This document shows positions 1 to 64,000 of a stretch of 64,000 nucleotides of DNA, in pieces (within the stretch, counting starts at the first letter, position 1; each line of letters starts with the position of its first letter). Source of the DNA: Deltaproteobacteria bacterium (GTDB lineage: Bacteria; Desulfobacterota; Binatia; UBA1149; JAJCZL01); NCBI GenBank assembly GCA_029262415.1, contig JAJCZL010000046.1, positions 1-64,000 of the forward strand. Reading direction: 5' to 3'. Below the pieces are notes generated by a model. It was not told the origin of the DNA. It worked only from the letters and a program-made list of their open reading frames with translations, and ran no database searches. The position numbers were made by a program, and so were the translations under genes.

Positions 1-1
1 T

Positions 2-373
2 TCCGTCACCGGAGAGGTCGCCACCGGAGCGGCGGTCACCAGGGCGGCGCGACCCAGCGGCCGACCGAGCACTAAGCGAACACGCGCGATCCCGGCTGCG
101 ATCCGCCGCGAAGTATGGAGACGCGACGCCGGTCGTTGCACGTTCGTCGATCAACAGGGACGGCGCTGCCGAGCGACAAGCTGCATCGAGTACCATCACG
201 GGATCCCCTACGGCAAAGGCGGCCGCCACGAGGCAGGCAATATTGCGCTGCGTTGCCGGGCCCACAACCAGTATCAGGCAGAGCTGGATTTTGGGCGAAC
301 TTTCATGCTGGGCAAGCGTCACGGCGCGGGCCTACATTCCGCGCGGAATGTTCGGCGGCTGTCCGACGGATGA
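2..373 (+). CDS. HNH endonuclease, 3' part (5' end outside window)
   Basis: The frame is open from base 2 to a TGA at 371-373, about 123 codons, and continues to the left of the window. The translation contains the stretch IRREVWRRDAGRCTF, then CRATSCIEYHHGIPYGKGG, NIALRCRAHNQYQAELDFG. This is the usual layout of an HNH nuclease: an R-x-V-W-x-R-D-x-G-x-C lead-in, a second Cys pair, the HH of the beta-beta-alpha-metal core, and a final C-R-x-H-N-x-x-x-A-E. The protein would be a metal-dependent DNA endonuclease, of the multicopy kind often found with an N-terminal DUF222-like region; that region is not visible here. Its last codons run through a perfect 18-bp palindrome that also marks the dispersed repeats elsewhere in the window. 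Other frames over this stretch are shadows. Confidence 0.85.
   Translation, partial: SVTGEVATGAAVTRAARPSGRPSTKRTRAIPAAIRREVWRRDAGRCTFVDQQGRRCRATSCIEYHHGIPYGKGGRHEAGNIALRCRAHNQYQAELDFGRTFMLGKRHGAGLHSARNVRRLSDG
334..351. repeat. 18-bp palindrome ACATTCCGCGCGGAATGT
   Basis: A perfect 18-bp palindrome inside the 3' end of the HNH gene, where it codes for part of LHSARNV. The same palindrome (one copy with a single change) is the core of the three dispersed 141-bp repeats at 31797, 54243 and 61734. Confidence 0.85.
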
Positions 374-427
374 CGCTTGGTGGATGACGCTTGATGGTGT
401 CGGCGCCTGGGGAACTGCACGGGAGCA

Positions 428-566
428 CGCTTGGTGGTATCGGTACCTGCGAAGCTGCTACGGAAGTGCGCCTGGTGGTATTGGCACCTGCGAAGCTGCT
501 ACGGAAGTGCGCTTGGTGGTATTGGCACCTGCGAAGCTGCTACGGAAGTGCGCTTGGTGGTGTCGG
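428..566. repeat. 41-bp tandem repeat, about 3.4 copies
   Basis: Units begin at 428, 469, 510 and 551, each starting CGCTTGGTGGTAT/CGCCTGGTGGTAT; the last copy is cut off after about 16 bases. Shorter pieces of the unit (GACGCTTGGTGG, GACGCTTGATGG) precede it from about 372. The unit length is not a multiple of three, so all three forward frames read the same peptide in rotation. This argues for a non-coding minisatellite-type array and against the overlapping ORFs there. No unique spacers separate the units, so it is not a CRISPR array. From 567 to 709 I see no gene, only a second small duplication (17 bp, TTCTTCGATGGCCTTCTT, copies near 568 and 586). Confidence 0.85.
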
Positions 567-709
567 ATTCTTCGATGGCCTTCTTTCTTCGACGGCCTTC
601 TTATGTGGGCGGTCGAGACACTTCACCCCGCTCTGGTGCGACAATCCCAACCGGCACGACCGACAAAGACCTGCAGCCTTCGAGGATCTGCAGCCCTCAA
701 AGACCTGCA

Positions 710-717
710 ACGTTTAC
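710..717 (+). repeat. Left target-site duplication ACGTTTAC
   Basis: Eight bases directly outside the left terminal inverted repeat. They recur in the same orientation at 4857-4864, directly outside the right terminal repeat. An 8-bp duplication is the length generated by IS1595-family transposases. Confidence 0.9.
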
Positions 718-741
718 GGTGAGTGTGTACTTGATGAAAAC
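718..741 (+). repeat. Left terminal inverted repeat of transposon
   Basis: 24 bp starting GG and identical, in reverse complement, to 4833-4856. No further pairing extends inward beyond the final AAAAC. Confidence 0.92.
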
Positions 742-785
742 TCGTATGTAGGGGCTCTGCACTTGAGTGCGATAAAGTAGCGGTT

Positions 786-974
786 CTACTTCTTGGCGGG
801 TTTCTTTGGCGGGTCGCCGGGCTGCCAATCGGGCGGCATCGCGGGCTTGCGTAGGGCACGCTTCACCAACCCTTCCCAGTCGGGGTCATCAGATTTCACC
901 CGGTCTGGTTCTGGGCCTGGGGGACTCGACGGCACACCTGCCTTAGTCGGTGTCTGATTCTTCCCTCTGGGCAC
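786..974 (-). CDS. Small hypothetical protein, transposon cargo
   Basis: 62 residues, Pro- and Lys-rich, with the central segment DPDWEGLVKRALRKPAMPPD and a basic PPKKPAKK tail. It starts inside the last codons of the winged-helix gene (32-bp overlap), so the two are probably co-transcribed and translationally coupled. No domain is recognised. The composition (charged, low complexity at both ends, one amphipathic helix in the middle) fits a small partner or regulatory peptide, but that is inference. It is the last gene before the left end of the element. Confidence 0.5.
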   Translation of the reverse strand: MPRGKNQTPTKAGVPSSPPGPEPDRVKSDDPDWEGLVKRALRKPAMPPDWQPGDPPKKPAKK

Positions 975-1755
975 GAAGTTCCCCTAACTCATCGTCGAGC
1001 TGATCCAAGCGCCTGTCACGTCCTTGGTACTCTCGTTCAGCATCAGCGCACTCCTGATCCGGATACGCATCTTTCGCCGTCTCTAGGTATTTCTCCAGCT
1101 TTTGTATGCATTGCTGGGTGACGACACCACGGAACGCTAAGCTAACACTGCAATCAGGAGAAAGCCTGTAGGTTGCGCTTTCGCTCACTTGGTCGCTCGG
1201 GGGCACGGGCGGCGTAGAAAAAGCCGGTACTGAATCACTTTCCGTTTTGTTCACTTGTCCGTCTACGTCCTTGTTAGAGTCGGAGTTAGAGTAGCCGACA
1301 TCTCGGAGTTCTTCAAGGCGAAATGTTTCTCGAAACGCCTTTACGCACGCCTTCGCTCCGGCCTGAGAGAAGCACTTCTCGGCGACCAGGTGGGCCGTTA
1401 GCGTTGAATCTGATGCGCTGCCATGGGTCTTACGGAGTTCTCGAAACAGGGCCGGAGCGAGGCCAGCTTCCACTATCGCCTGGGCGCGTTCTTTTGATCC
1501 AGCGGGGTAGGTGAGCGCCTTAATAGCGCGGTCCGAGATCCGGAGCCCATTGCCTGCACTCTCTACCAGTCCATACTTCCGTAAACCGGCAACGCGAGTC
1601 CGCGCCGGGCCACTGGCACTCTTATAGCCGAGCGCTACACACATCTGTTCGATCGGCAGCGCTGTGCGTTCGTCGGAGTCGAAAATCAGCTTCGCATCCG
1701 CCAATGCTTTCGGGAGCGAGACCTGTGGGTAATTGGGGCTTCGAGTCTTAGCCAT
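943..1755 (-). CDS. Winged-helix-like protein, transposon cargo
   Basis: 270 residues. Residues about 10-95 (ALADAKLIFDSDERTALP, then GYKSASGPARTRVAGLRKYGLVE, ISDRAIKALTYP) look like a winged-helix/DUF5343-type DNA-binding domain: a short helix, a recognition helix following S-G-P-A, a Gly-rich wing and a second helix. Residues about 150-195 are a Ser/Asp/Pro-rich linker. Residues 195-235 (ATYRLSPDCSVSLAFRGVV...) form a short beta-rich segment often seen at the C-terminus of such mobile-element proteins. The end is a charged coiled coil. The likely role is DNA binding, perhaps regulation of the element, but no function is shown. It has its own promoter, and the start codon follows the -10 region by only about five bases. 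Confidence 0.7.
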   Translation of the reverse strand: MAKTRSPNYPQVSLPKALADAKLIFDSDERTALPIEQMCVALGYKSASGPARTRVAGLRKYGLVESAGNGLRISDRAIKALTYPAGSKERAQAIVEAGLAPALFRELRKTHGSASDSTLTAHLVAEKCFSQAGAKACVKAFRETFRLEELRDVGYSNSDSNKDVDGQVNKTESDSVPAFSTPPVPPSDQVSESATYRLSPDCSVSLAFRGVVTQQCIQKLEKYLETAKDAYPDQECADAEREYQGRDRRLDQLDDELGELRAQREESDTD

Positions 1756-1760
1756 GGAGT

Positions 1761-1791
1761 ATTACTAGCACCCATTGAGTTAATTTGTCAA
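1761..1791 (-). promoter_or_regulatory. Putative promoter of the winged-helix gene
   Basis: On the minus strand a perfect -35 box TTGACA (1786-1791) is followed by a -10-like TAGTAAT (1761-1767). The ATG lies only five bases further on, with no room for a ribosome binding site, so the transcript would be nearly leaderless. The -10 match is weak. Confidence 0.45.
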
Positions 1792-2035
1792 GTTGCGCCC
1801 AACATCGGTGAGTTGTTTTTTGCCTTACAGCCTAAAAACGCCTTGACGAAACGCCTCGGGTGTGGTTTTCTATCGGAACCCATCGATGCCGGGGACGACG
1901 GAGGCCCACGCGATGGAAGAGGATTTAGGATGAGAAGAGAAAAAGGGCTGGCTCAGCGGCCCACCAAAAAGCAACAGCCAGGTGACCGCTCGTTACGTTG
2001 TCAACCTGGCCGTTGGCCTGAGACCCCCCCCTTTT

Positions 2036-2101
2036 GGGGGTGTATGGTAGACCCAGGGCGTTGGAGTCTTTCGGTCGGGGGTTCGATTCCCCCCATCTCC
2101 A
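2036..2101 (+). ncRNA. tRNA-like / tmRNA-end-like sequence
   Basis: The 3' part GTCTTTCGGTCGGGGG, TTCGATT, CCCCC, CATCTCCA has the form of a tmRNA 3' end: a TTTCGG(A/T)C lead-in, a T-arm of five G-C pairs closed by TTCGATT, then the 3' acceptor strand. The 5' GGGGGTG at 2036-2042 can pair with CATCTCC (two G-U pairs) to make a 7-bp acceptor stem. Only about 34 bases lie between stem and T-arm, with no clear D-stem and a poor anticodon stem. It is therefore neither a full tmRNA nor a normal tRNA; CCA is not encoded (the next bases are GAG). It could be an internally deleted ssrA, a degraded tRNA, or an attachment-site relic. GGGGG can also pair with the C-run at 2024-2031. The rest of 1792-2187 shows no gene. 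Confidence 0.5.
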
Positions 2102-2187
2102 GAGGGATTCCCGCAGCCGTGCGCAACAGCGTACACCGACGGAAAGGCTACGTCCACCGTCGGCTGACCTCTAGGAGTTAGTAGATT

Positions 2188-2379
2188 ATGACAAGGAAAC
2201 GACCAACAAGTGGACCAAAGACGAGGCCGATAGGCCGAGACTCAAAAACGGGCGAGTTCATCCCGGTGGCTGAAGCCCGCCGCCGCCCCGCAACTACGTT
2301 AGTAGAGCGGGTGCCTAAGCCTGGCTACGGAGATACCGGCAGTGGCCGCAAGCCGACGGGAGGTCGGAAAAAAGGCTAG
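2188..2379 (+). CDS. Small basic hypothetical protein, transposon cargo
   Basis: 63 residues, strongly basic, with the core RDSKTGEFIPVAEARRRPAT followed by TLVERVPKPGYGDTGSGR. Small proteins with an R-D-S-K-T-G-x-F-x-x-x-x-x-A...P-x-T-T-x-x-E-x-V core are common hypothetical proteins in Proteobacteria and on mobile DNA; their function is unknown. An AGGAG at 2172-2176 lies upstream of the ATG with somewhat long spacing. It reads toward, and overlaps by four bases, the converging 84-residue gene. The disordered, basic sequence would suit a nucleic-acid-associated peptide, but that is inference. Confidence 0.65.
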   Translation: MTRKRPTSGPKTRPIGRDSKTGEFIPVAEARRRPATTLVERVPKPGYGDTGSGRKPTGGRKKG

Positions 2380-2630
2380 CGGCTCGCTAGCTCCCTAACA
2401 TCGACAATGGCGGCCTCGGGGATACTGAGGTCGCCGTTGCCGTAGGGCGATGTGCCGACCGACTCGTCTCCACTTATATGGGGCACGATCACTTTGTAGC
2501 CGTTGCCCTCGGTGAGCAGCCAGCCTACGGAGCGACACCGAACAGACTCGCCATCCTCTTTGATCTCACTGAGTTTGCGCCATCCGTCGCCGCTGTGGGA
2601 ATCCAACCACTCGATCATGACGAGCTTCAT
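2376..2630 (-). CDS. Hypothetical protein coupled to transposase
   Basis: 84 residues, acidic, beginning MKLVMIEWLDSHSGDGWRKL and continuing with a short beta-rich pattern (VRCRSVGWLLTEGNGYKVIVPHISGD). The ATG overlaps the transposase stop (ATGA, 2627-2630), so the two genes form an operon. Sequences of the type EWxDSxxxxGW...GWLLxEDxxxxxVxPH are common in phage and plasmid hypothetical proteins; I recognise the type but know no function. The coupling to the transposase makes a role in transposition or its control possible, though unproven. Confidence 0.7.
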   Translation of the reverse strand: MKLVMIEWLDSHSGDGWRKLSEIKEDGESVRCRSVGWLLTEGNGYKVIVPHISGDESVGTSPYGNGDLSIPEAAIVDVRELASR

Positions 2631-3634
2631 CCTGCCTCCGTTCCGTAGCGATAGCGCAGCCGTTTGCCATCTGCTGCTTTGAGGACACTCGCTACTCGTT
2701 GTCCGTCACTTAGATGTCGTCGGCTGTACCGGAACTCAAACTCGCTCACGTACCTGTGCAGGTGCTCCCGGCTAACAGCGTGAAAGGTGCCGTTCAGGCC
2801 GCGCTTTAGCAGGGAGAAAAACCCCTCGACCGTGTTCGTCGTCACGTCGCCACGACCGTATTCCTTGCGTGTATGCTGCACCGTTTCGTGACTTGCATAG
2901 TCTTTTCCGATGGAGTGATAAGCCCGCAATTCATCGGTCATAAGGCGCGCCGACAATGCAATATGGCCGTCCATTACCGCCCTTAGGGTCTTGGAGGTGA
3001 CTTCGGTGACGACGCGAGCGCGAACACGGCCCCCGCGCTCAACCATGGCCACAACCGGAGTTTTCTCGTTGCGGAGCTTCCCGCGCCAACTCCGCATCAT
3101 CAGGCCGCGTTCGATGTGGCCGTGGGCCGCGCAGAACTTTGGGAACTTCGCATGGCGCGGCTTGCCGCCTATGTATGTCTCGTCAACTTCGACAATACCT
3201 TCGAGCGGCGTTGTGTCCGACCCGTTTGCTGGTGCCATCGCATAGCGAATCCGGTGCATCATGAATAGGGCCGACTTGTAGGAGAGGCCGGTCTGACGCT
3301 TGATTTCCAGGGCCGAGACGCCCTTCTTGCTCGTGCAGGCGCGCCAAAAAGCGTAGCACCAGTGCTGGAGCGGGATGCGGCTTTCCTCGAAGACGGTGCC
3401 AGTACGGACGCTGTACTGCTTCTTGCATCCCCGGCAGCGCCAGCGGAATGAAGCCTCGCGCTCGTCGGTGCCGCGTTTCTTCATTTGGTAAACGTCCTGG
3501 TCGCCACATCGCGGGCAGGCCGGTGTGTCGTCCCAGCGCTGCGCCTCCATGAACTCGACCGCCTTGGTTTCATCGGCGCAGGCCACTGGCAGCGCCGTTA
3601 CGATTTCGTCCTTATCTCCAGCAACCTTAGCCAT
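2627..3634 (-). CDS. IS1595-family transposase (ISXO2-like DDE, zinc ribbon)
   Basis: 335 residues. A zinc ribbon is formed by C40-x2-C43 and C67-x2-C70 (CPRCGD...CRGCKKQY), followed by the typical SVRTGTVFEESRIPLQHW segment and a helix-turn-helix-like region. The ISXO2-like catalytic domain shows VDETYIGG with Asp151, LMTDELRAYH with Asp234, and VTTNTVEGFFSLLKRGLNG with Asn267/Glu270 and Lys277, the DDN(E/K) arrangement of this family. Length is normal and the frame is intact. It should cut and join the terminal inverted repeats of the surrounding element. It is preceded by a strong sigma-70-type promoter with almost no leader, and its stop overlaps the start of the next gene. Confidence 0.93.
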   Translation of the reverse strand: MAKVAGDKDEIVTALPVACADETKAVEFMEAQRWDDTPACPRCGDQDVYQMKKRGTDEREASFRWRCRGCKKQYSVRTGTVFEESRIPLQHWCYAFWRACTSKKGVSALEIKRQTGLSYKSALFMMHRIRYAMAPANGSDTTPLEGIVEVDETYIGGKPRHAKFPKFCAAHGHIERGLMMRSWRGKLRNEKTPVVAMVERGGRVRARVVTEVTSKTLRAVMDGHIALSARLMTDELRAYHSIGKDYASHETVQHTRKEYGRGDVTTNTVEGFFSLLKRGLNGTFHAVSREHLHRYVSEFEFRYSRRHLSDGQRVASVLKAADGKRLRYRYGTEAG

Positions 3635-3641
3635 GTTTGTC

Positions 3642-3670
3642 TTTATACTTGATGCAAATACTTAAGTCAA
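3642..3670 (-). promoter_or_regulatory. Sigma-70-type promoter of the transposase gene
   Basis: On the minus strand: TTGACT (3665-3670), a 17-base spacer, TATAAA (3642-3647), then seven bases to the ATG. Both boxes match the consensus at five of six positions with ideal spacing. The transcript would start at or next to the start codon, so translation is likely leaderless. Confidence 0.75.
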
Positions 3671-3877
3671 TTGCAGTATTAGGTTTGATAAACACAGGAA
3701 CTTGAGTATTCGCTACGGATGTGAGTAGGCTCGCGCAATTATCTGGCACAATGGGAGTGCCAGGGCGTAGAGGTGTATCCGCGGGTATGCACGCAGGATC
3801 GACAGCCGTATTGCAAATTGCTGTTAACAAGTTCGGACGTTCTCATGAGCACCGGACTAGCTGGCGAGGGGCACGGC

Positions 3878-4075
3878 ATGGGCACAATGAGAGAAGCTGA
3901 AAACGAAGTTAGAGACGACGAGCCTCGTCCGATCTACATCGGTGATGAGATTGCCGGCTGTATAGACGACGATACGTACCAGGAGTACAACTACCCGGAC
4001 AACGGTGTGCCGGACCTCGGCACTAAGTCGCTCACGATGGAGACCTCGATTCTGGCCGTTCAACGCGATGGGTAA
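3878..4075 (+). CDS. Small acidic hypothetical protein, transposon cargo
   Basis: 65 residues from an ATG preceded by GAGGGG (3866-3871, six-base spacing). The frame stays open further upstream, to 3773 and 3845, but those starts lack a ribosome binding site. The sequence is acidic (NEVRDDEPRPIYIGDEIAG, then DDDTYQEYNYPDNG) and has no recognised domain. It lies between the divergently transcribed transposase and the 190-residue gene. A small hairpin, CTGGCAC-7-GTGCCAG, occurs at 3743-3763 in its upstream region. Reality of the gene rests only on start context and codon use. Confidence 0.4.
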   Translation: MGTMREAENEVRDDEPRPIYIGDEIAGCIDDDTYQEYNYPDNGVPDLGTKSLTMETSILAVQRDG

Positions 4076-4202
4076 GACCACCAACGCGACCTGACGGATC
4101 GATCTCCCGATAAGACTCCGTATTAAGTTTGCTGCACCCTACTCGGGGGTGTTCGGTTTGTCGCTGTGTTAGGGGTGATCCTCCTGCGGCGAGAGGTATG
4201 GG

Positions 4203-4775
4203 GTGTTTAAGATCACCGGACAGACACTCGCGGAAATCCGCGAGGACTACGGCCAGTTTAAGGTATTCTTCCACGCCTATTCCTGGCATGTCGCTTTCAG
4301 TGGGGCGAAGTTCGTACCAGCAATCTCCGGTCGGCGGCTCCGTGACGCTCATACATTCTGGATCAACGACCTGAAGCGTCTAGCTTTGTCTTTCAAGGAC
4401 ACCGGGCGGACGCCGGACTACTACAAGCAAGCAGCCCATTTAGCGTACTGGTTGCGCCGACAGAATCCGGTCACTAGCTACCGAGACGGATTCAACCCAC
4501 AGGACGGGGGCTCAGATGGCCCAACGGTGCATGAGTCCGAAGTTAGGGAACTGCTACGCAAGTATGGCGGTGAGTTCCTGGCGTTCGACCTCGGCTTCCA
4601 GATTTGTGACTTCTACGAGCGAATGAATCTGACCAATGGCAAGACCGAGCCACCACCAGCCTTCAAACTAGACAGGGATTACATCAACACGATGGTGTAT
4701 TTCTTGAAGACCAAGAACGTCTCCCCGCACGCGCTGTTTCTAGTTTACAAGGCACTCTTCTTCCGAAGATATTAG
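4203..4775 (+). CDS. Hypothetical protein, transposon cargo
   Basis: 190 residues from a GTG start with AGAGG upstream. Sequence features: an N-terminal segment ITGQTLAEIREDYGQFKVFF; a helical region with FWINDLKRLALSFKDTGRTP and AAHLAYWLRRQNPV; a central polar linker; and a C-terminal helical part (LLRKYGGEFLAFDLGFQICDFYERM, then MVYFLKTKNVSPHALFLVYKALFF). No signal peptide or clear membrane segment is seen. I do not recognise a family. It is the last gene before the right end of the element and, with the winged-helix gene, the largest passenger. Confidence 0.7.
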   Translation: MFKITGQTLAEIREDYGQFKVFFHAYSWHVAFSGAKFVPAISGRRLRDAHTFWINDLKRLALSFKDTGRTPDYYKQAAHLAYWLRRQNPVTSYRDGFNPQDGGSDGPTVHESEVRELLRKYGGEFLAFDLGFQICDFYERMNLTNGKTEPPPAFKLDRDYINTMVYFLKTKNVSPHALFLVYKALFFRRY

Positions 4776-4832
4776 GCTAGTCGAATTAGCGGACCTAAAC
4801 TATCCACCCAGGTTGGGGTCCTGCCTCTTTCC

Positions 4833-4856
4833 GTTTTCATCAAGTACACACTCACC
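4833..4856 (-). repeat. Right terminal inverted repeat of transposon
   Basis: Exact reverse complement of 718-741 over 24 bp. Confidence 0.92.
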
Positions 4857-4864
4857 ACGTTTAC
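4857..4864 (+). repeat. Right target-site duplication ACGTTTAC
   Basis: Direct repeat of 710-717. Beyond it, 4865-4985 contains no gene but has an inverted repeat ATTGCCGG (4914-4921) / CCGGCAAT (4961-4968), upstream of the sigma-54 promoter, where an enhancer-binding protein site would be expected. Confidence 0.9.
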
Positions 4865-4985
4865 TTATCGAAAGGATCGTATATCTGGATAGCTAGCTGC
4901 CTTTTGGGTGGGCATTGCCGGGTTCGTGGGCAGACCATCGCCGCAAATTGTCAGGAAAAACCGGCAATGAGCCCCGCACTCGCCC

Positions 4986-5001
4986 TGGCACCTCCCTTGC
5001 A
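4986..5001 (+). promoter_or_regulatory. Sigma-54 promoter of glnBA
   Basis: TGGCAC-CTCCC-TTGCA matches the -24/-12 consensus (TGGCAC-N5-TTGCW) exactly, with the GG and GC invariant doublets in place. It lies about 140 bp upstream of glnB. Sigma-54/NtrC control of nitrogen assimilation genes is well established. The transposon end is only 130 bp upstream, so any activator sites further out have been displaced. Confidence 0.88.
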
Positions 5002-5128
5002 ATCATTCGGGCGGCACGGTTGTCCTTACGGAGGCCGGCTCGGCGGGAGGCATAGCCCTCAACGCCGCTTTACAGGCCGGGCGTTTCGCCTAGGATACGC
5101 GGCTTGTTCGGTGGCCCCGCCTATCTAA

Positions 5129-5482
<354 letters not shown>

Positions 5483-5494
5483 ACAGAGCGCTTC

Positions 5495-5516
5495 GAACGC
5501 GTGGCGCCACGCGTTC
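5495..5516. other. 22-bp perfect palindrome between glnB and glnA
   Basis: GAACGCGTGGC followed by its exact reverse complement; as RNA it forms an 11-bp stem (about 9 bp with a tetraloop). No T-run follows, so it is not a full terminator. It could be an mRNA-stabilising or attenuating hairpin that sets the glnB:glnA ratio. Confidence 0.6.
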
Positions 5517-5542
5517 AGAGAACCATCAGGAGGAAGTTTTCA

Positions 5543-6955
5543 ATGACGCCCAAAGAGGTAATGGAGTTCGCCAAGAAGCACAACGTCGAAATGGTGGACT
5601 ACAAGTTTTGCGATTTTCCCGGAACTTGGCAGCACTTCACCACGCCGACCAGCGAACTCGAAGATGCGGTTTTCGATGAGGGTCTCGGCTTTGACGGATC
5701 CTCGATTCGCGGCTGGCAGGCCATCCACAACTCCGACATGCTGGTGGTGCCGGATCCTAAAACGGCCGTCATCGATCCGTTCATGGAGAAGCCGACGCTG
5801 TCGCTGATCTGCGACATCGAAGACCCGATCACGCGCGAGAGGTACTCTCGCGACCCTCGTAACATCGCGCGCAAAGCGATGGCTTACCTCGAGTCGACCG
5901 GCATCGGCGACACCGCCTACTTCGGCCCGGAACCCGAGTTCTTCATCTTCGACTCGGTTCGTTTCGACCAGACCCAGAACTCCGGCTTCTACGAACTCGA
6001 TTCGGTCGAGGGCAACTGGAACACCGGCGAGGACGGCGGCCAGAACCTCGGTCACAAACCGCGTTACAAAGAAGGTTACTTCCCGGTTCCGCCGACCGAC
6101 AGCCAACAAGACATACGTACCGACATGGTGCAGGCGATGGAGGCCGTCGGCCTTCGCGTGGAGAAACACCACCACGAAGTCGCGACCGCCGGCCAGGCCG
6201 AGATCGATCTACGCTTCTTGCCGATGGTCGAGATGGGCGACGCACTGATGTGGTACAAGTACTGCGTCAAGAACGTCGCTCGCCAACACGGTCGCACTGC
6301 GACGTTCATGCCTAAACCGCTGTTCATGGACAACGGCACCGGCATGCACACGCACCAATCCATCTGGAAGGGCGGCAAGCCTCTGTTCGCCGGCGACGGC
6401 TACGGCGGCATGTCGGAAATGGCGATGCACTACATTGCCGGAATCCTGCAGCACGCCCCGGCGATCTGCGCGTACACAAACCCGACCACCAACAGCTACC
6501 GCCGTTTGGTGCCGGGCTTCGAGGCGCCGGTCAACCTGGCTTACTCGAGCCGTAACCGTTCGGCCTCGGTGCGCATCCCGATGTACTCGCCCTCACCCAA
6601 AGCCAAGCGCATCGAAGTCCGCTTCCCGGATCCGAGCTGCAACGGCTACTTGGCCTTCGCGGTCATGCTGATGGCGGGTCTCGACGGGATCGAGCGCAAG
6701 CTCGATCCCGGTGCGGCACTCGACAAGGACATCTACTCGCTCTCGAGGGCCGATTTGAAAGATGTCCCGAGCGTTCCCGGGTCGCTCGAGGGCGCGCTCG
6801 ACGCGCTCCAAGCCGACCACGAGTTCATGCTGCGCGGCGACGTGTTCACGCAAGACGTCGTCGATACCTGGATCGCCTACAAGTACGACCGCGAAGTCGA
6901 TGCGATGCGGCTGCGTCCGCATCCTTACGAGTTCGCCCTGTACTACGACGCCTAA
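5543..6955 (+). CDS. glnA: Glutamine synthetase, type I
   Basis: 470 residues, ATG preceded by AGGAGGAA (5528-5535). It makes glutamine from glutamate, ammonia and ATP as a dodecamer in the cytoplasm. It carries the GSI signatures: FDGSSIRGW near the N-terminus, the PEPEFFIFD metal/glutamate site, [13 protein letters not shown]-binding His motif, [18 protein letters not shown] and the NRSASVRIP segment. Tyr398 in KDIYSL is at the position adenylylated in the beta-type enzymes, fitting control by a GlnE/P-II cascade. It is the second gene of the glnBA operon, followed by a strong terminator. Confidence 0.98.
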
Positions 6956-6961
6956 ACAGAA

Positions 6962-6996
6962 AAGGGGGCAGGTAGTTCGCTACCTGCCCCCTTTTA
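6962..6996. terminator. Bidirectional terminator after glnA
   Basis: GGGGGCAGGTAG-TTCG-CTACCTGCCCCC: a perfect 12-bp stem with a UUCG tetraloop, flanked by AAAA on the left and TTTT on the right. It therefore serves glnA (+) and the converging OmpA-like gene (-). Confidence 0.95.
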
Positions 6997-7011
6997 CTTC
7001 CCGCCCGCCCG

Positions 7012-7758
7012 CTAGTTCTGAATGACGATCTCTACGCGTCGATTGCGCGCGCGCCCTGCCGGATTGTCCGACCCATCGTCAAAGGTATTCGGTGCCGTAG
7101 GCCGCAATTCGCCGTAACCGCTCGATGACGTCAGCGCTTCGGGTACGCCGTTCAACAATAACTGCGAGGCAACCGCTGCGGCTCGGCGTTCGCTAAGAGC
7201 CTGGTTGTAGTCGCTCGGGCCGATCGCATCGGTGTGGCCCTCAACCGAGATTCCTCTGCCTTTGGCCTCTCTGTCGATGATCTCGCTGATCCGCCGCATC
7301 TTGCGGCGCGCGCCGAAGGTCATCTCGTCACTACCGAACTCGAAAACCACGTCGCGCAAAGTCACCACAACGCCGCGCTCAGACTCGCTCGCATCGACGT
7401 GGCCGGCCTGCAGCGCAACGATCAGTGGGTGGTTGCGCCGTGAGATTCGCGCAGGCACGTCTTGGACACCGACTGCGCTCGCATCGGGCGCTTGCCCGGC
7501 TTGGCCTGTTCCCGCAGCGGCCGCCGAAGCACCATCTTCAGCAACCGAATCCGGATTCGAGAGCCGCTCGAGCAGACGACTAAAGGTTGTCTTCGAGGCG
7601 GGCTCAACCACCCCGTGCTCGTTGACCTGAGTAGGCATAACAACTGCAGGCTCCGGGTCGGCAGCGGCAGGGCGACCCGATCCGCCGACGCTACAACCGC
7701 CGACGCCCAAAGACGCACAAACCAACAACACCACAACAGCTGAAAGAGCTCTATGCAA
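7012..7758 (-). CDS. OmpA-family outer membrane lipoprotein
   Basis: 248 residues. The N-terminus is a lipoprotein signal (ALSAVVVLLVCASLGVGGC, lipidation at the Cys of LGVGGC), followed by a long low-complexity linker. From about residue 120 comes an OmpA/MotB peptidoglycan-binding domain with VVFEFGSDEMTFGARRKM, then ISVEGHTDAIGPSDYNQALSERRA and NRRVEIVI at the end. It is expected to sit in the outer membrane by its lipid anchor and hold the peptidoglycan through meso-diaminopimelate (conserved D/R residues in GHTD and RR). Similar in plan to Pal, but the linker is longer and no tol genes are nearby, so Pal itself is not claimed. Confidence 0.9.
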   Translation of the reverse strand: MHRALSAVVVLLVCASLGVGGCSVGGSGRPAAADPEPAVVMPTQVNEHGVVEPASKTTFSRLLERLSNPDSVAEDGASAAAAGTGQAGQAPDASAVGVQDVPARISRRNHPLIVALQAGHVDASESERGVVVTLRDVVFEFGSDEMTFGARRKMRRISEIIDREAKGRGISVEGHTDAIGPSDYNQALSERRAAAVASQLLLNGVPEALTSSSGYGELRPTAPNTFDDGSDNPAGRARNRRVEIVIQN

Positions 7759-7811
7759 AACTTCTGTGCTCCCGAGTCATACCCGATGTTAGCGACTCCG
7801 GTGCGGTCGGG

Positions 7812-8309
7812 TCAAGACGCAGGGTCTACGTGACGCGACCCTCGCGCACCAAGAAAAGACATAATCACCAGCAGAGTCACTCCCACGGTAATCGCTATGT
7901 CGGCGACATTGAACGCAGGCCAGTGCGAGGTTCCGACATAGAAGTCGAGAAAGTCTACGACTTCGCCGTAGACCAAACGATCGATCACATTGCCGATCGC
8001 ACCTGCTATCACCGCGAACAACGCCGCTCGGTGAACGCGTTCACTTTCGGGCAGCTCGCGAATAAACCAGCCGAGAAGCACCACGGTGAACGTCGCGGCA
8101 GAGACAAAGAACACTTTGCCCCACGGCTCACCGAGCGAGGCCAGCACGCCGAACGCGCCGCCGGGATTACGAACCGATACCAGCGAGAAGAAACCCGGTA
8201 TCACCACGATCGACTGTCCGATCGATATCGAACTCTCGACGATCGCCTTGGTGACGATATCGGCAACGAGGATCAGCGCAACGAACAAGCACCCGGCGCG
8301 TACGCTCAT
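7812..8309 (-). CDS. lspA: Lipoprotein signal peptidase (signal peptidase II)
   Basis: 165 residues from the ATG of MSVRAGCLFVALILVADIVTK; the longer frame upstream only reads through the end of ileS. Four transmembrane helices. The catalytic aspartates are seen in GAIGNVIDRLVYGEVVDFLDF and FNVADIAI, and the NPGGAFG box is present. It removes the signal peptide from prolipoproteins in the inner membrane. It starts 16 bases after the ileS stop, the usual ileS-lspA operon. Confidence 0.96.
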   Translation of the reverse strand: MSVRAGCLFVALILVADIVTKAIVESSISIGQSIVVIPGFFSLVSVRNPGGAFGVLASLGEPWGKVFFVSAATFTVVLLGWFIRELPESERVHRAALFAVIAGAIGNVIDRLVYGEVVDFLDFYVGTSHWPAFNVADIAITVGVTLLVIMSFLGARGSRHVDPAS

Positions 8310-8325
8310 GGTCGAACCCGTGCGC

Positions 8326-11091
<2,766 letters not shown>

Positions 11092-11169
11092 CGGGGGTGG
11101 GCCAAAGGCGCGTTATATCGGCGCCTTCGCAGGCTGGCAACCGAGCACCCGAATTGCTAGGCTGCGCCG

Positions 11170-11376
11170 ATGGCAAAGCGCCTCCAGGTCGACTTCAAAG
11201 CGACCACCACAAAGTACGTTGAAGAGAACGGTCAGCCGCGCCCTTGCGCTATGGGGGTGCCGTGGGTGAACGCCGACACCTTACAGACTATCGCCAAATT
11301 GGACATCCAACGCACCGACCCCTGGGGTCGTCCGTTGCCGCCTAAGCCGTCCAAAAAAGAATCCACCGATCAATAA
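11170..11376 (+). CDS. Small hypothetical protein
   Basis: 68 residues, MAKRLQVDFKATTTKYVEENG, then CAMGVPWVNADTLQTIAKLDIQRTDPWGRPLPP. No known domain, no signal peptide. It starts 78 bases from the divergent ileS start, so the two share an intergenic promoter region. The ribosome binding site is weak (AGG about 10 bases upstream). Codon use resembles the neighbours, which is the main support for coding. Confidence 0.5.
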   Translation: MAKRLQVDFKATTTKYVEENGQPRPCAMGVPWVNADTLQTIAKLDIQRTDPWGRPLPPKPSKKESTDQ

Positions 11377-11412
11377 CCGGTCAGCGTGGCCGCTACGGTC
11401 ATAAGCAACCGA

Positions 11413-11721
11413 TCAGCCGGACACGTAACGGGTACGACGCGCGACTCTGCGTCGCTGCGGTGGGGCTTGCTCGGGATAAGCACCGAAGGCGCGTTCAAGA
11501 TTGTGGTTGCGGTGGATACCGAACACCGAACAGCACATGTCGCTGTCGAGATCGTTATTGAAGGTACGCTGAATGCCGTCCTCGAAAAGAATTCGAACCA
11601 AACAAGTGCCGCCGTCAATTGTCGAGGTCATCTCTTCGACGACCGCACCCATCCCCCACTCTTCTCTGGAGTTGTGGTAGACCCGATCGCCGAGCCGCAG
11701 ATATAGCCGCGGATGATTCAC
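11413..11721 (-). CDS. DUF3553-like small protein
   Basis: 102 residues. The centre reads LRLGDRVYHNSREEWGMGAVVEE, then GGTCLVRILFEDGIQRTFNNDLDSDMCC. This matches the DUF3553 type: a short SH3/Tudor-like barrel with H-x-x-x-x-x-W-G-x-G-x-V and a V-x-F-E-D-G-x-x-R-T-F strand. Such domains occur alone or at the C-terminus of UvrD-like helicases and CarD-like proteins and are thought to bind nucleic acid or polymerase. The C-terminal 20 residues are Arg-rich. Function unknown. Confidence 0.75.
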   Translation of the reverse strand: MNHPRLYLRLGDRVYHNSREEWGMGAVVEEMTSTIDGGTCLVRILFEDGIQRTFNNDLDSDMCCSVFGIHRNHNLERAFGAYPEQAPPQRRRVARRTRYVSG

Positions 11722-11822
11722 GACACTTCAAGACTACACCGCGACCCTGAGTGCTGACAACGTCGAATTACAAGTTTCTCGGCACACGGTTTGCATGAAC
11801 AAGGCTTGCGGGAAGGGCGCGA

Positions 11823-12041
11823 CTAGAAAGTGTCACCTCCGTCGGGAGCGATGACAATTCGTCCGCCTTGAACGAGAACCGGCGCGATACGGCGGCCTCC
11901 CGTCAACTTAACAAGCTCGGGGACGAGCTCCGGACGCGCCGTCAGATCGAGTACTACAACCGGCTCATCCGAGTCTTCGAGCCTGCGCTGCAACGCGGCA
12001 CAAGCCTCCGACCCCTGGACAACATAGAGCACCGCGGCCAC
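11823..12041 (-). CDS. Glutaredoxin-like (thioredoxin-fold) small protein
   Basis: 72 residues from a GTG at 12041. The sequence VLYVVQGSEACAALQRRLED, then VVVLDLTARPELVPELVKLTGG and RRIAPVLVQGGRIVI has the order of a short glutaredoxin: first strand, active-site loop, D-L/V-x-x-x-P-E-L, cis-Pro strand (APVLV) and GG. It resembles the Uxx-star glutaredoxin-like group. The active-site loop is G-S-E-A-C with one Cys only, at a shifted position, so disulfide reductase activity is doubtful. Its start is 22 bases from the start of the divergent membrane protein. The longer frame upstream is a shadow of that gene. Confidence 0.6.
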   Translation of the reverse strand: MAAVLYVVQGSEACAALQRRLEDSDEPVVVLDLTARPELVPELVKLTGGRRIAPVLVQGGRIVIAPDGGDTF

Positions 12042-12063
12042 AGCGCGATTTATAGCACATTTC

Positions 12064-14247
12064 TTGGACCTGAAACCGCAGCGGCGATATAAGCAGCGCG
12101 TGACGGCTGCCGCCCGCGACCTCGGGACTACCCTGCTCGCGGCGGCGCTGTTTGCCGCTGTCGCGATGTGGTGGACGTGGCCGCTCGCGCTCCACCCGGG
12201 CTCGGCGATCGCCCAGCTGGCCAGCGAAGACCCGCAGTGGAACCCGGTCATTTTCTTCGACCGTCTGCTCACTATCGCAGGCACCGCGCGTAACGCCGAC
12301 GCATTGCTCGCGTTTGCTCCGCGCACCCTTATCGAGACCGGGCTTTGCAGCCCGCATCCGCAAGCGGCGGCGCTCGGAGAGCATATGATCGAACTCGGCG
12401 TGCTCGCAGCGCCGTTTCGTGCCCTGAGCGACAACACCGTCCTTGTTCACAACGTGACGCTGCTCTCGTCTTTCATTCTCTCAGGCCTCGGGATGTTTTT
12501 GCTGGTGCGCCATCTGACCGGATCGGTTGCCGCAGCAATCCTCGCCGGGCTGGCACTCGCGATCCACCCCACCCGCCTCATGAATCTGTCACACCCGTTC
12601 GTCGTCGCGATTCACTGGATTCCGTTCGCGCTGCTCTTCTTTGAGCGCCTCCTTCGCCACGGCCGCATCGCCGACGCGACAGCACTCTCAGTGGTTGCAA
12701 CACTTCAATGCGTGACCGGTGCCTACCCTTTGCTTACTTTCGCGGTGTTGATGCTGCCCTACGCCTGCCTACGGTTGTTCGCCTATCGGTCGCTACTGGA
12801 TCTGCGTAGGTTGGCGCTGCTGGGCGCGGCAGCCGCTATCACGGGCGTGGTGACACTCTGGGTGCTGCTGGCTTACATACACCAGGGCGAGGTCTGGTCG
12901 GTATTTCAGCTTCGCAATAGGGTGTTCGTCAGCTACCAGGAACTCAGCTTCGGCAGCCGCGCGACCTTCGGCGTATTGATGCCGTTGCTCGCGCTGACCG
13001 CGCTGGTCTCGGCGGCTGTCGACTTGGTCAAACCCGCCGAGCCGCGTGATCGGCCCGGCTTACCGCTAGCCGCGCTGATCACCGCGGCGCTGGCCTGCGT
13101 GAGTTTCGGCGCACAGGGCACCCTGTGGCCGGGCGGCCCTCAAGGGCCTTCACTGTTCCGTGCACTGGAACCGTTGGTGCCGATGCTGAGCGCGATCCGT
13201 GCTCCCGGCGCAGTCTCGATGGGCGCGACACTTTCACTGCTCATCCTCGCCGGAATCGGCATGGGTCGGCTGACCACACGGCTGCGCCCGATCGGGGCCG
13301 TAGCGGCCTCGGCAGTGATAGTAGCCGCGCTGCTCGCCGAGACGTTCAACCCCACGTTCGCGCGCGCGGTATACGGGCGAGACCACCGCGCAGAGCTACG
13401 ACCGATCGCCGCCCGGGCCGCGGAGACCGGCGCGTACCGGAGTTTCGACGAACACGGGTATGATGGCGCGGTGATTGACGTCCCCTATCCTGCTTCTGTC
13501 GGGCGCGGCATTGTCGCTCAGTCGCACTACACGTTCATGGCCGGCATCCACGGACGCGCGACAGCGGCGTGCTACAACTCGTTCAATCCCCCCTCGCACT
13601 TCAACTTGGTACGCATCGCAGCGCGACTGCCGGCAGCGCGTGCGCTCGACGAGCTCGCCGCGGTCGGCCTGCGCAACATCGTCGTGCATCGTAACGGCGC
13701 AGCCTACGGTAACGGCGCGGCGCGCGGCCGCGACGCCGCTGCCGGCCTCATACGCCTGCTCGAGTCGGCAGACGGCGTCGAACTTCTCGAAACCAACAAG
13801 GATGCGGCAGCGCTACGCATCACCAAACGAATCGACACAACGGCCGATGTAGCTTCGCTCGAGCTCCTAGGCATCGTCACGCCGAAGATATTCGCGCCCG
13901 CGCGCAAAGCCGCCGATATGCTCGCACGCTTCGTCGAGATTGGTGTCCGCAACAATGCCGCAACGGTATTCCGCCTCCCTGATCCGATCGCACCGGTGCA
14001 AGCCCGCGCGCTTTGGTATCGAGCCTCTGCGCCGGCCTCAGCCTCCGCAGCAGCAGCAGACAGCGCTCCCGCTTACACGGTCGAGCACCAAGCGCTCCTT
14101 CCTCTGGCACTCGCGGCGGGCGCCGAAGACACCATCCAACTCGATCTGCGGCCGTATCCACCGGTTGGACGCTACCGGCTGGCGATCGAACTGCCCGGCC
14201 TGAAGCTCCGCCTTGAAGCGCCCGCCACTGTCGAGGTACGCAGGTGA
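12064..14247 (+). CDS. Polytopic membrane glycosyltransferase-like protein (GT-C fold)
   Basis: 727 residues from a TTG; a GTG at 12100 is an alternative start. Roughly ten transmembrane helices occupy residues 20-450, with a large first periplasmic loop (SEDPQWNPVIFFDRLL) and a C-terminal soluble region. The layout fits GT-C glycosyltransferases or YfhO-like proteins that use a polyprenyl-phosphate sugar on the periplasmic side. It heads a four-gene run with a dolichyl-phosphate-sugar synthase-like GT2, a methyltransferase and DUF2304, all overlapping or closely spaced. The group probably builds or modifies an envelope glycan. The acceptor is unknown. Confidence 0.7.
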   Translation: MDLKPQRRYKQRVTAAARDLGTTLLAAALFAAVAMWWTWPLALHPGSAIAQLASEDPQWNPVIFFDRLLTIAGTARNADALLAFAPRTLIETGLCSPHPQAAALGEHMIELGVLAAPFRALSDNTVLVHNVTLLSSFILSGLGMFLLVRHLTGSVAAAILAGLALAIHPTRLMNLSHPFVVAIHWIPFALLFFERLLRHGRIADATALSVVATLQCVTGAYPLLTFAVLMLPYACLRLFAYRSLLDLRRLALLGAAAAITGVVTLWVLLAYIHQGEVWSVFQLRNRVFVSYQELSFGSRATFGVLMPLLALTALVSAAVDLVKPAEPRDRPGLPLAALITAALACVSFGAQGTLWPGGPQGPSLFRALEPLVPMLSAIRAPGAVSMGATLSLLILAGIGMGRLTTRLRPIGAVAASAVIVAALLAETFNPTFARAVYGRDHRAELRPIAARAAETGAYRSFDEHGYDGAVIDVPYPASVGRGIVAQSHYTFMAGIHGRATAACYNSFNPPSHFNLVRIAARLPAARALDELAAVGLRNIVVHRNGAAYGNGAARGRDAAAGLIRLLESADGVELLETNKDAAALRITKRIDTTADVASLELLGIVTPKIFAPARKAADMLARFVEIGVRNNAATVFRLPDPIAPVQARALWYRASAPASASAAAADSAPAYTVEHQALLPLALAAGAEDTIQLDLRPYPPVGRYRLAIELPGLKLRLEAPATVEVRR

Positions 14248-14290
14248 CGGCCCCGGCTTGTGGCACGGCTCCCGTCGCGGAGACAGCGCC

Positions 14291-15043
14291 ATGACACGCC
14301 CATTGGTGATCATCCCTGCATACAACGAGGAGCGTCACATAGGTGACGTCGTTAGCGGCCTGCACCAACACGCCGGCGATTTCGACATCGCCGTGATCGA
14401 CGACGGCTCGGGCGACGCAACAGCGGCGAGCGCGGGCGATGCAGGCGCGTACGTGATCAGGCATCCGTTCAACATGGGATACGGCGTCGCGCTGCAAACC
14501 GGCTACCGACTCGCCGTCAAGCAAGGCCGCCCGCTTGCCGTGCAGATTGACGGCGACGGCCAACACGACCCACGCGACGTCGTGCGCATGGCCGAACCGA
14601 TCCTTGAAGGCCGTGCCGACGCGGTCTACGGTACGCGCTTTCACGAGAACTCGCGCTATCGGATGCCCCTGTTGCGCAGTCTCGGCAGTGCCTGGTTCGC
14701 ATCTCTGGTGGCGGCATCGACCGGCACCCGGGTGCGCGACCCGACCACGGGATTACAGGCATTGTCGGCCGAGGTATTACGCTTCTATTGCACCGATGTT
14801 TTCCCCAACGACTACCCCGACGCCGATATGATCGTGCTGTTAAACCGCAACGGCCTGCGGGTCTGCGAGGTTCCGGTGACGATGCACGAAGGGCTGCCCG
14901 CCGAGTCCATGCACAAAGGCTGGGTGGTGCCCTATTACGTTTACAAGATGACGCTCGCGGTCTTGATGAACCGGGTGCGCCCGCGCGAGCTGGTGCGCGA
15001 GGCCGCCGAGCGCACCCGGCGCGGTGAGCGTAATACCCCTTGA
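14291..15043 (+). CDS. Family 2 glycosyltransferase (polyprenyl-phosphate sugar synthase-like)
   Basis: 250 residues from the ATG at 14291, preceded by GGAG; the frame further upstream lies in the previous gene. A GT-A fold is shown by PLVIIPAYNEERHIGDVV, VIDDGSGDAT, NMGYGVALQTGYRLA and QIDGDGQHDPRDV (DxD-like), then GTRFHENSRYRMPLLRS. This is the DPM1/ArnC-like type that makes polyprenyl-phosphate-linked sugars at the cytoplasmic face. There are no C-terminal membrane helices. It is placed between the GT-C protein and the methyltransferase, which could use its product. Confidence 0.88.
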   Translation: MTRPLVIIPAYNEERHIGDVVSGLHQHAGDFDIAVIDDGSGDATAASAGDAGAYVIRHPFNMGYGVALQTGYRLAVKQGRPLAVQIDGDGQHDPRDVVRMAEPILEGRADAVYGTRFHENSRYRMPLLRSLGSAWFASLVAASTGTRVRDPTTGLQALSAEVLRFYCTDVFPNDYPDADMIVLLNRNGLRVCEVPVTMHEGLPAESMHKGWVVPYYVYKMTLAVLMNRVRPRELVREAAERTRRGERNTP

Positions 15044-15945
15044 GCGAACCCGCGCTACCACCCTGTGCGTTACGCGGCTGCGGCGGTGCGACAAAACTCA
15101 GTTACCGCCTTTCGCGTTTCGACGTACGTCGCTGCCGCCGCTGCGGGATTCTCTTCCGTGACCCGCTACCCGACGACGACGAATTGCGCCGAATGTACGA
15201 AGACCCGGCCTACCACGCCGGCGCATATTTCGATGAAGCAGCCGACCCGTTGCGCCCCGAAGCGGAGATGCAAGAGGATGCGCTGGACGCGCTGGAATCA
15301 ATTCGCTCAGAGTGTTGCTCAGCGCGCGGCACCCGACCGGCCCGACTCCTTGATGTCGGATGCGGCTCAGGCGGTTTTCTGCGCCGCGCTTCAACACGCG
15401 GGTGGTCTTGCGCGGGGGTCGAGTTCTCACGAGCGCTCTCCGTGCGATGCGAACGCGAAACCGGCGTTACCCCGGTTTGCAGCGATTTTCTCGACGCAAA
15501 TTTCGAGGCCCGCTCGTTCGACGTAGTTACGATGTGGGATTTTATCGAGCACGTGCGCGACCCCGCGGCAGTACTCGAAAAGGCTGCACAACTAATTGCG
15601 CCCGAGGGCCGCCTGCTGGTTTTCACCATTGACTCGGCCAGCCTGTTCAACACCATCGGCAGGCTGCTTTACCGCGCGAGCTTCGGCCATGCCCGCTTCG
15701 CCGCCGAGCTGCTCTACGACGCGCGTCACAACTTCTACTTCGACCAGGCAACTTTAGCTGCAACTCTGGGCGCAGCCGGATTCCGGACTGAGTCGACCAG
15801 TCGCTACCGTGCACACCTCGGGCGTTGGCTTGCCGAACCAGCGTCGCTGCCCGTACGATTGGCAGGTGACGCAATCGACGCGGCCTCGGTCTTGCTCGGA
15901 CGTCAGTACCGGCAACTTCTGATCTGCAGGAGAGAACCATCGTGA
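15040..15945 (+). CDS. SAM-dependent methyltransferase with N-terminal zinc ribbon
   Basis: 301 residues from a TTG that overlaps the previous stop by four bases. Residues 5-40 hold Cys pairs (CALRGCGG...RCRRCGILFRDP), a small metal-binding ribbon common in sugar methyltransferases. Residues about 95-200 form a class I Rossmann methyltransferase: RLLDVGCGSGGFLRRA (motif I), FDVVTMWDFIEHVRDP and PEGRLLVFTID. The C-terminal part (LYDARHNFYFDQATLAATLGAAGF) is typical for Methyltransf_23-type enzymes acting on glycans or lipids. Its place in the operon suggests methylation of the saccharide made by the neighbours. Confidence 0.85.
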   Translation: MSEPALPPCALRGCGGATKLSYRLSRFDVRRCRRCGILFRDPLPDDDELRRMYEDPAYHAGAYFDEAADPLRPEAEMQEDALDALESIRSECCSARGTRPARLLDVGCGSGGFLRRASTRGWSCAGVEFSRALSVRCERETGVTPVCSDFLDANFEARSFDVVTMWDFIEHVRDPAAVLEKAAQLIAPEGRLLVFTIDSASLFNTIGRLLYRASFGHARFAAELLYDARHNFYFDQATLAATLGAAGFRTESTSRYRAHLGRWLAEPASLPVRLAGDAIDAASVLLGRQYRQLLICRREPS

Positions 15946-16358
15946 ACCCAGACATAGACATCGAAATGCTTCGCGCAGTCTTTCAGCAGCAATCTACCAC
16001 CATGACAGCGCGGTTGATCGCTCTGCTGGCCGGCGGCGCCCTGTTTGCGGCGGTATTCGAGGCAGTGCGTCGACGTAAACTACGCGAAGAATTCACGCCG
16101 GTGTGGGTCACCGCGGCAGCAGCGATCCTGTTGTTGTCGGTGTCCTTCGATCTGTTGATCTGGTTGACCAACCTGATCGGCGCGTGGACGCCGAGTTCGA
16201 CGGTGTTCTTCTTCGGACTGGTCTTCCTGACCGCGATCTCACTCAGTTACGCAATCCGCCTCAGCACGTTGTCTAATCAGGTGAAGGTTATCGGCCAAGA
16301 ACTGTCGCTGCTGCGGGCACGGCTCGAAGCCGAGCATCGCGATTCTTTTCCGGAATAG
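15942..16358 (+). CDS. DUF2304 membrane protein
   Basis: 138 residues, GTG start overlapping the previous stop by four bases (GTGA). Three transmembrane helices (LIALLAGGALFAAVFEAV, ITAAAAILLLSVSFDLLIWL-like, VFFFGLVFLTAISLSYAIRL) are followed by a C-terminal coiled coil, QVKVIGQELSLLRARLEAE. This is the standard plan of DUF2304 proteins, which nearly always sit beside a GT2 polyprenyl-phosphate glycosyltransferase and may help anchor it. Last gene of the glycan operon. Confidence 0.85.
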   Translation: MNPDIDIEMLRAVFQQQSTTMTARLIALLAGGALFAAVFEAVRRRKLREEFTPVWVTAAAAILLLSVSFDLLIWLTNLIGAWTPSSTVFFFGLVFLTAISLSYAIRLSTLSNQVKVIGQELSLLRARLEAEHRDSFPE

Positions 16359-16386
16359 CAGATACTCCCGCCACCTCTCTACGCGC

Positions 16387-17838
16387 TTACAGATAGCCGA
16401 GACTCTTTAGGTTTTCGATGTCTTCGCGTGTCGGCGCCGCGAAGTCGCGGTTGTGATCGCGGATGAATTCTTCGACGAAACCCTTGTCCGACGGATTGTA
16501 GAGCCGCTCCACCTTGAACGGACGCTTATACACCCGTTGCGCCGCAAGCTTGCCGGCCAACGCAGACTCAAGCCGGTCGTGCGCGTCACCCGTCCGGATC
16601 GGCGATAGGTGTGCCGGGTCTTTCTCCGTATCAAAGTAGGCAGCGCCACAGGCCAGGCGACTGTGTTCGCGCCCACGCGGCCGACGCGGCCCCTGCGATC
16701 CTCCGACCTCACCGGCTGGGCACTCTGTCGCAATCAGAGAACCGTCTGTTCGGTGCGCAGCCCACAGCGTGGTAGTACCGACGCTGGTCGAAGAGAACAC
16801 CACGCGAGTACCATCCCCGTCACGCCCCGCGACAATGCCGCGCAGACTGGTACCGTCGATCCCGTCGCCCGCGCCCTCCACCCCCAAGTAGTCGAGCACA
16901 GTCGGGACGATATCGATTGGCGAAACCGCGCCATGCCAACGTTCGCGCCCGCGGCCGTCGCCGCGCGGCGGCTTGACCATCAACGGCACACGCACGGTGT
17001 CGTCGTGCAGATGGGTTCCGTGACGAAAGTAACTACCGTGTTCGCCTAAACTCTCGCCGTGATCGGCTGTGAAGATGATCAGCGCATCGTCGTAGAGACC
17101 CGCAGCTTTGATGCCGTCGATCAGCTTTCCCAACTGCGCATCGGCAAACGCGATCTCGCCATCGTACGCGGAGACGTACTGCCCAAGCGTCCGCTTACCC
17201 GCGAGTCGAGCCGCGCTATGCACGTCGCGATCGTTGATCGGTTGCGTGGAGCCGCCTTGAAAACGCGTATCGAACGGAGCCGGGGGCATATACGGTGAAT
17301 GCGGATCGATCAGATGAATGAACAAAAAGCTCTTGCGCGGCGCACTGCCCAGCCATACCGCCGCACCGGCGATTGTCTGATCGGCGGTACGCTCGAAGTT
17401 ATTGCGGTTGGCCTCGCGGTCGGGCATGTGGTCGTTCCACACCTCGAACCCCTGGTTGAGTCCCGAAAGCCGGCCGATCATCACCGTGCTCGAAACAAAC
17501 GCAGACGTGGCGTATCCGTCGGTAGTGAGCCGCTCAGCAAGAGTCAGATTCTCTTCGGCAAGACCGATGCCAAGCGAAGTGACCCCGTGCTTATACGGGT
17601 ACAAGCCTGTCATCATCGAAGCGTAGGAAGGCGTCGTCCTGCCACGTACGGCGAAACAACTGTCGAAAACCGTCGAGTCGCGCGCGAGCGCGTCTATGTT
17701 CGGGGAGGTCTGCCGGTCGTACCCATAGCTAGACAGGTGATCGGCACGCAAAGTATCTATCGTTAAGAGAAAGACCGGCGCCGGCTTGCTACACGCGGCA
17801 AGGGAGACAAACAGCGCGACCACCAGCGCGCTACGCAT
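16387..17838 (-). CDS. Sulfatase-fold lipoprotein (alkaline phosphatase superfamily)
   Basis: 483 residues from MRSALVVALFVSLAACSK; the upstream 140 codons of the open frame are low-complexity and rejected. The N-terminus is a lipoprotein signal with Cys16. The core has LLTIDTLRADHLSSYGY (metal-binding Asp residues), SPNIDALA, then RGRTTPSYASMMTGLYP, FTADHGESLGEHG and HDDTVRVPLMVKPP. In true sulfatases the box is C/S-x-P-S-R with the first residue turned into formylglycine; here it is T68-T-P-S-Y. A Thr nucleophile is used by phosphotransferases and phosphodiesterases of this superfamily, so a phosphohydrolase or phosphotransferase role is more likely than sulfatase. A periplasmic, lipid-anchored enzyme of unknown substrate. 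Confidence 0.85.
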   Translation of the reverse strand: MRSALVVALFVSLAACSKPAPVFLLTIDTLRADHLSSYGYDRQTSPNIDALARDSTVFDSCFAVRGRTTPSYASMMTGLYPYKHGVTSLGIGLAEENLTLAERLTTDGYATSAFVSSTVMIGRLSGLNQGFEVWNDHMPDREANRNNFERTADQTIAGAAVWLGSAPRKSFLFIHLIDPHSPYMPPAPFDTRFQGGSTQPINDRDVHSAARLAGKRTLGQYVSAYDGEIAFADAQLGKLIDGIKAAGLYDDALIIFTADHGESLGEHGSYFRHGTHLHDDTVRVPLMVKPPRGDGRGRERWHGAVSPIDIVPTVLDYLGVEGAGDGIDGTSLRGIVAGRDGDGTRVVFSSTSVGTTTLWAAHRTDGSLIATECPAGEVGGSQGPRRPRGREHSRLACGAAYFDTEKDPAHLSPIRTGDAHDRLESALAGKLAAQRVYKRPFKVERLYNPSDKGFVEEFIRDHNRDFAAPTREDIENLKSLGYL

Positions 17839-17879
17839 GAAGGGCGGGCCGGAGCGGCCGCTCAAACCGAGCCAGCCAT

Positions 17880-18083
17880 TCAACCGGCGGGGGAATCCTC
17901 GGCCGCGCCGTTTCTTGGCAGCGCGCGCACCGCGGTGTCGAGCACCCGTAACTCCACTCCGTCGGCAGACAGGACCGTGAGGATCCGTCCGTTTACGTTG
18001 AGGGACGGGCGCGGCTCGATCTTCATTACCTTGAAGCGTCCGGGATGGCTTTGGTGTACGACTTCGTCGTGTAGTTCGATCAT
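17880..18083 (-). CDS. Small hypothetical protein
   Basis: 67 residues from the second ATG (18083), which has AGGA five bases upstream; an ATG four codons earlier lacks one. The sequence MIELHDEVVHQSHPGRFKVM continues with KIEPRPSLNVNGRILTVLSADGVELRVLDTAVR, a short beta-rich barrel-like pattern (H-D-x-V-x-H-x-S-H-P-G-x-F-x-V) seen in small uncharacterised proteins. It is 26 bases after the acyltransferase stop and on the same strand, so likely co-transcribed with it. Confidence 0.65.
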   Translation of the reverse strand: MIELHDEVVHQSHPGRFKVMKIEPRPSLNVNGRILTVLSADGVELRVLDTAVRALPRNGAAEDSPAG

Positions 18084-18109
18084 TCGGTTCCTCATTGCAG
18101 CGGCGGCGG

Positions 18110-19081
18110 CTATCCGAGGAAGATCGAGCTACGCTTGGCAAGCTCACCCTTAACGAGCACCTGCACGGCGTTGCGTAGTCGCTCGGCCATACCCAAGAAA
18201 TCTTCGCGGTTCCGGCCCCGGAAACGACTCTCCCTGTAAAGGTATACGGGCGCGCCAAAAACGATGCTCCACTTGGTCGGCAGCGGAATCAAGCCGACCG
18301 GCCCCAGAAAGGGGAAAAACGGCGTGATCGGCACGTAGGGGGCTCCGACCACCTGTCCCAGCTTCGTCGAGCGGCCGATCAGCGGGTAAATCTCCTCGGC
18401 GCCGATCACCGCAAATGGAACGATCGGCACCCGGTGCCTGCAGCTCAAACGTGCCGACGAAGTAGCAAACGAGCGCAGCTTGTAGCGCTGATCGTAGAGC
18501 TTCGCGGTCCCCCTGGTGCCTTCGGGGAAGATCGCGACGAGTTCGTCGCGCGAGAGCAGTTCGTCTGCGACCGCATAGCGTGCGGGTACGGCCCCGCAGC
18601 GCCGATAAAACTCGGCGACTACCGGCATCCCTTCGACGAACTTATCGTAGAGCAGACGCGTTACTCGCCCGGGGCGGCGAATCTCGGACACCGCGTAGGA
18701 AACCATCGTACCGTCGAACGGCAGCCCGCCCGAGTGGTTACCGATCAGGATCGCACCACCGTGCGTAGGAACGTTATCGAGCCCTCTGCTCTTCACCCGC
18801 CAATAGCTGTCGTAGAGAAACTGGAAGATTGCCTTGGTCGACTGGCGAAACTCGGGATCGAGACCGTAGTCGCGGTCGGCTCCCTCTAAACGGGCTAACG
18901 CAAAAGGATCGGCGATGCGCTTTTGCAGCGCATGGAGTTCGCCACGACGTTGCTCAAGCAGCGCCCGTAGCGACGCGATCCGCTCGCGGTTGCGCTCGAG
19001 ATCGGCAAATGCCGCCACTTGCCCGCGCTCGCCAAAGCCCTCCGCCGTCGCCACACCATCCATCACCCGACAATCTATCAA
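18110..19081 (-). CDS. PlsC-type lysophospholipid acyltransferase
   Basis: 323 residues from a TTG with GAGGGAG upstream; GTG/ATG at 19066 and 19063 are alternatives without a binding site. Residues 30-60 form a coiled coil (LRALLEQRRGELHALQKR). The acyltransferase domain follows, with ILIGNHSGGLPFDGTMV (the NH-x4-D catalytic box) and LVAIFPEGTRGTAKLY (the phosphate-binding FPEGTR box). It should transfer an acyl chain from CoA or ACP to a lysolipid or related acceptor at the membrane. The coiled-coil N-terminus is unusual for plain PlsC. The exact acceptor is unknown. Confidence 0.87.
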   Translation of the reverse strand: MIDCRVMDGVATAEGFGERGQVAAFADLERNRERIASLRALLEQRRGELHALQKRIADPFALARLEGADRDYGLDPEFRQSTKAIFQFLYDSYWRVKSRGLDNVPTHGGAILIGNHSGGLPFDGTMVSYAVSEIRRPGRVTRLLYDKFVEGMPVVAEFYRRCGAVPARYAVADELLSRDELVAIFPEGTRGTAKLYDQRYKLRSFATSSARLSCRHRVPIVPFAVIGAEEIYPLIGRSTKLGQVVGAPYVPITPFFPFLGPVGLIPLPTKWSIVFGAPVYLYRESRFRGRNREDFLGMAERLRNAVQVLVKGELAKRSSIFLG

Positions 19082-19130
19082 ACTGCATTTTCTCCCTCAA
19101 CCCGTGCGTGACGCACAGCGAAACAATTCG

Positions 19131-19167
19131 GCACATGTTGCGCACACCCGAAGTGCACAACATGTGC
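19131..19167. terminator. Strong stem-loop after cstA
   Basis: GCACATGTTGCGCAC, a 7-base loop ACCCGAA, then GTGCACAACATGTGC: a 15-bp stem with one mismatch, 31 bases beyond the cstA stop and upstream of the acyltransferase start. On the minus strand it is followed by a CGAATTGTTT stretch, not a clean T-run, so it may be a weak terminator, an mRNA 3' stabiliser or an operator-like palindrome. Confidence 0.5.
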
Positions 19168-19198
19168 GTAAACACGCCTCGTATGTCGGTAGGTAGTG

Positions 19199-20887
19199 TT
19201 AGCCGCGCGCGAAGACGTCAAGGTCGTCGCGCACACCTTCGCGCCTGACTCGACCGATCGCACGCGAGGCTTCGATGACGACACCGACCGCGAGTAACAG
19301 CAGGATCAGGCCGACCCAGAACAGCATCCACTGGCCGCCGACAGCGAATCGCCGCAGGTTGGTGACGAGGGCGACCGCAGAGGTAACGACCATGATTGCC
19401 GTCGGGATCGCAGCCACCCAGTAGTTGCGCCCGCGTTGGTATAGGTACAACGAGACCAGAACCAGAGTGAGGCCGGCGATCATTTGATTGGTGGTACCGA
19501 ACAACGACCACAGCGCTAATCCGACCGGCTTACCCTCGACCCGGTAAAACGCGAAAAACCCAATCACCGCGACCGCAAGCGCCGAGGTGAGATAGCGGTT
19601 CTCGCTCTTGAAACCCAGGGTTTGTGACATCTCGGCGATGTTGTAGCGCAAAAGTCGAGTGGCCGAATCGAGCGTGGTAAGCGCGAACGAGACGACCACG
19701 ACTGCGATCAGCGCCTGTGCCAATTCGAACGGCACGCCGAGTGTCGATGTGAAGCGTGCGCCGCCGTTGATGAACACACCGATGCGTCCGGCCAGACTAC
19801 CGGCCGCTCCCCAGCTCGAGTAAAACGCGTTCCATTTTGCCGGGTCGGCAAAGCCCGCCGTGCAGGCGAGTACTGCCATCAGTCCCAGCAACGACTCACC
19901 GATCATGCCGCCGTAGCCGATCATGCGAGCGTCACTCTCGTTGGCGATCTGCTTAGCGGTAGTCCCCGAAGACACCAGACCGTGAAAACCCGAGACTGCG
20001 CCACAGGCGATAACGATGAAAACGAAGGGAAAAATCGGCGGTGCACCCTCAGGTGCCGCAACGAACGCCGGTGATGCGAATTCCGGACGCAGCACGAAAA
20101 ACCCCGCGTACATCAGACCCACACCTAGGTAGAGGAGCAACGAGTTAATGAAGTCGCGTGGCTGCAACAGCAACCAAACCGGCAACACCGAGGCCAAGAA
20201 CGCATAGACCAACAACAGCAGACACCAACCGTCGCGGTTGGCCCAGTTGACCGTCAATGCGTCGGAACTCGCGGCGAAATAGACACAACCGAGGGTCGCG
20301 AAAAAAGCCGCCGTGGCTGCCGGCATCACCGCAAGACGGCCGCTTTGCACCCCCGCACCGACGATTACCGCCATTACCATGAGCGCGGCCGAGGGAAAGA
20401 TCGACTTGGGGAAGGCGGCGGGCTGAAAAAGATCGGCGATCACCGAGACAAACACGCCCATCGCGAGTCCGATACCGAAGAAAATGATCAGGTGGAACAT
20501 CGTCTTCGCACGTGCACCGATGATGCCTTCTGCGATCGCACCAACCGAGAGCCCACGCGCCCGAACCGACAGCACCAACGCGCTGAAATCGTGGACACAG
20601 CCGATCAGCAGCGCACCCAGGGTCACCCATAAAAGGCCCGGCACCCACCCCCAGATCACCGCAATGGCCGGGCCGAGCATGGGCGAAAGCCCGGTTATCG
20701 ATGCGTAGTGATGCCCGAACAGGACGTAGCGATTGGTCGGGACGAAATCGATGCCGTCTGCAAACCCGTGGCTGGGGACGATGCGCGCGTCATCCAGTGA
20801 GAATACGTGCGCGGCCAAGTAGCCGGAGTAGAACTTGTAGCCGACGAAGTACGCGACCAGGCACAGCAGGGTGGCAACTACTGCCAT
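19199..20887 (-). CDS. cstA: Carbon starvation protein A family transporter
   Basis: 562 residues with about sixteen predicted transmembrane segments. CstA signatures are present: GYKFYSGYLAAHVF near the N-terminus, VPTNRYVLFGHHYASITG, then PMLGPAIAVIWGW, GFHGLVSSGTTAKQIANE and FALTTLDSATRLLRYN. Members import peptides or pyruvate during carbon limitation. The C-terminal segment after residue 470 is shorter than in E. coli CstA. It follows the DEAD-box gene by six bases on the same strand. No BtsSR/YehUT-type regulator is adjacent. Confidence 0.94.
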   Translation of the reverse strand: MAVVATLLCLVAYFVGYKFYSGYLAAHVFSLDDARIVPSHGFADGIDFVPTNRYVLFGHHYASITGLSPMLGPAIAVIWGWVPGLLWVTLGALLIGCVHDFSALVLSVRARGLSVGAIAEGIIGARAKTMFHLIIFFGIGLAMGVFVSVIADLFQPAAFPKSIFPSAALMVMAVIVGAGVQSGRLAVMPAATAAFFATLGCVYFAASSDALTVNWANRDGWCLLLLVYAFLASVLPVWLLLQPRDFINSLLLYLGVGLMYAGFFVLRPEFASPAFVAAPEGAPPIFPFVFIVIACGAVSGFHGLVSSGTTAKQIANESDARMIGYGGMIGESLLGLMAVLACTAGFADPAKWNAFYSSWGAAGSLAGRIGVFINGGARFTSTLGVPFELAQALIAVVVVSFALTTLDSATRLLRYNIAEMSQTLGFKSENRYLTSALAVAVIGFFAFYRVEGKPVGLALWSLFGTTNQMIAGLTLVLVSLYLYQRGRNYWVAAIPTAIMVVTSAVALVTNLRRFAVGGQWMLFWVGLILLLLAVGVVIEASRAIGRVRREGVRDDLDVFARG

Positions 20888-20893
20888 CGCGAC

Positions 20894-22447
20894 TCAGCCT
20901 GCGTCGGTGGGTGGGCCGGACTTGGCCGGAGAACGCTTTCGCCGTCTGCGTTTGCGACCCGGACCGTCGGCTCCGGCCGGCGCTGTATCCGGTCGGGCAA
21001 CTGCGGGCTTTTTCGCGGGCGCGGCATCCGCCGACGGCGCAGAACCCAGCGACGGGCTCGAGCCGCCCGAGCGACCTCGGTCACGCGAACCGCCGCCGGT
21101 TCCACCGCGACCGCCGCGACCGCCGCCGGCTCCGCTGCGGCCGCCACGGCCGCCGCCAGGGCCGCCGCGGCCGCCGCCGGGGCCGCCACGGCCTTCATGA
21201 CGAGGCGGTGCCGGCGAGTTCTTGCGCACTTCGCGCCAACGGTTGCGCACGTCGGTAAGCGCCACCTCGAACTCTGTGTCGGGCGCGGCGGAGGGAAGCT
21301 TCTTGCCTACGAACTCCTCAATTGCTTCGAGCGAGTAAACATACTGTTCGCAAGCAAGCGAGTAAGCCTTACCCGATGCCCCCGCGCGGGCGGTGCGCCC
21401 GATGCGGTGAACATAGTCTTCGGCGTCCTGCGGCAAATCGTAGTTAAAGACGTGGGAAATGTCATCGACGTGAAGCCCGCGCGATGCGACATCGGTCGCA
21501 ACCACAACCTGGATCTCTTTGTCTTTGAACCCGCGCAGCACCTTCAGGCGTTTCTTCTGATCGACGTCGCCGGCGAGCCCCATCGCGTCGTAGCCCATGA
21601 GATTAAGCCGACGCGCAAGCTCGGAAGCCATGCTTCGGGTGTTTACGAAGATCAGACAGCGCTCAGGTTTCTCGCGCTCCATCAGCAGCAATAGCGTCGA
21701 GAACTTCTCGCGCATACCCACGTGATAGACCAATTGCTCGATATTGTCGGCGGTCTTCTTCTCGGCCTCGATCGTCACCGCCTCGGGGTTGTGCATGTAT
21801 TCGTAGGCGAGCTCGAGAACCTTCTGCGGCAGCGTCGCCGAGTACACGTACGAAGTACGCTCGGCGGGCTTGGACATAGCACGCATCATGTAGCGAATGT
21901 CATCGATGAAACCCATGTCGAACATGCGGTCGGCTTCGTCGATCACCAAGATCTCGGTGTGCAGCAAAGCGAACAGCCGCTGCTTGAAGTAATCGATCAG
22001 ACGGCCCGGCGTGCCGATCAATATATCGACGTCACCTTCGAAAGCGTCGGCTTGTTTTTGATAGTCGATGCCACCGTAGACCGCGTGAATGTTGAACCCA
22101 CAGTGGCGGCCCAGCAGTTCGGCTTCTTCTTTGATTTGAATCGCCAACTCGCGGGTCGGCGCAATCATCAGTGCGCGCGGTGTGCGCCCGCGCGCGGGCG
22201 GGCGCTGCTGGCGCAGCAAACGGGTAAATGTCGCGATTAAGAACGCGCCGGTCTTACCGGTACCGGTCTGTGCCTGGCCGGCGATGTCGCGACCTTCTAA
22301 TGCAAACGGCAGTGTAGCGGACTGAATCGGCGTGCAATCGACAAAACCGGCGTCTTGAATTCCTTGCCGCACCGGCTCGGGAAGATCGAGTTCTTTGAAT
22401 TTAATGGGACGGCTCCTAGGACTGGGTACTCTCCGTACCCTCGTCAC
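20894..22447 (-). CDS. DEAD-box ATP-dependent RNA helicase (RhlB/RhlE-like)
   Basis: Up to 517 residues. Motifs in order: Q motif (GFVDCTPIQS), AQTGTGKTGAF (Walker A), APTRELAIQI, GTPGRLIDY, VIDEADRMFDMGF, YSATLP, then NTRSMASELARRL, VVATDVASRGLHVDD and HRIGRTARAG. After about residue 395 comes a long Gly/Arg-rich tail (RGGPGGGRGG-type repeats) and a basic RKRRRRKRSP end, which will bind RNA non-specifically. The GTG at 22447 would overlap dsbD by 32 bases. An ATT at 22405 with AGGAG seven bases upstream would give a protein starting IKFKELDLPEPV, the usual N-terminus, and may be the true start. Confidence 0.95.
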   Translation of the reverse strand: MTRVRRVPSPRSRPIKFKELDLPEPVRQGIQDAGFVDCTPIQSATLPFALEGRDIAGQAQTGTGKTGAFLIATFTRLLRQQRPPARGRTPRALMIAPTRELAIQIKEEAELLGRHCGFNIHAVYGGIDYQKQADAFEGDVDILIGTPGRLIDYFKQRLFALLHTEILVIDEADRMFDMGFIDDIRYMMRAMSKPAERTSYVYSATLPQKVLELAYEYMHNPEAVTIEAEKKTADNIEQLVYHVGMREKFSTLLLLMEREKPERCLIFVNTRSMASELARRLNLMGYDAMGLAGDVDQKKRLKVLRGFKDKEIQVVVATDVASRGLHVDDISHVFNYDLPQDAEDYVHRIGRTARAGASGKAYSLACEQYVYSLEAIEEFVGKKLPSAAPDTEFEVALTDVRNRWREVRKNSPAPPRHEGRGGPGGGRGGPGGGRGGRSGAGGGRGGRGGTGGGSRDRGRSGGSSPSLGSAPSADAAPAKKPAVARPDTAPAGADGPGRKRRRRKRSPAKSGPPTDAG

Positions 22448-24344
22448 GTGCAGGCCCTTCTCGGGACTGCTTCAGGAGTTCGGCAAATTCCTCGGGGCCG
22501 ACGAAACCGATGCGCCTTGTCACTTCTTCGCCGTGCGGACCGTAGAACAGCGTGGTCGGTGCGCCCAGCACTTCAAAGCTTCTGAGAATGCGCGCCAGAT
22601 CATCAGTGGATGTCGTCATGTCGACAGAGAGGAAAGTGAAGCCTTCGGAGAGACCGACGACATACGCGTCGGTGAAGGTGCGCTCCTTCATCTCTTTGCA
22701 AGGCAGGCACCACTCGGCACCGAACTCAACTACAAAAGGTGCGCCGCTGCGCTTAGCGGCGAGGAAAGTGTCTCCCGAAAACGCCTGAAACGCGAGCGAG
22801 CGCTCCGGGTGGTCCGACGGAAGGTACTGGACGGCCACAGCCGCCAGCGCCAAAACTCCGATAATCACCCGCGTAACCACGAATCTGCGGCTGGTAGTAC
22901 CGTGGGGGTCGAGGAAGGCCAGATAACCGATCGCTCCGAGCATAAACAGGGGCATAAGCACGTTTTCGATCCACTCGGGCAGAACCGGCCCCAGGAAATA
23001 GAGGCCCATACCGAGCAGAATGACGCCGAAAAGATGCTCGACCCACTGCAGCCAGTCGCCCGAGCGTGGCAGCTTGGAAATCGAACCGGCAGCCACCGCG
23101 AGGATCACGTAGGGCAAGCCGAGGCCGACCCCTAGCAGCGAAAACAGCTGCATACCGAGCATGGCGTCGCCGCGGGTCCCGACTACCAGCAACATGCCGA
23201 CAACAAACGGCCCGACACACGGCGCGGCAACCAAGCCCATCGTCATACCCATGAACAACGCACCCGGCACGCCGCGGAAGCCCGCCCCCAAGCGCGTCAA
23301 CATCCCACTGGACAGCCTGATGTGGTAGACACCGAAAGAGGACAGGGCCAGCGCGAACATCACCAACGCAAGACTCACGTTGACGATGGGGTTTCCGAGC
23401 GCGCTGCCGAAGAAGCTTCCCGAAAGTGAAGCAACCACCCCGAAAGCCGAAAAGGTCACGACGATACCTGCGGCGTAGGCCAGCGCGAGGCTGAGTTTTC
23501 GCGTCTTGTTTTGCCCTGCCTGGCTGCCGAAATAGGCGAGCGTGACTGAGACCAGCGGATACACACACGGGGTCGCATTGAGCACCAACCCGGCAAATAT
23601 CAGCGCAGGGATGACCGCCCACCAGCCGCTCGCAAGCAGCGCGGCAATACTGTCGGCGGCTTCTTCGTTTACACCTGCGTAGGCGACGCTATCGACTTGG
23701 ATCAAGGCGAGCTTGAGGCGAAGCGGCAGGCGCACGCTTTGCGGCGGCAAGCACAGGGTGTCGTTGCAGGCTTGGTAATTGAACAGCAGCTTCGGCTCGG
23801 CACCGGCCTGCGCGAGCTTATCGTAGCGCAGCCTGGCAGTAACGCGTGTCTTGCCTTCAAAGAGGCTGAGCATTTTCGCACCGCCAATGCGCAAGCTCTT
23901 CTCGATCGGCTCCGGGTAGTCGAGTTCGACGATGGAAAGCCCCGGTGGTAACTCGAAGCTGACTTCGGTGGGGATCAGAAATTCTTGCGCGGGCGCGTTG
24001 CTGTTAATGTGCCAACCTTCGGCGATGTCGACGGTCAGCTCGACAACAACGTCTTCGCCGACCGAAATACGCGATACACTCGTCTGCAGTTGCGCGGTGA
24101 CGGGGTTCTGCGCAGCGTAGGCCTGCGGGATTTGCACAAAGGCTGCCGCAAGTATCGCGGCGCCCGCGAGCAAGCCCGCGGGTAGAGACGCGGATAGGCC
24201 CACGAATAGGAAAGTACGACATGTGCGATAAGCAGGTTCGCGGGAATCGGGCACGTCGTTCAAGGTACCGGACTGACTGGCGATTTGCGAGTCGGCTTGC
24301 AGCACGTTAGCCTCCACTGAGACCCTGACGGATCCTGGCCGCAC
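22416..24344 (-). CDS. dsbD: Thiol:disulfide interchange protein DsbD
   Basis: 642 residues. It carries electrons from cytoplasmic thioredoxin to periplasmic disulfide and cytochrome c thiol proteins. A signal-like helix (residues 45-75) leads into the N-terminal immunoglobulin-like domain with the pair YQACNDTLC. Eight transmembrane helices follow, with the redox pair in NATPCVYPL and AAPCVGPF, then a C-terminal thioredoxin domain with FGAEWCLPCKEMKER. All six cysteines are present. The start is uncertain because the first 40 residues are not typical. It fits functionally with the ccm genes at 40193 and the c-type cytochrome at 62235. Confidence 0.95.
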   Translation of the reverse strand: MRPGSVRVSVEANVLQADSQIASQSGTLNDVPDSREPAYRTCRTFLFVGLSASLPAGLLAGAAILAAAFVQIPQAYAAQNPVTAQLQTSVSRISVGEDVVVELTVDIAEGWHINSNAPAQEFLIPTEVSFELPPGLSIVELDYPEPIEKSLRIGGAKMLSLFEGKTRVTARLRYDKLAQAGAEPKLLFNYQACNDTLCLPPQSVRLPLRLKLALIQVDSVAYAGVNEEAADSIAALLASGWWAVIPALIFAGLVLNATPCVYPLVSVTLAYFGSQAGQNKTRKLSLALAYAAGIVVTFSAFGVVASLSGSFFGSALGNPIVNVSLALVMFALALSSFGVYHIRLSSGMLTRLGAGFRGVPGALFMGMTMGLVAAPCVGPFVVGMLLVVGTRGDAMLGMQLFSLLGVGLGLPYVILAVAAGSISKLPRSGDWLQWVEHLFGVILLGMGLYFLGPVLPEWIENVLMPLFMLGAIGYLAFLDPHGTTSRRFVVTRVIIGVLALAAVAVQYLPSDHPERSLAFQAFSGDTFLAAKRSGAPFVVEFGAEWCLPCKEMKERTFTDAYVVGLSEGFTFLSVDMTTSTDDLARILRSFEVLGAPTTLFYGPHGEEVTRRIGFVGPEEFAELLKQSREGPARDEGTESTQS

Positions 24345-24401
24345 TTAACGGTCTTCGACCGCTACCCCGGTACACAAGCCACAAACCCAAGGAGTAGGCC
24401 C

Positions 24402-25046
24402 ATGCGCGTAGACGCACCGACATTCGAACCGGCACAAATCCAGGTCCACCGCGAGGCAGCCACCCGGCCGCGCCGCTGGCTTGGGCCTGCAGTATTAGCA
24501 CTGGTACTGGCGGCGGCGCTGGTCGGGCCGTCACCAGCCTGGGCGCAACCGCTGGGAGGCGCACCGGTGGTCGGCCTCGGCTACGCGGGTGTCCGCGGCG
24601 AAGAACTGGGCACTGTCTTGATCGGCTGGCGAGCGCTGTTCGGCGCCGGTGAGCGCTTCGACGGCTGGATGCGCGACACCAACTGGCGCGCCGCTTTCAT
24701 CGTCGAACCGTCGATTGGGGGAATTTTCGGCGACCAGCAGACCTTCGAGGCGAGCGTCCTTCCAATGTTGCGCTTCGACCGCAAGGCCGCCGGCGGCAGC
24801 CCTTATATCGAGGCCGGAGTCGGGCTGATCTACTCCGAGGTACGAGGCATCGGGCTCGGCTCGCAGATTAACTTCAACGACTCGATCGGTGCCGGCTGGA
24901 CGTTCACCGGCGCAAGCGGCAACCTGCTCGATCTCGGCCTGAGAGTGCGCCACATCTCCCACGCAGGACTGTGGGCGGACTCTAACAAAGGCATGAACAC
25001 CTACTTCTTGACGTTCACATACCAGGCCGGCCCCGGCGGATACTGA
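24402..25046 (+). CDS. PagL-like lipid A 3-O-deacylase (acyloxyacyl hydrolase)
   Basis: 214 residues. A long signal region ends with SPAWA, cleavage about residue 48. The rest is an eight-stranded-barrel-like sequence with alternating residues. The PagL active-site motif is clear near the end: LRVRHISHAGLWADSNKGMN with His184 and Ser186, and the conserved N-x-G-x-N. It would sit in the outer membrane and remove the 3-O acyl chain of lipid A. Its presence implies a lipopolysaccharide-bearing outer membrane. Divergent from dsbD. A GC-rich palindrome at 25057-25070 lies between it and the converging rib gene. Confidence 0.82.
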   Translation: MRVDAPTFEPAQIQVHREAATRPRRWLGPAVLALVLAAALVGPSPAWAQPLGGAPVVGLGYAGVRGEELGTVLIGWRALFGAGERFDGWMRDTNWRAAFIVEPSIGGIFGDQQTFEASVLPMLRFDRKAAGGSPYIEAGVGLIYSEVRGIGLGSQINFNDSIGAGWTFTGASGNLLDLGLRVRHISHAGLWADSNKGMNTYFLTFTYQAGPGGY

Positions 25047-25071
25047 GCGCCCAACGCCGGCGGCCGCCGGG

Positions 25072-26223
25072 CTATACGCCTTCGAGCGCTACGGTCTCGA
25101 CCACCTCGAGTCCGTAGCCCGCGAGATTGGCGAGCCGTGGGGGTGAGTTGGTCAGCAGCCGGATCCTGCGCACACCGAGTTCTCGGAGGATCTGCGCCCC
25201 CAAGCCGTAGTCTTTGAAGTTGGCCAGACGCGCGTTCGGATTGGTGCTCGGACCACCGCCGCCGTCACCGGCCAAGATTTCGGCTCCGCGCCCGTGGCGG
25301 CGGACGTACAGGATCACGCCCGCTCCTTCTTTTTCGATCCTGCGCATTGCCGCGTGCAACACCGCACCGGTATTGCGGTGCATAGAGGCGAACACATCGC
25401 CCGGCAGATACTCGGCGTGAGCGCGTAACAACACGGGCTTTTCCGGGTCGATCTCGCCCTTGACCAGCACCAGGTGCTCGCCTTCCTCAACGCTCGAGGT
25501 GTAAACGTGAGCGGTGAACTCGCCGGCAACCCGCGTCGGCAAGCGCGCAGTAGCGACATGACGAACCAGCGTCTCGTGCTGTAATCGGTACTGAATCAGG
25601 TCGGCGACCGTCGAGATCTTGAGGTCGTGCAGTGCGGCGAAGCGAACGATGTCGGGGAGACGCGCCATCGTCCCGTCGGGGTTCAAGATCTCGCAAATCA
25701 CCGAAGCCGGCTTGAGACCTGCAAGCTTGCAGAGATCGATCGAGCCCTCGGTCTGCCCGGTCCGCACCAGGACACCGCCCTCGCGCGCGCGCAAGGGGAA
25801 TATGTGGCCGGGCACGATAAAATCGTCGGGTTTGGCATCGTCGCGGGCAACGTCGCGGATCGTCATCGCACGGTCGGCGGCCGAAACCCCTCCGGTCCGG
25901 CAGCGGCGCGAATCGATCGAGACGGTAAAGCCGGTACCGAGCGGCGCGGTGTTCTCAGCGACCATCATGCGCAGGCCGAGCCGCTCCATGCGCGCCTCTG
26001 TAATCGGCTCACAGATCAGGCCGCGCGCGTATTTGGTCATGAAGTTGATCTGTTCGGCGGTCGTCGTTTCGGCCGCGGCAACGAGATCGCCCTCGTTCTC
26101 ACGGTCTTCGTCGTCCATGAGCACGATCATCTTGCCGGCACGGAGTTCGGCAACGACCTCGGAGATCGGCGAGATGGCAGACTTCTCGGCAGCCACCGCA
26201 CCCGTGGTTATCGATTCAGACAT
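25072..26223 (-). CDS. ribB: 3,4-dihydroxy-2-butanone-4-phosphate synthase with degenerate GTP cyclohydrolase II domain (RibBX type)
   Basis: 383 residues from MSESITTGAV. Residues 20-220 are a full RibB domain (LMDDEDRENEGDLVAAAE, RTGQTEGSIDLCKLAG), which makes the four-carbon precursor of riboflavin from ribulose 5-phosphate. Residues 225-383 align with RibA, but the three zinc-binding cysteines (usual SEC...RCDC) are Tyr, Arg and Thr here (HAEYLPGDVFASMHRNTG), and RQEGRGIGL is replaced by RRHGRGAEIL. GTP cyclohydrolase II activity is therefore unlikely. RibBA-like proteins with a non-catalytic second domain (RibBX) are known in Proteobacteria. A separate ribA should exist elsewhere in the genome. 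Confidence 0.92.
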   Translation of the reverse strand: MSESITTGAVAAEKSAISPISEVVAELRAGKMIVLMDDEDRENEGDLVAAAETTTAEQINFMTKYARGLICEPITEARMERLGLRMMVAENTAPLGTGFTVSIDSRRCRTGGVSAADRAMTIRDVARDDAKPDDFIVPGHIFPLRAREGGVLVRTGQTEGSIDLCKLAGLKPASVICEILNPDGTMARLPDIVRFAALHDLKISTVADLIQYRLQHETLVRHVATARLPTRVAGEFTAHVYTSSVEEGEHLVLVKGEIDPEKPVLLRAHAEYLPGDVFASMHRNTGAVLHAAMRRIEKEGAGVILYVRRHGRGAEILAGDGGGGPSTNPNARLANFKDYGLGAQILRELGVRRIRLLTNSPPRLANLAGYGLEVVETVALEGV

Positions 26224-26299
26224 CAACCGCGCGACTATAACGCGGCGCGCACCCTGAGGGAAAAGACCTGCAAAGGCGGCGCGACCGCGTGCCGACGCC

Positions 26300-28129
26300 C
26301 TACTCGACCGTGACGCTCTTGGCGAGATTGCGCGGTTGGTCAACGTCGGTGCCGCGTTCGACAGCGACGTAGTAGGCCAACAGCTGTAGCGGAATCGTCA
26401 GCAGTACCGGCATCAGCGACGTGCTGGTACGCGGAACGGTGATGATCGACTCGGAAATCTTGGTAAGCTCGGCATCGGCGTAGTCGGTGATCGCGACGAT
26501 CTTGCCGCCGCGCGACTCCACTTCTTTCAGGTTGGAAAGCGTCTTGCCGTAAACCTCGTCGTTGGGCAGCAGTACCACCACCGGCACGTTCTCGTCGATG
26601 AGCGCAATCGGACCGTGCTTCATCTCGCCGGCGGGATAGCCTTCGGCGTGGATGTAACTGATCTCCTTCAATTTGAGCGCACCTTCGAGTGCGATCGGGT
26701 AGTTTATGCCGCGCGCGAGATACAAAACGTCTTGGGCCGGCGCCATCATACGCGCGGTCCTGATGATCTGTTCTTCGCTCTTCAAGGCCTCACCGATCAG
26801 GTTCGGTAGCTGCACGAGCGCATCAATGCACTCGGCTTCCAGGGCAGGATCCAGGCGACCCGACTTAGCGCCGAGCTCCAGACCGATTAGATAGAAAGCG
26901 GTCAGCTGAGTCGTAAACGCCTTGGTCGACGCCACGCTGATCTCCGGACCTGCGTGGGTATAGACGACCGCATCGGCCTTGCGCGCGATCGAAGACTCGA
27001 CCACATTGCAGATCGCCAACACCTTGGCGCCCTTACCTCTTGCCTCTTCGACCGCAGCAAGCGTGTCGGCGGTCTCGCCCGACTGGGAAACGACGATCAT
27101 CAATGTCTCAGGCCCGATCAGTGGGTCGCGGTATCTGAACTCGCTGCCGTAGTCGACCTCGGTAGGGATGCGTGCGAAGCGCTCTATGATGAACTTACCC
27201 ACCAGCCCGGCGTGCCATGCAGTGCCACACGCGACGATGACAACGCGTTCAATCTGTTTGATCCCGGCCAGCAGCGGCTCGAGTTCAGGCAACAACACCT
27301 CGCCGGTCTCGGGCGCGATGCGTCCGCGCGTGGTATCGATGATCGACTGCGGCTGCTCGTGGATCTCCTTGAGAAGAAAGTGCTTGTAGCCACCCTTCTG
27401 CGCGGTAACCGGATCCCAGGTGATTCGCCTCGGCTTGCGGTCGCGCCTGTTGCCGTGAAAATCCATTACCTCGACAGACCCGGCGGTCAGATCGGCCATC
27501 TCTCCGTCTTCGAGGAAGACGACATCGCGCGTGTAGTCGAGCAGCGCGGGAACGTCGGATGCCACAAAGTTCTCACCTTCGCCGAGCCCAACCACTACCG
27601 GCGTGGAGTTCTTCGCAGTGATCAGACGGCCCGGCTCCTTGGCCGACATCACGCAGATCGCGAACGAGCCGTCGAGCCGGGCTATCGCGGCCTGCGTCGC
27701 CGTGAGGATATCGCCGCCTTTTCTCAGCTCGGCGTCGATAAGATGTGAGATCACCTCGGTATCGGTCTCCGATGCGATCTCGGCCCCGGCCGCTACCAGG
27801 GCTTCGCGCAGTGCGACGTAGTTCTCGATGATGCCGTTGTGAATCACCACAACGTCGCCCGCGCGGTGCGGGTGAGCGTTCTGCTCAGAAGGACGTCCGT
27901 GCGTCGCCCACCGCGTGTGGCCGATTCCGGTGGTGCCCAACAGCGGGTCGGCGTCGAGCACCGCCTGAAGGTTGTCGAGCTTTCCGACCGCGCGGCGCAC
28001 ATCGATGGCACCGTCAACGATCATGGCGATGCCCGCCGAGTCGTAACCGCGGTATTCCAGCTTGCGCAAGCCGCTGACGAGAATTTTACCGGCTTCGCGT
28101 TCGCCGACGTATCCGACAATTCCACACAC
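26300..28129 (-). CDS. glmS: Glutamine--fructose-6-phosphate aminotransferase
   Basis: 609 residues, the normal length. N-terminal class II glutamine amidotransferase with the nucleophile Cys after the initiator Met (MCGIVGYVGEREAG) and RGYDSAG, GHTRWATHG, HNGIIENY. Two SIS domains follow (VVSQSGETADTLAAVEEA, then RGINYPIALEGALKLKEISY) with the C-terminal PRNLAKSVTVE. It makes glucosamine 6-phosphate for peptidoglycan and lipopolysaccharide. Five bases after glmU on the same strand, so the two form an operon for UDP-GlcNAc synthesis. Confidence 0.98.
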   Translation of the reverse strand: MCGIVGYVGEREAGKILVSGLRKLEYRGYDSAGIAMIVDGAIDVRRAVGKLDNLQAVLDADPLLGTTGIGHTRWATHGRPSEQNAHPHRAGDVVVIHNGIIENYVALREALVAAGAEIASETDTEVISHLIDAELRKGGDILTATQAAIARLDGSFAICVMSAKEPGRLITAKNSTPVVVGLGEGENFVASDVPALLDYTRDVVFLEDGEMADLTAGSVEVMDFHGNRRDRKPRRITWDPVTAQKGGYKHFLLKEIHEQPQSIIDTTRGRIAPETGEVLLPELEPLLAGIKQIERVVIVACGTAWHAGLVGKFIIERFARIPTEVDYGSEFRYRDPLIGPETLMIVVSQSGETADTLAAVEEARGKGAKVLAICNVVESSIARKADAVVYTHAGPEISVASTKAFTTQLTAFYLIGLELGAKSGRLDPALEAECIDALVQLPNLIGEALKSEEQIIRTARMMAPAQDVLYLARGINYPIALEGALKLKEISYIHAEGYPAGEMKHGPIALIDENVPVVVLLPNDEVYGKTLSNLKEVESRGGKIVAITDYADAELTKISESIITVPRTSTSLMPVLLTIPLQLLAYYVAVERGTDVDQPRNLAKSVTVE

Positions 28130-28134
28130 GTTGC

Positions 28135-29601
28135 TTACTTCACCTTCTTAGTCGCGGCTGCCCGCTTACGGAACTGCGCGACCCAGCCTTTCCGGTTTAA
28201 CTGCCGTTTCTCGTTCATGGCGAGACTCCCGGCCGGCACGTCTTTGGTAACAGTGGTCCCCGCTGCGACGAACACATCGTTGCCGAGCCTTACCGGCGCG
28301 ACCAACTGCGTATCGCTGCCGATCTGTACGCGGTCGCCGATTACGCTGGAATGCTTGGCAAAGCCGTCGTAGTTGCAGGTAATGGTACCGGCACCGATGT
28401 TGGTTGCACGCCCGATCGTAGTATCGCCGATGTAGGTGAGGTGGTTGGCCTTGGATCCACGCCCGATCTTGCTCTTTTTCACCTCGACGAAGTTGCCGAT
28501 ATGGACACCTTCGGCCAGTTCAGCCTGGGGGCGCAGGTGGGCATAGGGACCGAGGATGCAACCGTCGCGCATCGAAGCCTCGCGCGTCACCGTGCCCCAC
28601 TTGATATGACAGTCGCGTCCGATCACCGTGTCGGCAAGGTGGCAGCAGCCATCGATCTGCGTGCCTTCACCAATACGCGTAGCACCGTCGATTCGAACCG
28701 AGGGCCCGATAATCACGTCGCGGGCAATCTTCGCGTCGGCAGATACGTACACCGAGGATGGATCGAGAAACCCGACTCCCTTGTCCATCAAGTCGATCAA
28801 AATGCGCTCTTGCATCAACGCCTCGGCGCGTGCGAGATCGAAGCGGGTGTTGACGCCGAGCGTTTCAGAATCGTCCTCGGCGACGATCAAAGCGGCGCGT
28901 CGGTCACAGGAGGCGACCTCGAGAAGGTCGGTCAGATAGAACTCGCCTTGGGCATTGTTACTGGCGAGCCCTCCGACTCGCTTGCGAAGGAACTCTGCAT
29001 CAAAGCAGTAAGTTCCCGAGTTCACTTCGGTGATCCGGCGCTCGGCCGGGCTCGCGTCTCGGTACTCGACGATACGTACGTCGCCGTCACCTGCACCGAC
29101 GATGCGGCCGTAGTCGGAGGGATCGTCAACGTGCATCCCAAGCACGGTAGCCGTCGCGCCACGCTTGCGGTGCTCGCGCAACAACCCCTTGAGCGTTGCG
29201 GTTGTCATCAACGGCACGTCGCCGCAGACAACCAGCACGTCGCCGGCAAAACCGCGCAGTCTCTTCATGCCGATGCCGACCGCGTGTCCGGTCCCACGTT
29301 GCTCGGCCTGCAGCACACATTCGGCGCGCCCACCGACCGTTTCGCGGACGGCTTCGGCCTGGTGGCCGACGACTACGACGATGCGTTGCGGCCGTGCGCC
29401 TTCCACCGCGGTGAGAACGTGCGATATCAGCGGGCGCCCGGCAACCACATGCAGCACCTTCGCTGCAGCCGAGCGCATCCTGGTGCCTTGGCCCGCGGCC
29501 AGCACTATGCAGGCCAGCGGACGCGCCGCTGCGGCTCCTGCTTTGCGCTTCGCCGACTTAGCGCCGGTCGCTGTCTTCTTTTGTGTCTTTACTCGGCTCA
29601 C
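28135..29601 (-). CDS. glmU: Bifunctional GlcNAc-1-P uridyltransferase / glucosamine-1-P acetyltransferase
   Basis: 488 residues from a GTG with AGGAAAAG upstream; the first 27 residues are a Lys/Ala-rich extension. The uridyltransferase domain begins LACIVLAAGQGTRMRS and contains LQAEQRGTGHAVGIGM and VCGDVPLM. From about residue 260 comes a left-handed beta-helix of hexapeptide repeats (VIIGPSVRIDGATRIGEG, HLRPQAELAEGVHIGNFVEV, NYDGFAKHSS) for acetyl transfer. The enzyme makes UDP-GlcNAc. Its start overlaps the end of the upstream beta-propeller gene by 44 bases. Confidence 0.97.
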   Translation of the reverse strand: MSRVKTQKKTATGAKSAKRKAGAAAARPLACIVLAAGQGTRMRSAAAKVLHVVAGRPLISHVLTAVEGARPQRIVVVVGHQAEAVRETVGGRAECVLQAEQRGTGHAVGIGMKRLRGFAGDVLVVCGDVPLMTTATLKGLLREHRKRGATATVLGMHVDDPSDYGRIVGAGDGDVRIVEYRDASPAERRITEVNSGTYCFDAEFLRKRVGGLASNNAQGEFYLTDLLEVASCDRRAALIVAEDDSETLGVNTRFDLARAEALMQERILIDLMDKGVGFLDPSSVYVSADAKIARDVIIGPSVRIDGATRIGEGTQIDGCCHLADTVIGRDCHIKWGTVTREASMRDGCILGPYAHLRPQAELAEGVHIGNFVEVKKSKIGRGSKANHLTYIGDTTIGRATNIGAGTITCNYDGFAKHSSVIGDRVQIGSDTQLVAPVRLGNDVFVAAGTTVTKDVPAGSLAMNEKRQLNRKGWVAQFRKRAAATKKVK

Positions 29602-30496
29602 TATCGACTTTTCCTGGCTCCTGCCCGTGCGCTGCCGCCGCGGGGTTGCGGTCGGGCGAAAAAGGAGGCGACGCAGGAGTCCATCTTATCAGCCCGCCGC
29701 TGTCCTGGGCGATGACAACTGACCCGTCAGGCAACAAGGCCAGGCCCTCCTGCATAAAGCCTGGAACGCGCACCTTGCGAAGCACCTCACCCACGCTATC
29801 GACGACATAGACCGACCGCCACAGCGCCGAGACTATCAGGAACGCCTGATCTCGGGCGGACCAGGCGATATCGGAGAGCGGCGCTCCGTCAACCGGCCAG
29901 GCACCAACGACGGTCGCGGTCTCGAAGCGCTCCGTGGACGACTTGAGCGGAATGTGCAGCTCGACCAGCACGGCCGGGTCGTACTGGTTAACGGCGAAAA
30001 ATCGCCCGCCTTCGGCGTGCGCCGGATCCGCAACAAACGTCAGGCCCTCGATCCCATCTCCGCCACGCTGCAAGAAGTCAGGGTCCCCCTTGAAGGTCCG
30101 ATCAAGATCGAAGCGGCGCAGCAACTTAAAGGTGTCTGGATCGACTTCAAAAATGATCTCGTGTCCTTCCCTCACTACATAGAGCCGGCCTGTCGCGGGG
30201 TCGCAGGTGATGGCCTCGAGATCGCCCCGGATCCTCTTTTGCTTGAGCAGTGTGCCCTGCAGATCAACTTCGGCAATGTCGCCCTCATCGCCGACAACGA
30301 AAAAGGATCTACGAATCGGATGGTAGACAATCGCAGAGGGCTCCTCGAGCCCCGCGAGCGGCCACTGCACCGTGGCACCTTCGGGGACGGATGCCGCAAG
30401 ACCGAGCGGCGGCATACAACCGAACACTACCGCCGCCAAGGCTGCAGACGCCGTGCACAGGGCATTGCAGATTTTCGGGCGAATGGCTGTGATCAC
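29558..30496 (-). CDS. SdiA-regulated/YjiK-like beta-propeller protein, exported
   Basis: 312 residues from a GTG at 30496, which gives a good signal sequence (ITAIRPKICNALCTASAAL, AAVVFGCMPPLGLAAS); the frame is open to 30556. The mature part has blade-like repeats: EPSAIVYHPIRRSFFVVGDEG, LEAITCDPATGRLYVVREGH, GIEGLTFVADPAH and QEGLALLPDGSVVIAQDSGG. This is the pattern of the SdiA-regulated (YjiK) family, related to esterase-like and phytase-like propellers. Ligand unknown. The C-terminal 35 residues are charged and disordered. Probably periplasmic or lipid-anchored. Confidence 0.8.
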   Translation of the reverse strand: MITAIRPKICNALCTASAALAAVVFGCMPPLGLAASVPEGATVQWPLAGLEEPSAIVYHPIRRSFFVVGDEGDIAEVDLQGTLLKQKRIRGDLEAITCDPATGRLYVVREGHEIIFEVDPDTFKLLRRFDLDRTFKGDPDFLQRGGDGIEGLTFVADPAHAEGGRFFAVNQYDPAVLVELHIPLKSSTERFETATVVGAWPVDGAPLSDIAWSARDQAFLIVSALWRSVYVVDSVGEVLRKVRVPGFMQEGLALLPDGSVVIAQDSGGLIRWTPASPPFSPDRNPAAAAHGQEPGKVDSEPSKDTKEDSDRR

Positions 30497-30598
30497 CGTG
30501 TGGCCGCCTGGACTCTGATACGCTAGCATGTAGCTATACGCCGTCAATTGAGGCAAAACACGGCCGCCGTGCGAGCTTCGCGACCGCCCCGATCTGCA

Positions 30599-31264
30599 AT
30601 GACTAGATTCCGCAATATCTCTTCATACTTGGCGTCCGTCGCGTTGGTCGCAACCCTGGCCGCAACCACCGCAGCACCCCGCCTCGCGCACGCCGAGACG
30701 CTTTCCGGAATCGACGCCGACACCCTTACCGAGTTGAGCTTTGAGCCGGTTTCGATTGTCATCTACAAGAGAAAACGCGCCCTGGTTATGTATAACTACG
30801 GCGCACGCAAACGACAGTATCCGATCGTATTGGGCCCCAACGCCAGCGGTCCGAAGCGCTACGAAGGCGATCTTCGCACCCCCGAAGGCCTCTACCGAAT
30901 CGACCAGCTACGCGTCCACAATCGCTGGCGATATTTCCTGAGCATCAACTACCCGAACGCGCGCGACGAGAAGGCCTACCGAGACAACCTCGCCGAAGGG
31001 CTGATTCCTCTTGACCGCGGTGCCCCTGCCCGTATAGGCGGAGCGCTGGGAATTCACGGCAATGACCGGCCCAAGAAACAAGGCGCTGCCGAGGATTGGA
31101 CGCGCGGATGTGTGGCGATGCACAACGAGGACATCGACGAGCTTTACACCAACGTCAAGATCGGCACCCCGGTGCTGATCCTGGAGGGCTCCAGCCCGAT
31201 TGCAGACCACCTAACCGCGATGATAGATTCGCGCAGTGCAGACGGTTCTACTGGTTCTAGGTAA
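30599..31264 (+). CDS. L,D-transpeptidase (YkuD domain), exported
   Basis: 221 residues from ATG 30599 (MTRFRNISSYLASVALVATL), an N-terminal signal ending near APRLAHA. The YkuD domain shows VSIVIYKRKRALVMY, KRYEGDLRTPEGLYRI, IHGNDRPKKQGAAEDWTRGC and VAMHNEDIDELY: the H-G-N plus T-R-G-C-V-A-M-x-N box with the catalytic Cys. It will cross-link peptidoglycan (3-3 links) or attach a protein to it in the periplasm. Its 3' end overlaps the next gene by 29 bases. Confidence 0.92.
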   Translation: MTRFRNISSYLASVALVATLAATTAAPRLAHAETLSGIDADTLTELSFEPVSIVIYKRKRALVMYNYGARKRQYPIVLGPNASGPKRYEGDLRTPEGLYRIDQLRVHNRWRYFLSINYPNARDEKAYRDNLAEGLIPLDRGAPARIGGALGIHGNDRPKKQGAAEDWTRGCVAMHNEDIDELYTNVKIGTPVLILEGSSPIADHLTAMIDSRSADGSTGSR

Positions 31265-31694
31265 CAACCGCACCGAGAAACGCGTCGTGGAAGCGGCCGT
31301 CGAACGGGCGAAAAGCGGTGGCAACGAGCTCGTCGTGCTCTCCCCGTTGGACCCGGGCCGGCAGACCAAGATTGTCGGTAAGGTAATTGACTCCGGAACA
31401 CTCGGCGCACGACCGTCCGACGACTTCCTTTCGTCGCTTCACAAGCGTCACGAGGACCTCGCGGTAGCGCAGGCTGAGGAGGCGGTAGCCGAGGCGGCGC
31501 GCTGCGGCGTTTCGGCGCACGCCGATGTCCGCCGAGGCGGCTTTCGCGAGAAGGTAACCGAGGTCGTCACGACACTGAAGCCGGCGGCTGTCGTTATTAC
31601 CAAGAGAAAGCGTGGTTGGCTCCCTTTCGCTTATGAACACGCCTTTCTCGACAAGCTCCGCAAGGACCTCGGATTCGAGCTGATTGAGCGCTGA
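31236..31694 (+). CDS. Universal-stress-protein-like
   Basis: 152 residues from a GTG overlapping the transpeptidase gene. The fold pattern is alpha/beta: TVLLVLGNNRTEKRVVEAAVERAKSG, NELVVLSPLD, a long helix ALEEA-type region (LAVAQAEEAVAEAARCGVS), HADVRRGGFREKVTEVVTTLKPAAVVITKRKRG. This matches the Usp/Rossmann-like order (strand, helix, strand, helix, strand), but the ATP-binding G-x2-G-x9-G-(S/T) loop is absent, so nucleotide binding is doubtful. Family assignment is moderate. Confidence 0.55.
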   Translation: MQTVLLVLGNNRTEKRVVEAAVERAKSGGNELVVLSPLDPGRQTKIVGKVIDSGTLGARPSDDFLSSLHKRHEDLAVAQAEEAVAEAARCGVSAHADVRRGGFREKVTEVVTTLKPAAVVITKRKRGWLPFAYEHAFLDKLRKDLGFELIER

Positions 31695-31796
31695 GTGGGG
31701 CCGGGGCCGGGCGAGGGGACTGCGCGATCTGAGTCGGCGGCTCCAGCATGATGCGAGTGGCTCTACAGGCGTTCGCAAGATGAGAGACACCGTCAA

Positions 31797-31937
31797 TGAC
31801 AGGCCCGGCTGCACATTCCGTGCGGAATGTGGATAACCTCGATGACCCGCTGCGCAGCCTTGCTCGACGATCTCGCGCTCGATTTCGCCACATCACTGAC
31901 CAACTCGCCCGGGCGGATGAGTCTTGAGTCGGTCTCC
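31797..31937 (+). repeat. Dispersed 141-bp repeat, copy A
   Basis: Starts TGACAGGCCCGGCTGC and ends GAGTCGGTCTCC. The palindrome at 31813-31830 carries one change (CGTG for CGCG). A 32-codon frame beginning MTRCAALLDDLALDFATSLT is present. It lies between the converging 3' ends of the Usp-like (+) and LMW-PTP-like (-) genes. The three copies (also 54243 and 61734) are nearly identical. Confidence 0.88.
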
Positions 31938-31940
31938 TGA

Positions 31941-32390
31941 CTAGATTGCGACCAACTTCCGCAACACCTCGGGCATTTCCGGCCCGAGCACTTTAACCAG
32001 TTCACTCGACGCGCATCCGTTGCGCAACGCGGCGGCGACTTCGCCTTCGACCAGATCCTCGATGCACAGGACAGCCTTGCCCTCACACCCAGGCAATTGA
32101 ATTACCAGATCTGCGGACACATCCGAGACGGCGACCAACACTTCACAGCCCGCCAACAGGTCGGGTGACTGCTCAACCGAAAGCGCTGCGATGTCATTCG
32201 TGTTTAGACCGGCATTGCGCACGGCTTCGAGATCCTCAGGGTCCGCCGCGCCGCCGCCCTCGAGCACACCGAACGGCAGGACTGACAGACGTTCGCCCCA
32301 TCCGTGGATATCGATGCAGTCTTTGAGTAGTGCCGCCATGACGACGGTACGCCCCGGGCGGTCACATCCAACCAAGCCGACTCGCTTCAT
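31941..32390 (-). CDS. LMW protein-tyrosine-phosphatase-like protein without P-loop
   Basis: 149 residues from ATG 32390, preceded by GGGAGAGGAAG. The order of segments resembles low-molecular-weight phosphatases/arsenate reductases: MKRVGLVGCDRPGRTVVMAA first, then PEDLEAVRNAGLNTNDIAALSVEQSPDLLAGCEVLVAVSD and GKAVLCIEDLVEGE. The catalytic C-x5-R loop is not intact (C-D-R-P-G-R has four residues between Cys and Arg), so it may be inactive or a different alpha/beta protein. Divergent from the MGMT-like gene. Low confidence in function, good confidence in coding. Confidence 0.5.
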   Translation of the reverse strand: MKRVGLVGCDRPGRTVVMAALLKDCIDIHGWGERLSVLPFGVLEGGGAADPEDLEAVRNAGLNTNDIAALSVEQSPDLLAGCEVLVAVSDVSADLVIQLPGCEGKAVLCIEDLVEGEVAAALRNGCASSELVKVLGPEMPEVLRKLVAI

Positions 32391-32460
32391 GCTTCCTCTC
32401 CCTCCCGCACCGACTCTCGCTACGCACATCACTGTGCCCATCGGTGGGCCTGTGCGCAAC

Positions 32461-33156
32461 ATGCTTGCGCGGCAGCCCCGGAGGCGTAGAAGGGGTACCG
32501 AAGTGGGGACGGTCACAGGGACGCCGCGGCGAGTCGCCGTGGGCGTCAGCAACAGCAATGAGCCGATCGCGGTGGTGTCTCTCCCGACACCGATCGGACG
32601 CATTCACGTTGCGGGTACAGCGAGCGCGATAGTAGGGATCGAGTTACCGTTCTCAGAGGCTGGGCGCAGCGCACCGGAGCGCCTTTGCGCACGCATCGAG
32701 CAAACCTTCCCTTTTGCACCTCGCACGCGCGCGCGCAGTTTCATGCTGAGTAAGGCGGCGAACGAACTCGCGCAATACTTCGTGGGATCCACGCGTGGGT
32801 TCTCGTTCCGTACGTTAGCAATCGGCACACCGTTCCAAACCGCCGCATGGCGGCTGCTCGGCACCATACCTTTCGGCGAGTCCATCGAGGCCGAAGAGAT
32901 CCTGCGAGTCGTCGACGCGCAGGGCCATACTATCGCCGATCTCCGTGAAGCACTTGACGCCAATCCGTTGGCGGTGGCAGTGCCCGTTCACCGCGTGGCC
33001 GACGCCGGCAGCTTACTGCCGTCGGCCGGCCCTGCAGAGCGGGCGCGGCGTTGGCTTAAAGGCCATGAGAGCGCACAGCACGACGACATAAAGTCCGCAC
33101 GGGCATTGGGCATGCGCGAATTCTCGGTGGAAAAACACGGACGCCGACGCTCATGA
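32461..33156 (+). CDS. O6-alkylguanine-DNA alkyltransferase homologue lacking the catalytic Cys
   Basis: 231 residues from ATG 32461; the open frame reaches 32191, and the start is uncertain. Residues 40-90 resemble the MGMT N-terminal domain (LPTPIGRIHVAGTASAIVGI). Residues 124-195 match the DNA-binding/active-site domain: FQTAAWRLLGTIPFGESIEA, then LREALDANPLAVAVPVHRVA and GPAERARRWLKGHE. In active enzymes the site is P-C-H-R; in alkyltransferase-like (ATL) proteins it is P-W-H-R. Here it is P175-V176-H-R, so alkyl transfer is impossible. It could be a lesion sensor like ATL, or a diverging relic. Confidence 0.82.
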   Translation: MLARQPRRRRRGTEVGTVTGTPRRVAVGVSNSNEPIAVVSLPTPIGRIHVAGTASAIVGIELPFSEAGRSAPERLCARIEQTFPFAPRTRARSFMLSKAANELAQYFVGSTRGFSFRTLAIGTPFQTAAWRLLGTIPFGESIEAEEILRVVDAQGHTIADLREALDANPLAVAVPVHRVADAGSLLPSAGPAERARRWLKGHESAQHDDIKSARALGMREFSVEKHGRRRS

Positions 33157-33234
33157 ACTGCTAAGTTTGATCCGTAATGCGGACGTCACTGCCTGACCGC
33201 GGGGCAAATCATCAGATGAGAGAGCATCCGGCAC

Positions 33235-34167
33235 ATGGAACAGGTATTTCACCGCGCTGGTCACACTTGCGACCTGGATCAACACAGCGAGAGGCACGAT
33301 TACGATAGTGGACAACCACGCGCAGCGCTTGAGGCGGTTGCCGACCTAGGTCAGTCCGAACTCCAACAGGCTTACGAAGAGCTGGCACGTGCGCGCACCC
33401 AGCTTAGTGAACTCGCATACGCGGCATCGCACGACCTTCAGGAGCCCCTGCGGATGGTCGAGAGCTACTGCCAATTGCTCGAAAGCCGCTACGCTCACAC
33501 CCTCGACGAAAAGGGCAAGCAGTTCCTACACTTTGCGATCGACGGCGCGCTCCGCATGAAGACCCTGATCGACGGCTTGATCAAGTTCTCGCGCGTCGAG
33601 ACCGAAGCCAAACCGCCGGCCATGGTCGAATCAGCTAAGATCGTCGTCGAGGTTCTGCACCGGCTCGGCGGCCCGGTAGAGCGTGCACACTCGGAGATTA
33701 GCGTCGGACCGCTGCCGCGCGTCTACGCCGACGAGGCACAACTAGCCGAGGTGTTCTTCCAACTCCTCACCAACGCTCTCAAGTTCCGCCGCAAGCACCA
33801 ACCACATTCGGTCGACGTCGCCGGCAAAGACTCCGATCGCGAGTGGATTTTCACGGTACGCGACAACGGCGTAGGACTGAAAGCGGAGCATTGCGCACGG
33901 ATTTTCGGCTTGTTTCAGCGTGCCTCCAACGGAAACGACAACGAGGGAAGCGGCCTCGGTCTAGGCCTCAGCAAGCGTATCATCGAACGCCATAAGGGAA
34001 GGATCTGGGTACGCTCGGAGCCCGGCTGCGGCAGCACGTTCTACTTCGCACTGCCCAAACCTGCAGCCCACGTCATCGATACCCACGGCACCAACTCCAC
34101 AGCTCCCGCACCGACGACCCCGCTCTTGGATGACGTGCTCGGCCCGCACAGGGAAAACCGCGCGTAG
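33235..34167 (+). CDS. Sensor-less histidine kinase (phytochrome-type HisKA)
   Basis: 310 residues. After a 45-residue leader and a short coiled coil (SELQQAYEELARARTQLSEL) comes the HisKA domain with His66 in AYAASHDLQEPLRMVESYCQLL, the cyanobacterial-phytochrome/bacteriophytochrome kinase subtype. The HATPase domain follows: VFFQLLTNALKFRRK (N box), VRDNGVGLKAEH, IFGLFQRAS and GSGLGLGLSKRIIERHKG. No PAS, GAF or membrane segment is present, so it is a soluble kinase that probably gets its signal from a partner. No response regulator is adjacent (orphan). The C-terminus is a disordered Thr/Pro tail. Confidence 0.92.
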   Translation: MEQVFHRAGHTCDLDQHSERHDYDSGQPRAALEAVADLGQSELQQAYEELARARTQLSELAYAASHDLQEPLRMVESYCQLLESRYAHTLDEKGKQFLHFAIDGALRMKTLIDGLIKFSRVETEAKPPAMVESAKIVVEVLHRLGGPVERAHSEISVGPLPRVYADEAQLAEVFFQLLTNALKFRRKHQPHSVDVAGKDSDREWIFTVRDNGVGLKAEHCARIFGLFQRASNGNDNEGSGLGLGLSKRIIERHKGRIWVRSEPGCGSTFYFALPKPAAHVIDTHGTNSTAPAPTTPLLDDVLGPHRENRA

Positions 34168-34183
34168 GCCCCTACACGCGGTT
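34156..34183. terminator. Hairpin between converging genes
   Basis: AACCGCGCGTAGG-CC-CCTACACGCGGTT: a 13-bp stem with one mismatch, preceded by GGGAA and followed by CTTC. It covers the stop codons of the kinase (+) and the ferritin-like gene (-), and could end both transcripts. Confidence 0.55.
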
Positions 34184-34825
34184 CTTCAACCTTTGAAACG
34201 CCTTGTGCACCCAACGCAGGGTCGCTAGCTCATCTTCGCGGATGGTAACGAACAATTCGCGGGTAAGTTCATCATCGCCCGCGGCATCGGCCATCTTGTC
34301 GAGCTGCTCCTCGGCCTCGTCGAGATCGGGAAACTGCGCGACAATCGCACTCAAACGGTCCAGGTCTGAGGCTTCCGGGGCGAGCAGCGCAGCGTTAAAG
34401 CGCGCCAACCAATCAGGAATCTCGCGATCGGGGCTGCCACCCAGTTCAACAAGCCGCTGCTCGAGAAGCAGCGCGTGAGTTGCCTCTCGAGCTGCGGCGG
34501 TACGTAGGCCGCCCTCCAAACCCGCATCGGCGGTTAATCGCGCCCACCCTTCCAGTGTGCACGCGCCGGAGGCCTCAGCTGCACGCGAGCAGTCGATGAT
34601 CACCATCAGCTGCTGCTTGCGTACGCTATCGGCATCGGCCGCGACAGAGACGCTCGCTGTGCCGTTAGGCGCGAGGTTGGGCGACGGGTCCGCGGACATC
34701 GCCGGCGCCGACGCCCGCACGCCGTCGCGCACCTCGGCCATCTGCTCCAGCAAGAGTTCCTCGCTGATATGCCCCTTACGATAAAGGACCAACAGGCGCT
34801 TCAGTTCTTGCTCGTGGACACTCAT
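34172..34825 (-). CDS. Helical hypothetical protein (ferritin-like fold possible)
   Basis: 217 residues. Residues 1-30 are a short helical hairpin (LKRLLVLYRKGHISEELLLEQM), then a low-complexity linker. From about residue 70 four long helices follow, with QLMVIIDCSRAAEASGACTLEGW, TAAAREATHALLLEQRLVELG, ASDLDRLSAIVAQFPDLDEAEEQLDKMADAAGDD and LFVTIREDELATLRWVHKAFQ. Glu/His positions spaced on these helices resemble ferritin-like proteins, but no full E-x2-H pair set is secure. Convergent with the kinase. Function unknown. Confidence 0.6.
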   Translation of the reverse strand: MSVHEQELKRLLVLYRKGHISEELLLEQMAEVRDGVRASAPAMSADPSPNLAPNGTASVSVAADADSVRKQQLMVIIDCSRAAEASGACTLEGWARLTADAGLEGGLRTAAAREATHALLLEQRLVELGGSPDREIPDWLARFNAALLAPEASDLDRLSAIVAQFPDLDEAEEQLDKMADAAGDDELTRELFVTIREDELATLRWVHKAFQRLKNRV

Positions 34826-34865
34826 CGGTGGAGTCGACCCCCTGCAATCCCGGAAACTCCCCTGG

Positions 34866-34911
34866 GGAAAGCACCCGCCCCCATCTTACTAAAGGAGGCA
34901 GGTACTTTTCC
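34866..34911 (-). terminator. Possible hairpin after thiolase gene
   Basis: GGAAAGCACCCGCCCC on the left and GGAGGCAGGTACTTTTCC on the right can pair with several G-U pairs and one bulge. It begins just past the thiolase stop, but no T-run follows on the minus strand. Weak evidence. Confidence 0.3.
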
Positions 34912-34914
34912 GGG

Positions 34915-36099
<1,185 letters not shown>

Positions 36100-36450
36100 T
36101 GATTGACCTCTGGTTTTTCTAGTCTCGTGTTGAGCCCGTTACTGAGAACCGCGCCGCCTGCGATCGAGCCACCGGCTACGGAATAACATTGGAAGGTCGC
36201 AGAGGTTCTCAGCCGAATCAACCGCCCCGGCGCCGATCGGGCCGGCCGCGTAATCGGCCGAACATCCTCCCGCATGGCCCCTAAATGGCCCCCGAATGGG
36301 TAAATGTCACACTAGGCAGTAATAAGACGAATTTACCCCTTCAGAATCCGGGTTCTAAGCGCTAAACTCACGGCGTCGCAGGTTTACCTTGACGGACCAC
36401 CCGCCGAAAGGGCAACCTCGGCGGACGCACGCGGCTCGGCAATCGCATGG

Positions 36451-37305
36451 GTGCTCGCAACGCGGGTGCGCCCTGGCCTCGAGCCCGGGTTGAGGCACGA
36501 GCAACTGCAGCTACACAGGAATTTGAAAGACACCGCCCGAAATGATCCCTCTAGCAACAAGCGGCCGCTTGCACTGACGGTCGGCCTCGCAGTGGGCGTC
36601 GTTGCCATCGCTTTCGGGCTGGGTGTCTTCGACCACGACGACAGCGGCGAACGAGGCGCGGCCACGACGCCGGCGCCCTCGACTAACCTCGATAGCGAAC
36701 CGACCGCGGCCGCCGGTGCGCGCAACGCCGAGGCGATCGACGCGATCAAACAGCGGAGAAAAGAGCGAGCCGAACGCACGCGCATCGCAAGAGAAGCCCG
36801 TGTCGCACAAGAGCTGGCAGTGGCCGCGATCCCGGTATCCGAGCGCCTGGCCGAAACCCGCGGCCGCGAGGGCAAGCCCGCCGCGGGCCGCCCCGACCTA
36901 GAGATGATCCGCGCAAAAGGCGGCGCGCCACTTACTGAGCAAGAGGCAGCGGTGGCAAGCAGCCTGGTTCTCGAAGAAGGCAAGAAAGCCATGGCAGCGG
37001 GCGACCTAACGCTGGCCTTCGAGCATCTGTTCCGCGCCACCGAACTGCACGGTTCACTTGAAGCGCACGCAACGCTCGGCGACCTTCTGGTGCGCTCTCG
37101 CCAGGCCTGGCGGGCGGACGAACATCTACGCAAGGCTGCTGAGATCGATCCGCAGAACCCGGATCGGTGGATAGCGCTGGCAAATGCGTACGCGATCAAG
37201 CCCGATCCAATCGCGGCTTCGAGAGCGATCAAGCGGGCGAAAGAACTTGAACCCGAAATCGTCGTCGAACGAGACGACGGCGGGCTCTATAAGCGAGGCG
37301 GCTGA
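36451..37305 (+). CDS. TPR-like protein with one membrane anchor
   Basis: 284 residues from a GTG; the true start may be further in. A single transmembrane helix at about 40-60 (LALTVGLAVGVVAIAFGLGVF) is followed by a disordered linker, a charged coiled coil (AIKQRRKERAERTRIAREAR) and, from about residue 170, tetratricopeptide-type helices: EEGKKAMAAGDLTLAFEHLF, EAHATLGDLLVRSRQAWRADEHLRKAAEIDP, and DRWIALANAYAIK. A periplasmic or cytoplasmic scaffold; the partner is unknown. Confidence 0.7.
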   Translation: MLATRVRPGLEPGLRHEQLQLHRNLKDTARNDPSSNKRPLALTVGLAVGVVAIAFGLGVFDHDDSGERGAATTPAPSTNLDSEPTAAAGARNAEAIDAIKQRRKERAERTRIAREARVAQELAVAAIPVSERLAETRGREGKPAAGRPDLEMIRAKGGAPLTEQEAAVASSLVLEEGKKAMAAGDLTLAFEHLFRATELHGSLEAHATLGDLLVRSRQAWRADEHLRKAAEIDPQNPDRWIALANAYAIKPDPIAASRAIKRAKELEPEIVVERDDGGLYKRGG

Positions 37306-37341
37306 ACAAGCCGCTTCTGTCCAGGGAGGGACGACACTAAA

Positions 37342-38841
37342 ATGATAACTCGTAAACTTGTAGCGACGGTCGCGCTTAGCATGGCCGCCACATTTCTAGC
37401 CGCCGAGGCGATGGCGCAATGCCCGTTGGGCTCCGCGTGTACAGAGTACACCGGTGCCGGCAAGAAGGGCTCACATTTCCGGATTCTGGTTCCTGATGTC
37501 TGGGACGGCGATCTGTTCATCATCAACCACGGCTTCGAACTGAACCGGTTGAGCATCCAGGGGCACAACCTCTGCCAAAAGACCAATCCGCTCGGGCCTG
37601 ACGTTGACTGCAGCGTGGGCGGCGACGCAGACTGTGCGGCGGTCCCCGGCGTACAAAAGTGCAACGACATCACGCTGTTCGGTTTTGAAGACCAGATGAT
37701 CCCGCTGGGAAAGGCGGTCGCGGCCTCCACCTATAGCCAAACCGGCTGGAGCACCTACCAGAGCGCGAAGGATCTCAAAGACATCCTCAAGTTCATGAAG
37801 AAAGAACCGGGAGTCGGCTCGCCGACGCGGACAATTGTCAGTGGGTTCTCCATGGGTGGCGCGGTTACCGTCGATGCGATGGTGAACCTCAAAGGGGGTA
37901 AGCAAATTCACGGAGCGATTCCGCTCTGCCCGTGCTCGGCCGGCGGTCTGCCGACGTGGGACACCGCGTCCGACCTGCACCAGGCCTACGCCTATTTGTG
38001 CAACGGTGTTCCGGGCGGAGCTTTCAACGGTGTGGCTGTCGATGAGGGCATTAACTGGTCCGACCTCGGCGCTGCCAGCTTGAACATGGCCGGCACGATC
38101 AACACCTGCTTCGGCAACATCCTTCCAGATGGAAACCCGGTCGAAGCCGCAGCACAAGCGCAGCGCTTCGCGGACTTCATCACGCTTACGCAATTCGCCG
38201 GCACCACGACGGGCGCAAGCGCCGAGTTCTTGACTGTAGGCGGCTACGTGTTCCTCGGCATGGGCGATCACGTGTTCGACAAGAAGCGCGGCGGCGGCAA
38301 AAGATTCGGTTTCAACACCGGTCTTGACTACACGTCGTTCGGCACCGACCCGGTGCTCGCGGCCGACTTCGATGTCAACGTGCAGCGCCTCACTGCGGGC
38401 AAAGGCCGCAAGAAGCTCAACAAGAAGGGCACGCTGGTGACCATGGTGAAGCGCAAGGGTAAGAAGATTAACTACCCGACGTTGTCCTACGCGGGCGATC
38501 AAGACTGGGTTTGCATCCCCGAGTTCCAGAACTTCTTGGCCGCCTCGATGGTCGAGGGCGGCAAGGACTTCGTACAGGTTTGGGGCAGCAACCGCGGCCA
38601 CTGTTTGTTCACCGAGCAGGAACTCTCGGCTGTAACGCTCGAGTACTTCGACTGGCTCGATACGTACGATACCGCTACGCCTGACGTTCCCTCCGGCCTC
38701 ACCACCGAGGCTCGTTGTCTCGCGCTGCCGGGTGCGCTTGCGGCCGACTGCAACTTCGACAACACCGGCTTCGTGCCACCTACTTTGGCGAGCCGAGTAC
38801 CGCCGCGTCCGGATTGGCCGGTGCCGGCACAGACCCCGTAA
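37342..38841 (+). CDS. Secreted Cys-rich alpha/beta hydrolase
   Basis: 499 residues. The signal peptide MITRKLVATVALSMAATFLA ends near AEAMA, leaving Q26. An alpha/beta-hydrolase order follows: LFIINHGFELNR (oxyanion strand), nucleophile elbow VSGFSMGGAV with Ser170, SYAGDQDWVC (acid Asp) and SNRGHCLFTEQE (catalytic His). About a dozen cysteines suggest disulfides, made possible by the Dsb system. A Lys/Gly-rich insert (KGRKKLNKKGTLVTMVKRKG) lies near residue 360. The substrate is unknown; esterase or peptidase are both possible. It ends at a strong terminator. Confidence 0.82.
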   Translation: MITRKLVATVALSMAATFLAAEAMAQCPLGSACTEYTGAGKKGSHFRILVPDVWDGDLFIINHGFELNRLSIQGHNLCQKTNPLGPDVDCSVGGDADCAAVPGVQKCNDITLFGFEDQMIPLGKAVAASTYSQTGWSTYQSAKDLKDILKFMKKEPGVGSPTRTIVSGFSMGGAVTVDAMVNLKGGKQIHGAIPLCPCSAGGLPTWDTASDLHQAYAYLCNGVPGGAFNGVAVDEGINWSDLGAASLNMAGTINTCFGNILPDGNPVEAAAQAQRFADFITLTQFAGTTTGASAEFLTVGGYVFLGMGDHVFDKKRGGGKRFGFNTGLDYTSFGTDPVLAADFDVNVQRLTAGKGRKKLNKKGTLVTMVKRKGKKINYPTLSYAGDQDWVCIPEFQNFLAASMVEGGKDFVQVWGSNRGHCLFTEQELSAVTLEYFDWLDTYDTATPDVPSGLTTEARCLALPGALAADCNFDNTGFVPPTLASRVPPRPDWPVPAQTP

Positions 38842-38868
38842 CGGCGGACTCTGCTTAGCCACTAACCG

Positions 38869-38912
38869 GGCCGGGTGCCTCTCTCATGGTGAGAGGCACC
38901 CGGCCTTTTTTT
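38869..38912 (+). terminator. Rho-independent terminator
   Basis: GGCCGGGTGCCTCTC pairs with GAGAGGCACCCGGCC (15 bp, 5-base loop), followed by seven Ts. It lies 28 bases after the hydrolase stop. Confidence 0.95.
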
Positions 38913-38913
38913 C

Positions 38914-40182
38914 GTGACATCCGCCTGCAGTGTTGCCAAGGCGCTCGATATCCGGGTGGGTCCCGGTTATAAGCGCCCGGTGGAGCTACCCCCCGTTCTC
39001 GGCAGCGTCGAACGCGAACCCGTGGTGCTGTTGGTGCCCGGTCGCGCAGCCCTGGCCCAGCTGGCAGGGATGTCGTCGGTCGCGCGCCACGTCGCGATGG
39101 TCGAACGCATGGGCATGGAACCCGTCGTAGTCTTCCCCGCACGGATGCGGACGCTCGGCGCGGAGGTCTCGGGAGAAATCCCCGACGAGACGCGCTGCAT
39201 AGACAGCGAGGCATTCAGCAACCTATTCGAAGACGAGCAGACGGTTCTGGTCCTAGCCGCCGATTGGTATGTCAGTTTTCGGGCGGTCGCGGTTTTTTGT
39301 CGCGAGACGCACGGCATAGCCGCCGCGCGCTTCAATGATCGCGGCCGTATCGTCGCTCCGTTCGCACGACTACGTGTGCGCGACGTGAAAACTTTCCTCC
39401 CCAAGTTGGCCGAGTCCCCCTCGGGCCAACTCATCAGTACAGCCGCGGGCACCAACGCCACGATATACACCTGCGGCGTCAAAAGCCGCCACCGCCTCAG
39501 CGACAACGTTGCCATCGAACGCGCAGAGGCCAAACTTTTTTCCTCACTCAACAAACCCGGACGTCTTCCCATCGTTGACGTCATGCAGAAGTATCTACCA
39601 CTGGGTGCAACCCGGAGGTTGGCGCGGACCGGCGCACCGCCGCTTGCGGTTTCTGCTATCAAATTTGCCGCCGGCGTCGGCGGCGCTGCGTTACTCGCCA
39701 ACACTACATTCTCTTGGACACTCGCTGGTGCGCTCCTGCTTTGCTTGACGCGCACACTCGACGGTTCGGCCAGTGAGATCGCGCGGGCGAGAATTCTGCG
39801 CAGATCGCTGGTTGAGAAAGTTGACCTGTTCGGCGACATCGCCGTCTTCATCTTGTGCGTAACGGCGATCGCATCGCGCGTAGAACTGGGCCCACCGGTC
39901 GGTAAGCTCGCGATGGTGGCGACGATCGGCATCGTTACCAGTGCAGCGATGACTTACTTGCTGGTGCTCCAAGACCGCTGGGCAACGCTCGACGGCACCG
40001 GCTTCATCCCCAGCCCTGCGAACGACTTCGCGTCGCGATTCACCAATCGCGGTGGCGCCACCTATGCACTCATCCCCGCCGTCCTGATTCGCCGACTCGA
40101 TTTGTTCCTGTGGGCCGCTGCTATCGCGAGCCACCTCTTCTATCTTCTATTGTTGCGGACTCGCACCAAGGCCGGCGGTTGA
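38914..40182 (+). CDS. CDP-alcohol phosphatidyltransferase-like protein with N-terminal nucleotidyltransferase-like domain
   Basis: Up to 422 residues from a GTG directly behind the terminator; the real start is probably further downstream. Residues 35-190 have an alpha/beta pattern (EPVVLLVPGRAALAQLAG, RMGMEPVVVFPARM, ETRCIDSEAF, RFNDRGRIVAPFARL) like sugar-nucleotidyltransferases, but the usual G-x-G-x-R-x-x loop is missing. Residues 240-415 are membrane helices with TRTLDGSASEIARARILRRS and EKVDLFGDIAVF, a degenerate form of the CDP-alcohol phosphotransferase motif (DG...AR...D-x3-D). The plan recalls inositol-phosphate cytidylyltransferase/DIPP-synthase fusions. Activity is uncertain. Confidence 0.65.
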   Translation: MTSACSVAKALDIRVGPGYKRPVELPPVLGSVEREPVVLLVPGRAALAQLAGMSSVARHVAMVERMGMEPVVVFPARMRTLGAEVSGEIPDETRCIDSEAFSNLFEDEQTVLVLAADWYVSFRAVAVFCRETHGIAAARFNDRGRIVAPFARLRVRDVKTFLPKLAESPSGQLISTAAGTNATIYTCGVKSRHRLSDNVAIERAEAKLFSSLNKPGRLPIVDVMQKYLPLGATRRLARTGAPPLAVSAIKFAAGVGGAALLANTTFSWTLAGALLLCLTRTLDGSASEIARARILRRSLVEKVDLFGDIAVFILCVTAIASRVELGPPVGKLAMVATIGIVTSAAMTYLLVLQDRWATLDGTGFIPSPANDFASRFTNRGGATYALIPAVLIRRLDLFLWAAAIASHLFYLLLLRTRTKAGG

Positions 40183-40192
40183 GTATTCAATT

Positions 40193-40936
40193 TTGACGTC
40201 TGAAGACCGAAACCGCAAGTTCCCGGAAACCCCGGCCGTCGCCGCGCGCGGCCTTGTACGCAAGTTCGGTCGCGTACGCGCCCTACGCGGGCTCGACCTC
40301 GACGTCGCGCGCGGTTCAACGCTCGCGCTGTTCGGTGCCAACGGATCCGGCAAGACGACGCTGCTGCGAATTCTCGGCGGCTTGACCGCTCCCGGCGAGG
40401 GTAGTGTCGTGGTACTGGGCAAAGCTTTGCCTGCGACCTCCTCACTGCGCTCACGGATTGGGATGCTGGGGCACGAGAGCATGCTCTACGCCGACCTCAC
40501 AGCCCGTGAAAACCTCGAGCATTACGCGCGGCTTTACGGAGTCGGCGACAACAAGGGGCGCGCACGCGAGATGCTCGCACTCGCGCGTCTGTCGGATGCC
40601 GCAGAGCGTCCCGTGCGTGGGTTCTCCCGAGGCATGCTCCAACGGCTTGCGGTGGCACGCACCATCCTTCACGATCCAGAACTCGTCCTGCTCGACGAGC
40701 CATTCACCGGCCTTGATCAAGAAGGCACGCAAATCCTCGAGGAGATCATCGCCGAACAGCGTCTGCGCAAGCGCACCGTAATTCTGACCACGCACGACTT
40801 CGCGCGCGGCCTTGCAGTCGCCGATGCCGCGACCATCATTCACCGTGGTCGCGCGGTCTGGTCGGCCCGCGAAAACCTCCCGGATCCGGCGCAGTTCGCG
40901 CGCACGTACACCGATGCAACAACCACTCACCAGTAG
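40193..40936 (+). CDS. ccmA: Heme exporter ABC ATPase
   Basis: 247 residues from a TTG. Complete ABC ATPase: LFGANGSGKTTLLRILGG (Walker A), GFSRGMLQRLAVARTIL (signature), PELVLLDEPFTGLDQEG (Walker B) and TVILTTHDF (H-loop). Identity as CcmA follows from the directly downstream ccmB, ccmC and ccmD. The CcmABCD complex releases heme-loaded CcmE for cytochrome c maturation. No ccmE, ccmF or ccmG is found in the window. Confidence 0.9.
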   Translation: MTSEDRNRKFPETPAVAARGLVRKFGRVRALRGLDLDVARGSTLALFGANGSGKTTLLRILGGLTAPGEGSVVVLGKALPATSSLRSRIGMLGHESMLYADLTARENLEHYARLYGVGDNKGRAREMLALARLSDAAERPVRGFSRGMLQRLAVARTILHDPELVLLDEPFTGLDQEGTQILEEIIAEQRLRKRTVILTTHDFARGLAVADAATIIHRGRAVWSARENLPDPAQFARTYTDATTTHQ

Positions 40937-40946
40937 CACCTGAGAA

Positions 40947-41609
40947 ATGTTTGCACTGATCCGAAAAGACCTGCTTATGGAGGCACGCAGCAAGGAAACG
41001 CTGGCCTCGCTATTCTTGGTGGGCCTGCTCATCCTGTTCATCTTCATCATCTCCCTTGACGTTGAGCGTGACGCGATCCTCGACGTCGCACCGGGGGTGC
41101 TGTGGGCCTCGATCGTTCTTGCCTCGCTACTCGGACTCGGCAGGACTTTCCTGATCGAGCGCGAAAACGGGTGTCTGGCAGGACTGCTGATCGCGCCGAT
41201 CGATCGCGGCACCATCTTCGCCGCAAAACTCGTGGTAAACCTGCTTCTGCTTCTCGCTTTCGAGATTCTGCTGCTACCTGCGTTCGCGCTTTTTTTCGGA
41301 CTCGATCTTTTCGCGGCCGGGCCGGCGCTCGCGTTGGTTTTGCTGGCCGGATCGATCGGTTTGGCCGCCGCGGGGACCCTCTTCGCGCTTGCAGCCCTGA
41401 ACACCCGCAGCCGTGAGTTGATGCTGCCGATCCTCGTCCTACCTCTGGAAATCCCACTGCTGATGGCCTGCGTACGGATAACCGATGCGATCTTGCGGGC
41501 CCAGCCATTGGCGGAAGTTGGCAGATGGACGGTCTACTTGGTAGGATTCGACGTAATCTTCATAACCGCCGCATGGATGCTCTTCGAGTACCTGGAACTG
41601 GACGGCTGA
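40947..41609 (+). CDS. ccmB: Heme exporter membrane subunit
   Basis: 220 residues, six transmembrane helices. It has the CcmB N-terminus ALIRKDLLMEARSKETLASL, then DVAPGVLWASIVLASLLGLGRTF, ERENGCLAGLLIAPIDRGTIF and VLPLEIPLLMACV. It is the permease partner of CcmA. It lies 10 bases after ccmA. Confidence 0.95.
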   Translation: MFALIRKDLLMEARSKETLASLFLVGLLILFIFIISLDVERDAILDVAPGVLWASIVLASLLGLGRTFLIERENGCLAGLLIAPIDRGTIFAAKLVVNLLLLLAFEILLLPAFALFFGLDLFAAGPALALVLLAGSIGLAAAGTLFALAALNTRSRELMLPILVLPLEIPLLMACVRITDAILRAQPLAEVGRWTVYLVGFDVIFITAAWMLFEYLELDG

Positions 41610-41641
41610 GTCGGCAAGAGCCGCGCAAAACGAAAAGCACA

Positions 41642-42364
41642 ATGAACAAACCACGCCTCAGCAAACGTCTCGAACAAGCGGTCTTGACCTATGCGCCGAT
41701 CCCGACGGCCATCGCAATCGGCACCAGCATCTGGGCGGTATTTCTGTGGGCTCCGACTGAGCGCAGCCTCGGAATTGTCCAGCGGATTTTTTACTACCAC
41801 CTACCGTCGGCCTGGGGCTGTTTTCTCGGGTTCTTGATCGCCTGCGTTGCGAGCATCGCCTACCTGATCCGTGGCGCACCGGGCTACGACCGTGCAGCAC
41901 GCGCAGCAGTCGAGGTGGGAATGATCTTCGCCACTATGGTACTGACCACCGGGCCGTTGTGGGCAAAACCTTCCTGGGGTGTGTATTGGACGTGGGACCC
42001 ACGGCTAACGACCATGTTCGTGCTGTGGCTGGTGTACTTCGCATACCTTCTCTTGCGCGCGTTCTCGCAAGACGACGAAATGGGCAAGCGCTTCGCTGCG
42101 GTGCTCGCAATCGTCGGCACCCTGGACATTCCGGTTATCATGTTTGCGACCCAGCTCTGGCAGGGCGCACACCCGGCAGTGATGCAGTCAGACAAGGCCG
42201 ATTCCGGTCTCAAAGACCCGGTAATGGGCATCACCCTTCTTATATGTACCATCGCGTTCTCACTGTTGTTCACATGGTTGTGGACACTACGGTTCAGCGT
42301 GTTGCGCTTGACCGACGAGGTCGAAGAGCTTGAATACCTGGTCGATGAGGCGGCCGTGTCATGA
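41642..42364 (+). CDS. ccmC: Cytochrome c biogenesis protein CcmC
   Basis: 240 residues from ATG 41642; the longer frame upstream overlaps ccmB. Six transmembrane helices. The heme-handling tryptophan-rich motif is seen as WGVYWTWDPRLTTMFVLWL, with conserved His in IFYYHLPSAWGC and in WQGAHPAV. It loads heme onto CcmE in the periplasm. The last residues (LTDEVEELEYLVDE) are charged. Its stop overlaps the ATG of ccmD. Confidence 0.96.
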   Translation: MNKPRLSKRLEQAVLTYAPIPTAIAIGTSIWAVFLWAPTERSLGIVQRIFYYHLPSAWGCFLGFLIACVASIAYLIRGAPGYDRAARAAVEVGMIFATMVLTTGPLWAKPSWGVYWTWDPRLTTMFVLWLVYFAYLLLRAFSQDDEMGKRFAAVLAIVGTLDIPVIMFATQLWQGAHPAVMQSDKADSGLKDPVMGITLLICTIAFSLLFTWLWTLRFSVLRLTDEVEELEYLVDEAAVS

Positions 42365-42510
42365 GCCATTTAGGTTTTTTGGGGGCTGCTTACGCCTGTG
42401 TATGGACGCTGATTTTCTTGTATGCCTGGAGTCTCACCCGTTCGATGCGGCAACTCTCGCGTCGCGTCGATCATCTCGAGCGAAGGCGCCCGCCCGCCCG
42501 CGCCGACTGA
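42361..42510 (+). CDS. ccmD: CcmD-like small membrane protein
   Basis: 49 residues, starting at an ATG that overlaps the ccmC stop (ATGA). One transmembrane helix (FLGAAYACVWTLIFLYAWSL) is followed by a basic coiled stretch SMRQLSRRVDHLERRRPP. Size, topology and position directly after ccmC are those of CcmD, the subunit needed to release holo-CcmE. The overlapping larger frame of the next gene has no support in this stretch. Confidence 0.82.
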   Translation: MSHLGFLGAAYACVWTLIFLYAWSLTRSMRQLSRRVDHLERRRPPARAD

Positions 42511-42526
42511 AACTCCCGCACCCGCA

Positions 42527-43867
42527 GTGACATCCCCACGCCCGTTCGCTCTCGCGGTTCAGCCGTTACCGCTGCATACCCGCGCCCGCCGATTTTTCAC
42601 GGTCGCCGCTATGGTTGTAACCGTGTACGCAAGCTACAAGGCCTTACAGATCGTCGGCAAGGTCACCGGGCGCTCCGCTGAAGCCGACTACTACGCGCGC
42701 CAACACCGCCGCGCAGCCCACCTCGTCCGCGCCACTGCGCTGCGCCTGGAAGGCCTCTTGATCAAAGCTTGTCAGTTCGCCGCCAGCCGCGCCGACATCC
42801 TACCGCGCGAGTTCACCGACGTCCTCGCCACGCTGCATGACCGCGTGCCGCCGCGTGCGAGCGAGGAGATGCGCGTGCAGATAGAGAGCGGTCTCGGCGG
42901 CACGATCGAAGATCTTTTCGCGACGTTTGACCGACAACCGGTCGCCGCGGCCTCACTGGCACAGGTACACCGCGCGCGTACCCACCAAGGCCAAGACGTC
43001 GCCGTCAAGGTCCAGTATCCGGGAATCGATCGGATTGTCGCAACCGACCTCGCCAACTTCGGGTTCTTCGTACAGTTGCTTGCACGCATCGAGAAGCGTT
43101 TCGACCTCCGCCTACTGCTGCATGAGTTGCGGGTGACGATCCCGCTTGAACTCGACTTTGTTAACGAGGCTGCCAATGCGAAACACTTCGCCGCAGACTT
43201 CGCCGATGACGATCGCATCGTCTTTCCTACGCCGGTTGACGAGCTGACCTGTCGGACCGTGCTGACCATGAACTTCATAGAGGGCACCAAGATCTCCGAC
43301 ATCGCGGGACTCACTAGCGCCGGGATCGACAAGCACGCGGTCGCAGAACTGCTGACCGATTGCTACCTACGACAGATCCTCGTAAACGGATTTTTCCACG
43401 GCGATCCACACCCCGGCAACATCCTCGTGCAGGGCGGCCCGAAACTCGTGCTCTTGGATTTGGGCTTGGCCAAACAGCTCAGCACCGAGATGCGCAACGG
43501 TGTCGTCAAGCTCGCGGCCGCGATAATTTCACGCGACGCTGATCTGATCGGCTCGGCGTTTCGCGAACTAGGCTTCAAAACCCGAAGCGGCGATGACGAC
43601 ACGCTCATAACCCTCGGAGAGGTGATGCTCGGGCAAGCCATACACGCGGGCAAAGCCTACGCCGATTTGCAGATGGTCGAGCGGATCAACCGCGAGCTCA
43701 TGGAAGCGCTACGGGTGAACCCTATCGTTCGCGCGCCCTCAGACCTGTTACTGGTTTTGCGCGTGATGGGGCTGCTGAGCGGAATCGGCAAGATGCTCGA
43801 CTCTCGCGTCGATCCAATGGCCGCGATCCTCCCCTTTATGATGGATACCTGGCTCAGTCCGGCCTAG
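42527..43867 (+). CDS. ABC1/UbiB-family atypical kinase
   Basis: 446 residues from GTG 42527, 16 bases after ccmD. Motifs: Ala-rich loop VAAASLAQVHRA in place of a Gly-rich loop, VAVKVQYPGI (Lys), LELDFVNEAANA, GFFHGDPHPGNILV and LVLLDLGLAKQL (metal-binding Asp). The family-defining K-x-G-Q motif is altered to K-A-C-Q (LLIKACQFAASRADILP). A predicted membrane helix near the N-terminus (FFTVAAMVVTVYASY) would hold it at the membrane. UbiB-type proteins act in ubiquinone synthesis or lipid handling. Its end overlaps the converging hemolysin III gene by four bases. Confidence 0.9.
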   Translation: MTSPRPFALAVQPLPLHTRARRFFTVAAMVVTVYASYKALQIVGKVTGRSAEADYYARQHRRAAHLVRATALRLEGLLIKACQFAASRADILPREFTDVLATLHDRVPPRASEEMRVQIESGLGGTIEDLFATFDRQPVAAASLAQVHRARTHQGQDVAVKVQYPGIDRIVATDLANFGFFVQLLARIEKRFDLRLLLHELRVTIPLELDFVNEAANAKHFAADFADDDRIVFPTPVDELTCRTVLTMNFIEGTKISDIAGLTSAGIDKHAVAELLTDCYLRQILVNGFFHGDPHPGNILVQGGPKLVLLDLGLAKQLSTEMRNGVVKLAAAIISRDADLIGSAFRELGFKTRSGDDDTLITLGEVMLGQAIHAGKAYADLQMVERINRELMEALRVNPIVRAPSDLLLVLRVMGLLSGIGKMLDSRVDPMAAILPFMMDTWLSPA

Positions 43868-44493
43868 GCGGCATAATTAAGAACTGCGACGAAGTGGCAA
43901 CAGGTTCCGGCAAGAACGAACAAGTGCCAAACCAGGTGGCTGTAGCGGACCCGTTGGAGCGCGTAAAAGGCCACACCACCCGTATACGAAAGCCCGCCGG
44001 CTACCAGCCAAAACAATCCCCAGCTCTCCAAATTGGCCGTCAACGGCTTTACCGCGATCAAAATAAGCCAACCCATCGCGATGTACACACAGGTGGATAG
44101 GGTATCGTACTTGACGCCGCCGACGACCTTTGCGACCACTCCGCAGAGCGCGAGTCCCCAGATCACGCTGAGCAGCGTCCATCCCCACGCACCGCGAAGA
44201 ACACCGAGGGTGAACGGCGTATAGGTCCCCGCAATCATCAAATAAATCGCCGCATGGTCGAGCACCCGGCAGATCCGTTTGGCTCGGGCCCTGTCTGCAG
44301 GCATTGCGTGATAAACGGTCGACGCCAAATAAAGCAGCGTCATCGCGACGGCAAAGACCGCAGCCCCAATAATCGGCGCGGTCTCGCCGGTGCGCGAAGC
44401 ACTCAAAATTAGGTAAGGCATACCCACGGCGGCCAAAACGAGGCCGACCCCGTGCGAAACACTGTTGGCTATTTCTTCGCCCTTAGACTGCAT
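43864..44493 (-). CDS. Hemolysin III / PAQR-family membrane protein
   Basis: 209 residues from MQSKGEEIANSVSHGVGLVL. Seven transmembrane helices with the PAQR/HlyIII metal-site residues: NSVSHGVG, YLASTVYHAM, RVLDHAAIYLMIAGTYTPF and the C-terminal HLVWHLFVLAGTCCHF. The three His plus Asp/Ser set is complete, consistent with a zinc-dependent hydrolase-like membrane protein. Physiological role unknown despite the name. Confidence 0.93.
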   Translation of the reverse strand: MQSKGEEIANSVSHGVGLVLAAVGMPYLILSASRTGETAPIIGAAVFAVAMTLLYLASTVYHAMPADRARAKRICRVLDHAAIYLMIAGTYTPFTLGVLRGAWGWTLLSVIWGLALCGVVAKVVGGVKYDTLSTCVYIAMGWLILIAVKPLTANLESWGLFWLVAGGLSYTGGVAFYALQRVRYSHLVWHLFVLAGTCCHFVAVLNYAA

Positions 44494-44715
44494 TTTCCCT
44501 GCTATTTCCCTGACTTGCGCCGTTTCGTGAGGTCCCCGTAGGATCGCAAACCCGCCTCTGCTTCGGGTCAAGGCGTGACTCTACACCTTTTAACCGACTA
44601 TAGGGGGTTAGAAAAACACAATAATCGGCTCGCGCGACTTTTCTTCGGCGTGCTGCTAGGCTGGCGCGATTTTCTGAGGAGAAGGGTCGCATTAGAAGAT
44701 GCGGCCTGAACAAAG

Positions 44716-46548
44716 ATGCAAACCGACACACCCCGCCGCGACGACATCCGCAATATCGCGATCATCGCCCACGTAGACCATGGCAAGACCACACTCGTTG
44801 ACGCGATGCTCCATCAAAGCGGCATCTTCGGCGCGCACATGCACGTTGCAGAACGGGTCATGGACTCGAACGTCCTGGAAAGGGAGCGGGGGATCACCAT
44901 CCTAGCCAAGAACACCGCGGTAGTTTTCGAGAGTGTGAAGATCAACATCGTCGACACCCCCGGCCACGCCGACTTCGGGGGCGAGGTGGAGCGAACGCTT
45001 ACAATGGTCGACGGCGTGATGTTGCTCGTAGATGCATCCGAGGGTCCGCTGCCGCAGACCCGCTTCGTACTGCAAAAAGCGCTTTCGCTCGGGCTCCCAC
45101 CTATCGTCTGCGTCAACAAGATTGATCGGCCTGACGCCCGCATCGGCGAAGTACTCGACGAAATCTACGACCTGTTCATAGACCTCGGCGCCACCGAACA
45201 GCAACTCGATTTTCCCGTCGTCTATACGAATGCGAAGGCAGGTACGGCAACACGCTCACTAGAGGTGCCGGCCGAAAACCTGCGCACGTTGTTCCAGTTG
45301 ATCGTCTCCACGCTGCCCGGCCCTCGCGCCGACCCCTCAGCAACACCGCAGTTCCAGTGCAACAACCTCGACTACAACGATTACGTGGGTCGCATCGCAA
45401 TCGGTTGTCTGAAAAACGGCACGCTGGAGAAGAACCAAACCTACGCGCTCTGCCGATCAGACGAAGCGCCGCGCAACATCAAAATCAGCCAGATATTCAC
45501 CTGGGTGGGGTTGGAGCGCAAAGAGGTCAAGAGCGTCGCAGCAGGCGATTTGATCGCTGTCGCAGGTATCGAAGACATCAATATCGGCGATACTATCTCC
45601 GACCGTGACGAGCCGGTCCCGCTTCCCGCGATCCGTATAGACGAGCCAACCATTTCGATGTTCTTCGGCGCCAACACCAGCCCTTGGGCCGGGCGCGAGG
45701 GGGAGTTCGTCACCTCGAGTAAGCTGCGCGAGCGCCTCGCGCAGGAGCAGCGTCGCAACGTCAGCCTACGGGTAGAAGACACCGGCAGCACTGAGTCTAT
45801 ACGCGTCACCGGCCGTGGTGAGCTGCAACTGGCTATCCTTATTGAGACGATGCGCCGCGAAGGTTACGAAATGCAGGTCTCTAAACCTGTCGTGGTCACC
45901 CGCGACATTGACGGCGTGATCCACGAACCTGTCGAACTCCTGGTGATCGATGTTGCCGAAACCTACATCGGCGTCCTCACACAATTGCTTGCCGTACGCC
46001 ACGGCAAGATGACCAAGATGACAAACGCCGGTTCGGGCCACGTGCGGCTCGAATTCAGCGTCCCTTCGCGTGGGCTGATCGGGTTCCGATCTCGTTTTCT
46101 GACCGAGACGCGCGGCACCGGTACCATGAACGCGCTGTTCGACGGATGGGCTCCCTGGCACGGAAAAATCCAGGCGCGCGTCAACGGATCGATGATGGCC
46201 GACCGCGAAGGAACAGCGACACCCTACTCGGTGTTTCACCTGCAAGAACGTGGAACGATGTTCATCCCACCGAGCACTAAGGTGTACGAAGGCATGATCA
46301 TCGGAGAGTACTCGCGCACCAGCGACCTAAACGTCAATATCGTCCGCGAGAAGAAGCTCACCAACATGCGCGCCTCCGGTCACGACGAGGCCGTGGTGAT
46401 TACGCCGCATCGCGAGATGCAACTGGAGTCGAGTCTGGAGTGGGTCGAGGACGACGAACTCGTTGAGGTCACGCCCAAGTCGATCAGACTTCGCAAGCGG
46501 ATCCTCGCCGCCAACCAGCGACCGAAGAAGCGCAACGCCGACGAATAG
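44716..46548 (+). CDS. typA: Ribosome-associated GTPase TypA/BipA
   Basis: 610 residues. GTPase motifs: AIIAHVDHGKTTLVDAML (G1), ERERGITILAKNTAV (G2), NIVDTPGHADFGGEVERTL (G3), VCVNKIDRPDAR (G4). EF-G-like domains II, III and V follow, then the BipA-specific C-terminal domain (LFDGWAPWHGKIQARVNGSMMADREG, MRASGHDEAVVITP). Full length. It binds the ribosome and helps large-subunit assembly, notably at low temperature. No neighbouring gene is obviously linked. Confidence 0.98.
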   Translation: MQTDTPRRDDIRNIAIIAHVDHGKTTLVDAMLHQSGIFGAHMHVAERVMDSNVLERERGITILAKNTAVVFESVKINIVDTPGHADFGGEVERTLTMVDGVMLLVDASEGPLPQTRFVLQKALSLGLPPIVCVNKIDRPDARIGEVLDEIYDLFIDLGATEQQLDFPVVYTNAKAGTATRSLEVPAENLRTLFQLIVSTLPGPRADPSATPQFQCNNLDYNDYVGRIAIGCLKNGTLEKNQTYALCRSDEAPRNIKISQIFTWVGLERKEVKSVAAGDLIAVAGIEDINIGDTISDRDEPVPLPAIRIDEPTISMFFGANTSPWAGREGEFVTSSKLRERLAQEQRRNVSLRVEDTGSTESIRVTGRGELQLAILIETMRREGYEMQVSKPVVVTRDIDGVIHEPVELLVIDVAETYIGVLTQLLAVRHGKMTKMTNAGSGHVRLEFSVPSRGLIGFRSRFLTETRGTGTMNALFDGWAPWHGKIQARVNGSMMADREGTATPYSVFHLQERGTMFIPPSTKVYEGMIIGEYSRTSDLNVNIVREKKLTNMRASGHDEAVVITPHREMQLESSLEWVEDDELVEVTPKSIRLRKRILAANQRPKKRNADE

Positions 46549-46563
46549 GCAGTCGGGTGGCGG

Positions 46564-47136
46564 TCAGAAGTCGCGATCCATGACCGTTTTGCGCTCGTCT
46601 TCGCGGGCGCGAAGAATCGCGTTGTCGCACAACTTACGAACCTGCACCGAAAGCGCGGCCATCACGTTCTCCGACGTATTCATGCCCGAACGCGCACGAA
46701 TATAAGCCTTTAGCTTCGACGCAACGATCAAAATATCGTTCGGCAGGTCGTCACCGTTGAGCGTACCGAGCACCCCGACGCCGCTACGCTGCGCCCCTCC
46801 CCTAGGATTTGTCGCCGTGCCGCCCGCAGCCGACATCGAAGTACCGTCGGGCTTGCGGATTATAGCCGCCGGTGCCGCGGCCGAGCGCGGGGCAGACTCA
46901 CCACTTCCACCCTGCTTCGCGGCGGCCCATTCCTGAGCGCTCGGTGCGCGCTGCTGCTCAGCCCACGACTCGCGGTGGCGCATGGTCGGAACGTGCACCT
47001 CCCAGCAACTCACCGAGCAGAAGACAAACGCGTTGCCCTTACGGTTACAAGTCGAAACGCTGCAAGCGTAGTAGTCGGTACCGAACCCAAGATAGCGTTT
47101 GCAGGTACTACAGCGGCGCCAGAAGTTATCGTTCAT
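46564..47136 (-). CDS. Zinc-finger / histone-fold fusion protein
   Basis: 190 residues. The N-terminal 55 residues hold Cys9, Cys12, Cys25, Cys30, Cys40, Cys44 plus His48 and His54 (RRCSTCKRYLGFG, YYACSVSTCNRK, VFCSVSCWEVHVP), enough for two zinc sites. Residues 60-130 are an Ala/Gly/Ser/Pro-rich disordered linker. The last 58 residues read NDILIVASKLKAYIRARSG, MNTSENVMAALSVQVRKLCDNA, ILRAREDERKTVMDRDF. This is a complete histone fold: short helix, long central helix, then the R-K-T-V-x-x-x-D-F loop that contacts DNA in archaeal histones. It is probably a DNA-binding chromatin or regulatory protein. Unusual in a bacterium. Confidence 0.78.
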   Translation of the reverse strand: MNDNFWRRCSTCKRYLGFGTDYYACSVSTCNRKGNAFVFCSVSCWEVHVPTMRHRESWAEQQRAPSAQEWAAAKQGGSGESAPRSAAAPAAIIRKPDGTSMSAAGGTATNPRGGAQRSGVGVLGTLNGDDLPNDILIVASKLKAYIRARSGMNTSENVMAALSVQVRKLCDNAILRAREDERKTVMDRDF

Positions 47137-47144
47137 ATACCCGT

Positions 47145-47849
47145 CTACTCTTTAAGTTTGATGCGCAGGCTCCCGTCGCGCACTTCGAGAGCTTCTACCC
47201 CCGCGGCAAACGCTTTCCAAAGCCCTTCGTTGCCGCCGAACCTTTCGACAAGGTCGATGTTCTTGATCCCGCCTAACCATGCATTGGGGATCGGCACACC
47301 CATGATGCTCAAGCCTTTGAGCACGACTATCGGACGTCCGTTCGCGTAGGCCATTTCAACACCTGCGTTGAGACGCAACGTCTTGCCCCCCATGAACGGA
47401 AAGTCGGGATCCAGCGCGACCAGGAGCTTGGCACTGACTAGGTTGTCAGCAAGATCGATAGCGACCCGTTCGGCTAAGTCGGAGTTCCTCGCGACCAGGG
47501 CGTTCACCTCACGTTCGTTGAAGGTAATCTCACGCTCGGCATCTTCTTCGTTGTAGCGCTCCGGTTGCAGGCGCTCGCTGCCGAGCTGCGGTTGCGACCC
47601 CGGCGCGGCGCGAACCCCTTCACGTTTCTTAAACTCCGCGAAGCCCTCCAATCGGGTAAGCTTTTCTTCGAGCACGCGCTCTTCCCCTACACTCAGAGCG
47701 ACAGGCTTGAGCTTCGCAGGAAACACGTACGCACGCACGATCCAGACCGTCGCAAAGACCGTAGCAAGCATCGTTAAAGCGAGCATCCCGAACAGTTGCA
47801 GCCAACTGAAACGGCGGCCGCGGTCATGAGTATGGGTTGAATCGGTCAT
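47145..47849 (-). CDS. Membrane-anchored hypothetical protein
   Basis: 234 residues from MTDSTHTHDRGRRFSWLQ; the frame further upstream is unsupported. One N-terminal transmembrane helix (LFGMLALTMLATVFATVWIV), then a variable linker, and from about residue 110 a beta-rich domain: ITFNEREVNALVARNSDLAERVAIDLADN, LVSAKLLVALDPDFPFMGGKTLRLNAGVEMAYANGRPIVVLKG, then SLRIKLKE at the end. It looks like a periplasmic lipid-binding-type (AsmA/DUF-like) sheet domain, but I do not recognise the family. Eight bases after it (same strand) begins the next gene's stop region. Confidence 0.7.
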   Translation of the reverse strand: MTDSTHTHDRGRRFSWLQLFGMLALTMLATVFATVWIVRAYVFPAKLKPVALSVGEERVLEEKLTRLEGFAEFKKREGVRAAPGSQPQLGSERLQPERYNEEDAEREITFNEREVNALVARNSDLAERVAIDLADNLVSAKLLVALDPDFPFMGGKTLRLNAGVEMAYANGRPIVVLKGLSIMGVPIPNAWLGGIKNIDLVERFGGNEGLWKAFAAGVEALEVRDGSLRIKLKE

Positions 47850-47986
47850 CGACGTCTCCGGGGCGAGTTCTCCTACCTGCACGCGCAGCTGCCTGACCAG
47901 GCCGCGACCACGACACACCAGGTGTGATCTATTAGCGCACAAGCAGCCTCAGGCTCAAACGCCTGGGGCGCCGGCGGACGGAGTTG

Positions 47987-48586
47987 CTATATCCGGGCGC
48001 CTTTCGCCTGGTTGCAGGCGCGGCATAGCAGCTGAAGATTCTGCGCCGATGCGGCACCGCCGTGGGAGAGCGGGATAATGTGATCGAACTGAAGGTTTTG
48101 GCGCGCACCGCAACCTACGCAGGCTCCTTGGTCGCGCCGCCAGACCTCATGACGAATTGGTTCCGGAATCGGTGAGCGGGTACGGCGTTCAAAAGGAAGC
48201 GGCGCCTCGGGCGCGTCGAAGCATACCTCGAGCTCGAGCTTGGCTGACGCCGTCTTGTCGTGGACATCGCAGAGCGCCTCGAAGGCCTCCAGCATCGCCA
48301 ACGCGTCGCGCGCATCCGGCGTGCCCGCCGGAGCGCGCATGCGCTTGCCGCAGTGATCGCATTGGTAGTGGGCCGAGCGCACGTTGGGGCTGAGGTCGAG
48401 CAGCACCATCGCCGATTCGTGGCAGCGCGCGCAGGGCTGAATCAAAAAGTGTTGCTCGACAAACTCACCAAGGTCTTCCGCGCAGCGCTCGGCCCGACTG
48501 CGCAGGCGCGCAAGCCGTAGCCGGCGCCATAGGACGAAGGCGGGCACCATTAGTGCCGCGAGAAAACCCCATTGAAGTTCCGTCAC
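47987..48586 (-). CDS. Membrane-anchored HNH endonuclease-like protein
   Basis: 199 residues from a GTG with GAGAGAAG upstream. A single transmembrane helix starts the protein (LQWGFLAALMVPAFVLWRRLRL), followed by a zinc-ribbon-like region (CARCHESAMVLLDLSP, YQCDHCGKRM), a linker and an HNH domain at 145-199: RHEVWRRDQGACVGCGARQNLQFDHIIPLSHGG and NLQLLCRACNQAKG. All HNH metal and catalytic residues are present. A nuclease tethered to the membrane and facing the cytoplasm is uncommon; defence or uptake-DNA cleavage are possible roles but unproven. It differs from the HNH gene at the left end. Confidence 0.85.
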   Translation of the reverse strand: MTELQWGFLAALMVPAFVLWRRLRLARLRSRAERCAEDLGEFVEQHFLIQPCARCHESAMVLLDLSPNVRSAHYQCDHCGKRMRAPAGTPDARDALAMLEAFEALCDVHDKTASAKLELEVCFDAPEAPLPFERRTRSPIPEPIRHEVWRRDQGACVGCGARQNLQFDHIIPLSHGGAASAQNLQLLCRACNQAKGARI

Positions 48587-48638
48587 CTTGCTTCTCTCAG
48601 TTGGCGCAGCGCCCGCGCGGCCGGAGTCGGCTGACCGC

Positions 48639-49742
48639 TCAGAACGAGAGTATATTCCCCTGCGACGGCAACACGCGACCTTCGAGCGTTTCGCGGTAGA
48701 CGTGCTCGATAGACTTCTCACCCGAGCTCGCGGCGACCGTGATCCACTCGCGCGCTGGGCCGATCAGCCGGGCCCATGCTCCGCCTAGCCGTTGTTGCAG
48801 CGCATCCGCACCCCAGTCGGCCTCGCGCTTCTTGATCTGGTCGGGGGCGAAAAAGAACGTCGGTTGCGCGCCCGGTAGCGGCACCATCTCGCCGCCGTTT
48901 TCCCAGTGCGAAGCGCCGACCATCAGGCTGAATTTGAGGTTATCGGCGAAGTGGCTGTGTACCGCGGCGCGGACGTCTCCGTTTCCTGACATGTCGATAT
49001 AAACGCCGCCCTGCTCTATGGGTAAAGAGGCGATCTCGTCGTAGGTCACGGTCTTGTCGTAGCAACCAAGCGCTTCGACGAACTTACGGTTACCAGCCGA
49101 GGTCAGCCCGATAACATCGCATCCCGCGCCGCAAAGTTCATGCAGACAAAACGCCGCGCACAGCGCAGTCTTGCTCGATGCGCTGGAGAAAAGCACTTGC
49201 TTCGCACCGTAGTAGTCAGCGTCGGCGATCATATCGGCGATGAGAAAGCCCGTCATGAACAGCGGTCGAAGCAACGACTGCTGCGCTTCGCAGCCGACGT
49301 CGTAGCCGGGATCGGCGGCGGTGCGTAGGTAGTTGTTGTAGACCGGGTGCAAGGCCTTGCGATGCTCGGTGCCGTCGACGAAACCGGCAGCTGTCACCCT
49401 TGCCGGCTGCAAAACCAGATGCGTGGATAACGGCCAATAACCGTATAGGCGCTCCCCTACTTTAACGCCTTCGTGCTTGGAGGCGACAACGTCGGCAAAA
49501 CCCCAAACCGGGATTCGCCCCCACCCCTCGACGGCTGGAAAGAAGTTCCAATAGGCCATCTGTTCACCGAATACCGCATAGGTGATGTTGTTGGCGGTGA
49601 AAGCGAAGGTATCGACCTTCGCGAGAACCTCGCCGTCGGCCAGATCGGCTTGGGCGGGAACCGGCGCGGTCCGGAATTCACAGGTTCGAAGATCGTCTTT
49701 CTTTACGAGAAACTCGGTTGCGGTATCGGTTTGTACTGCCAT
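48639..49742 (-). CDS. DUF2855 family protein
   Basis: 367 residues. The whole length fits DUF2855, a distant relative of medium-chain dehydrogenase/reductases: VLAKVDTFAFTANNITYAVFG, YWNFFPAVEGWGRIPVWGFADVV, GERLYGYWPLSTHLVL, then VLFSSASSKTALCAAFCL (in place of the nucleotide-binding G-x-G-x-x-G) and GGVYIDMSGNGDVRAAVH. The reaction is unknown; a carbonyl or ketone reductase-like role is suspected from the fold. Confidence 0.9.
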   Translation of the reverse strand: MAVQTDTATEFLVKKDDLRTCEFRTAPVPAQADLADGEVLAKVDTFAFTANNITYAVFGEQMAYWNFFPAVEGWGRIPVWGFADVVASKHEGVKVGERLYGYWPLSTHLVLQPARVTAAGFVDGTEHRKALHPVYNNYLRTAADPGYDVGCEAQQSLLRPLFMTGFLIADMIADADYYGAKQVLFSSASSKTALCAAFCLHELCGAGCDVIGLTSAGNRKFVEALGCYDKTVTYDEIASLPIEQGGVYIDMSGNGDVRAAVHSHFADNLKFSLMVGASHWENGGEMVPLPGAQPTFFFAPDQIKKREADWGADALQQRLGGAWARLIGPAREWITVAASSGEKSIEHVYRETLEGRVLPSQGNILSF

Positions 49743-49770
49743 TTACTCTCCCAGCGCGCCGCGCGCGCGG

Positions 49771-50202
49771 TCAGACTGCCGACCCGCCCTCGCTATTGCC
49801 ATCCTCGGGTAGCGCCGGGCGCACTTTGACGACTTCTTCCTTACGGATCTCGACGGTACCCGGTTTCGCACCACGCGGCTTGCTGACGTTGCTTGCCGAC
49901 GTATACGAGACCGGTACCACGCCGCCTGCGCGGGCCTTGCTATGGTAGGCGGCAACAGCGGCGGCGCGCTTGATCAGGTCGCGGTCGGCCTTCTCACCGT
50001 CGGGTCCTTGCAAAATGACATGGCTTCCGGGCACCGCCCGAGCGTGAAACCACGTGTCATATGACCGCGCCACCTTGAGGCTCAAGCGGTCGTTGTCGGC
50101 GTCGCTGCGGCCCGCCGACACCGTCCAACCACCGCCAAGGTCGTACGTGAAGACCCGCCCTGCGCCGTCCGAACGTGGACGGTCTTTCAGTGTTCTTGCC
50201 AA
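49771..50202 (-). CDS. Stand-alone NFACT-R (DUF814) domain protein
   Basis: 143 residues. The core RVFTYDLGGGWTVSAGRSDADND, then TWFHARAVPGSHVILQGPDG and RAAAVAAYHSKARAGGVVPVSYT, AKPGTVEIRKEEVVKV is the NFACT-R domain, the RNA-binding part of RqcH/Tae2/NEMF ribosome quality control factors. Here it stands alone without the NFACT-N and helical regions; such short versions are known. It lies with arfB three genes upstream on the same strand, and both relate to stalled ribosomes. Confidence 0.88.
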   Translation of the reverse strand: MARTLKDRPRSDGAGRVFTYDLGGGWTVSAGRSDADNDRLSLKVARSYDTWFHARAVPGSHVILQGPDGEKADRDLIKRAAAVAAYHSKARAGGVVPVSYTSASNVSKPRGAKPGTVEIRKEEVVKVRPALPEDGNSEGGSAV

Positions 50203-50618
50203 GGGTCGTAGTTTCCGAAGTTCCAGATATGGCCTTCAGGATCGCGACAGGAATAGCCACGACCTCCGTAGTCTTCGTCCTTAATGTCCAACACGATCAC
50301 GGCACCTGCCGCAACGGAACGCTGGTAATGTGCGTCGGGATTCACAACCACGATATAGGCGCTTTGCGTATTCACGGCCTCGGGGCCGTCCGGCGGCCGT
50401 ACCAACGCGCTGTAGTCGCCCGCACCCGTGCTCCCGAGCATGATCATACCGTTACCATAGCGTAGTTGTGCGTGTGCAATCCTACCACCTTCGCCCTCGA
50501 TGACCATGTGACGCTCGAATCCGAAAGCGTCACAAAGCCATTTGACCGCCGCGCCGGCATCCTTGTAGCGCATCGTAGGGATGACGTTGACCCGTGTGCT
50601 TTTCATGTTCTGCGGCAT
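50187..50618 (-). CDS. VOC-fold (glyoxalase/bleomycin-resistance-like) protein
   Basis: 143 residues from MPQNMKSTRVNVIPTMRYKD; earlier starts overlap arfB. Two beta-alpha-beta-beta-beta modules: PTMRYKDAGAAVKWLCDAFGFERHMVIEGEGGRIAHAQLRYGN and AYIVVVNPDAHYQRSVAAGA, then GGRGYSCRDPEGHIWNFGNY. This is the PhnB/VOC type seen as 'glyoxalase' in annotation. Metal ligands are only partly conserved and the substrate is unknown. It overlaps the NFACT-R gene by 16 bases. Confidence 0.88.
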   Translation of the reverse strand: MPQNMKSTRVNVIPTMRYKDAGAAVKWLCDAFGFERHMVIEGEGGRIAHAQLRYGNGMIMLGSTGAGDYSALVRPPDGPEAVNTQSAYIVVVNPDAHYQRSVAAGAVIVLDIKDEDYGGRGYSCRDPEGHIWNFGNYDPWQEH

Positions 50619-50625
50619 GATTCGT

Positions 50626-51042
50626 TCAATCCTCGCGCACCCGCCCACGCGCGTTCTTAATCCGGCCCTGGTGGGTTTTAGCCTGCAAACGGCGCTCTTT
50701 CGAACCTCGCGACGGCTTGGTCGGCATACGCTTTTTACGCGATACTAAGGCGCTTCGCACCAGCTCCCCTAGTCTCGCCAGCGCGTCGGCCCGGTTCTTG
50801 TCTTGGGTGCGAAAGCGTTGCGCCTTGATCACCACGACTCCGTCGCGGTTGATACGGCTGTCGCCGCGCTGGAGAAGCACGTGCTTGATACGATCGGGTA
50901 GCGACGATGCGCGGATGTCAAAACGCAGGTGGATCGCGCTGGAGGTCTTGTTGACGTTTTGACCTCCGGCACCCTGCGCGCGGATCGCCCGTAGCTCGAT
51001 CTCGGTATCGGGGATCGCGACTTGTGAAGACACCCAAAGCAT
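50626..51042 (-). CDS. arfB: Peptidyl-tRNA hydrolase ArfB (ribosome rescue)
   Basis: 138 residues. The GGQ motif is at 26-28 (IRAQGAGGQNVNKTSSAIHL), with RFRTQDKNRADALARL next. The basic C-terminal tail (KKRMPTKPSRGSKERRLQAKTHQGRIK) inserts into the mRNA channel of stalled ribosomes. It is a release-factor-like hydrolase that frees the nascent chain without a stop codon. Length and tail are typical. Confidence 0.95.
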   Translation of the reverse strand: MLWVSSQVAIPDTEIELRAIRAQGAGGQNVNKTSSAIHLRFDIRASSLPDRIKHVLLQRGDSRINRDGVVVIKAQRFRTQDKNRADALARLGELVRSALVSRKKRMPTKPSRGSKERRLQAKTHQGRIKNARGRVRED

Positions 51043-51051
51043 CGGCCGATT

Positions 51052-51381
51052 CTACGGTACCAAGGGCCGGTGCGCCGAATCTGTCGGGAACTTTTTTATC
51101 CAGCCCTCGTGAAGACGCCGCAGGATGGAGGGGTACACGAGGAATCTGCGAAAAGGATCGATGGCGGCCATATAAACCGGCGTCAATCGACTCACCGGAG
51201 CTACGTAGATCGCCCAGTACAATCTGTAGCCGGATTCCACGCGCTCCAGAGCCATTGCCGAGAACGCATGAACCGTGGCGTTACTAATTTCGCCGACGCC
51301 TTCGTTTTCGAACGCATAAAGAACCGTAAACAGCCCATCCGCACTCCCGCAAGGAAGCAGCGAGGCCTCGCGGAGCTCAAT
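51052..51381 (-). pseudogene. 5'-truncated DUF2867-like gene
   Basis: The frame encodes the C-terminal two-thirds of a DUF2867 protein: LFTVLYAFENEGVGEISNAT, VHAFSAMALERVESGYRLYWA, IYVAPVSRLTPVYMAAIDPFRR and ILRRLHEGWIKKF. The homology starts right where the preceding gene ends (51377-51381), and no in-frame ATG, GTG or TTG lies between that point and the conserved region. The frame continues upstream only as a shadow of the preceding gene. Either the gene has lost its 5' part or it is read through a frameshift from the preceding gene. Confidence 0.5.
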
Positions 51382-51628
51382 CGTCGTCGTCGAAAGATTC
51401 GGCGCGATCAAAGAGTTCTTCGATCGCCCTTTCATCGCGGATCTCGCCGTCGCTTTCGAACACCTCAACTTCGACGTCACCGTCGTTGTGAAACTCCACC
51501 TCCCAGCGTTGTCCGGGAACGGTTACGGCAACAGAGATCGCTCCTTCACGGATGCTCTGCAGCGTGTAGTGAATATCGGCCTCGTCGAGCCGGTCGAGGA
51601 ACCCAGTCAAATTAGAAAGTTCGCTCAT
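51377..51628 (-). CDS. Small acidic hypothetical protein
   Basis: 83 residues from MSELSNLTGFLDRLDEADIH; the ATG overlaps the GST stop (ATGA, 51625-51628). Sequence YTLQSIREGAISVAVTVPGQRWEVEFHNDGDVEVEVFESDGEI, ending in a DDDD tail. A helix-beta-beta-beta pattern is present, like several small uncharacterised proteins. Translationally coupled to the glutathione S-transferase gene. Function unknown. Confidence 0.75.
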   Translation of the reverse strand: MSELSNLTGFLDRLDEADIHYTLQSIREGAISVAVTVPGQRWEVEFHNDGDVEVEVFESDGEIRDERAIEELFDRAESFDDDD

Positions 51629-52254
51629 TGTTCTCCTTGCCCAGCCGCGACGGCCTCGGCCATACCAAGATGGCTGGGGTCGGCCTGAATCCGCGCGATC
51701 CATCCGCGCACAGCCGGGTATCCATGCAAATCAAAGCCACCTTCATCGGCAACATGGGTGTAGGCGAAAAGTGAGATGTCGGCGACAGTCAACGTATCTC
51801 CAACGAAGTAGCGGTTCGCCTCAAGGTGATGCTCCATCACCCCCAGCGCTTTTTCGCCACCGGCACGCTTGGATTCGTATTCCGCCCGCCGCTGTTCGGG
51901 GAGCCCGAGATACTTGGCGATATAGCGGGCAACAGCGATGTAGGGTTCGTGGCTGTACTGCTCGAACGACTGCCATTGCAGAACCTGCGCGCGCTGCCAC
52001 GGGTCAGCTGGAAGAAAAGGTGTCCCATGGGCGAGAAAATACAAGATCGCGTTGGACTCGAACAGAAAACGTCCGTCTTCGAGTTCGAGGACGGGTATCT
52101 TGCCGTTGGGGTTCCTTTCGAGAAAACCCGGCGCGTGCGTCTCGCCCTTCAGGATGTCCACGTGTATCCACCGGTGCGGACGTTCGAGCCGGTGCAGCAA
52201 GAGCTTCACCTTGTAACAGTTCCCCGACAGCAGATCTCCGTAGACGCTAAGCAT
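51625..52254 (-). CDS. Glutathione S-transferase family protein
   Basis: 209 residues from MLSVYGDLLSGNCYKVKLLL. N-terminal thioredoxin-like domain with the Ser of LLSGNCYKV as likely catalytic residue, the cis-Pro in NGKIPVLELEDGRFLFESNAIL (glutathione-binding E-S), then the helical domain with VGDTLTVADISLFAYTH. Detoxification or maleylacetoacetate-type isomerisation is possible; the substrate is unknown. Its start overlaps the upstream membrane-protein stop by one base (TGATG-like junction). Confidence 0.92.
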   Translation of the reverse strand: MLSVYGDLLSGNCYKVKLLLHRLERPHRWIHVDILKGETHAPGFLERNPNGKIPVLELEDGRFLFESNAILYFLAHGTPFLPADPWQRAQVLQWQSFEQYSHEPYIAVARYIAKYLGLPEQRRAEYESKRAGGEKALGVMEHHLEANRYFVGDTLTVADISLFAYTHVADEGGFDLHGYPAVRGWIARIQADPSHLGMAEAVAAGQGEQ

Positions 52255-52643
52255 CAACCTCGCCCGGATACGGCCCCTTCGCCCCGCAGCCATGCCGTAA
52301 AGATCGCCGCAAATGCGAGATCACCCGAAGCGGCAAGCACCATAGAAAACGGGATCTGCTGCGCCAGCCAAAAGCATAGCGCCAATACGAATACAACGGC
52401 CTTGCCGATCGCGCCGAGCGCAAGCAACGGGCGATCGATCACCGGCTGCACCGCGTTCCAGGCGTAGCTGCCACCAAACAGCAGGACGAAACAGCCGAGC
52501 ATCACCGACTGAAACGGTGGCGCAGCCGGCGGCATCGGAACAAATTGCGCGGCAATATGCGGAAAGAAAAACAAAAGCGCGGCGCCGGCATTGAATACGG
52601 TAGTCGCCCACAACGACTTGCGCAGGAAATCTTCGGTTACCAT
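52254..52643 (-). CDS. Small integral membrane protein
   Basis: 129 residues from MVTEDFLRKSLWATTVFNAG, with GAGAGG upstream. Four predicted transmembrane helices: TTVFNAGAALLFFFPHIA, FQSVMLGCFVLLFGGSYAW, LLALGAIGKAVVFVLALCF and ILAASGDLAFAAIFTAWL-like. No recognised motif. It is coupled to the GST gene. Similar four-helix proteins are frequent in Proteobacteria without known function. Confidence 0.75.
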   Translation of the reverse strand: MVTEDFLRKSLWATTVFNAGAALLFFFPHIAAQFVPMPPAAPPFQSVMLGCFVLLFGGSYAWNAVQPVIDRPLLALGAIGKAVVFVLALCFWLAQQIPFSMVLAASGDLAFAAIFTAWLRGEGAVSGRG

Positions 52644-52674
52644 CGGGCCTCTCCTTGAGCTTATAGATCGATGA

Positions 52675-53088
52675 CTAGGCCTGTTCTTCGCCGACTCCGA
52701 CAAAATAAGCGGCAACTGCAGTAGTCACGCACTCGAGCATCGCGATTGCACCTGCGGTCCAGATGAAGGTACCGTGGGCATGATCGGAACCTTCGGGAAG
52801 ATGCGAGATATGGTCAGGCGAAACCATCATATAGTGATGGAAAACCCCGAAAACTAGCGCCCCGGTCATCCCGATCACGACCAACCACAGGCCGACCTTC
52901 GCATAGCGCGTCCACAGCAAGATCGCACCTACAAACGGCATCGCCACGATGACGGCGTTCACGAACGCGTTCTGCCAAGGCGCGAGCACGATCGCCAGGT
53001 CGGTGTGCGCTCCGCCGTGCTGCAACGCAATCGCATGATGAACGACGACCAGCGCGGTCACTGCGACTGCCGAGAAGTTGCTATTCAT
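52675..53088 (-). CDS. Small His-rich integral membrane protein
   Basis: 137 residues. Four transmembrane helices with several conserved-looking histidines near the membrane: VVVHHAIALQHGGAHTD, FGVFHHYMMVSPDHISHLPEGSDHAHG. The His pattern could bind heme or metal, but no family is recognised. It lies 31 bases upstream of the next membrane-protein gene, same strand, so both are probably in one transcript with GST. Confidence 0.75.
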   Translation of the reverse strand: MNSNFSAVAVTALVVVHHAIALQHGGAHTDLAIVLAPWQNAFVNAVIVAMPFVGAILLWTRYAKVGLWLVVIGMTGALVFGVFHHYMMVSPDHISHLPEGSDHAHGTFIWTAGAIAMLECVTTAVAAYFVGVGEEQA

Positions 53089-53120
53089 AACGCTGCTCTC
53101 CCATTGATCCCGGCGGCGTC

Positions 53121-54224
53121 ATGTTTGCGGTTTGTCATGTCTACCGCAATCTATTGCCGGTGGCGGAGGTGCGGAAAGAACGTTTGAGTTTACGGGCCGG
53201 ACCCAGCGCACTCGCCGAGCTCCGTGAACACGGGTTTTCTGCCGATCGTTTCTCGACAATGCTCGGCGCCTCGGGCGGGCCAAAGTGGCTGGTGCTGAGC
53301 CGTATAGATCGCGTACTCGCCGAAACCGTGATCGGCAACCGCTCCAAGCCGCTCGACGTCATCGGATCCTCGATCGGAACCTTTCGGCATCTTTGCTTTG
53401 CGAGCGGCGATCACGCCGCGGCCTGCGATCAGTTCGAACAGGCATACATCGCACAGAGCTACGAAGAACGACCCGCAGCCACCGAGGTCAGTACCCAGAG
53501 CCGTGACATCCTTAGAGCGCTACTCGCCGATGGCCGCGCGGGTCGGATACTGTCGAATCCCATGGTGCGAAGCCATGTCATCGCCTCACGACTGCGAGCC
53601 AAGCTCAGCGACAACGGCGCAGCATTTCGCGCCACGGTGGCCGCCGCGGCTCTCGGCAATGCATTTTCGCGCAGCAGCCTCGCGCTTTTTTTCGAAAGGG
53701 TGATCTTCTCTTCCGTTCCTGAGTATGCGCCAAAGTTCGCGACCGTACCCACCCACAATGCCCGCTTGAGCAGCAATAACATCGAGGATGCAGCCCAGGC
53801 CAGCGGAACCATACCGTTCGTCATGCAACCGGTGCGCGACCCGGCCGACGCGCCCAAGGGCCTTTATCTCGACGGCGGGATAATTGACTACCACTACGAC
53901 TTTCGGCTGCGCACCGAGCCGGGTCTGATCCTGTTTCCGCACTTCTTCGAGCGCATAACCCCGGGCTGGTTCGACAAGGCGCTGCCGTGGCGGCACGCCG
54001 CCGCTGAAGGTCTCGAGCGAACGGTGATGATCGCACCCTCGCCTGCTTTCGTAGAGAGCTTGCCCGGTGGCCGCGTGCCCGACCGCAACGACTTTGTGAA
54101 GCTTTCGACCACAGAGCGTCAAAAGCAGTGGTACGACGTCATCGACCGTTGCGGCGTTCTCGCCGATACACTCCACGAACTGATCGCGACAGACCGCTTC
54201 GTCGAGGCTTTACGCCCATTCTAG
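53121..54224 (+). CDS. Patatin-like phospholipase family protein
   Basis: 367 residues from ATG 53121; a GTG at 53169 is also possible. Patatin features: oxyanion loop GASGGPKWLVLS, nucleophile elbow VIGSSIGTFRH with Ser84, and the dyad Asp in GLYLDGGIIDYHYDF. A lipid acyl hydrolase working on membrane or storage lipids. The variant GASGGPKW instead of G-G-G-x-R/K-G is typical of one bacterial subgroup. It ends just before dispersed repeat copy B. Confidence 0.85.
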   Translation: MFAVCHVYRNLLPVAEVRKERLSLRAGPSALAELREHGFSADRFSTMLGASGGPKWLVLSRIDRVLAETVIGNRSKPLDVIGSSIGTFRHLCFASGDHAAACDQFEQAYIAQSYEERPAATEVSTQSRDILRALLADGRAGRILSNPMVRSHVIASRLRAKLSDNGAAFRATVAAAALGNAFSRSSLALFFERVIFSSVPEYAPKFATVPTHNARLSSNNIEDAAQASGTIPFVMQPVRDPADAPKGLYLDGGIIDYHYDFRLRTEPGLILFPHFFERITPGWFDKALPWRHAAAEGLERTVMIAPSPAFVESLPGGRVPDRNDFVKLSTTERQKQWYDVIDRCGVLADTLHELIATDRFVEALRPF

Positions 54225-54242
54225 AAACGGATCGGCCGGCTC

Positions 54243-54384
54243 GGAGACCGAGTCAAGACTCTCCCGCCCGGGCGAGTTGGTCAGTGATGTGGCGAAATCG
54301 AGCGAGAGATCGTCGAGCAAGGCTGCGCGGCGGGTCATGGAGGTTATCCACATTCCGCGCGGAATGTGCAGCCGGGCCTGTCAG
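54243..54384 (-). repeat. Dispersed 141-bp repeat, copy B (reverse)
   Basis: Reverse-complement copy of the repeat at 31797 and 61734, with the perfect palindrome at 54350-54367. It lies between the converging 3' ends of the patatin-like (+) and VOC (-) genes. Read on the minus strand it holds the same frame MTRRAALLDDLSLDFATSLT. Confidence 0.88.
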
Positions 54385-54388
54385 TCGC

Positions 54389-54763
54389 CTAGCCCATTTT
54401 CATTTCGAAAAAGCAGAGCTTGTTGCCGTCCAGATCACGGACGTAGGCGCCGTAAAAGACCGGCAGGCGCTCTCCCGGCTCGCCCTCATCGGTCGCTCCC
54501 AGTTCTATCGCCTTCGCGTACAACTTATCCACGCCCGCGCGCGAGCCGCCCGGAATCGCGACCATGTTGCCGTTACCACAATCGTGGGCATTCTCGTCGT
54601 AGGGTATGCAGACCGCGAGCATAGCCGCACCCGGTCCCGTGCCGTAGAACTTTATCCGATCCATCCCCATTAACTGCTTGCCGCCAACCTCGGCGAGAAG
54701 CGCGTCGTAGAACTCACAAGCCCTGTCTATATCTTTGGTTCCAATCGTTACATATCCCAACAT
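54389..54763 (-). CDS. VOC-fold (glyoxalase-like) protein
   Basis: 124 residues from MLGYVTIGTKDIDRACEFYD. Two VOC modules: IGTKDIDRACEFYDALLAEVGG and VDKLYAKAIELGATDEGEPG, then YGAYVRDLDGNKLCFFEMKMG with the terminal Glu ligand. It belongs to the common small glyoxalase-like group; the substrate is unknown. Its stop is four bases from the repeat. From 54764 to 54929 no gene is seen. Confidence 0.9.
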   Translation of the reverse strand: MLGYVTIGTKDIDRACEFYDALLAEVGGKQLMGMDRIKFYGTGPGAAMLAVCIPYDENAHDCGNGNMVAIPGGSRAGVDKLYAKAIELGATDEGEPGERLPVFYGAYVRDLDGNKLCFFEMKMG

Positions 54764-54929
54764 CCGTTCTCGTCTCCTGTAGCGATAGTTTTCATCACGC
54801 AGCACCGGCGTTGCTGCAATCCCTAGTGCGCATGGGTTTTAGCTACCACCACGCCGACTCGCTTCGCAGTCGCGGTATGGTTGATCGTCATGCTCGGCAG
54901 GGTAGCCCCAACTCTCCGTCCAAAGAAAG

Positions 54930-55208
54930 CTAGCGAACCTCGACACCGCGCCAGAACGCGATGTGATCCTTGATCTCTGCGGCGTCTTTCTTCGGGTCTG
55001 AGTAGTACCAAGCCGCGTCTCGGTTCTCTTCGCCGGCGACCACGACACTGTAGTAATTCGCCGTCCCTTTCCACGGGCATACCGTGGTCGTATCGCTGGA
55101 CTCCAAATACTCCCTCACCACAGAGTCGGCGGGAAAATAGTGGTTGCCCTCGACCACCACGGTTGTGTCGCTCTCGGCTATGGTCCGGCCATTCCAGATC
55201 GCTTTCAT
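54930..55208 (-). CDS. DUF427 family protein
   Basis: 92 residues. Typical DUF427 sequence: KAIWNGRTIAESDTTVVVEGN, HYFPADSVVREYLESSDTTT, VCPWKGTANYYSV and AAWYYSDPKKDAAEIKDHIAFW. A small beta-barrel-like domain with conserved C-P-W-K-G-x-A-x-Y-Y; function unknown. It lies two bases after arsC on the same strand, so the genes carbonic anhydrase, arsC and this one form one unit. Confidence 0.95.
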   Translation of the reverse strand: MKAIWNGRTIAESDTTVVVEGNHYFPADSVVREYLESSDTTTVCPWKGTANYYSVVVAGEENRDAAWYYSDPKKDAAEIKDHIAFWRGVEVR

Positions 55209-55210
55209 AA

Positions 55211-55597
55211 CTATCCCTCGTCGAGCAACCGCTTTACGTTTTCTTCGATCAGATCGCGCACTACTCGGAACTGCTCAGGTGCCATATCGCGCGGATCCGG
55301 GATCTGCCAATCGATCCTCCGTTTGGCCGTTACCGCCGGACACGCATCCCCGCAGCCCATCGTGACCACCGCGTCAAAGCTCAACGCGGGGATGTCATCA
55401 ACCGACGTAGAAAGGTGCGTCGACAGATCGTACCCCACTTCCTTCAGAGCCGCGATTGCCTTGGGGTTCACCTTGCCCGAAGGCCGTGACCCCGCACTGT
55501 AAGCCTCAACGTCGGCTCCGCCGTGTATGCGCGCGAACGCTTCGGCCATCTGGCTCCGATTGGAGTTCTCAATGCAGACGAAGAGTAGTCGTTTCAT
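55211..55597 (-). CDS. arsC: Arsenate reductase, LMW-phosphatase type
   Basis: 128 residues. The P-loop is C8-I-E-N-S-N-R14 (RLLFVCIENSNRSQMAEA), followed by the redox pair Cys82 and Cys86 in VVTMGCGDACPAV and the DPRDM loop. This is the layout of thioredoxin-coupled arsenate reductase, which reduces arsenate to arsenite in the cytoplasm. No arsB/acr3 or arsR is adjacent, so export would rely on genes elsewhere. The ATG overlaps the carbonic anhydrase stop by four bases. Confidence 0.88.
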   Translation of the reverse strand: MKRLLFVCIENSNRSQMAEAFARIHGGADVEAYSAGSRPSGKVNPKAIAALKEVGYDLSTHLSTSVDDIPALSFDAVVTMGCGDACPAVTAKRRIDWQIPDPRDMAPEQFRVVRDLIEENVKRLLDEG

Positions 55598-56226
55598 GCT
55601 ACTGCGTCCGGAAGTCCGTCGAAGAACACTACTTCGCCCGTCTCTAACGAGTACTCCGCAGCGACAACCAGCAGCCCGTCGTCTTGGATCAATTGCTCAA
55701 GGAGCCGCGATCCGTGTCGCAGATGGTTTGCGGCTGCGCGGGTATTGCCGCGTACCGCGTGCTTCATCAAAGCCTCCGGGCTCAATTGAAGGTCTGGATC
55801 TACCAGCGGTGCGACCGCAGGACGGATCCGGTCGAGGATCGAACCCAGGTTCTGCGACCTCGGCCGGCTCGGATGGGTGAGTTCCTGCAGAGCCGCGGCA
55901 ACCGCCCCGCACATCGAGTGTCCCAAAACCACAACCAACCGCGTAGCAAATTGCTCTGCGGCGAACTCAACGCTGCCAATCTGCGAAGGAGCGACAATGT
56001 TTCCCGCCACACGGATGACGAACAAGTCGCCTAGACCTTGATCGAACACGAGCTCAGCGGGCACTCTGGAGTCTGAGCATCCAAGGATGATCGCGAAGGG
56101 CTCCTGCCCCTCCAGCAGTTCGCTGCGACGCGCCTCGCTGGTCAGCACACCGTGCAGCTGCTCGCCGGCCACGAACCGTCGGTTGCCTTCCCGTAGACAC
56201 TCCAGTGCTTCCAACGCAGAAATCAT
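55594..56226 (-). CDS. Beta-carbonic anhydrase
   Basis: 210 residues from MISALEALECLREGNRRFVA. The zinc ligands are seen as Cys50 in ILGCSDSRVPAELVFDQGLG, then His103 and Cys106 in VVLGHSMCGAVAAAL, with the Asp-Arg dyad in CSDSR. It interconverts CO2 and bicarbonate. The C-terminus (LLVVAAEYSLETGEVVFF) is the usual end. It starts 22 bases after the DUF389 stop. Confidence 0.95.
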   Translation of the reverse strand: MISALEALECLREGNRRFVAGEQLHGVLTSEARRSELLEGQEPFAIILGCSDSRVPAELVFDQGLGDLFVIRVAGNIVAPSQIGSVEFAAEQFATRLVVVLGHSMCGAVAAALQELTHPSRPRSQNLGSILDRIRPAVAPLVDPDLQLSPEALMKHAVRGNTRAAANHLRHGSRLLEQLIQDDGLLVVAAEYSLETGEVVFFDGLPDAVA

Positions 56227-56248
56227 CTCGCTTCTCACGGGTGAGGCG

Positions 56249-57268
56249 TCAAAACGCTTCCACACCGACGTACGACATCAAGCCGAAGAGCACCGCCAGC
56301 AGGATGAGCCATGTCGCGGCAGCGACCCGCATGGCCTTGTTCGCACGCTCCACTTCCCACCAGGTTCGCGGCCTCACGTTGCGGATGAAAAACGTCACCA
56401 TCGCGGCCAAGTTAATGCAGGTCACATTCGTCAACACGAGCATCAAAGCACCCACCGCTCGCGCCTCGTGGCCTGCACCAACGAGTAGCCCGGCGACCAC
56501 AAGCGGCGGCAAAAGCGCTACCGCGACCATCACACCGACGACCACAGCCGAAACGCCGCTGGTGAAGGCCAGTGCCCCGGCTGTCCCCGCAGCCAGCGCG
56601 AGCGCGATGTCACCGACCGCCGCCTCACTCCTGGCCGCGATTGCCGGAGCGGTTGGGTCGACCGTGAGCACGGCACCAAGCAGGAGAGACAACACTGCGG
56701 CTGTCGTAACCCCGGCACCTATCGACTTGAGCGAATGCTTGGCGAGCTCGGTGTGCCCTAAGGTGCAAGCCAACGACAACGCGATATTCGGGCCAAGAAG
56801 AGGAGCCATGACCATCGCGCCAATGACGATCGCGGTGTCACCACGCACCAACCCGACTGCGGCGACAACCGTGGACAACGCGACCATCAGGACATAAACG
56901 GGCGTCAGCGTGCTGGCCTGGGCTATATCCTCGTAGAGTTCCTCTCGGCTGATTCTCGGCCGCCCTCGTTCACCACGTCTCGGCTCTTCTGCGCTCGCTG
57001 CCACCGCGCTGGACTGAGTATCCAACTCGGGCACAGTCGCCTCGACGGGAAGCAGGTTTACCCGAAAGCCATCCTTTGCCCCGTACTCGCGGACGAGTAG
57101 ATCAGTTAGCGATTGTGTGTCGTGTGCGCGGAGAAGAATCCGAACAAGACCGGTAGAATCCGTCGACTCAAACGTCGAGTAGTCTACTAAGCGATGCCCT
57201 TCGAGCAACGAAGGGAGCCGGTGGAGTTCCGCGCTGGGTACGGCGACTTCAAGCATGCGAAGCGGCAA
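56249..57268 (-). CDS. DUF389 membrane protein
   Basis: 339 residues. Residues 1-85 form a cytoplasmic alpha/beta domain (MLEVAVPSAELHRLPSLLEG, LVRILLRAHDTQSLTDLL). From residue 115 six transmembrane helices follow, with the hallmark VIGAMVMAPLLGPNIALSLA, GVMVAVALLPPLVVAGLLVG and VTCINLAAMVTFFI. DUF389 proteins are uncharacterised membrane proteins. It heads the run DUF389, carbonic anhydrase, arsC, DUF427 on one strand. Confidence 0.92.
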   Translation of the reverse strand: MPLRMLEVAVPSAELHRLPSLLEGHRLVDYSTFESTDSTGLVRILLRAHDTQSLTDLLVREYGAKDGFRVNLLPVEATVPELDTQSSAVAASAEEPRRGERGRPRISREELYEDIAQASTLTPVYVLMVALSTVVAAVGLVRGDTAIVIGAMVMAPLLGPNIALSLACTLGHTELAKHSLKSIGAGVTTAAVLSLLLGAVLTVDPTAPAIAARSEAAVGDIALALAAGTAGALAFTSGVSAVVVGVMVAVALLPPLVVAGLLVGAGHEARAVGALMLVLTNVTCINLAAMVTFFIRNVRPRTWWEVERANKAMRVAAATWLILLAVLFGLMSYVGVEAF

Positions 57269-57291
57269 AGGCGTCTCTCCTCAGCGTCGCC

Positions 57292-58722
57292 TCAAGCGAG
57301 CGCAAAGATTTCCTCGAAGCCTTCCTGCAAATACCTGGTAAGCAGCTCCGGCTCGGTGACAGCAGCGGGGTCAACGTTGATTCCCAGACAACACCTACCC
57401 ACATGCGAGACCATCGTCAGCATCGCCGCGACGCCCGGCAAAGGACCGAAGGGATAGGCGTGGGTAATCTCGGCTCCGGCCATGAACATCGGATCGCGAA
57501 GTCCCGGGACATTGCTGATCTGTACATCCTGGGTCGAGGTAAGGCTGCCGCTCACGGCGGCAAGGATCGGGTCGGGCAGCGAGGCAAGCAGCGGCGTCAG
57601 ACGGGAGATGGCGTCCAGAGACGGTTCAACGCGCACCTGGCGCACGAACTCTCCAATCAGGCGCATACGTTCGATGGGATCTGGTTCACCCATCGGCCCT
57701 GCGAAGAACGCACCCGCAAATTGGTTACCACCGGCCGCATCGGAGCTGGTACGAATGCTGATCGGAAAAGCGATCGGCAGTTCATCGACGTCTGAGCCAA
57801 AGTGTTGGTGATAACGGCGAAACCCGCCGAGTACGGCTGCGATATAAGCGTCGTTTATGGTCGCACCCGCGGCTCGCGCCCCGTCCTTCAGGTCTGCCAG
57901 GGGAAAGTCGTAGGTGTCGAAACGCCACGAGAGACTACGTCCCTTGAGCAACGGCGAGCGCGGCGCGCGCCTGGAACCAAAAACGCGTCGCGCTGAGTTC
58001 AGATAGGAAACCACCGAGCCAACCGCATCGCGCGCCTCGCCCAACCGCGGCGCACTCTTTGCGATTTGATTCGCGGCCTGCAACGCGGCGGCGGGCAGAT
58101 CGGCCACGCGGCGTGCGAGCTGACGAGCGGCGAGCATCGTAGGCCCCGGCGATGACGGCGGGCGCTCGATCTCCCGACGTTGGCGGTTCAACGGCTCGCG
58201 CTTGGGGCTCAGTAGGTTCGCAAGCAGCTGCACTACGCCCATGCCGTCGGTGGTCGAGTGGTGCAACTTCAGGACGTATCCGGAACGCCCACCCTCCAGC
58301 CCCTCGACCAGCGTCGCCTCCCAGGGCGAACGCGCCCTGTCGAAAGGTGTCATCGCCATCGTCTGCGCAAAGTCGAGCAGTTGGCGCATTGTGCCCGGCT
58401 CCGGAAGACGGACGCGGCGGAGGTGGTAGTCGAGATCGAAGTTAGGATCCTCAATCCATGTCGGCGTTCCAATCCCAAAGGCCGGCTCGACGACTTTTTG
58501 ACGAAAACGATGAGCTGCCCGACTCGCCCAATCATGGGCGGTGCGCAGACGTTGCCAGTCTGGGGTCGAATCGAGAAGATAGAGACCGACAATGGTATTG
58601 CGCAGTGAGGGGTTAACCTCCACGCGCCACATTACGGCCTCGAACGCGCTCATTTCGTTGGCACCGCCCCACTTCTCGAGCCATTCGACGAGTTCTTTCG
58701 ATACGGGACTCTCTTCGTTCAT
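57292..58722 (-). CDS. Wax ester synthase / diacylglycerol acyltransferase (WS/DGAT)
   Basis: 476 residues from MNEESPVSKELVEWL; a GTG four codons upstream is possible. The catalytic H-H-x3-D-G motif is intact (VLKLHHSTTDGMGVVQLL, near residue 155), with the usual PFDRARSPWEATLVEGL before it and, in the second half, the structural motifs AFPISIRTSSDAAGGNQFAG and ISNVPGLRDPMFMAGAEI. It esterifies fatty acyl-CoA to an alcohol or diacylglycerol for storage lipid. It starts 12 bases after the amidohydrolase stop. Confidence 0.93.
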   Translation of the reverse strand: MNEESPVSKELVEWLEKWGGANEMSAFEAVMWRVEVNPSLRNTIVGLYLLDSTPDWQRLRTAHDWASRAAHRFRQKVVEPAFGIGTPTWIEDPNFDLDYHLRRVRLPEPGTMRQLLDFAQTMAMTPFDRARSPWEATLVEGLEGGRSGYVLKLHHSTTDGMGVVQLLANLLSPKREPLNRQRREIERPPSSPGPTMLAARQLARRVADLPAAALQAANQIAKSAPRLGEARDAVGSVVSYLNSARRVFGSRRAPRSPLLKGRSLSWRFDTYDFPLADLKDGARAAGATINDAYIAAVLGGFRRYHQHFGSDVDELPIAFPISIRTSSDAAGGNQFAGAFFAGPMGEPDPIERMRLIGEFVRQVRVEPSLDAISRLTPLLASLPDPILAAVSGSLTSTQDVQISNVPGLRDPMFMAGAEITHAYPFGPLPGVAAMLTMVSHVGRCCLGINVDPAAVTEPELLTRYLQEGFEEIFALA

Positions 58723-58733
58723 AGACGGTACCA

Positions 58734-60125
58734 CTAGAGCATGACCTGCGCAGCGAGCTGCTCGAATCGCTCGAGCGGTGCAGCTTTGAAACCTTCGCGA
58801 ATACGTCGTGCCGATGCCGCCAGAGCCTCAGCCGCTATTGGCCAGTCGACGTCGACCAGCTTGCCGCCTCGCTTCACCACACGACCGGCGACTAGAACCG
58901 TGTCGACATCGTGTGGGTTGGCATTGAGCACCAGCGCACCGACCGGGTCGGTTGCAGGGACCATGTTGATGGAATCCGTACGTGTCAACACCAGGTCGGC
59001 TTGTTTACCGGGTGTGATGCTGCCGACGATCGCATCAAGCCCGGCGACGGTTGCGCCGCCGAGCGTCGCAAGTTCGAGTACCTCGCGGGCCTTGAGCCGG
59101 ATGGAACGAGGAGGTGCGTCGAGCTGCTCGTTCTCAAGGCCGCGCTGGGCCTGAAGCATGAGGCGCATCTGTGCGAACATATCGCCCGAATAATTAGAAA
59201 CGATATCGATCCCCAGCGATGTTCGCACTGAGCGGGCGAGCGCGCGCGCCGCAACGGGATGGCCCATGCCCATCTGAAGCTCGGTCTCCGGTGTCGCCGA
59301 GATGCCCGCACCAGAGTCTGCGAGGCGCTCCAACTCCTCATCGTCGAGGGCCGAGCCGTGCACAAAGAGCAGGTCTTCGTCGAGCAAGCCCTCACCGGCG
59401 AGCGATCCGACGATTCGTCGCCCGCGATCGTATCGGCCCATCGCCACGTGAAGCGATATACGGTGGGCACCGATTTCTCGCCCGAGCCGGATCTCGTCGC
59501 GGATCAACTCAAAGGTCGAGCCTTCCGCCTCGTTGGGCGCCAAGCCAATGCGAAGGAGGGCGTCCTCAGAAGCGAACTGTTGCGCGGCTAGGCGACGGAG
59601 ATCGGGCACGCGCCAGCTCGCGTCCTCCTCAGGCAGAAACTCCGGCAACGTCGGGTTGCCGAACAGCCCGTAGCAAAACACTCCGCGGATTCCGGCATCG
59701 CGCAGTCCGTGAACAGCTTCGTCGCTGTGCTCAGGAGAATTCAGTATGTGGCAGTGGTCAATAATCGTGGTGATGCCAGCGTTGAGAGCTTCCAACGCCC
59801 CAACGTAGTTTCCCAGATAGACGTCGCCCGGATTGTAGAGGGCGCTATAGATGCAACGCATGCGGACAAAGTAGTCGAACAGGCTCCAGTCGGTCGCGAC
59901 GGTGCGCAGCTGGGTCTGCCAAACGTGACGATGGGTATCGACAAATCCCGGCGACACAATCATTCCAGCGGCGTCGATCCGCTCGCAGCCGGCCACTTCT
60001 ATCCGTGGCGCCACCTCAGCGATCTTGCCACCTTCGATCAGGACGTCACCGCGCTCTAGATCGCCGATAACGGCATCCAGGGTCACGAGTCGTCCTCCTT
60101 CGATGAGCAATCGATGATGCGACAT
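58734..60125 (-). CDS. Amidohydrolase (TrzA/AtzA-like cytosine/chlorohydrolase family)
   Basis: 463 residues. Metal ligands and fold marks of the subtype: SPGFVDTHRHVWQTQLRTVA (HxH), TTIIDHCHILNSPEHSDEAV, HRISLHVAMGRYDRG (His), LFVHGSALDDEELERLADSG (His) and LGIDIVSNYSGDMFAQMRLML (Asp), then LATLGGATVAGLDAIVGSITPGKQADLVL. It should hydrolyse an amino or amide group on a ring or imide substrate. The substrate is unknown. The nearby WS/DGAT is on the same strand but not functionally obvious. Confidence 0.92.
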   Translation of the reverse strand: MSHHRLLIEGGRLVTLDAVIGDLERGDVLIEGGKIAEVAPRIEVAGCERIDAAGMIVSPGFVDTHRHVWQTQLRTVATDWSLFDYFVRMRCIYSALYNPGDVYLGNYVGALEALNAGITTIIDHCHILNSPEHSDEAVHGLRDAGIRGVFCYGLFGNPTLPEFLPEEDASWRVPDLRRLAAQQFASEDALLRIGLAPNEAEGSTFELIRDEIRLGREIGAHRISLHVAMGRYDRGRRIVGSLAGEGLLDEDLLFVHGSALDDEELERLADSGAGISATPETELQMGMGHPVAARALARSVRTSLGIDIVSNYSGDMFAQMRLMLQAQRGLENEQLDAPPRSIRLKAREVLELATLGGATVAGLDAIVGSITPGKQADLVLTRTDSINMVPATDPVGALVLNANPHDVDTVLVAGRVVKRGGKLVDVDWPIAAEALAASARRIREGFKAAPLERFEQLAAQVML

Positions 60126-60225
60126 GATCTCCCGCTACCTTCCGCTTCCTAAACGAGAGTGGCGTCAGCGCTCAACACTGCCGCGATTCTGACATCCGCC
60201 CCCGATTGAAACCAATTGCTCATCC

Positions 60226-60735
60226 CTATGACTGCGAAAGGGGATTGTAGGGCATGTCGGTCGAGCCATAGCCGAGGCCGAGCTGGTGCAACATGAACGT
60301 CGCTTGCGCACGATGATGGGTTTGATGGTTAAACATCTGGTTTATGAACAACGCGCGCGGGCGGCAGCGGTTGCGACTAAGCTCCTCGCTATAGAACTCG
60401 AAGGTAACCTCGAACCATTGCGGCGCAGCACTATCCATCTGCTCTAGTATCTCGTTATCAAGTACAACCCTTGCCGTCCTTAACTCACGATAGTCCTCGT
60501 AGGGGATGATAGTCGCGTCGAAGGCCTCAGGCGGTTTGCCTGCGATGATGAACGTCATGAGAACGCGGTCAACGTGCAAAATATGATTGAGAGTTGCGTG
60601 CAAGCTGCGAAAGAAGGCGCCGCGATCACGGGGCAGAACATCCTCGCCAAGGCTGTCGCACAGGCCGAACAGGACATCGTTTTGCCATCGGTTGTAGCGC
60701 GCCATCTCCATGGCCATGGTCTTGTAGATCGACAT
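60226..60735 (-). CDS. DinB-family protein
   Basis: 169 residues. Four-helix bundle with the DinB metal-site histidines: SLHATLNHILHVDRVLMTFI in helix 2 and FINQMFNHQTHHRAQATFML in the last helix. The first helix is MARYNRWQNDVLFGLC. These proteins are metal-dependent thiol-transferase-like enzymes; the substrate is unknown. Between 60126 and 60225, and 60736 and 60845, no further gene is seen. Confidence 0.92.
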   Translation of the reverse strand: MSIYKTMAMEMARYNRWQNDVLFGLCDSLGEDVLPRDRGAFFRSLHATLNHILHVDRVLMTFIIAGKPPEAFDATIIPYEDYRELRTARVVLDNEILEQMDSAAPQWFEVTFEFYSEELSRNRCRPRALFINQMFNHQTHHRAQATFMLHQLGLGYGSTDMPYNPLSQS

Positions 60736-60845
60736 ACTTCGTCACCTCATGCTCCTATCGGCTACCCGATACGATCAGCAAATGCAGGGCCGTGTCATCA
60801 GGTAGCTGACTGGCGGTGCGACGAACGCGACGCTAGACTACCGCC

Positions 60846-61529
60846 ATGCTCGAGGAATTCGCTACTGCGCTGTACATGGCCGACGGGCCGACGGTATCCT
60901 TCTTCGGCTTCCCCTATCCGACGCGCATGGCGCTGGTGCGTCTGAGCGACGGGGGCGTGTGGGTATGGTCACCAATCGCGCTCACTCCCGAACTCGCCGA
61001 CGCTGTCGACGCCATCGGGCCGGTTCGCCACATTGTCTCGCCCAACAAGATCCACCATCTGTTCCTGAAGGAGTGGGCGACAAGATGGCCGGACGCGCTG
61101 CTCTACGCGCCGCCCGGACTCGCTAAGCGTAGGCCCGACTTGCACTTTCATGCAGACCTCGGCGACGAACCTGATGCCGCTTGGGCCGCAGACATCGAGC
61201 AAACGATTTTCTGCGGCTCGATCGCAATGACGGAAGTAGCCTTCTTCCACCGCTCGTCTCGCACGGCGATTCTCTGCGACCTGGTGCAACGACACGACCC
61301 GGCGCAGATGAAGGGCCTAAAGGGAATGCTGATGCGTGCGGACGGATTGGTCGGCGAGCACGGCAGCACGCCGCGCGAGTGGCGGGCGAGCTTCTTGCGC
61401 CGCGGCCGCGCGCGCGCGGCCCGAGCACGGGTACTGGCCTGGGCACCCGAGCGGCTGCTGATCGCGCACGGTGAGTGCGCAAGCGAAAACGCTACCCAGA
61501 TCCTCACCCGGGCGTTGGCCTGGATGTGA
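60846..61529 (+). CDS. DUF4336 family protein (metallo-beta-lactamase-like fold)
   Basis: 227 residues. Typical DUF4336 order: FATALYMADGPTVSFFGFPYPTRMALVRL at the start, GGVWVWSPIALTPELADAV, IVSPNKIHHLFLKEW, then VAFFHRSSRTAILCDLVQRHD and a C-terminal ERLLIAHGECASENA. The H-H-x-x-F-L and A-H-G patterns suggest a metallohydrolase-like core with few metal ligands. Function unknown. Confidence 0.85.
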   Translation: MLEEFATALYMADGPTVSFFGFPYPTRMALVRLSDGGVWVWSPIALTPELADAVDAIGPVRHIVSPNKIHHLFLKEWATRWPDALLYAPPGLAKRRPDLHFHADLGDEPDAAWAADIEQTIFCGSIAMTEVAFFHRSSRTAILCDLVQRHDPAQMKGLKGMLMRADGLVGEHGSTPREWRASFLRRGRARAARARVLAWAPERLLIAHGECASENATQILTRALAWM

Positions 61530-61733
61530 GCGTTGCAGCGAGCCTAGCCTAGGCGACTGACCCAAGACTGCTCAAGGTTTCAGAGACGCTGATGTAGACT
61601 CGTCGGCATGAGCGAGGCGGAGCGGTCGAGGATCTCGAGTTGGCGGCGTTCGAGCAGCGCTACTCGGTCAAAGGTGAGATCGCAGAGATGCAGGCCGCCA
61701 AAGGGAGAATGGAGCGCACGCATGGACCGCACG

Positions 61734-61874
61734 CTGACAGGCCCGGCTGCACATTCCGCGCGGAATGTGGAACCTCCATGACCCGCCGCGCAGCCTTACT
61801 CGACGATCTCTCGCTCGATTTCGCCACATCACTGACCAACATCGACCGGGCGGGGGAGCCTTGAGTCGGTCTCC
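61734..61874 (+). repeat. Dispersed 141-bp repeat, copy C
   Basis: Starts CTGACAGGCCCGGCTGC and ends GAGTCGGTCTCC, with the perfect palindrome at 61751-61768. It holds the frame MTRRAALLDDLSLDFATSLT. It lies between DUF4336 (+) and the deleted DUF486 gene (-), again converging ends. The stretch 61530-61733 to its left contains no supported gene. Confidence 0.88.
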
Positions 61875-61902
61875 GGCCCGCTCCATGTGCCGGTAAGGCG
61901 GG

Positions 61903-62071
61903 TCAACGCACGCCCAGTCCGCCCCTGAACATGAAGTAGGCCGCGCCCAACAGACACAGGGCTGCCCATAAGTAGTCGAGCTTAACCGGCTCGCGCAGAT
62001 ACAGCGTTGCTAAACGTCATGAAGACATTGGAAGCCATCAAGAGCAGAATCGTCTTCGCGATCGGGGACAT
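61903..62071 (-). pseudogene. DUF486 (DMT-like) membrane protein gene with internal deletion
   Basis: It begins at ATG 62071 with GGAAAGGAG upstream: MSPIAKTILLLMASNVFMTF, the normal DUF486 N-terminus. The frame then runs into a stop. In the next frame the normal C-terminus follows at once: LYLREPVKLDYLWAALCLLG, AAYFMFRGG, ending at 61903. The middle of the protein (roughly 60-70 residues, with two membrane helices) is missing, and the junction near 62010-62020 also shifts the frame. This is a recently broken gene with both ends intact. DUF486 proteins are about 110 residues long. Confidence 0.8.
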
Positions 62072-62234
62072 TACTCTTACACTCCTTTCCTTCTGAAAGC
62101 ACCCGGCTCAGTCTAGCGCATACGCGTTCGGACGCATCGAGATTGCGTGCGGAAACGAGAGCGCTATCATCAGCACCGGCACCGTCACGGCCGGGTAAAC
62201 GCACCGGCCCGGTAGTCCTTCACGGAGAGCACCG

Positions 62235-63269
62235 ATGTACCCCCTGCCCATCCAGACCACTTCAACGCTGACTCTCTGCGCAAGCTTGGCTATCTGCGCG
62301 AGCTTAGTCGGAACCAGTGCCGTAGCGCAGAACGAGCCGCCGGACACCCATGGACGGGGAGCGCATGCCCAACACGCGATCAAACAGCCTGATATCGGCT
62401 TTAACATTCCCCGCGAGCGCAACTGGATAAAGCTGCAGCGCTGGCTATCGGGACAAAAGCTGGAGTCTAAGGCCGAGGTTTCCGTCGATATCTCCGACCC
62501 CTTTCTTCTCGCCGACGGCGCGCATCTGTTCGACATGTACTGCGCCAACTGCCACGGCGCCCAAGGCAAAGGCGACGGTCCGCGCGCCGACGGTCTTGAA
62601 CCGAGGCCTCGCGATCTGGCATCCGGTATGTTCAAGTTCCGCTCGACTCCCTCAGGCGAGCCACCGACAAGCCAGGATCTGTTTCAAACCATCAGCGGCG
62701 GTCTGCGTGGCACAGGGATGCTTCCTTTCGCCGATCTTGCCGAGTCGCAACGCTGGGCTCTGGTAGCCCACGTGAGCAAACTCGCCAACCTGCAGGCACA
62801 GGACTCCGACCAAGGACCACTGGACGTACCCGCGCCACAGCAGGGGACCTCGTTGCGGGATCGAGTCGCGCGCGGCCGACAGTTCTACACCAAGCTGGGC
62901 TGTGACAAGTGTCACGGCCTCACCGGGCGTGGCGACGGCCCCTCGGCCCGCGATCAAGTGGATGCTTACGGCAGGCCTATGGTGCCCAGGGATTTTGTGA
63001 CCCAAGCTCTCAAGCGCGGCGAATACCCGGAAGACATCTATCAGAGCATCGCGACCGGACTCGATGGAACCCCGATGCCCGGTTATCTGGAAAGCGCTGC
63101 GAGCGAGGAGATCTGGGATCTGGTCGCGTTCGTGAGTTCACTTCCGGCTCAGGGTTTCAGCAAAGTCTCTGCTCTGGAACTCGCCCGCGCGCGCGAGTTG
63201 GTGAACATACAGCAAGGCCGCGGCCGGCACGCCGTGATCTCGGGATGCGGCTGCAGCTCAAGACGGTAA
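62235..63269 (+). CDS. Exported diheme c-type cytochrome
   Basis: 344 residues. The signal peptide (TLCASLAICASLVGTSAVAQ) ends near residue 31. Two class I cytochrome c domains: first heme site C103-A-N-C-H with Met162 in GTGMLPF as likely axial ligand, and second site C223-D-K-C-H with GTPMPGY. Both show the GKGDGP/GRGDGPS sequence after the heme. The C-terminus is Cys-rich (ISGCGCSSRR). An electron carrier or dehydrogenase subunit in the periplasm, matured by the Ccm system found at 40193. No partner oxidase is adjacent. Confidence 0.92.
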   Translation: MYPLPIQTTSTLTLCASLAICASLVGTSAVAQNEPPDTHGRGAHAQHAIKQPDIGFNIPRERNWIKLQRWLSGQKLESKAEVSVDISDPFLLADGAHLFDMYCANCHGAQGKGDGPRADGLEPRPRDLASGMFKFRSTPSGEPPTSQDLFQTISGGLRGTGMLPFADLAESQRWALVAHVSKLANLQAQDSDQGPLDVPAPQQGTSLRDRVARGRQFYTKLGCDKCHGLTGRGDGPSARDQVDAYGRPMVPRDFVTQALKRGEYPEDIYQSIATGLDGTPMPGYLESAASEEIWDLVAFVSSLPAQGFSKVSALELARARELVNIQQGRGRHAVISGCGCSSRR

Positions 63270-63286
63270 GGTGCGGGCTTACGTGT

Positions 63287-64000
63287 TTACGCGTCTTTGT
63301 AGCGATAAAACCCGCGACCGCTCTTGCAGCCCAGGTAACCGGCGTCAACGTACTTTTTGAGCAACGGACACGGTCGGTACTTGTCGTCGCCGAGAACGTC
63401 TTTCATGACTTCCATGATCGCGAGGCAAGTGTCGAGACCGATGAGATCGGCCAGAGCCAGCGGGCCCATCGGCTGGTTGCTGCCGAGCTTCATAGCTCTA
63501 TCTACGTCTTCGACCGAACCCACGCCTTCGTATACACAATAGACCGCCTCATTGATCATCGGCAGCAGTACCCGGTTGACGATAAAGCCCGGGGAGTCCT
63601 CGGCGACCATAGTCACCTTGCCCATACGTTCGGATAACTCGCGAACCGTCTCGTAGGCATCGGTTCCAGTAGCAAGACCGCGCACGATCTCCACCAGCGT
63701 CATCACCTGCGGCGGATTCATGAAATGCATGCCGATAACCTTGTCGGGACGCCCGCTGCGGCTGCCGAGACGCGTTATCGAGATCGACGAGGTGTTCGAA
63801 GCAAGCACGACCTCGGATCGACAGATTTCGTTGAGTCGACGGAACAGCTCGATCTTGAGGTCTTCGTTTTCGCTGGCCGCTTCGATGACGAAGTCGGCAG
63901 CGGCGAGATCGGAGAACTCGGCCGTGGGGTAAACCCGGGCGCGGGTGGAAGCACCCTCTTCGGACGAAATCTTCTCCTTGCGCTGCAGTCGTTGCAGGCC
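63287..64000 (-). CDS. 3-hydroxyacyl-CoA dehydrogenase (3' part; 5' end outside window)
   Basis: The frame is open from the window edge to the stop at 63287, 237 codons, and continues past 64000. The sequence includes the middle of the NAD domain (AAADFVIEAASENEDLK), EVVLASNTSSISITRLGSR, the catalytic region HFMNPPQVMTLVEIVRGLAT, DSPGFIVNRVLLPMINEAVY and EDVDRAMKLGSNQPMGPLALADLIGLDTCL. This is the 3-hydroxybutyryl-CoA dehydrogenase type (Hbd/PaaH), which oxidises 3-hydroxyacyl-CoA with NAD+. Together with the thiolase at 34915 it points to beta-oxidation or hydroxybutyrate metabolism. Confidence 0.95.
   Translation of the reverse strand, partial: GLQRLQRKEKISSEEGASTRARVYPTAEFSDLAAADFVIEAASENEDLKIELFRRLNEICRSEVVLASNTSSISITRLGSRSGRPDKVIGMHFMNPPQVMTLVEIVRGLATGTDAYETVRELSERMGKVTMVAEDSPGFIVNRVLLPMINEAVYCVYEGVGSVEDVDRAMKLGSNQPMGPLALADLIGLDTCLAIMEVMKDVLGDDKYRPCPLLKKYVDAGYLGCKSGRGFYRYKDA

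Follow-up and report, generated by a model that had tools for sequence, protein, structure and literature searches.

The transposon found in the window (the whole stretch of 64,000 nucleotides that was analysed) belongs to a clade of IS1595-family elements, most of which carry a tRNA gene inside their ends. The majority of these tRNAs combine a leucine-type body with the proline anticodon UGG, and the matching codon, CCA, is fixed at a conserved proline of the transposase, Pro16, wherever this proline and a UGG tRNA occur together. These sequence patterns suggest that the leucine-type UGG tRNA may cause CCA16 of the element's own transposase to be misread as leucine, tuning the transposase. 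Taken jointly with the proposal that the core of the clade is the transposase gene plus the identity-swapped tRNA gene, with protein passengers that can be exchanged, this reading is given slightly less than an even chance. The broader picture, a self-contained transposon family with directed misreading that moves between phyla and pairs a swapped tRNA with a cognate conserved codon (UGG with CCA16, UGC with GCA99), is advanced tentatively, at somewhat below an even chance.

An intact IS1595-family transposon with cargo

Members of the IS1595 family have inverted repeats of about 25 bp, generate 8-bp target duplications and may carry passengers (PMC5704250; PMC12561309). The window element has the zinc-ribbon DDE transposase, terminal inverted repeats and 8-bp duplication of this family, and its status as an intact, cargo-bearing IS1595-family transposon is supported (Table 1). 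The two terminal repeats are complementary at 24/24 positions, ACGTTTAC directly flanks both ends, and a joint search for matching ends and matching 8-mers around the transposase gene returned this pair alone. The transposase matches PF12762 (E=1.3e-41), PF12760 (E=7.7e-10) and the NCBIfam IS1595 model (204.6 bits against a cut-off of 75 bits), and it has relatives with the DDE fold. The element is present once in its own genome, where it lies upstream of the P-II/glutamine synthetase genes, and terminal inverted repeats with an 8-bp duplication are also found in 33 relatives. The recent mobility suggested in the preliminary description would agree with the perfect ends and duplication, though not with any second copy in the genome. 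The preliminary description had already reported the perfect ends and direct repeats, the single zinc-ribbon transposase, the assignment to IS1595 with passengers and a transposase-coupled protein of 84 residues, all of which hold.

Table 1. Features of the window element (positions in the window)
Feature	Position	Strand	Basis
Target duplication, left copy, ACGTTTAC	710..717	.	Direct read and joint end/8-mer search
Left terminal inverted repeat, 24 bp	718..741	+	Repeat comparison
Passenger frame, 62 aa	786..974	-	ORF list; weak tail similarity to relatives' frames
Passenger frame, 270 aa, without family match or relative	943..1755	-	ORF list, profile searches
Short tRNA-like / tmRNA-3'-end-like RNA, 66 nt	2036..2101	+	Rfam, ARAGORN, structure comparison
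Passenger frame, 63 aa, motif RDSKTGEFIPVAEARRRPATT	2188..2379	+	ORF list
84-aa frame; an ATGA overlap couples it to the transposase stop	2376..2630	-	ORF list, sequence read
IS1595 transposase, 335 aa, zinc ribbon and DDE domain	2627..3634	-	Profile matches
Transposase codon 16, CCA (Pro)	3587..3589	-	Codon invariant in clade members with UGG tRNA
Terminal-repeat core TACTTGATG, internal copy, upstream of the transposase start	3646..3654	+	Sequence read
Possible passenger frame, 100 aa, uncertain coding status	3773..4075	+	ORF list
Passenger frame, 190 aa, without family match	4203..4775	+	ORF list, profile searches
Right terminal inverted repeat, 24 bp	4833..4856	-	Repeat comparison
Target duplication, right copy, ACGTTTAC	4857..4864	.	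Direct read and joint end/8-mer search

The passengers had been taken for a possible accessory or regulatory module. A transposon with cargo stands; a module finds no support, since the long passengers have no clear relatives among the 35 other elements compared and no family match. Profile-library searches returned no family or defence-gene match for any window passenger, and their identification as known families or defence genes was rejected. The 270-aa frame, previously called a winged-helix protein, finds no support for that call in the profile libraries and has no relatives in the viral contigs searched. The Pro/Lys-rich tail of the 62-aa frame is weakly similar to frames in six other elements (L014, L016, L018, L032, L034 and L039). 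Protein passengers vary between elements, and the companion that recurs with the transposase is an RNA gene.

tRNA genes inside the related elements

The clade sample comprised 34 complete, duplication-flanked elements of the window's transposase clade. A tRNA gene lies inside the ends in 25 of them, and two, including the window element, have only a short structure. At the clade loci, ARAGORN predicts 22 tRNAs in 112 kb inside the elements versus 7 in 347 kb outside. Among 45 distant IS1595 elements, ARAGORN and a T-arm scan, a combination that recovers 22 of the 34 clade elements, detected no tRNA. An origin of the tRNAs as scars of host integration was rejected, as they lie within the inverted repeats and show an identity mismatch, unlike the ordinary tRNAs outside.

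Twenty-nine class II tRNAs from clade elements were tallied. In bacteria, leucine identity involves A73, A15-U48, G18G19, A20a and a large variable region, and proline identity includes G72, G15:C48, G35, G36 and G37 (PMC9976931). A73, A14-A15, U48 (15:48 being A:U throughout) and the long variable arm of tRNA-Leu are present in 29/29, whereas G15:C48 is missing in all 29 and G72 occurs in only six. The leucine body is kept when the anticodon changes from UGG to UGC, AGG or UUA. Pairing is preserved at 491/493 stem positions (acceptor 203/203, anticodon stem 143/145, T-stem 145/145), with up to five pair types per position, and most anticodon loops have the regular length of 7 nt and carry U33. 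Ten of the 29 have very long variable arms (30–50 nt). The UGG tRNAs of two elements, L105 and L230, are not leucine-type.

Transposase codons that match the anticodon

In the first comparison, Pro16 was encoded by CCA in 25/27 transposases (p=6.5e-12), while the next-best of 117 conserved columns reached 1e-4. A prediction set beforehand was borne out in fresh elements: L227, L230 and L231 have both a UGG tRNA and CCA, and L228 has no tRNA and CCT. In the final tally, CCA is used by 24/24 of the elements that combine a UGG tRNA with Pro16, versus 7/11 non-UGG elements (Fisher p=0.0063). Loss of CCA16 (4/11) is seen only where the UGG tRNA is lacking, and the window element is among the seven that retain the codon. 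A label-shuffle test, which gave 0/300, ignores relatedness and was set aside; the phylogeny-corrected association between tRNA and codon is not significant, in an underpowered comparison with only four well-supported independent pairs. One element, L114, has a UGG tRNA but Arg16.

In UGG elements, CCA is avoided at conserved prolines other than Pro16 (7/111, versus 62/181 at variable prolines; OR 0.13, p=1.3e-8). The corresponding ratios in distant elements (OR 0.56) and in clade members without UGG (OR 0.58) are not significant. A second anticodon shows a comparable match: elements with a UGC tRNA are without Pro16, and their Ala99 is GCA in 4/4 cases versus 2/21 in UGG elements. Within the UGC subclade comparison, L096 (no tRNA) has GCG and L114 (UGG) has GCT at this position.

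Simple self-recoding, with CCA placed where homologues have leucine, was rejected: CCA occurs at the conserved Pro16 or at tolerant sites, and leucine is not enriched at CCA columns. No homologue has leucine at position 16, where the non-proline residues are Arg, Lys, Asp and Gln. Ochre readthrough in the UUA-tRNA element (L103) was also rejected; no in-frame TAA was found in its transposase, and the extensions after the TAA are short and resemble nothing conserved. The CGC tRNAs of L034 and L040 and the Ser-type UAG tRNA of L097, a small sample, gave no convincing target codon.

A possible directed misreading and its alternatives

From the linkage, structure, identity mismatch and codon pattern seen in the sequences, we infer charging, misreading and an effect on transposition as follows. 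Host LeuRS, whose recognition of a tRNA is independent of the anticodon, would charge the UGG tRNA with leucine, and the product would compete with host tRNA-Pro(UGG) at CCA codons. The selected target would be codon 16 in the transposase gene of the same element, within a helix just before the zinc ribbon, so that part of the transposase pool would carry Leu16 in place of Pro16. Given such a misread fraction, the balance between the two transposase forms would be set by tRNA dosage and hence by copy number. Several observations count against this reading: seven non-UGG elements, the window element among them, retain CCA16; the association of tRNA and codon is not significant after correction for phylogeny; leucine is neither seen at position 16 of any homologue nor enriched at CCA columns; L114 has Arg16 in spite of its UGG tRNA; the UGG tRNAs of L105 and L230 are not leucine-type; and no in-frame TAA was found in the transposase of the UUA element.

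The swapped tRNA might instead be a general mistranslation or toxin-like cargo acting on the entire host proteome (through addiction or stress tolerance) and restrained by neighbouring regulators, with CCA16 as a feedback sensor or by-product. Four elements do have an HTH-IrrE gene that shares the strand of the tRNA and stops 10–35 nt upstream of it, Panacea antitoxin-domain genes are found in others, the UGC, AGG and UUA variants would affect many host codons, and a link to mistranslation or toxin–antitoxin systems has been proposed for odd allo-tRNAs (PMC7609411). Such a cargo is nonetheless considered unlikely: in many clade elements the tRNA is present without either type of regulator, and it does not explain why CCA is fixed at codon 16 yet avoided at the remaining conserved prolines. 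This avoidance also counts against a supply tRNA that does receive proline and secures CCA decoding of the transposase in foreign hosts. That UGG is the predominant anticodon and that CCA is elevated at the variable prolines of UGG elements would fit such a role, but the proline identity elements (PMC9976931) are missing (G15:C48 in 29/29, G72 in 23/29) and ProRS would no longer recognise tRNAs whose anticodon has switched to UGC, AGG or UUA. This role is considered improbable.

The RNA could also have no decoding role and act as a structured regulatory RNA in processing, termination or binding of transposase or synthetase, codon 16 being constrained otherwise, for example by a translational pause. 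The 10/29 very long variable arms, the short G3:U70 structures, in which a proper anticodon arm is lacking, and the seven elements that keep CCA16 without a UGG tRNA are consistent with this role; the mostly regular anticodon loops with U33 and an anticodon type that tracks the transposase codon in two groups argue against it, and we regard it as quite unlikely.

The short RNA of the window element

In the window copy, the place of the tRNA appears to be taken by a short tRNA-like RNA of alanine identity (G3:U70), which lies inside the element's ends and had been overlooked in the preliminary description. It has the acceptor GGGGGUG/CAUCUCC, A73, a UGGU segment, a UUGGA loop and a T-arm that resembles that of the host tmRNA. 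The Rfam tmRNA model scores 36.3 bits (E=3.9e-12), below the gathering score of 47; identification as tmRNA (RF00023) was rejected, as only the tRNA-like ends align and no tag reading frame is present, and the host ssrA is located elsewhere. ARAGORN labels the RNA tRNA-Ser(gga). A pairing of this GGA anticodon with a serine codon was rejected as well: TCC encodes Ser118 in the window element and in L035, but it is in any case the codon used most often there. The recoding reading is weak for this copy, in which CCA16 is present, a full UGG tRNA is absent and the RNA's own anticodon is ambiguous.

For this copy, it is a serious if doubtful possibility that the RNA is inert, a relic of what was once a tRNA or the 3' end of a tmRNA, and that the transposon is an ordinary member of the IS1595 family with uncharacterised cargo. 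The poor anticodon arm, the ambiguous anticodon, the absence of an encoded CCA tail and a folding stability without excess (z -0.97) are in line with this possibility. Against it, all 7/7 acceptor pairs and 5/5 T-stem pairs are intact, and L035 shares the architecture and the UUGGA loop although its transposase is only ~54% identical to that of the window element.

Relation to known systems

The passenger-carrying IS1595 members (tIS, such as tISCpe8 and MTnSag1) share with this clade the PF12762/NF033547 transposase, the N-terminal zinc ribbon, the ends and the duplications (PMC5704250; PMC12561309), to which the clade adds a recurrent gene for a tRNA or tRNA-like RNA within the ends, together with an anticodon-matched transposase codon. 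We found no published report of an IS1595 element with either feature, and no prior case in the literature of a transposon that carries its own decoding RNA.

The allo-tRNAs (Mukai et al., 2017), as far as they are described in PMC7609411, are likewise mismatched between anticodon and identity, including cases with G3:U70 alanine identity and an ochre anticodon, and one allo-tRNA pseudogene overlapped a transposon-related ORF. According to the same account they have 12-bp acceptor branches of 8/4 or 9/3 type and are mostly of serine type, whereas the element tRNAs have 7/5 branches (7-bp acceptor and 5-bp T-stem fully paired in 29/29), are of leucine identity and reside in a defined place, the transposon. 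The dual-identity tRNA-ProX of Streptomyces and Kitasatospora is also expected to mistranslate; it combines proline identity with Ala, Asn or Thr anticodons and has a dedicated synthetase, ProRSx (PMC11415595), whereas the element tRNAs have leucine identity, mostly a proline anticodon, no noted synthetase gene and a transposon as carrier. The tRNA-Ser(CAG) of CUG-clade yeasts similarly shows how a swapped anticodon, combined with a synthetase blind to it, makes a sense codon ambiguous (PMC11415595); the code change there is genome-wide, whereas the element-borne tRNA is proposed to be aimed at a single codon.

Mistranslating tRNAs are known in bacteria; one set now has a defined transposon home and a candidate target codon, which makes its function testable. 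If the recoding is real, these elements would represent a compact natural device for sense-codon recoding and a new route by which a mobile element limits itself. For annotation, some genes entered as "tRNA-Pro(TGG)" in genomes that host these elements are probably not tRNAs for proline.

tRNA genes within the ends of IS1595 elements

Relatives of the window transposase were drawn from genome contigs and whole genomes as well as viral contigs, and the limits of each element were set by matching ends together with matching 8-mers. This yielded a clade sample of 34 complete, duplication-flanked elements whose transposases are at least ~44% identical to that of the window. A tRNA gene lies within the ends of 25 of the 34 (Table), and in none of 45 delimited distant elements (transposase 34–42% identical; a few of the 45 are near-duplicates). 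Across the clade loci, ARAGORN detected 22 tRNAs in 112 kb inside elements versus 7 in 347 kb outside. The tRNA may lie to the left or right of the transposase gene and is most commonly arranged tail-to-tail with it (12/28). Among the hosts, the records name Phycisphaerales, another planctomycete, a hydrogenedentote and an Acidiferrobacterales genome. A distant IS1595 element of a SAR202 genome (L023) has two other tRNA-like sequences, of which one seems to have an extended acceptor stem.

Table. Features and loci of the IS1595 elements. L-numbers denote loci with related transposases.
Feature	Locus	Position	Strand
IS1595 transposon	window	710–4864	
Short RNA-like feature	window	2036–2101	+
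63-aa frame	window	2188–2379	
Internal copy of terminal-repeat core	window	3646–3654	
41-bp tandem repeat (4.3 copies) and 17-bp repeats	window	388–561 and 664–709	
Longest tRNA, leucine-type, 119 nt, 50-nt variable region	L015	2495–2613	minus
Leucine-type tRNA, anticodon UUA	L103	6097–6181	minus
Class II tRNA beside short tRNA-like RNA	L103	6020–6181	minus
Class II tRNA beside short tRNA-like RNA	L018	4204–4371	
Two other tRNA-like sequences	L023	7005–7191	minus
tRNA gene inside ends (25)	L015, L016, L018, L033, L036–L039, L042, L095, L097–L099, L101–L105, L112, L114, L125, L126, L227, L230, L231		
Short structure only (2)	window, L123		
Neither tRNA nor short structure (7)	L043, L094, L096, L107, L113, L120, L228		
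CCA16 lost (4)	L103 (UUA tRNA), CCG; L122 (AGG tRNA), CCC; L113 and L228 (without tRNA)		

Leucine identity has been attributed to A73, A15–U48 and a long variable arm (PMC9976931). All 29 class II tRNAs carry A73, A14–A15 and U48, and the variable arm measures 15–20 nt in 19 and 30–50 nt in 10; the longest tRNA far exceeds the usual class II size. In the acceptor, anticodon and T stems, 491 of 493 cells are paired and most positions show several pair types, which argues that the cloverleaf is under selection. None of the 29 has a leucine anticodon: 23 carry UGG, four UGC, one UUA and one AGG. The UUA tRNA, which lies inside a transposon, resembles a natural ochre suppressor; no target codon was found for it. 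Two other elements carry Cys-like (U73) tRNAs with CGC, one other a Ser-type (G73) tRNA with UAG, and L105 and L230 have UGG tRNAs with a short variable arm. The relatives' tRNAs have a 7/5 branch, which distinguishes them from allo-tRNAs and rules out that assignment; they also lack tRNA-Pro identity. An allo-tRNA pseudogene in Edaphobacter provided a prior hint of odd tRNAs near transposons (PMC7609411), and in the openly readable literature we found neither a link of such tRNAs to IS1595 nor a codon target.

Transposase codon 16 and the UGG anticodon

The anticodon UGG reads the codon CCA. Proline 16 of the transposase (motif LPxACxDE) is encoded by CCA in 25 of the 27 first-compared sequences, and among 117 conserved columns such codon conservation occurs only at this position (p=6.5e-12; next 1e-4). 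The expectation that UGG accompanies CCA was written down before fresh loci were opened; there, CCA accompanied UGG in three elements, and CCT was the codon in one that had no tRNA. Over all evaluable Pro16 elements, UGG elements comprise 24 with CCA and 0 with another codon, versus 7 and 4 for non-UGG elements (p=0.0063). The sister of L122, L015, combines a UGG tRNA with CCA16.

Two further signs from codon usage point to special codon reading. In UGG elements, CCA is used at 7/111 other conserved prolines versus 62/181 variable prolines (OR 0.13, p=1.3e-8), an avoidance at conserved positions. In the same comparison, any trend is weak for CTA and for the A-ending codons of Ala, Gly, Val and Thr, and CCA avoidance is non-significant in distant controls (OR 0.56) and non-UGG clade members (OR 0.58). 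The other sign comes from the four UGC elements, whose tRNA reads GCA and whose position 16 is Arg or Lys: Ala99 is GCA in 4/4, sequences related to each other, versus 2/21 UGG elements. In the same subclade, Ala99 is GCG in L096 (without tRNA) and GCT in L114 (UGG).

LeuRS charges its tRNAs without use of the anticodon. In the simplest reading, the element tRNA would be leucylated by LeuRS and would misread CCA, and the target under selection would be transposase codon 16. In the AlphaFold2 model, residue 16 lies mid-helix (confident helix 10–20), ahead of the zinc ribbon, where a bend would be expected with proline but not with leucine. The benefit of two transposase forms is conjectural; our preferred guess is that they would provide dosage control of transposition. 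The main gap in the leucine-misreading account is that none of the relatives has leucine at position 16. Alternatively, the tRNA may have a general role in mistranslation or as a toxin, or a role outside decoding. If misreading of the element's own codon 16 is true, these transposons would be a new kind of element, one that recodes itself.

The window element and its short RNA-like feature

On the tested criteria, the window element classifies as a passenger-carrying IS1595 transposon. As the preliminary description proposed, it is intact, with perfect 24-bp inverted repeats, the 8-bp ACGTTTAC duplicated at both sides and a single IS1595-family transposase. The transposase gene is on the minus strand. 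It is present once in the 3.9-Mb, 83-contig genome. The 41-bp and 17-bp repeats in the Table adjoin its left end. The terminal-repeat core TACTTGATG recurs upstream of the transposase start, within TTGACT-17-TATAAA, by eye a minus-strand promoter, and a stretch resembling the repeat also precedes the L101 transposase; self-repression by the transposase is possible.

The preliminary description missed a short RNA-like feature located between the passengers. Its acceptor stem (GGGGGUG/CAUCUCC) is fully paired (7/7) and includes the alanine determinant G3:U70; A73 and a UGGU segment are also present. The loop anticodon can be read as GGA or UGG, the anticodon stem pairs poorly, and the stability of the fold is not clearly above that of shuffles. 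The T-arm matches the 3′ end of host tmRNA at 24/25 nt; the genuine ssrA lies on a different contig, and the window RNA differs from tmRNA in scoring below threshold and lacking a tag frame, which rules out that identity. This architecture and the UUGGA loop recur in L035, which comes from the same host family and has a transposase only ~54% identical. Among the distant elements, a short G3:U70 structure occurs in 1/45 (L209). In L103 and L018, a class II tRNA stands a few nt from a short G3:U70 tRNA-like RNA, and GCACCTG appears in the loop of both short RNAs. Fragments resembling the tmRNA 3′ end with terminal CCA occur at L115 and L116 (genome G532), where no nearby clade transposase was found; they are possibly integration scars.

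Protein passengers

None of the window passenger frames reached cut-off against Pfam or NCBIfam or had a match in PADLOC, and no long one has a clear relative in the other compared elements. The motif RDSKTGEFIPVAEARRRPATT of the 63-aa frame also occurs in unannotated plasmid spots (Alteromonas, Hymenobacter, Paracoccus and others). The passengers of the relatives differ and include HTH-IrrE, Panacea and, by eye, methyltransferase-like proteins, among others. In L039, L095, L100 and L102, an HTH-IrrE-type gene shares the strand of the odd tRNA and ends ~10–35 nt ahead of it, an operon-like arrangement. Panacea/SocA antitoxin-domain passengers occur in L015, L040 and L099 (and in L036 by sequence similarity); beside this gene, L015 and L099 have a second small gene in common, perhaps the toxin partner.

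What the first reader, a model, noticed from the sequence alone, without database searches (positions are those of the whole stretch)
46564..47136. Zinc-finger protein with a C-terminal histone fold
Eight Cys/His ligands in the first 55 residues and a complete histone fold in the last 58, ending in the R-K-T-V-M-D-R-D-F loop. Bacterial histone-fold proteins are few, and a zinc-finger fusion with a long disordered linker is an unusual architecture. It could act as a chromatin organiser or a sequence-specific regulator.
Basis: partly seen in the sequence, partly recalled or inferred. Interest (0 to 1): 0.78.

Follow-up and report, generated by a model that had tools for sequence, protein, structure and literature searches.

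The report
Bacterial zinc-finger histone ("ZZ histone")
The gene encodes a small bacterial protein with a zinc-binding domain at one end and a DNA-binding histone fold at the other; this kind of protein was described in 2024, so the find is a new member of a known kind, although relatives that keep the zinc finger but lose or double the histone are worth attention.

Summary
Confirmed. The 190-residue ORF at 46564-47136(-) has exactly eight Cys/His in residues 1-55 and an α3-truncated histone fold in residues 133-190, joined by a disordered linker. The histone part matches HBb of Bdellovibrio (phmmer 5.8e-7) and keeps or conservatively replaces 9 of the 10 residues reported to contact DNA in HBb. 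It is not new: Schwab et al. 2024 named this architecture "ZZ histone" (finger with C4 and C2H2 zinc sites, bacterial-dimer histone).

Relatives are common: 34 of 148 genomes of the window's class have the finger, and 86 of 282 sampled in another group. The window's genome has five HU/IHF hits and no other histone found. Most likely it binds and bends DNA as a dimer without sequence preference, while the finger recruits an unknown protein partner (inferred).

I did not find two observations in the papers read. (1) Where tested, the class has no second histone (0 of 30), against 19 of 50 in a sample mostly from outside it. (2) The finger also occurs without a histone (three intact cases and one decayed in the class, three in the other group) and with two tandem histones (three cases). 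The finger therefore looks like a separable functional part.

The parts
46564..47136 (-). ZZ-histone gene, 190 aa plus stop codon
   Evidence: ORF; homologues with the same two-domain order in the class and among other bacteria, mostly labelled Deltaproteobacteria, Myxococcota or Bdellovibrio-like
46942..47136 (-). N-terminal zinc finger, residues 1-65; presumed ligands C9 C12 C25 C30 C40 C44 H48 H54
   Evidence: Ligands invariant except C40 in 1 of 50 rows; model pLDDT 91.5; the highest Foldseek rows are ZZ domains, but weak (best E 0.21)
46741..46941 (-). Linker, residues 66-132: one predicted short helix (67-75), then disordered
   Evidence: pLDDT about 48-63 for residues 81-130; mean pairwise identity 0.14 over residues 76-130, against 0.60 for the finger and 0.61 for the histone
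46567..46740 (-). C-terminal α3-truncated histone fold, residues 133-190, ending RKTVMDRDF
   Evidence: phmmer to 8cmp/8fvx/9qt0, profile search, Foldseek, DNA-contact residues

Best explanation
It is a ZZ histone (α3-histone family). Shown by comparison: a zinc-finger domain with eight conserved ligands, a variable disordered linker, and a bacterial-dimer-type histone fold. Inferred: two chains pair through their histone folds, and the dimer grips and bends DNA at the backbone without reading sequence, as HBb does. The two fingers hang on flexible linkers of about 55 residues and bind an unknown protein partner, so the protein tethers or recruits something to bent DNA. It probably acts at low copy beside HU/IHF, not as the main DNA packer. 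The finger may be the more essential module, because some relatives keep it after losing the histone.
For: Histone homology to HBb and HLp. Of the 10 DNA-contact residues listed for HBb, 8 are identical and K16 is Arg; T8 is Ala. Same architecture as the published ZZ histones. Finger and histone are equally conserved and the linker is not. Finger-only relatives and finger plus two tandem histones show that the modules are separable. The tandem form fits a histone that works as a pair. Five HU/IHF-family hits lie in the same genome. No neighbouring gene is widely conserved over 81 loci, which fits a stand-alone protein.
Against: No experiment on any ZZ histone function was found in the passages read. 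T8 of HBb is not conserved. Similarity of the finger to known ZZ domains is weak: best Foldseek E 0.21, VIA-align Z under 5, and no Pfam finger family over its cut-off for the window protein. The published analysis says the peptide pocket of eukaryotic ZZ domains is not conserved, so the partner-binding role is a guess. The finger could itself bind DNA or RNA, or only stabilise the protein. A review states that both Bdellovibrio histones are essential, which sits badly with a minor role; but the Hocher passages seen describe deletion attempts for bd0055 only.
Confidence: 0.6

Rival explanations
1. A global nucleoid protein: an abundant bacterial histone that coats or compacts the chromosome, the finger being only a stabilising or dimer-supporting part.
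For: It is the only histone found in this genome. HBb, its closest studied relative, is abundant and essential (PMC11317129; PMC11390915).
Against: The ZZ histone of Bdellovibrio is weakly expressed. The window's genome has five HU/IHF hits. Only 34 of 148 genomes of the class keep the finger at all. Some lineages lose the histone but keep the finger.
Confidence: 0.2
2. A sequence-specific transcription regulator in which the finger reads DNA and the histone fold strengthens or bends the site.
For: Two potential nucleic-acid-binding modules lie in one chain. In three class genomes (G019, G024, G044) the finger is followed by a short Arg-rich tail where the histone would be.
Against: The top structural matches of the finger are peptide-binding ZZ domains, though weak. 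HBb has no sequence preference. Other finger-only relatives (G336, G268, G414) have hardly any tail.
Confidence: 0.15
3. The finger binds tails of other histones, as eukaryotic ZZ domains bind H3.
For: Weak fold likeness to HERC2 and p300 ZZ domains (PMC11390915).
Against: No second histone was found in 30 of 30 ZZ-histone genomes of the class. The authors themselves consider this unlikely.
Confidence: 0.04

Closest known systems
ZZ histones (α3 family), Schwab et al. 2024, example D0LYE7 of Haliangium ochraceum
   Same: N-terminal finger with C4 and C2H2 ligand sets, C-terminal bacterial-dimer-like histone; seven of the eight published profile positions equal the window's ligands with an offset of one
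   Different: One published cysteine position (C43 of the profile, C53 of D0LYE7) does not map onto a cysteine here; the window has C44, which would be 45. This may be a numbering slip and was not resolved. The paper's main text does not contain a word beginning 'Binat'.
HBb (Bd0055) of Bdellovibrio bacteriovorus, bacterial dimer histone
   Same: Histone fold about 41% identical, DNA-contact residues mostly kept
   Different: HBb has no zinc finger and no linker
Bd3044 of Bdellovibrio bacteriovorus
   Same: The second, longer, less abundant histone-fold protein there; taken here to be the ZZ histone (inference, the passages read do not equate them in words)
   Different: Not compared by sequence here
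HLp of Leptospira perolatii (face-to-face histone)
   Same: Histone fold, about 42% identity
   Different: Forms tetramers and wraps DNA (PMC12701072, title, abstract start and passages); no finger
Eukaryotic ZZ domains (p62, HERC2, p300) and other treble-clef fingers (MYND, FCS/FLZ)
   Same: The best, though weak, structural matches are ZZ domains; two zinc sites expected
   Different: Ligand spacing here is CxxC-x12-Cx4C-x9-Cx3C-x3-H-x5-H, which differs from eukaryotic ZZ domains as I recall them; Pfam's ZZ family was not listed for it

Membership tests
ZZ histone | N-terminal finger with eight Cys/His ligands (C4 plus C2H2) | tested here: met
   Eight ligands, 7 invariant and 1 in 49 of 50 rows. 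Zinc binding itself was not tested.
ZZ histone | Finger is structurally a ZZ domain | tested here: inconclusive
   Top nine Foldseek rows are ZZ domains, but E 0.21 or worse; VIA-align Z at most 4.5 with mixed folds; Pfam finds no finger family over cut-off for the window protein
ZZ histone | C-terminal bacterial-dimer-like α3 histone fold | tested here: met
α3 histones | Truncated α3 helix of 3-4 residues and RxTxxxxD motif | tested here: met
   Model has helix 187-189 only; R182, T184, D189 present, R and T invariant in 50 of 50 rows, D in 49 with 1 gap
Bacterial dimer histones | Homodimer that binds and bends DNA | not testable with these tools
   No dimer prediction or assay was possible; 9 of 10 HBb DNA-contact residues kept or conservatively replaced
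Pfam PF00808 (archaeal histone/NF-Y) | Score over the curated cut-off | tested here: not met
   No hit for the whole protein nor for its histone part; 9 of 16 rows of the histone alignment show PF00808 at E up to 1, best 3.2e-4

The most novel reading that the evidence does not exclude
The finger, not the histone, is the functional core of this family: a bacterial adaptor domain that recruits a conserved cell component, with the histone as an exchangeable DNA-binding handle that lineages drop, replace by an Arg-rich tail, or duplicate in tandem.
Probability: 0.35. Interest if true: 0.55.

Novelty: new member of a known kind. Interest (0 to 1): 0.33.

Why it matters
As a ZZ histone it adds a member from a class whose closest labelled relatives include Candidatus Binatota genomes, and where it was the only histone found in all 30 carriers detected. 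That makes such genomes a clean place to ask what a ZZ histone does without other histones. The natural series of finger alone, finger plus one histone and finger plus two histones gives a ready design for separating the roles of the two domains, which I did not see done in the papers read.

Tried and rejected
Conserved gene neighbourhood: none found. Over 81 loci (80 plus the window) the two largest ORF clusters (44 and 34 loci) lie on the opposite strand over the gene itself (my reading of their positions), and the rest are shared by at most 15 loci, several of them by one sub-group. The window's neighbours (a 265-aa ORF without Pfam hit, an HNH protein) are found in no relative's locus; TypA homologues lie in 3 loci (HNH and TypA named). 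A partner could not be named this way.

Second histone in the window's genome: the whole protein, PF00808 and the histone profile give only this gene or sub-threshold noise. PF00808 failed to find even this gene, so it is a poor probe; the A4 profile found 19 multi-histone genomes of 50 elsewhere and is the better one.

Pfam, NCBIfam and a profile search of the PDB for the finger gave nothing over a curated cut-off or significant for the window protein; the best Pfam match among 30 finger rows was zf-FLZ at 0.0015. VIA-align of the finger gave only low Z values with mixed folds. Paper searches for 'Binatota' with 'histone' returned 0 papers; searches for ZZ or zinc-finger histones returned no paper on ZZ-histone function beyond Schwab 2024 (listings read).

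Finger-only cases not counted as clear: G282 and G373 (contig ends close after the finger), G051 (degenerate, C44 lost), and second divergent fingers in G242 and G276. In G263 the histone lies in another frame, so a frameshift, not a loss.

Full report
What is there. The ORF 46564-47136 on the minus strand encodes 190 residues. Residues 1-55 contain exactly eight Cys/His. The C-terminal 56-58 residues match bacterial histones: HBb of Bdellovibrio (8cmp E=5.8e-7; 8fvx 6.2e-7) and HLp of Leptospira (9qt0 5.6e-6) by phmmer. A 16-row histone profile, which itself contains the HBb and HLp stretches as rows and so matches them partly by construction, reaches 1.3e-25 and 6.5e-24 and also finds histones not in it (9f2c 1.8e-10, 8bdk 1.7e-5).

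Structure. AlphaFold2 with a 50-row alignment gives high confidence for the finger and the histone (most ten-residue blocks 92-97) and about 50 for the linker. Helices 139-150 and 157-179 and a three-residue helix 187-189 are the α3-truncated histone fold. Foldseek puts HBb, HLp and Thermococcus HTkC first (TM to target 0.83-0.95). The finger alone (pLDDT 91.5) has nine ZZ-domain rows at the top of its Foldseek list, but with E-values of 0.21 and worse. VIA-align Z is at most 4.5 with mixed folds. I therefore treat 'ZZ-type' as the published name, compatible with but not proven by my tests.

Conservation. Over 50 aligned relatives the ligands are invariant except C40 (49 of 50). Mean pairwise identity is 0.60 in the finger, 0.14 in the linker and 0.61 in the histone. 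Of the ten residues listed for DNA contact in HBb (PMC11317129, passages), eight are identical in the window protein, K16 is Arg and T8 is Ala. This is far more than chance would give.

Known kind. Schwab et al. 2024 (PMC11390915; [quoted passage not shown] They report about half of the ZZ-histone proteomes with a second histone, low expression in Bdellovibrio, and no conserved peptide pocket. The window protein fits. Hocher et al. 2023 (PMC10627809; passages) describe Bd3044 as the longer, second Bdellovibrio histone.

Distribution. In the window's class the finger profile finds 34 of 148 genomes. The histone profile, run on 98 of these 148, finds 30, one match each; on comparing the tables each lies on the same contig beside the finger. 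So no second histone was detected in those 30. In 50 genomes reached through loci (50 of the 80 loci given; three, L037, L038 and L085, repeat class genomes by coordinates) 19 have two or more histone matches. Two relatives in the same order carry the labels UBP10_UBA1149 and Candidatus Binatota (loci L032 and L036, matched to G008 and G011 by coordinates or sequence), so the window probably belongs to Candidatus Binatota (inference).

Finger without histone. Four class genomes, all in one family (f11), have the finger and no histone match: G019, G024, G044 and G051. G019, G024 and G044 encode finger-only proteins (93 and 96 aa for the first two, similar for the third) ending in Arg-rich tails. 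G051 is degenerate. In a finger-domain tree of 74 distinct sequences these four group together next to a finger-plus-histone protein of the same family, G031 (about 65 residues, no support values examined). In the phylum group around G162, 86 of 282 genomes have the finger and 96 of 282 the histone, both in 81. In that group only about 21-22 first-look candidates per genome were scored, so counts are lower bounds. Five genomes have finger without histone: G336, G268 and G414 are clear (no histone found in the downstream sequence in any frame, though G414 has under 400 bases left), G282 and G373 stop at contig ends.

Finger with two histones. G409, G308 and G299 encode one finger followed by two tandem histone domains in one open frame. 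This was not mentioned in the passages I read on ZZ histones or in a paper on double histone folds (PMC13088155; zero occurrences of 'zinc').

Mechanism. Shown: the two conserved modules, the unconserved linker and their natural separability. Inferred: dimerisation, DNA bending without sequence preference, zinc binding and partner recruitment by the finger. The window's genome has five HU/IHF-family hits, so the protein is unlikely to be the sole DNA packer. No conserved neighbour gene points to a partner.

Verdict. The small new part is the separable finger and the single-histone status in this class.

Noticed in passing
L117, L119, L120 (G044, G019, G024): Finger-only relatives with Arg-rich C-terminal tails and no histone found in the genome by the A4 profile.
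   Followed up: partly
L192, L193, L194 (G409, G308, G299): One finger followed by two tandem histone folds in a single protein.
   Followed up: partly
L186, L187 (G276, G242): Second, divergent finger-only genes in genomes that also have a finger-histone gene.
   Followed up: no
L085: A record titled Klebsiella pneumoniae MAG carries this gene at the same coordinates as G028 of the window's class; the title looks like a mislabel.
   Followed up: no
47145-47942 (-) and 47987-48721 (-): A 265-aa ORF without Pfam hit ends 8 bases before the histone gene, preceded by an HNH-domain protein; neither is found near relatives' genes.
   Followed up: partly
PMC11318664: The review says deletion of both Bdellovibrio histone genes is lethal; the passages of the cited study seen describe attempts on bd0055 only.
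   Followed up: no
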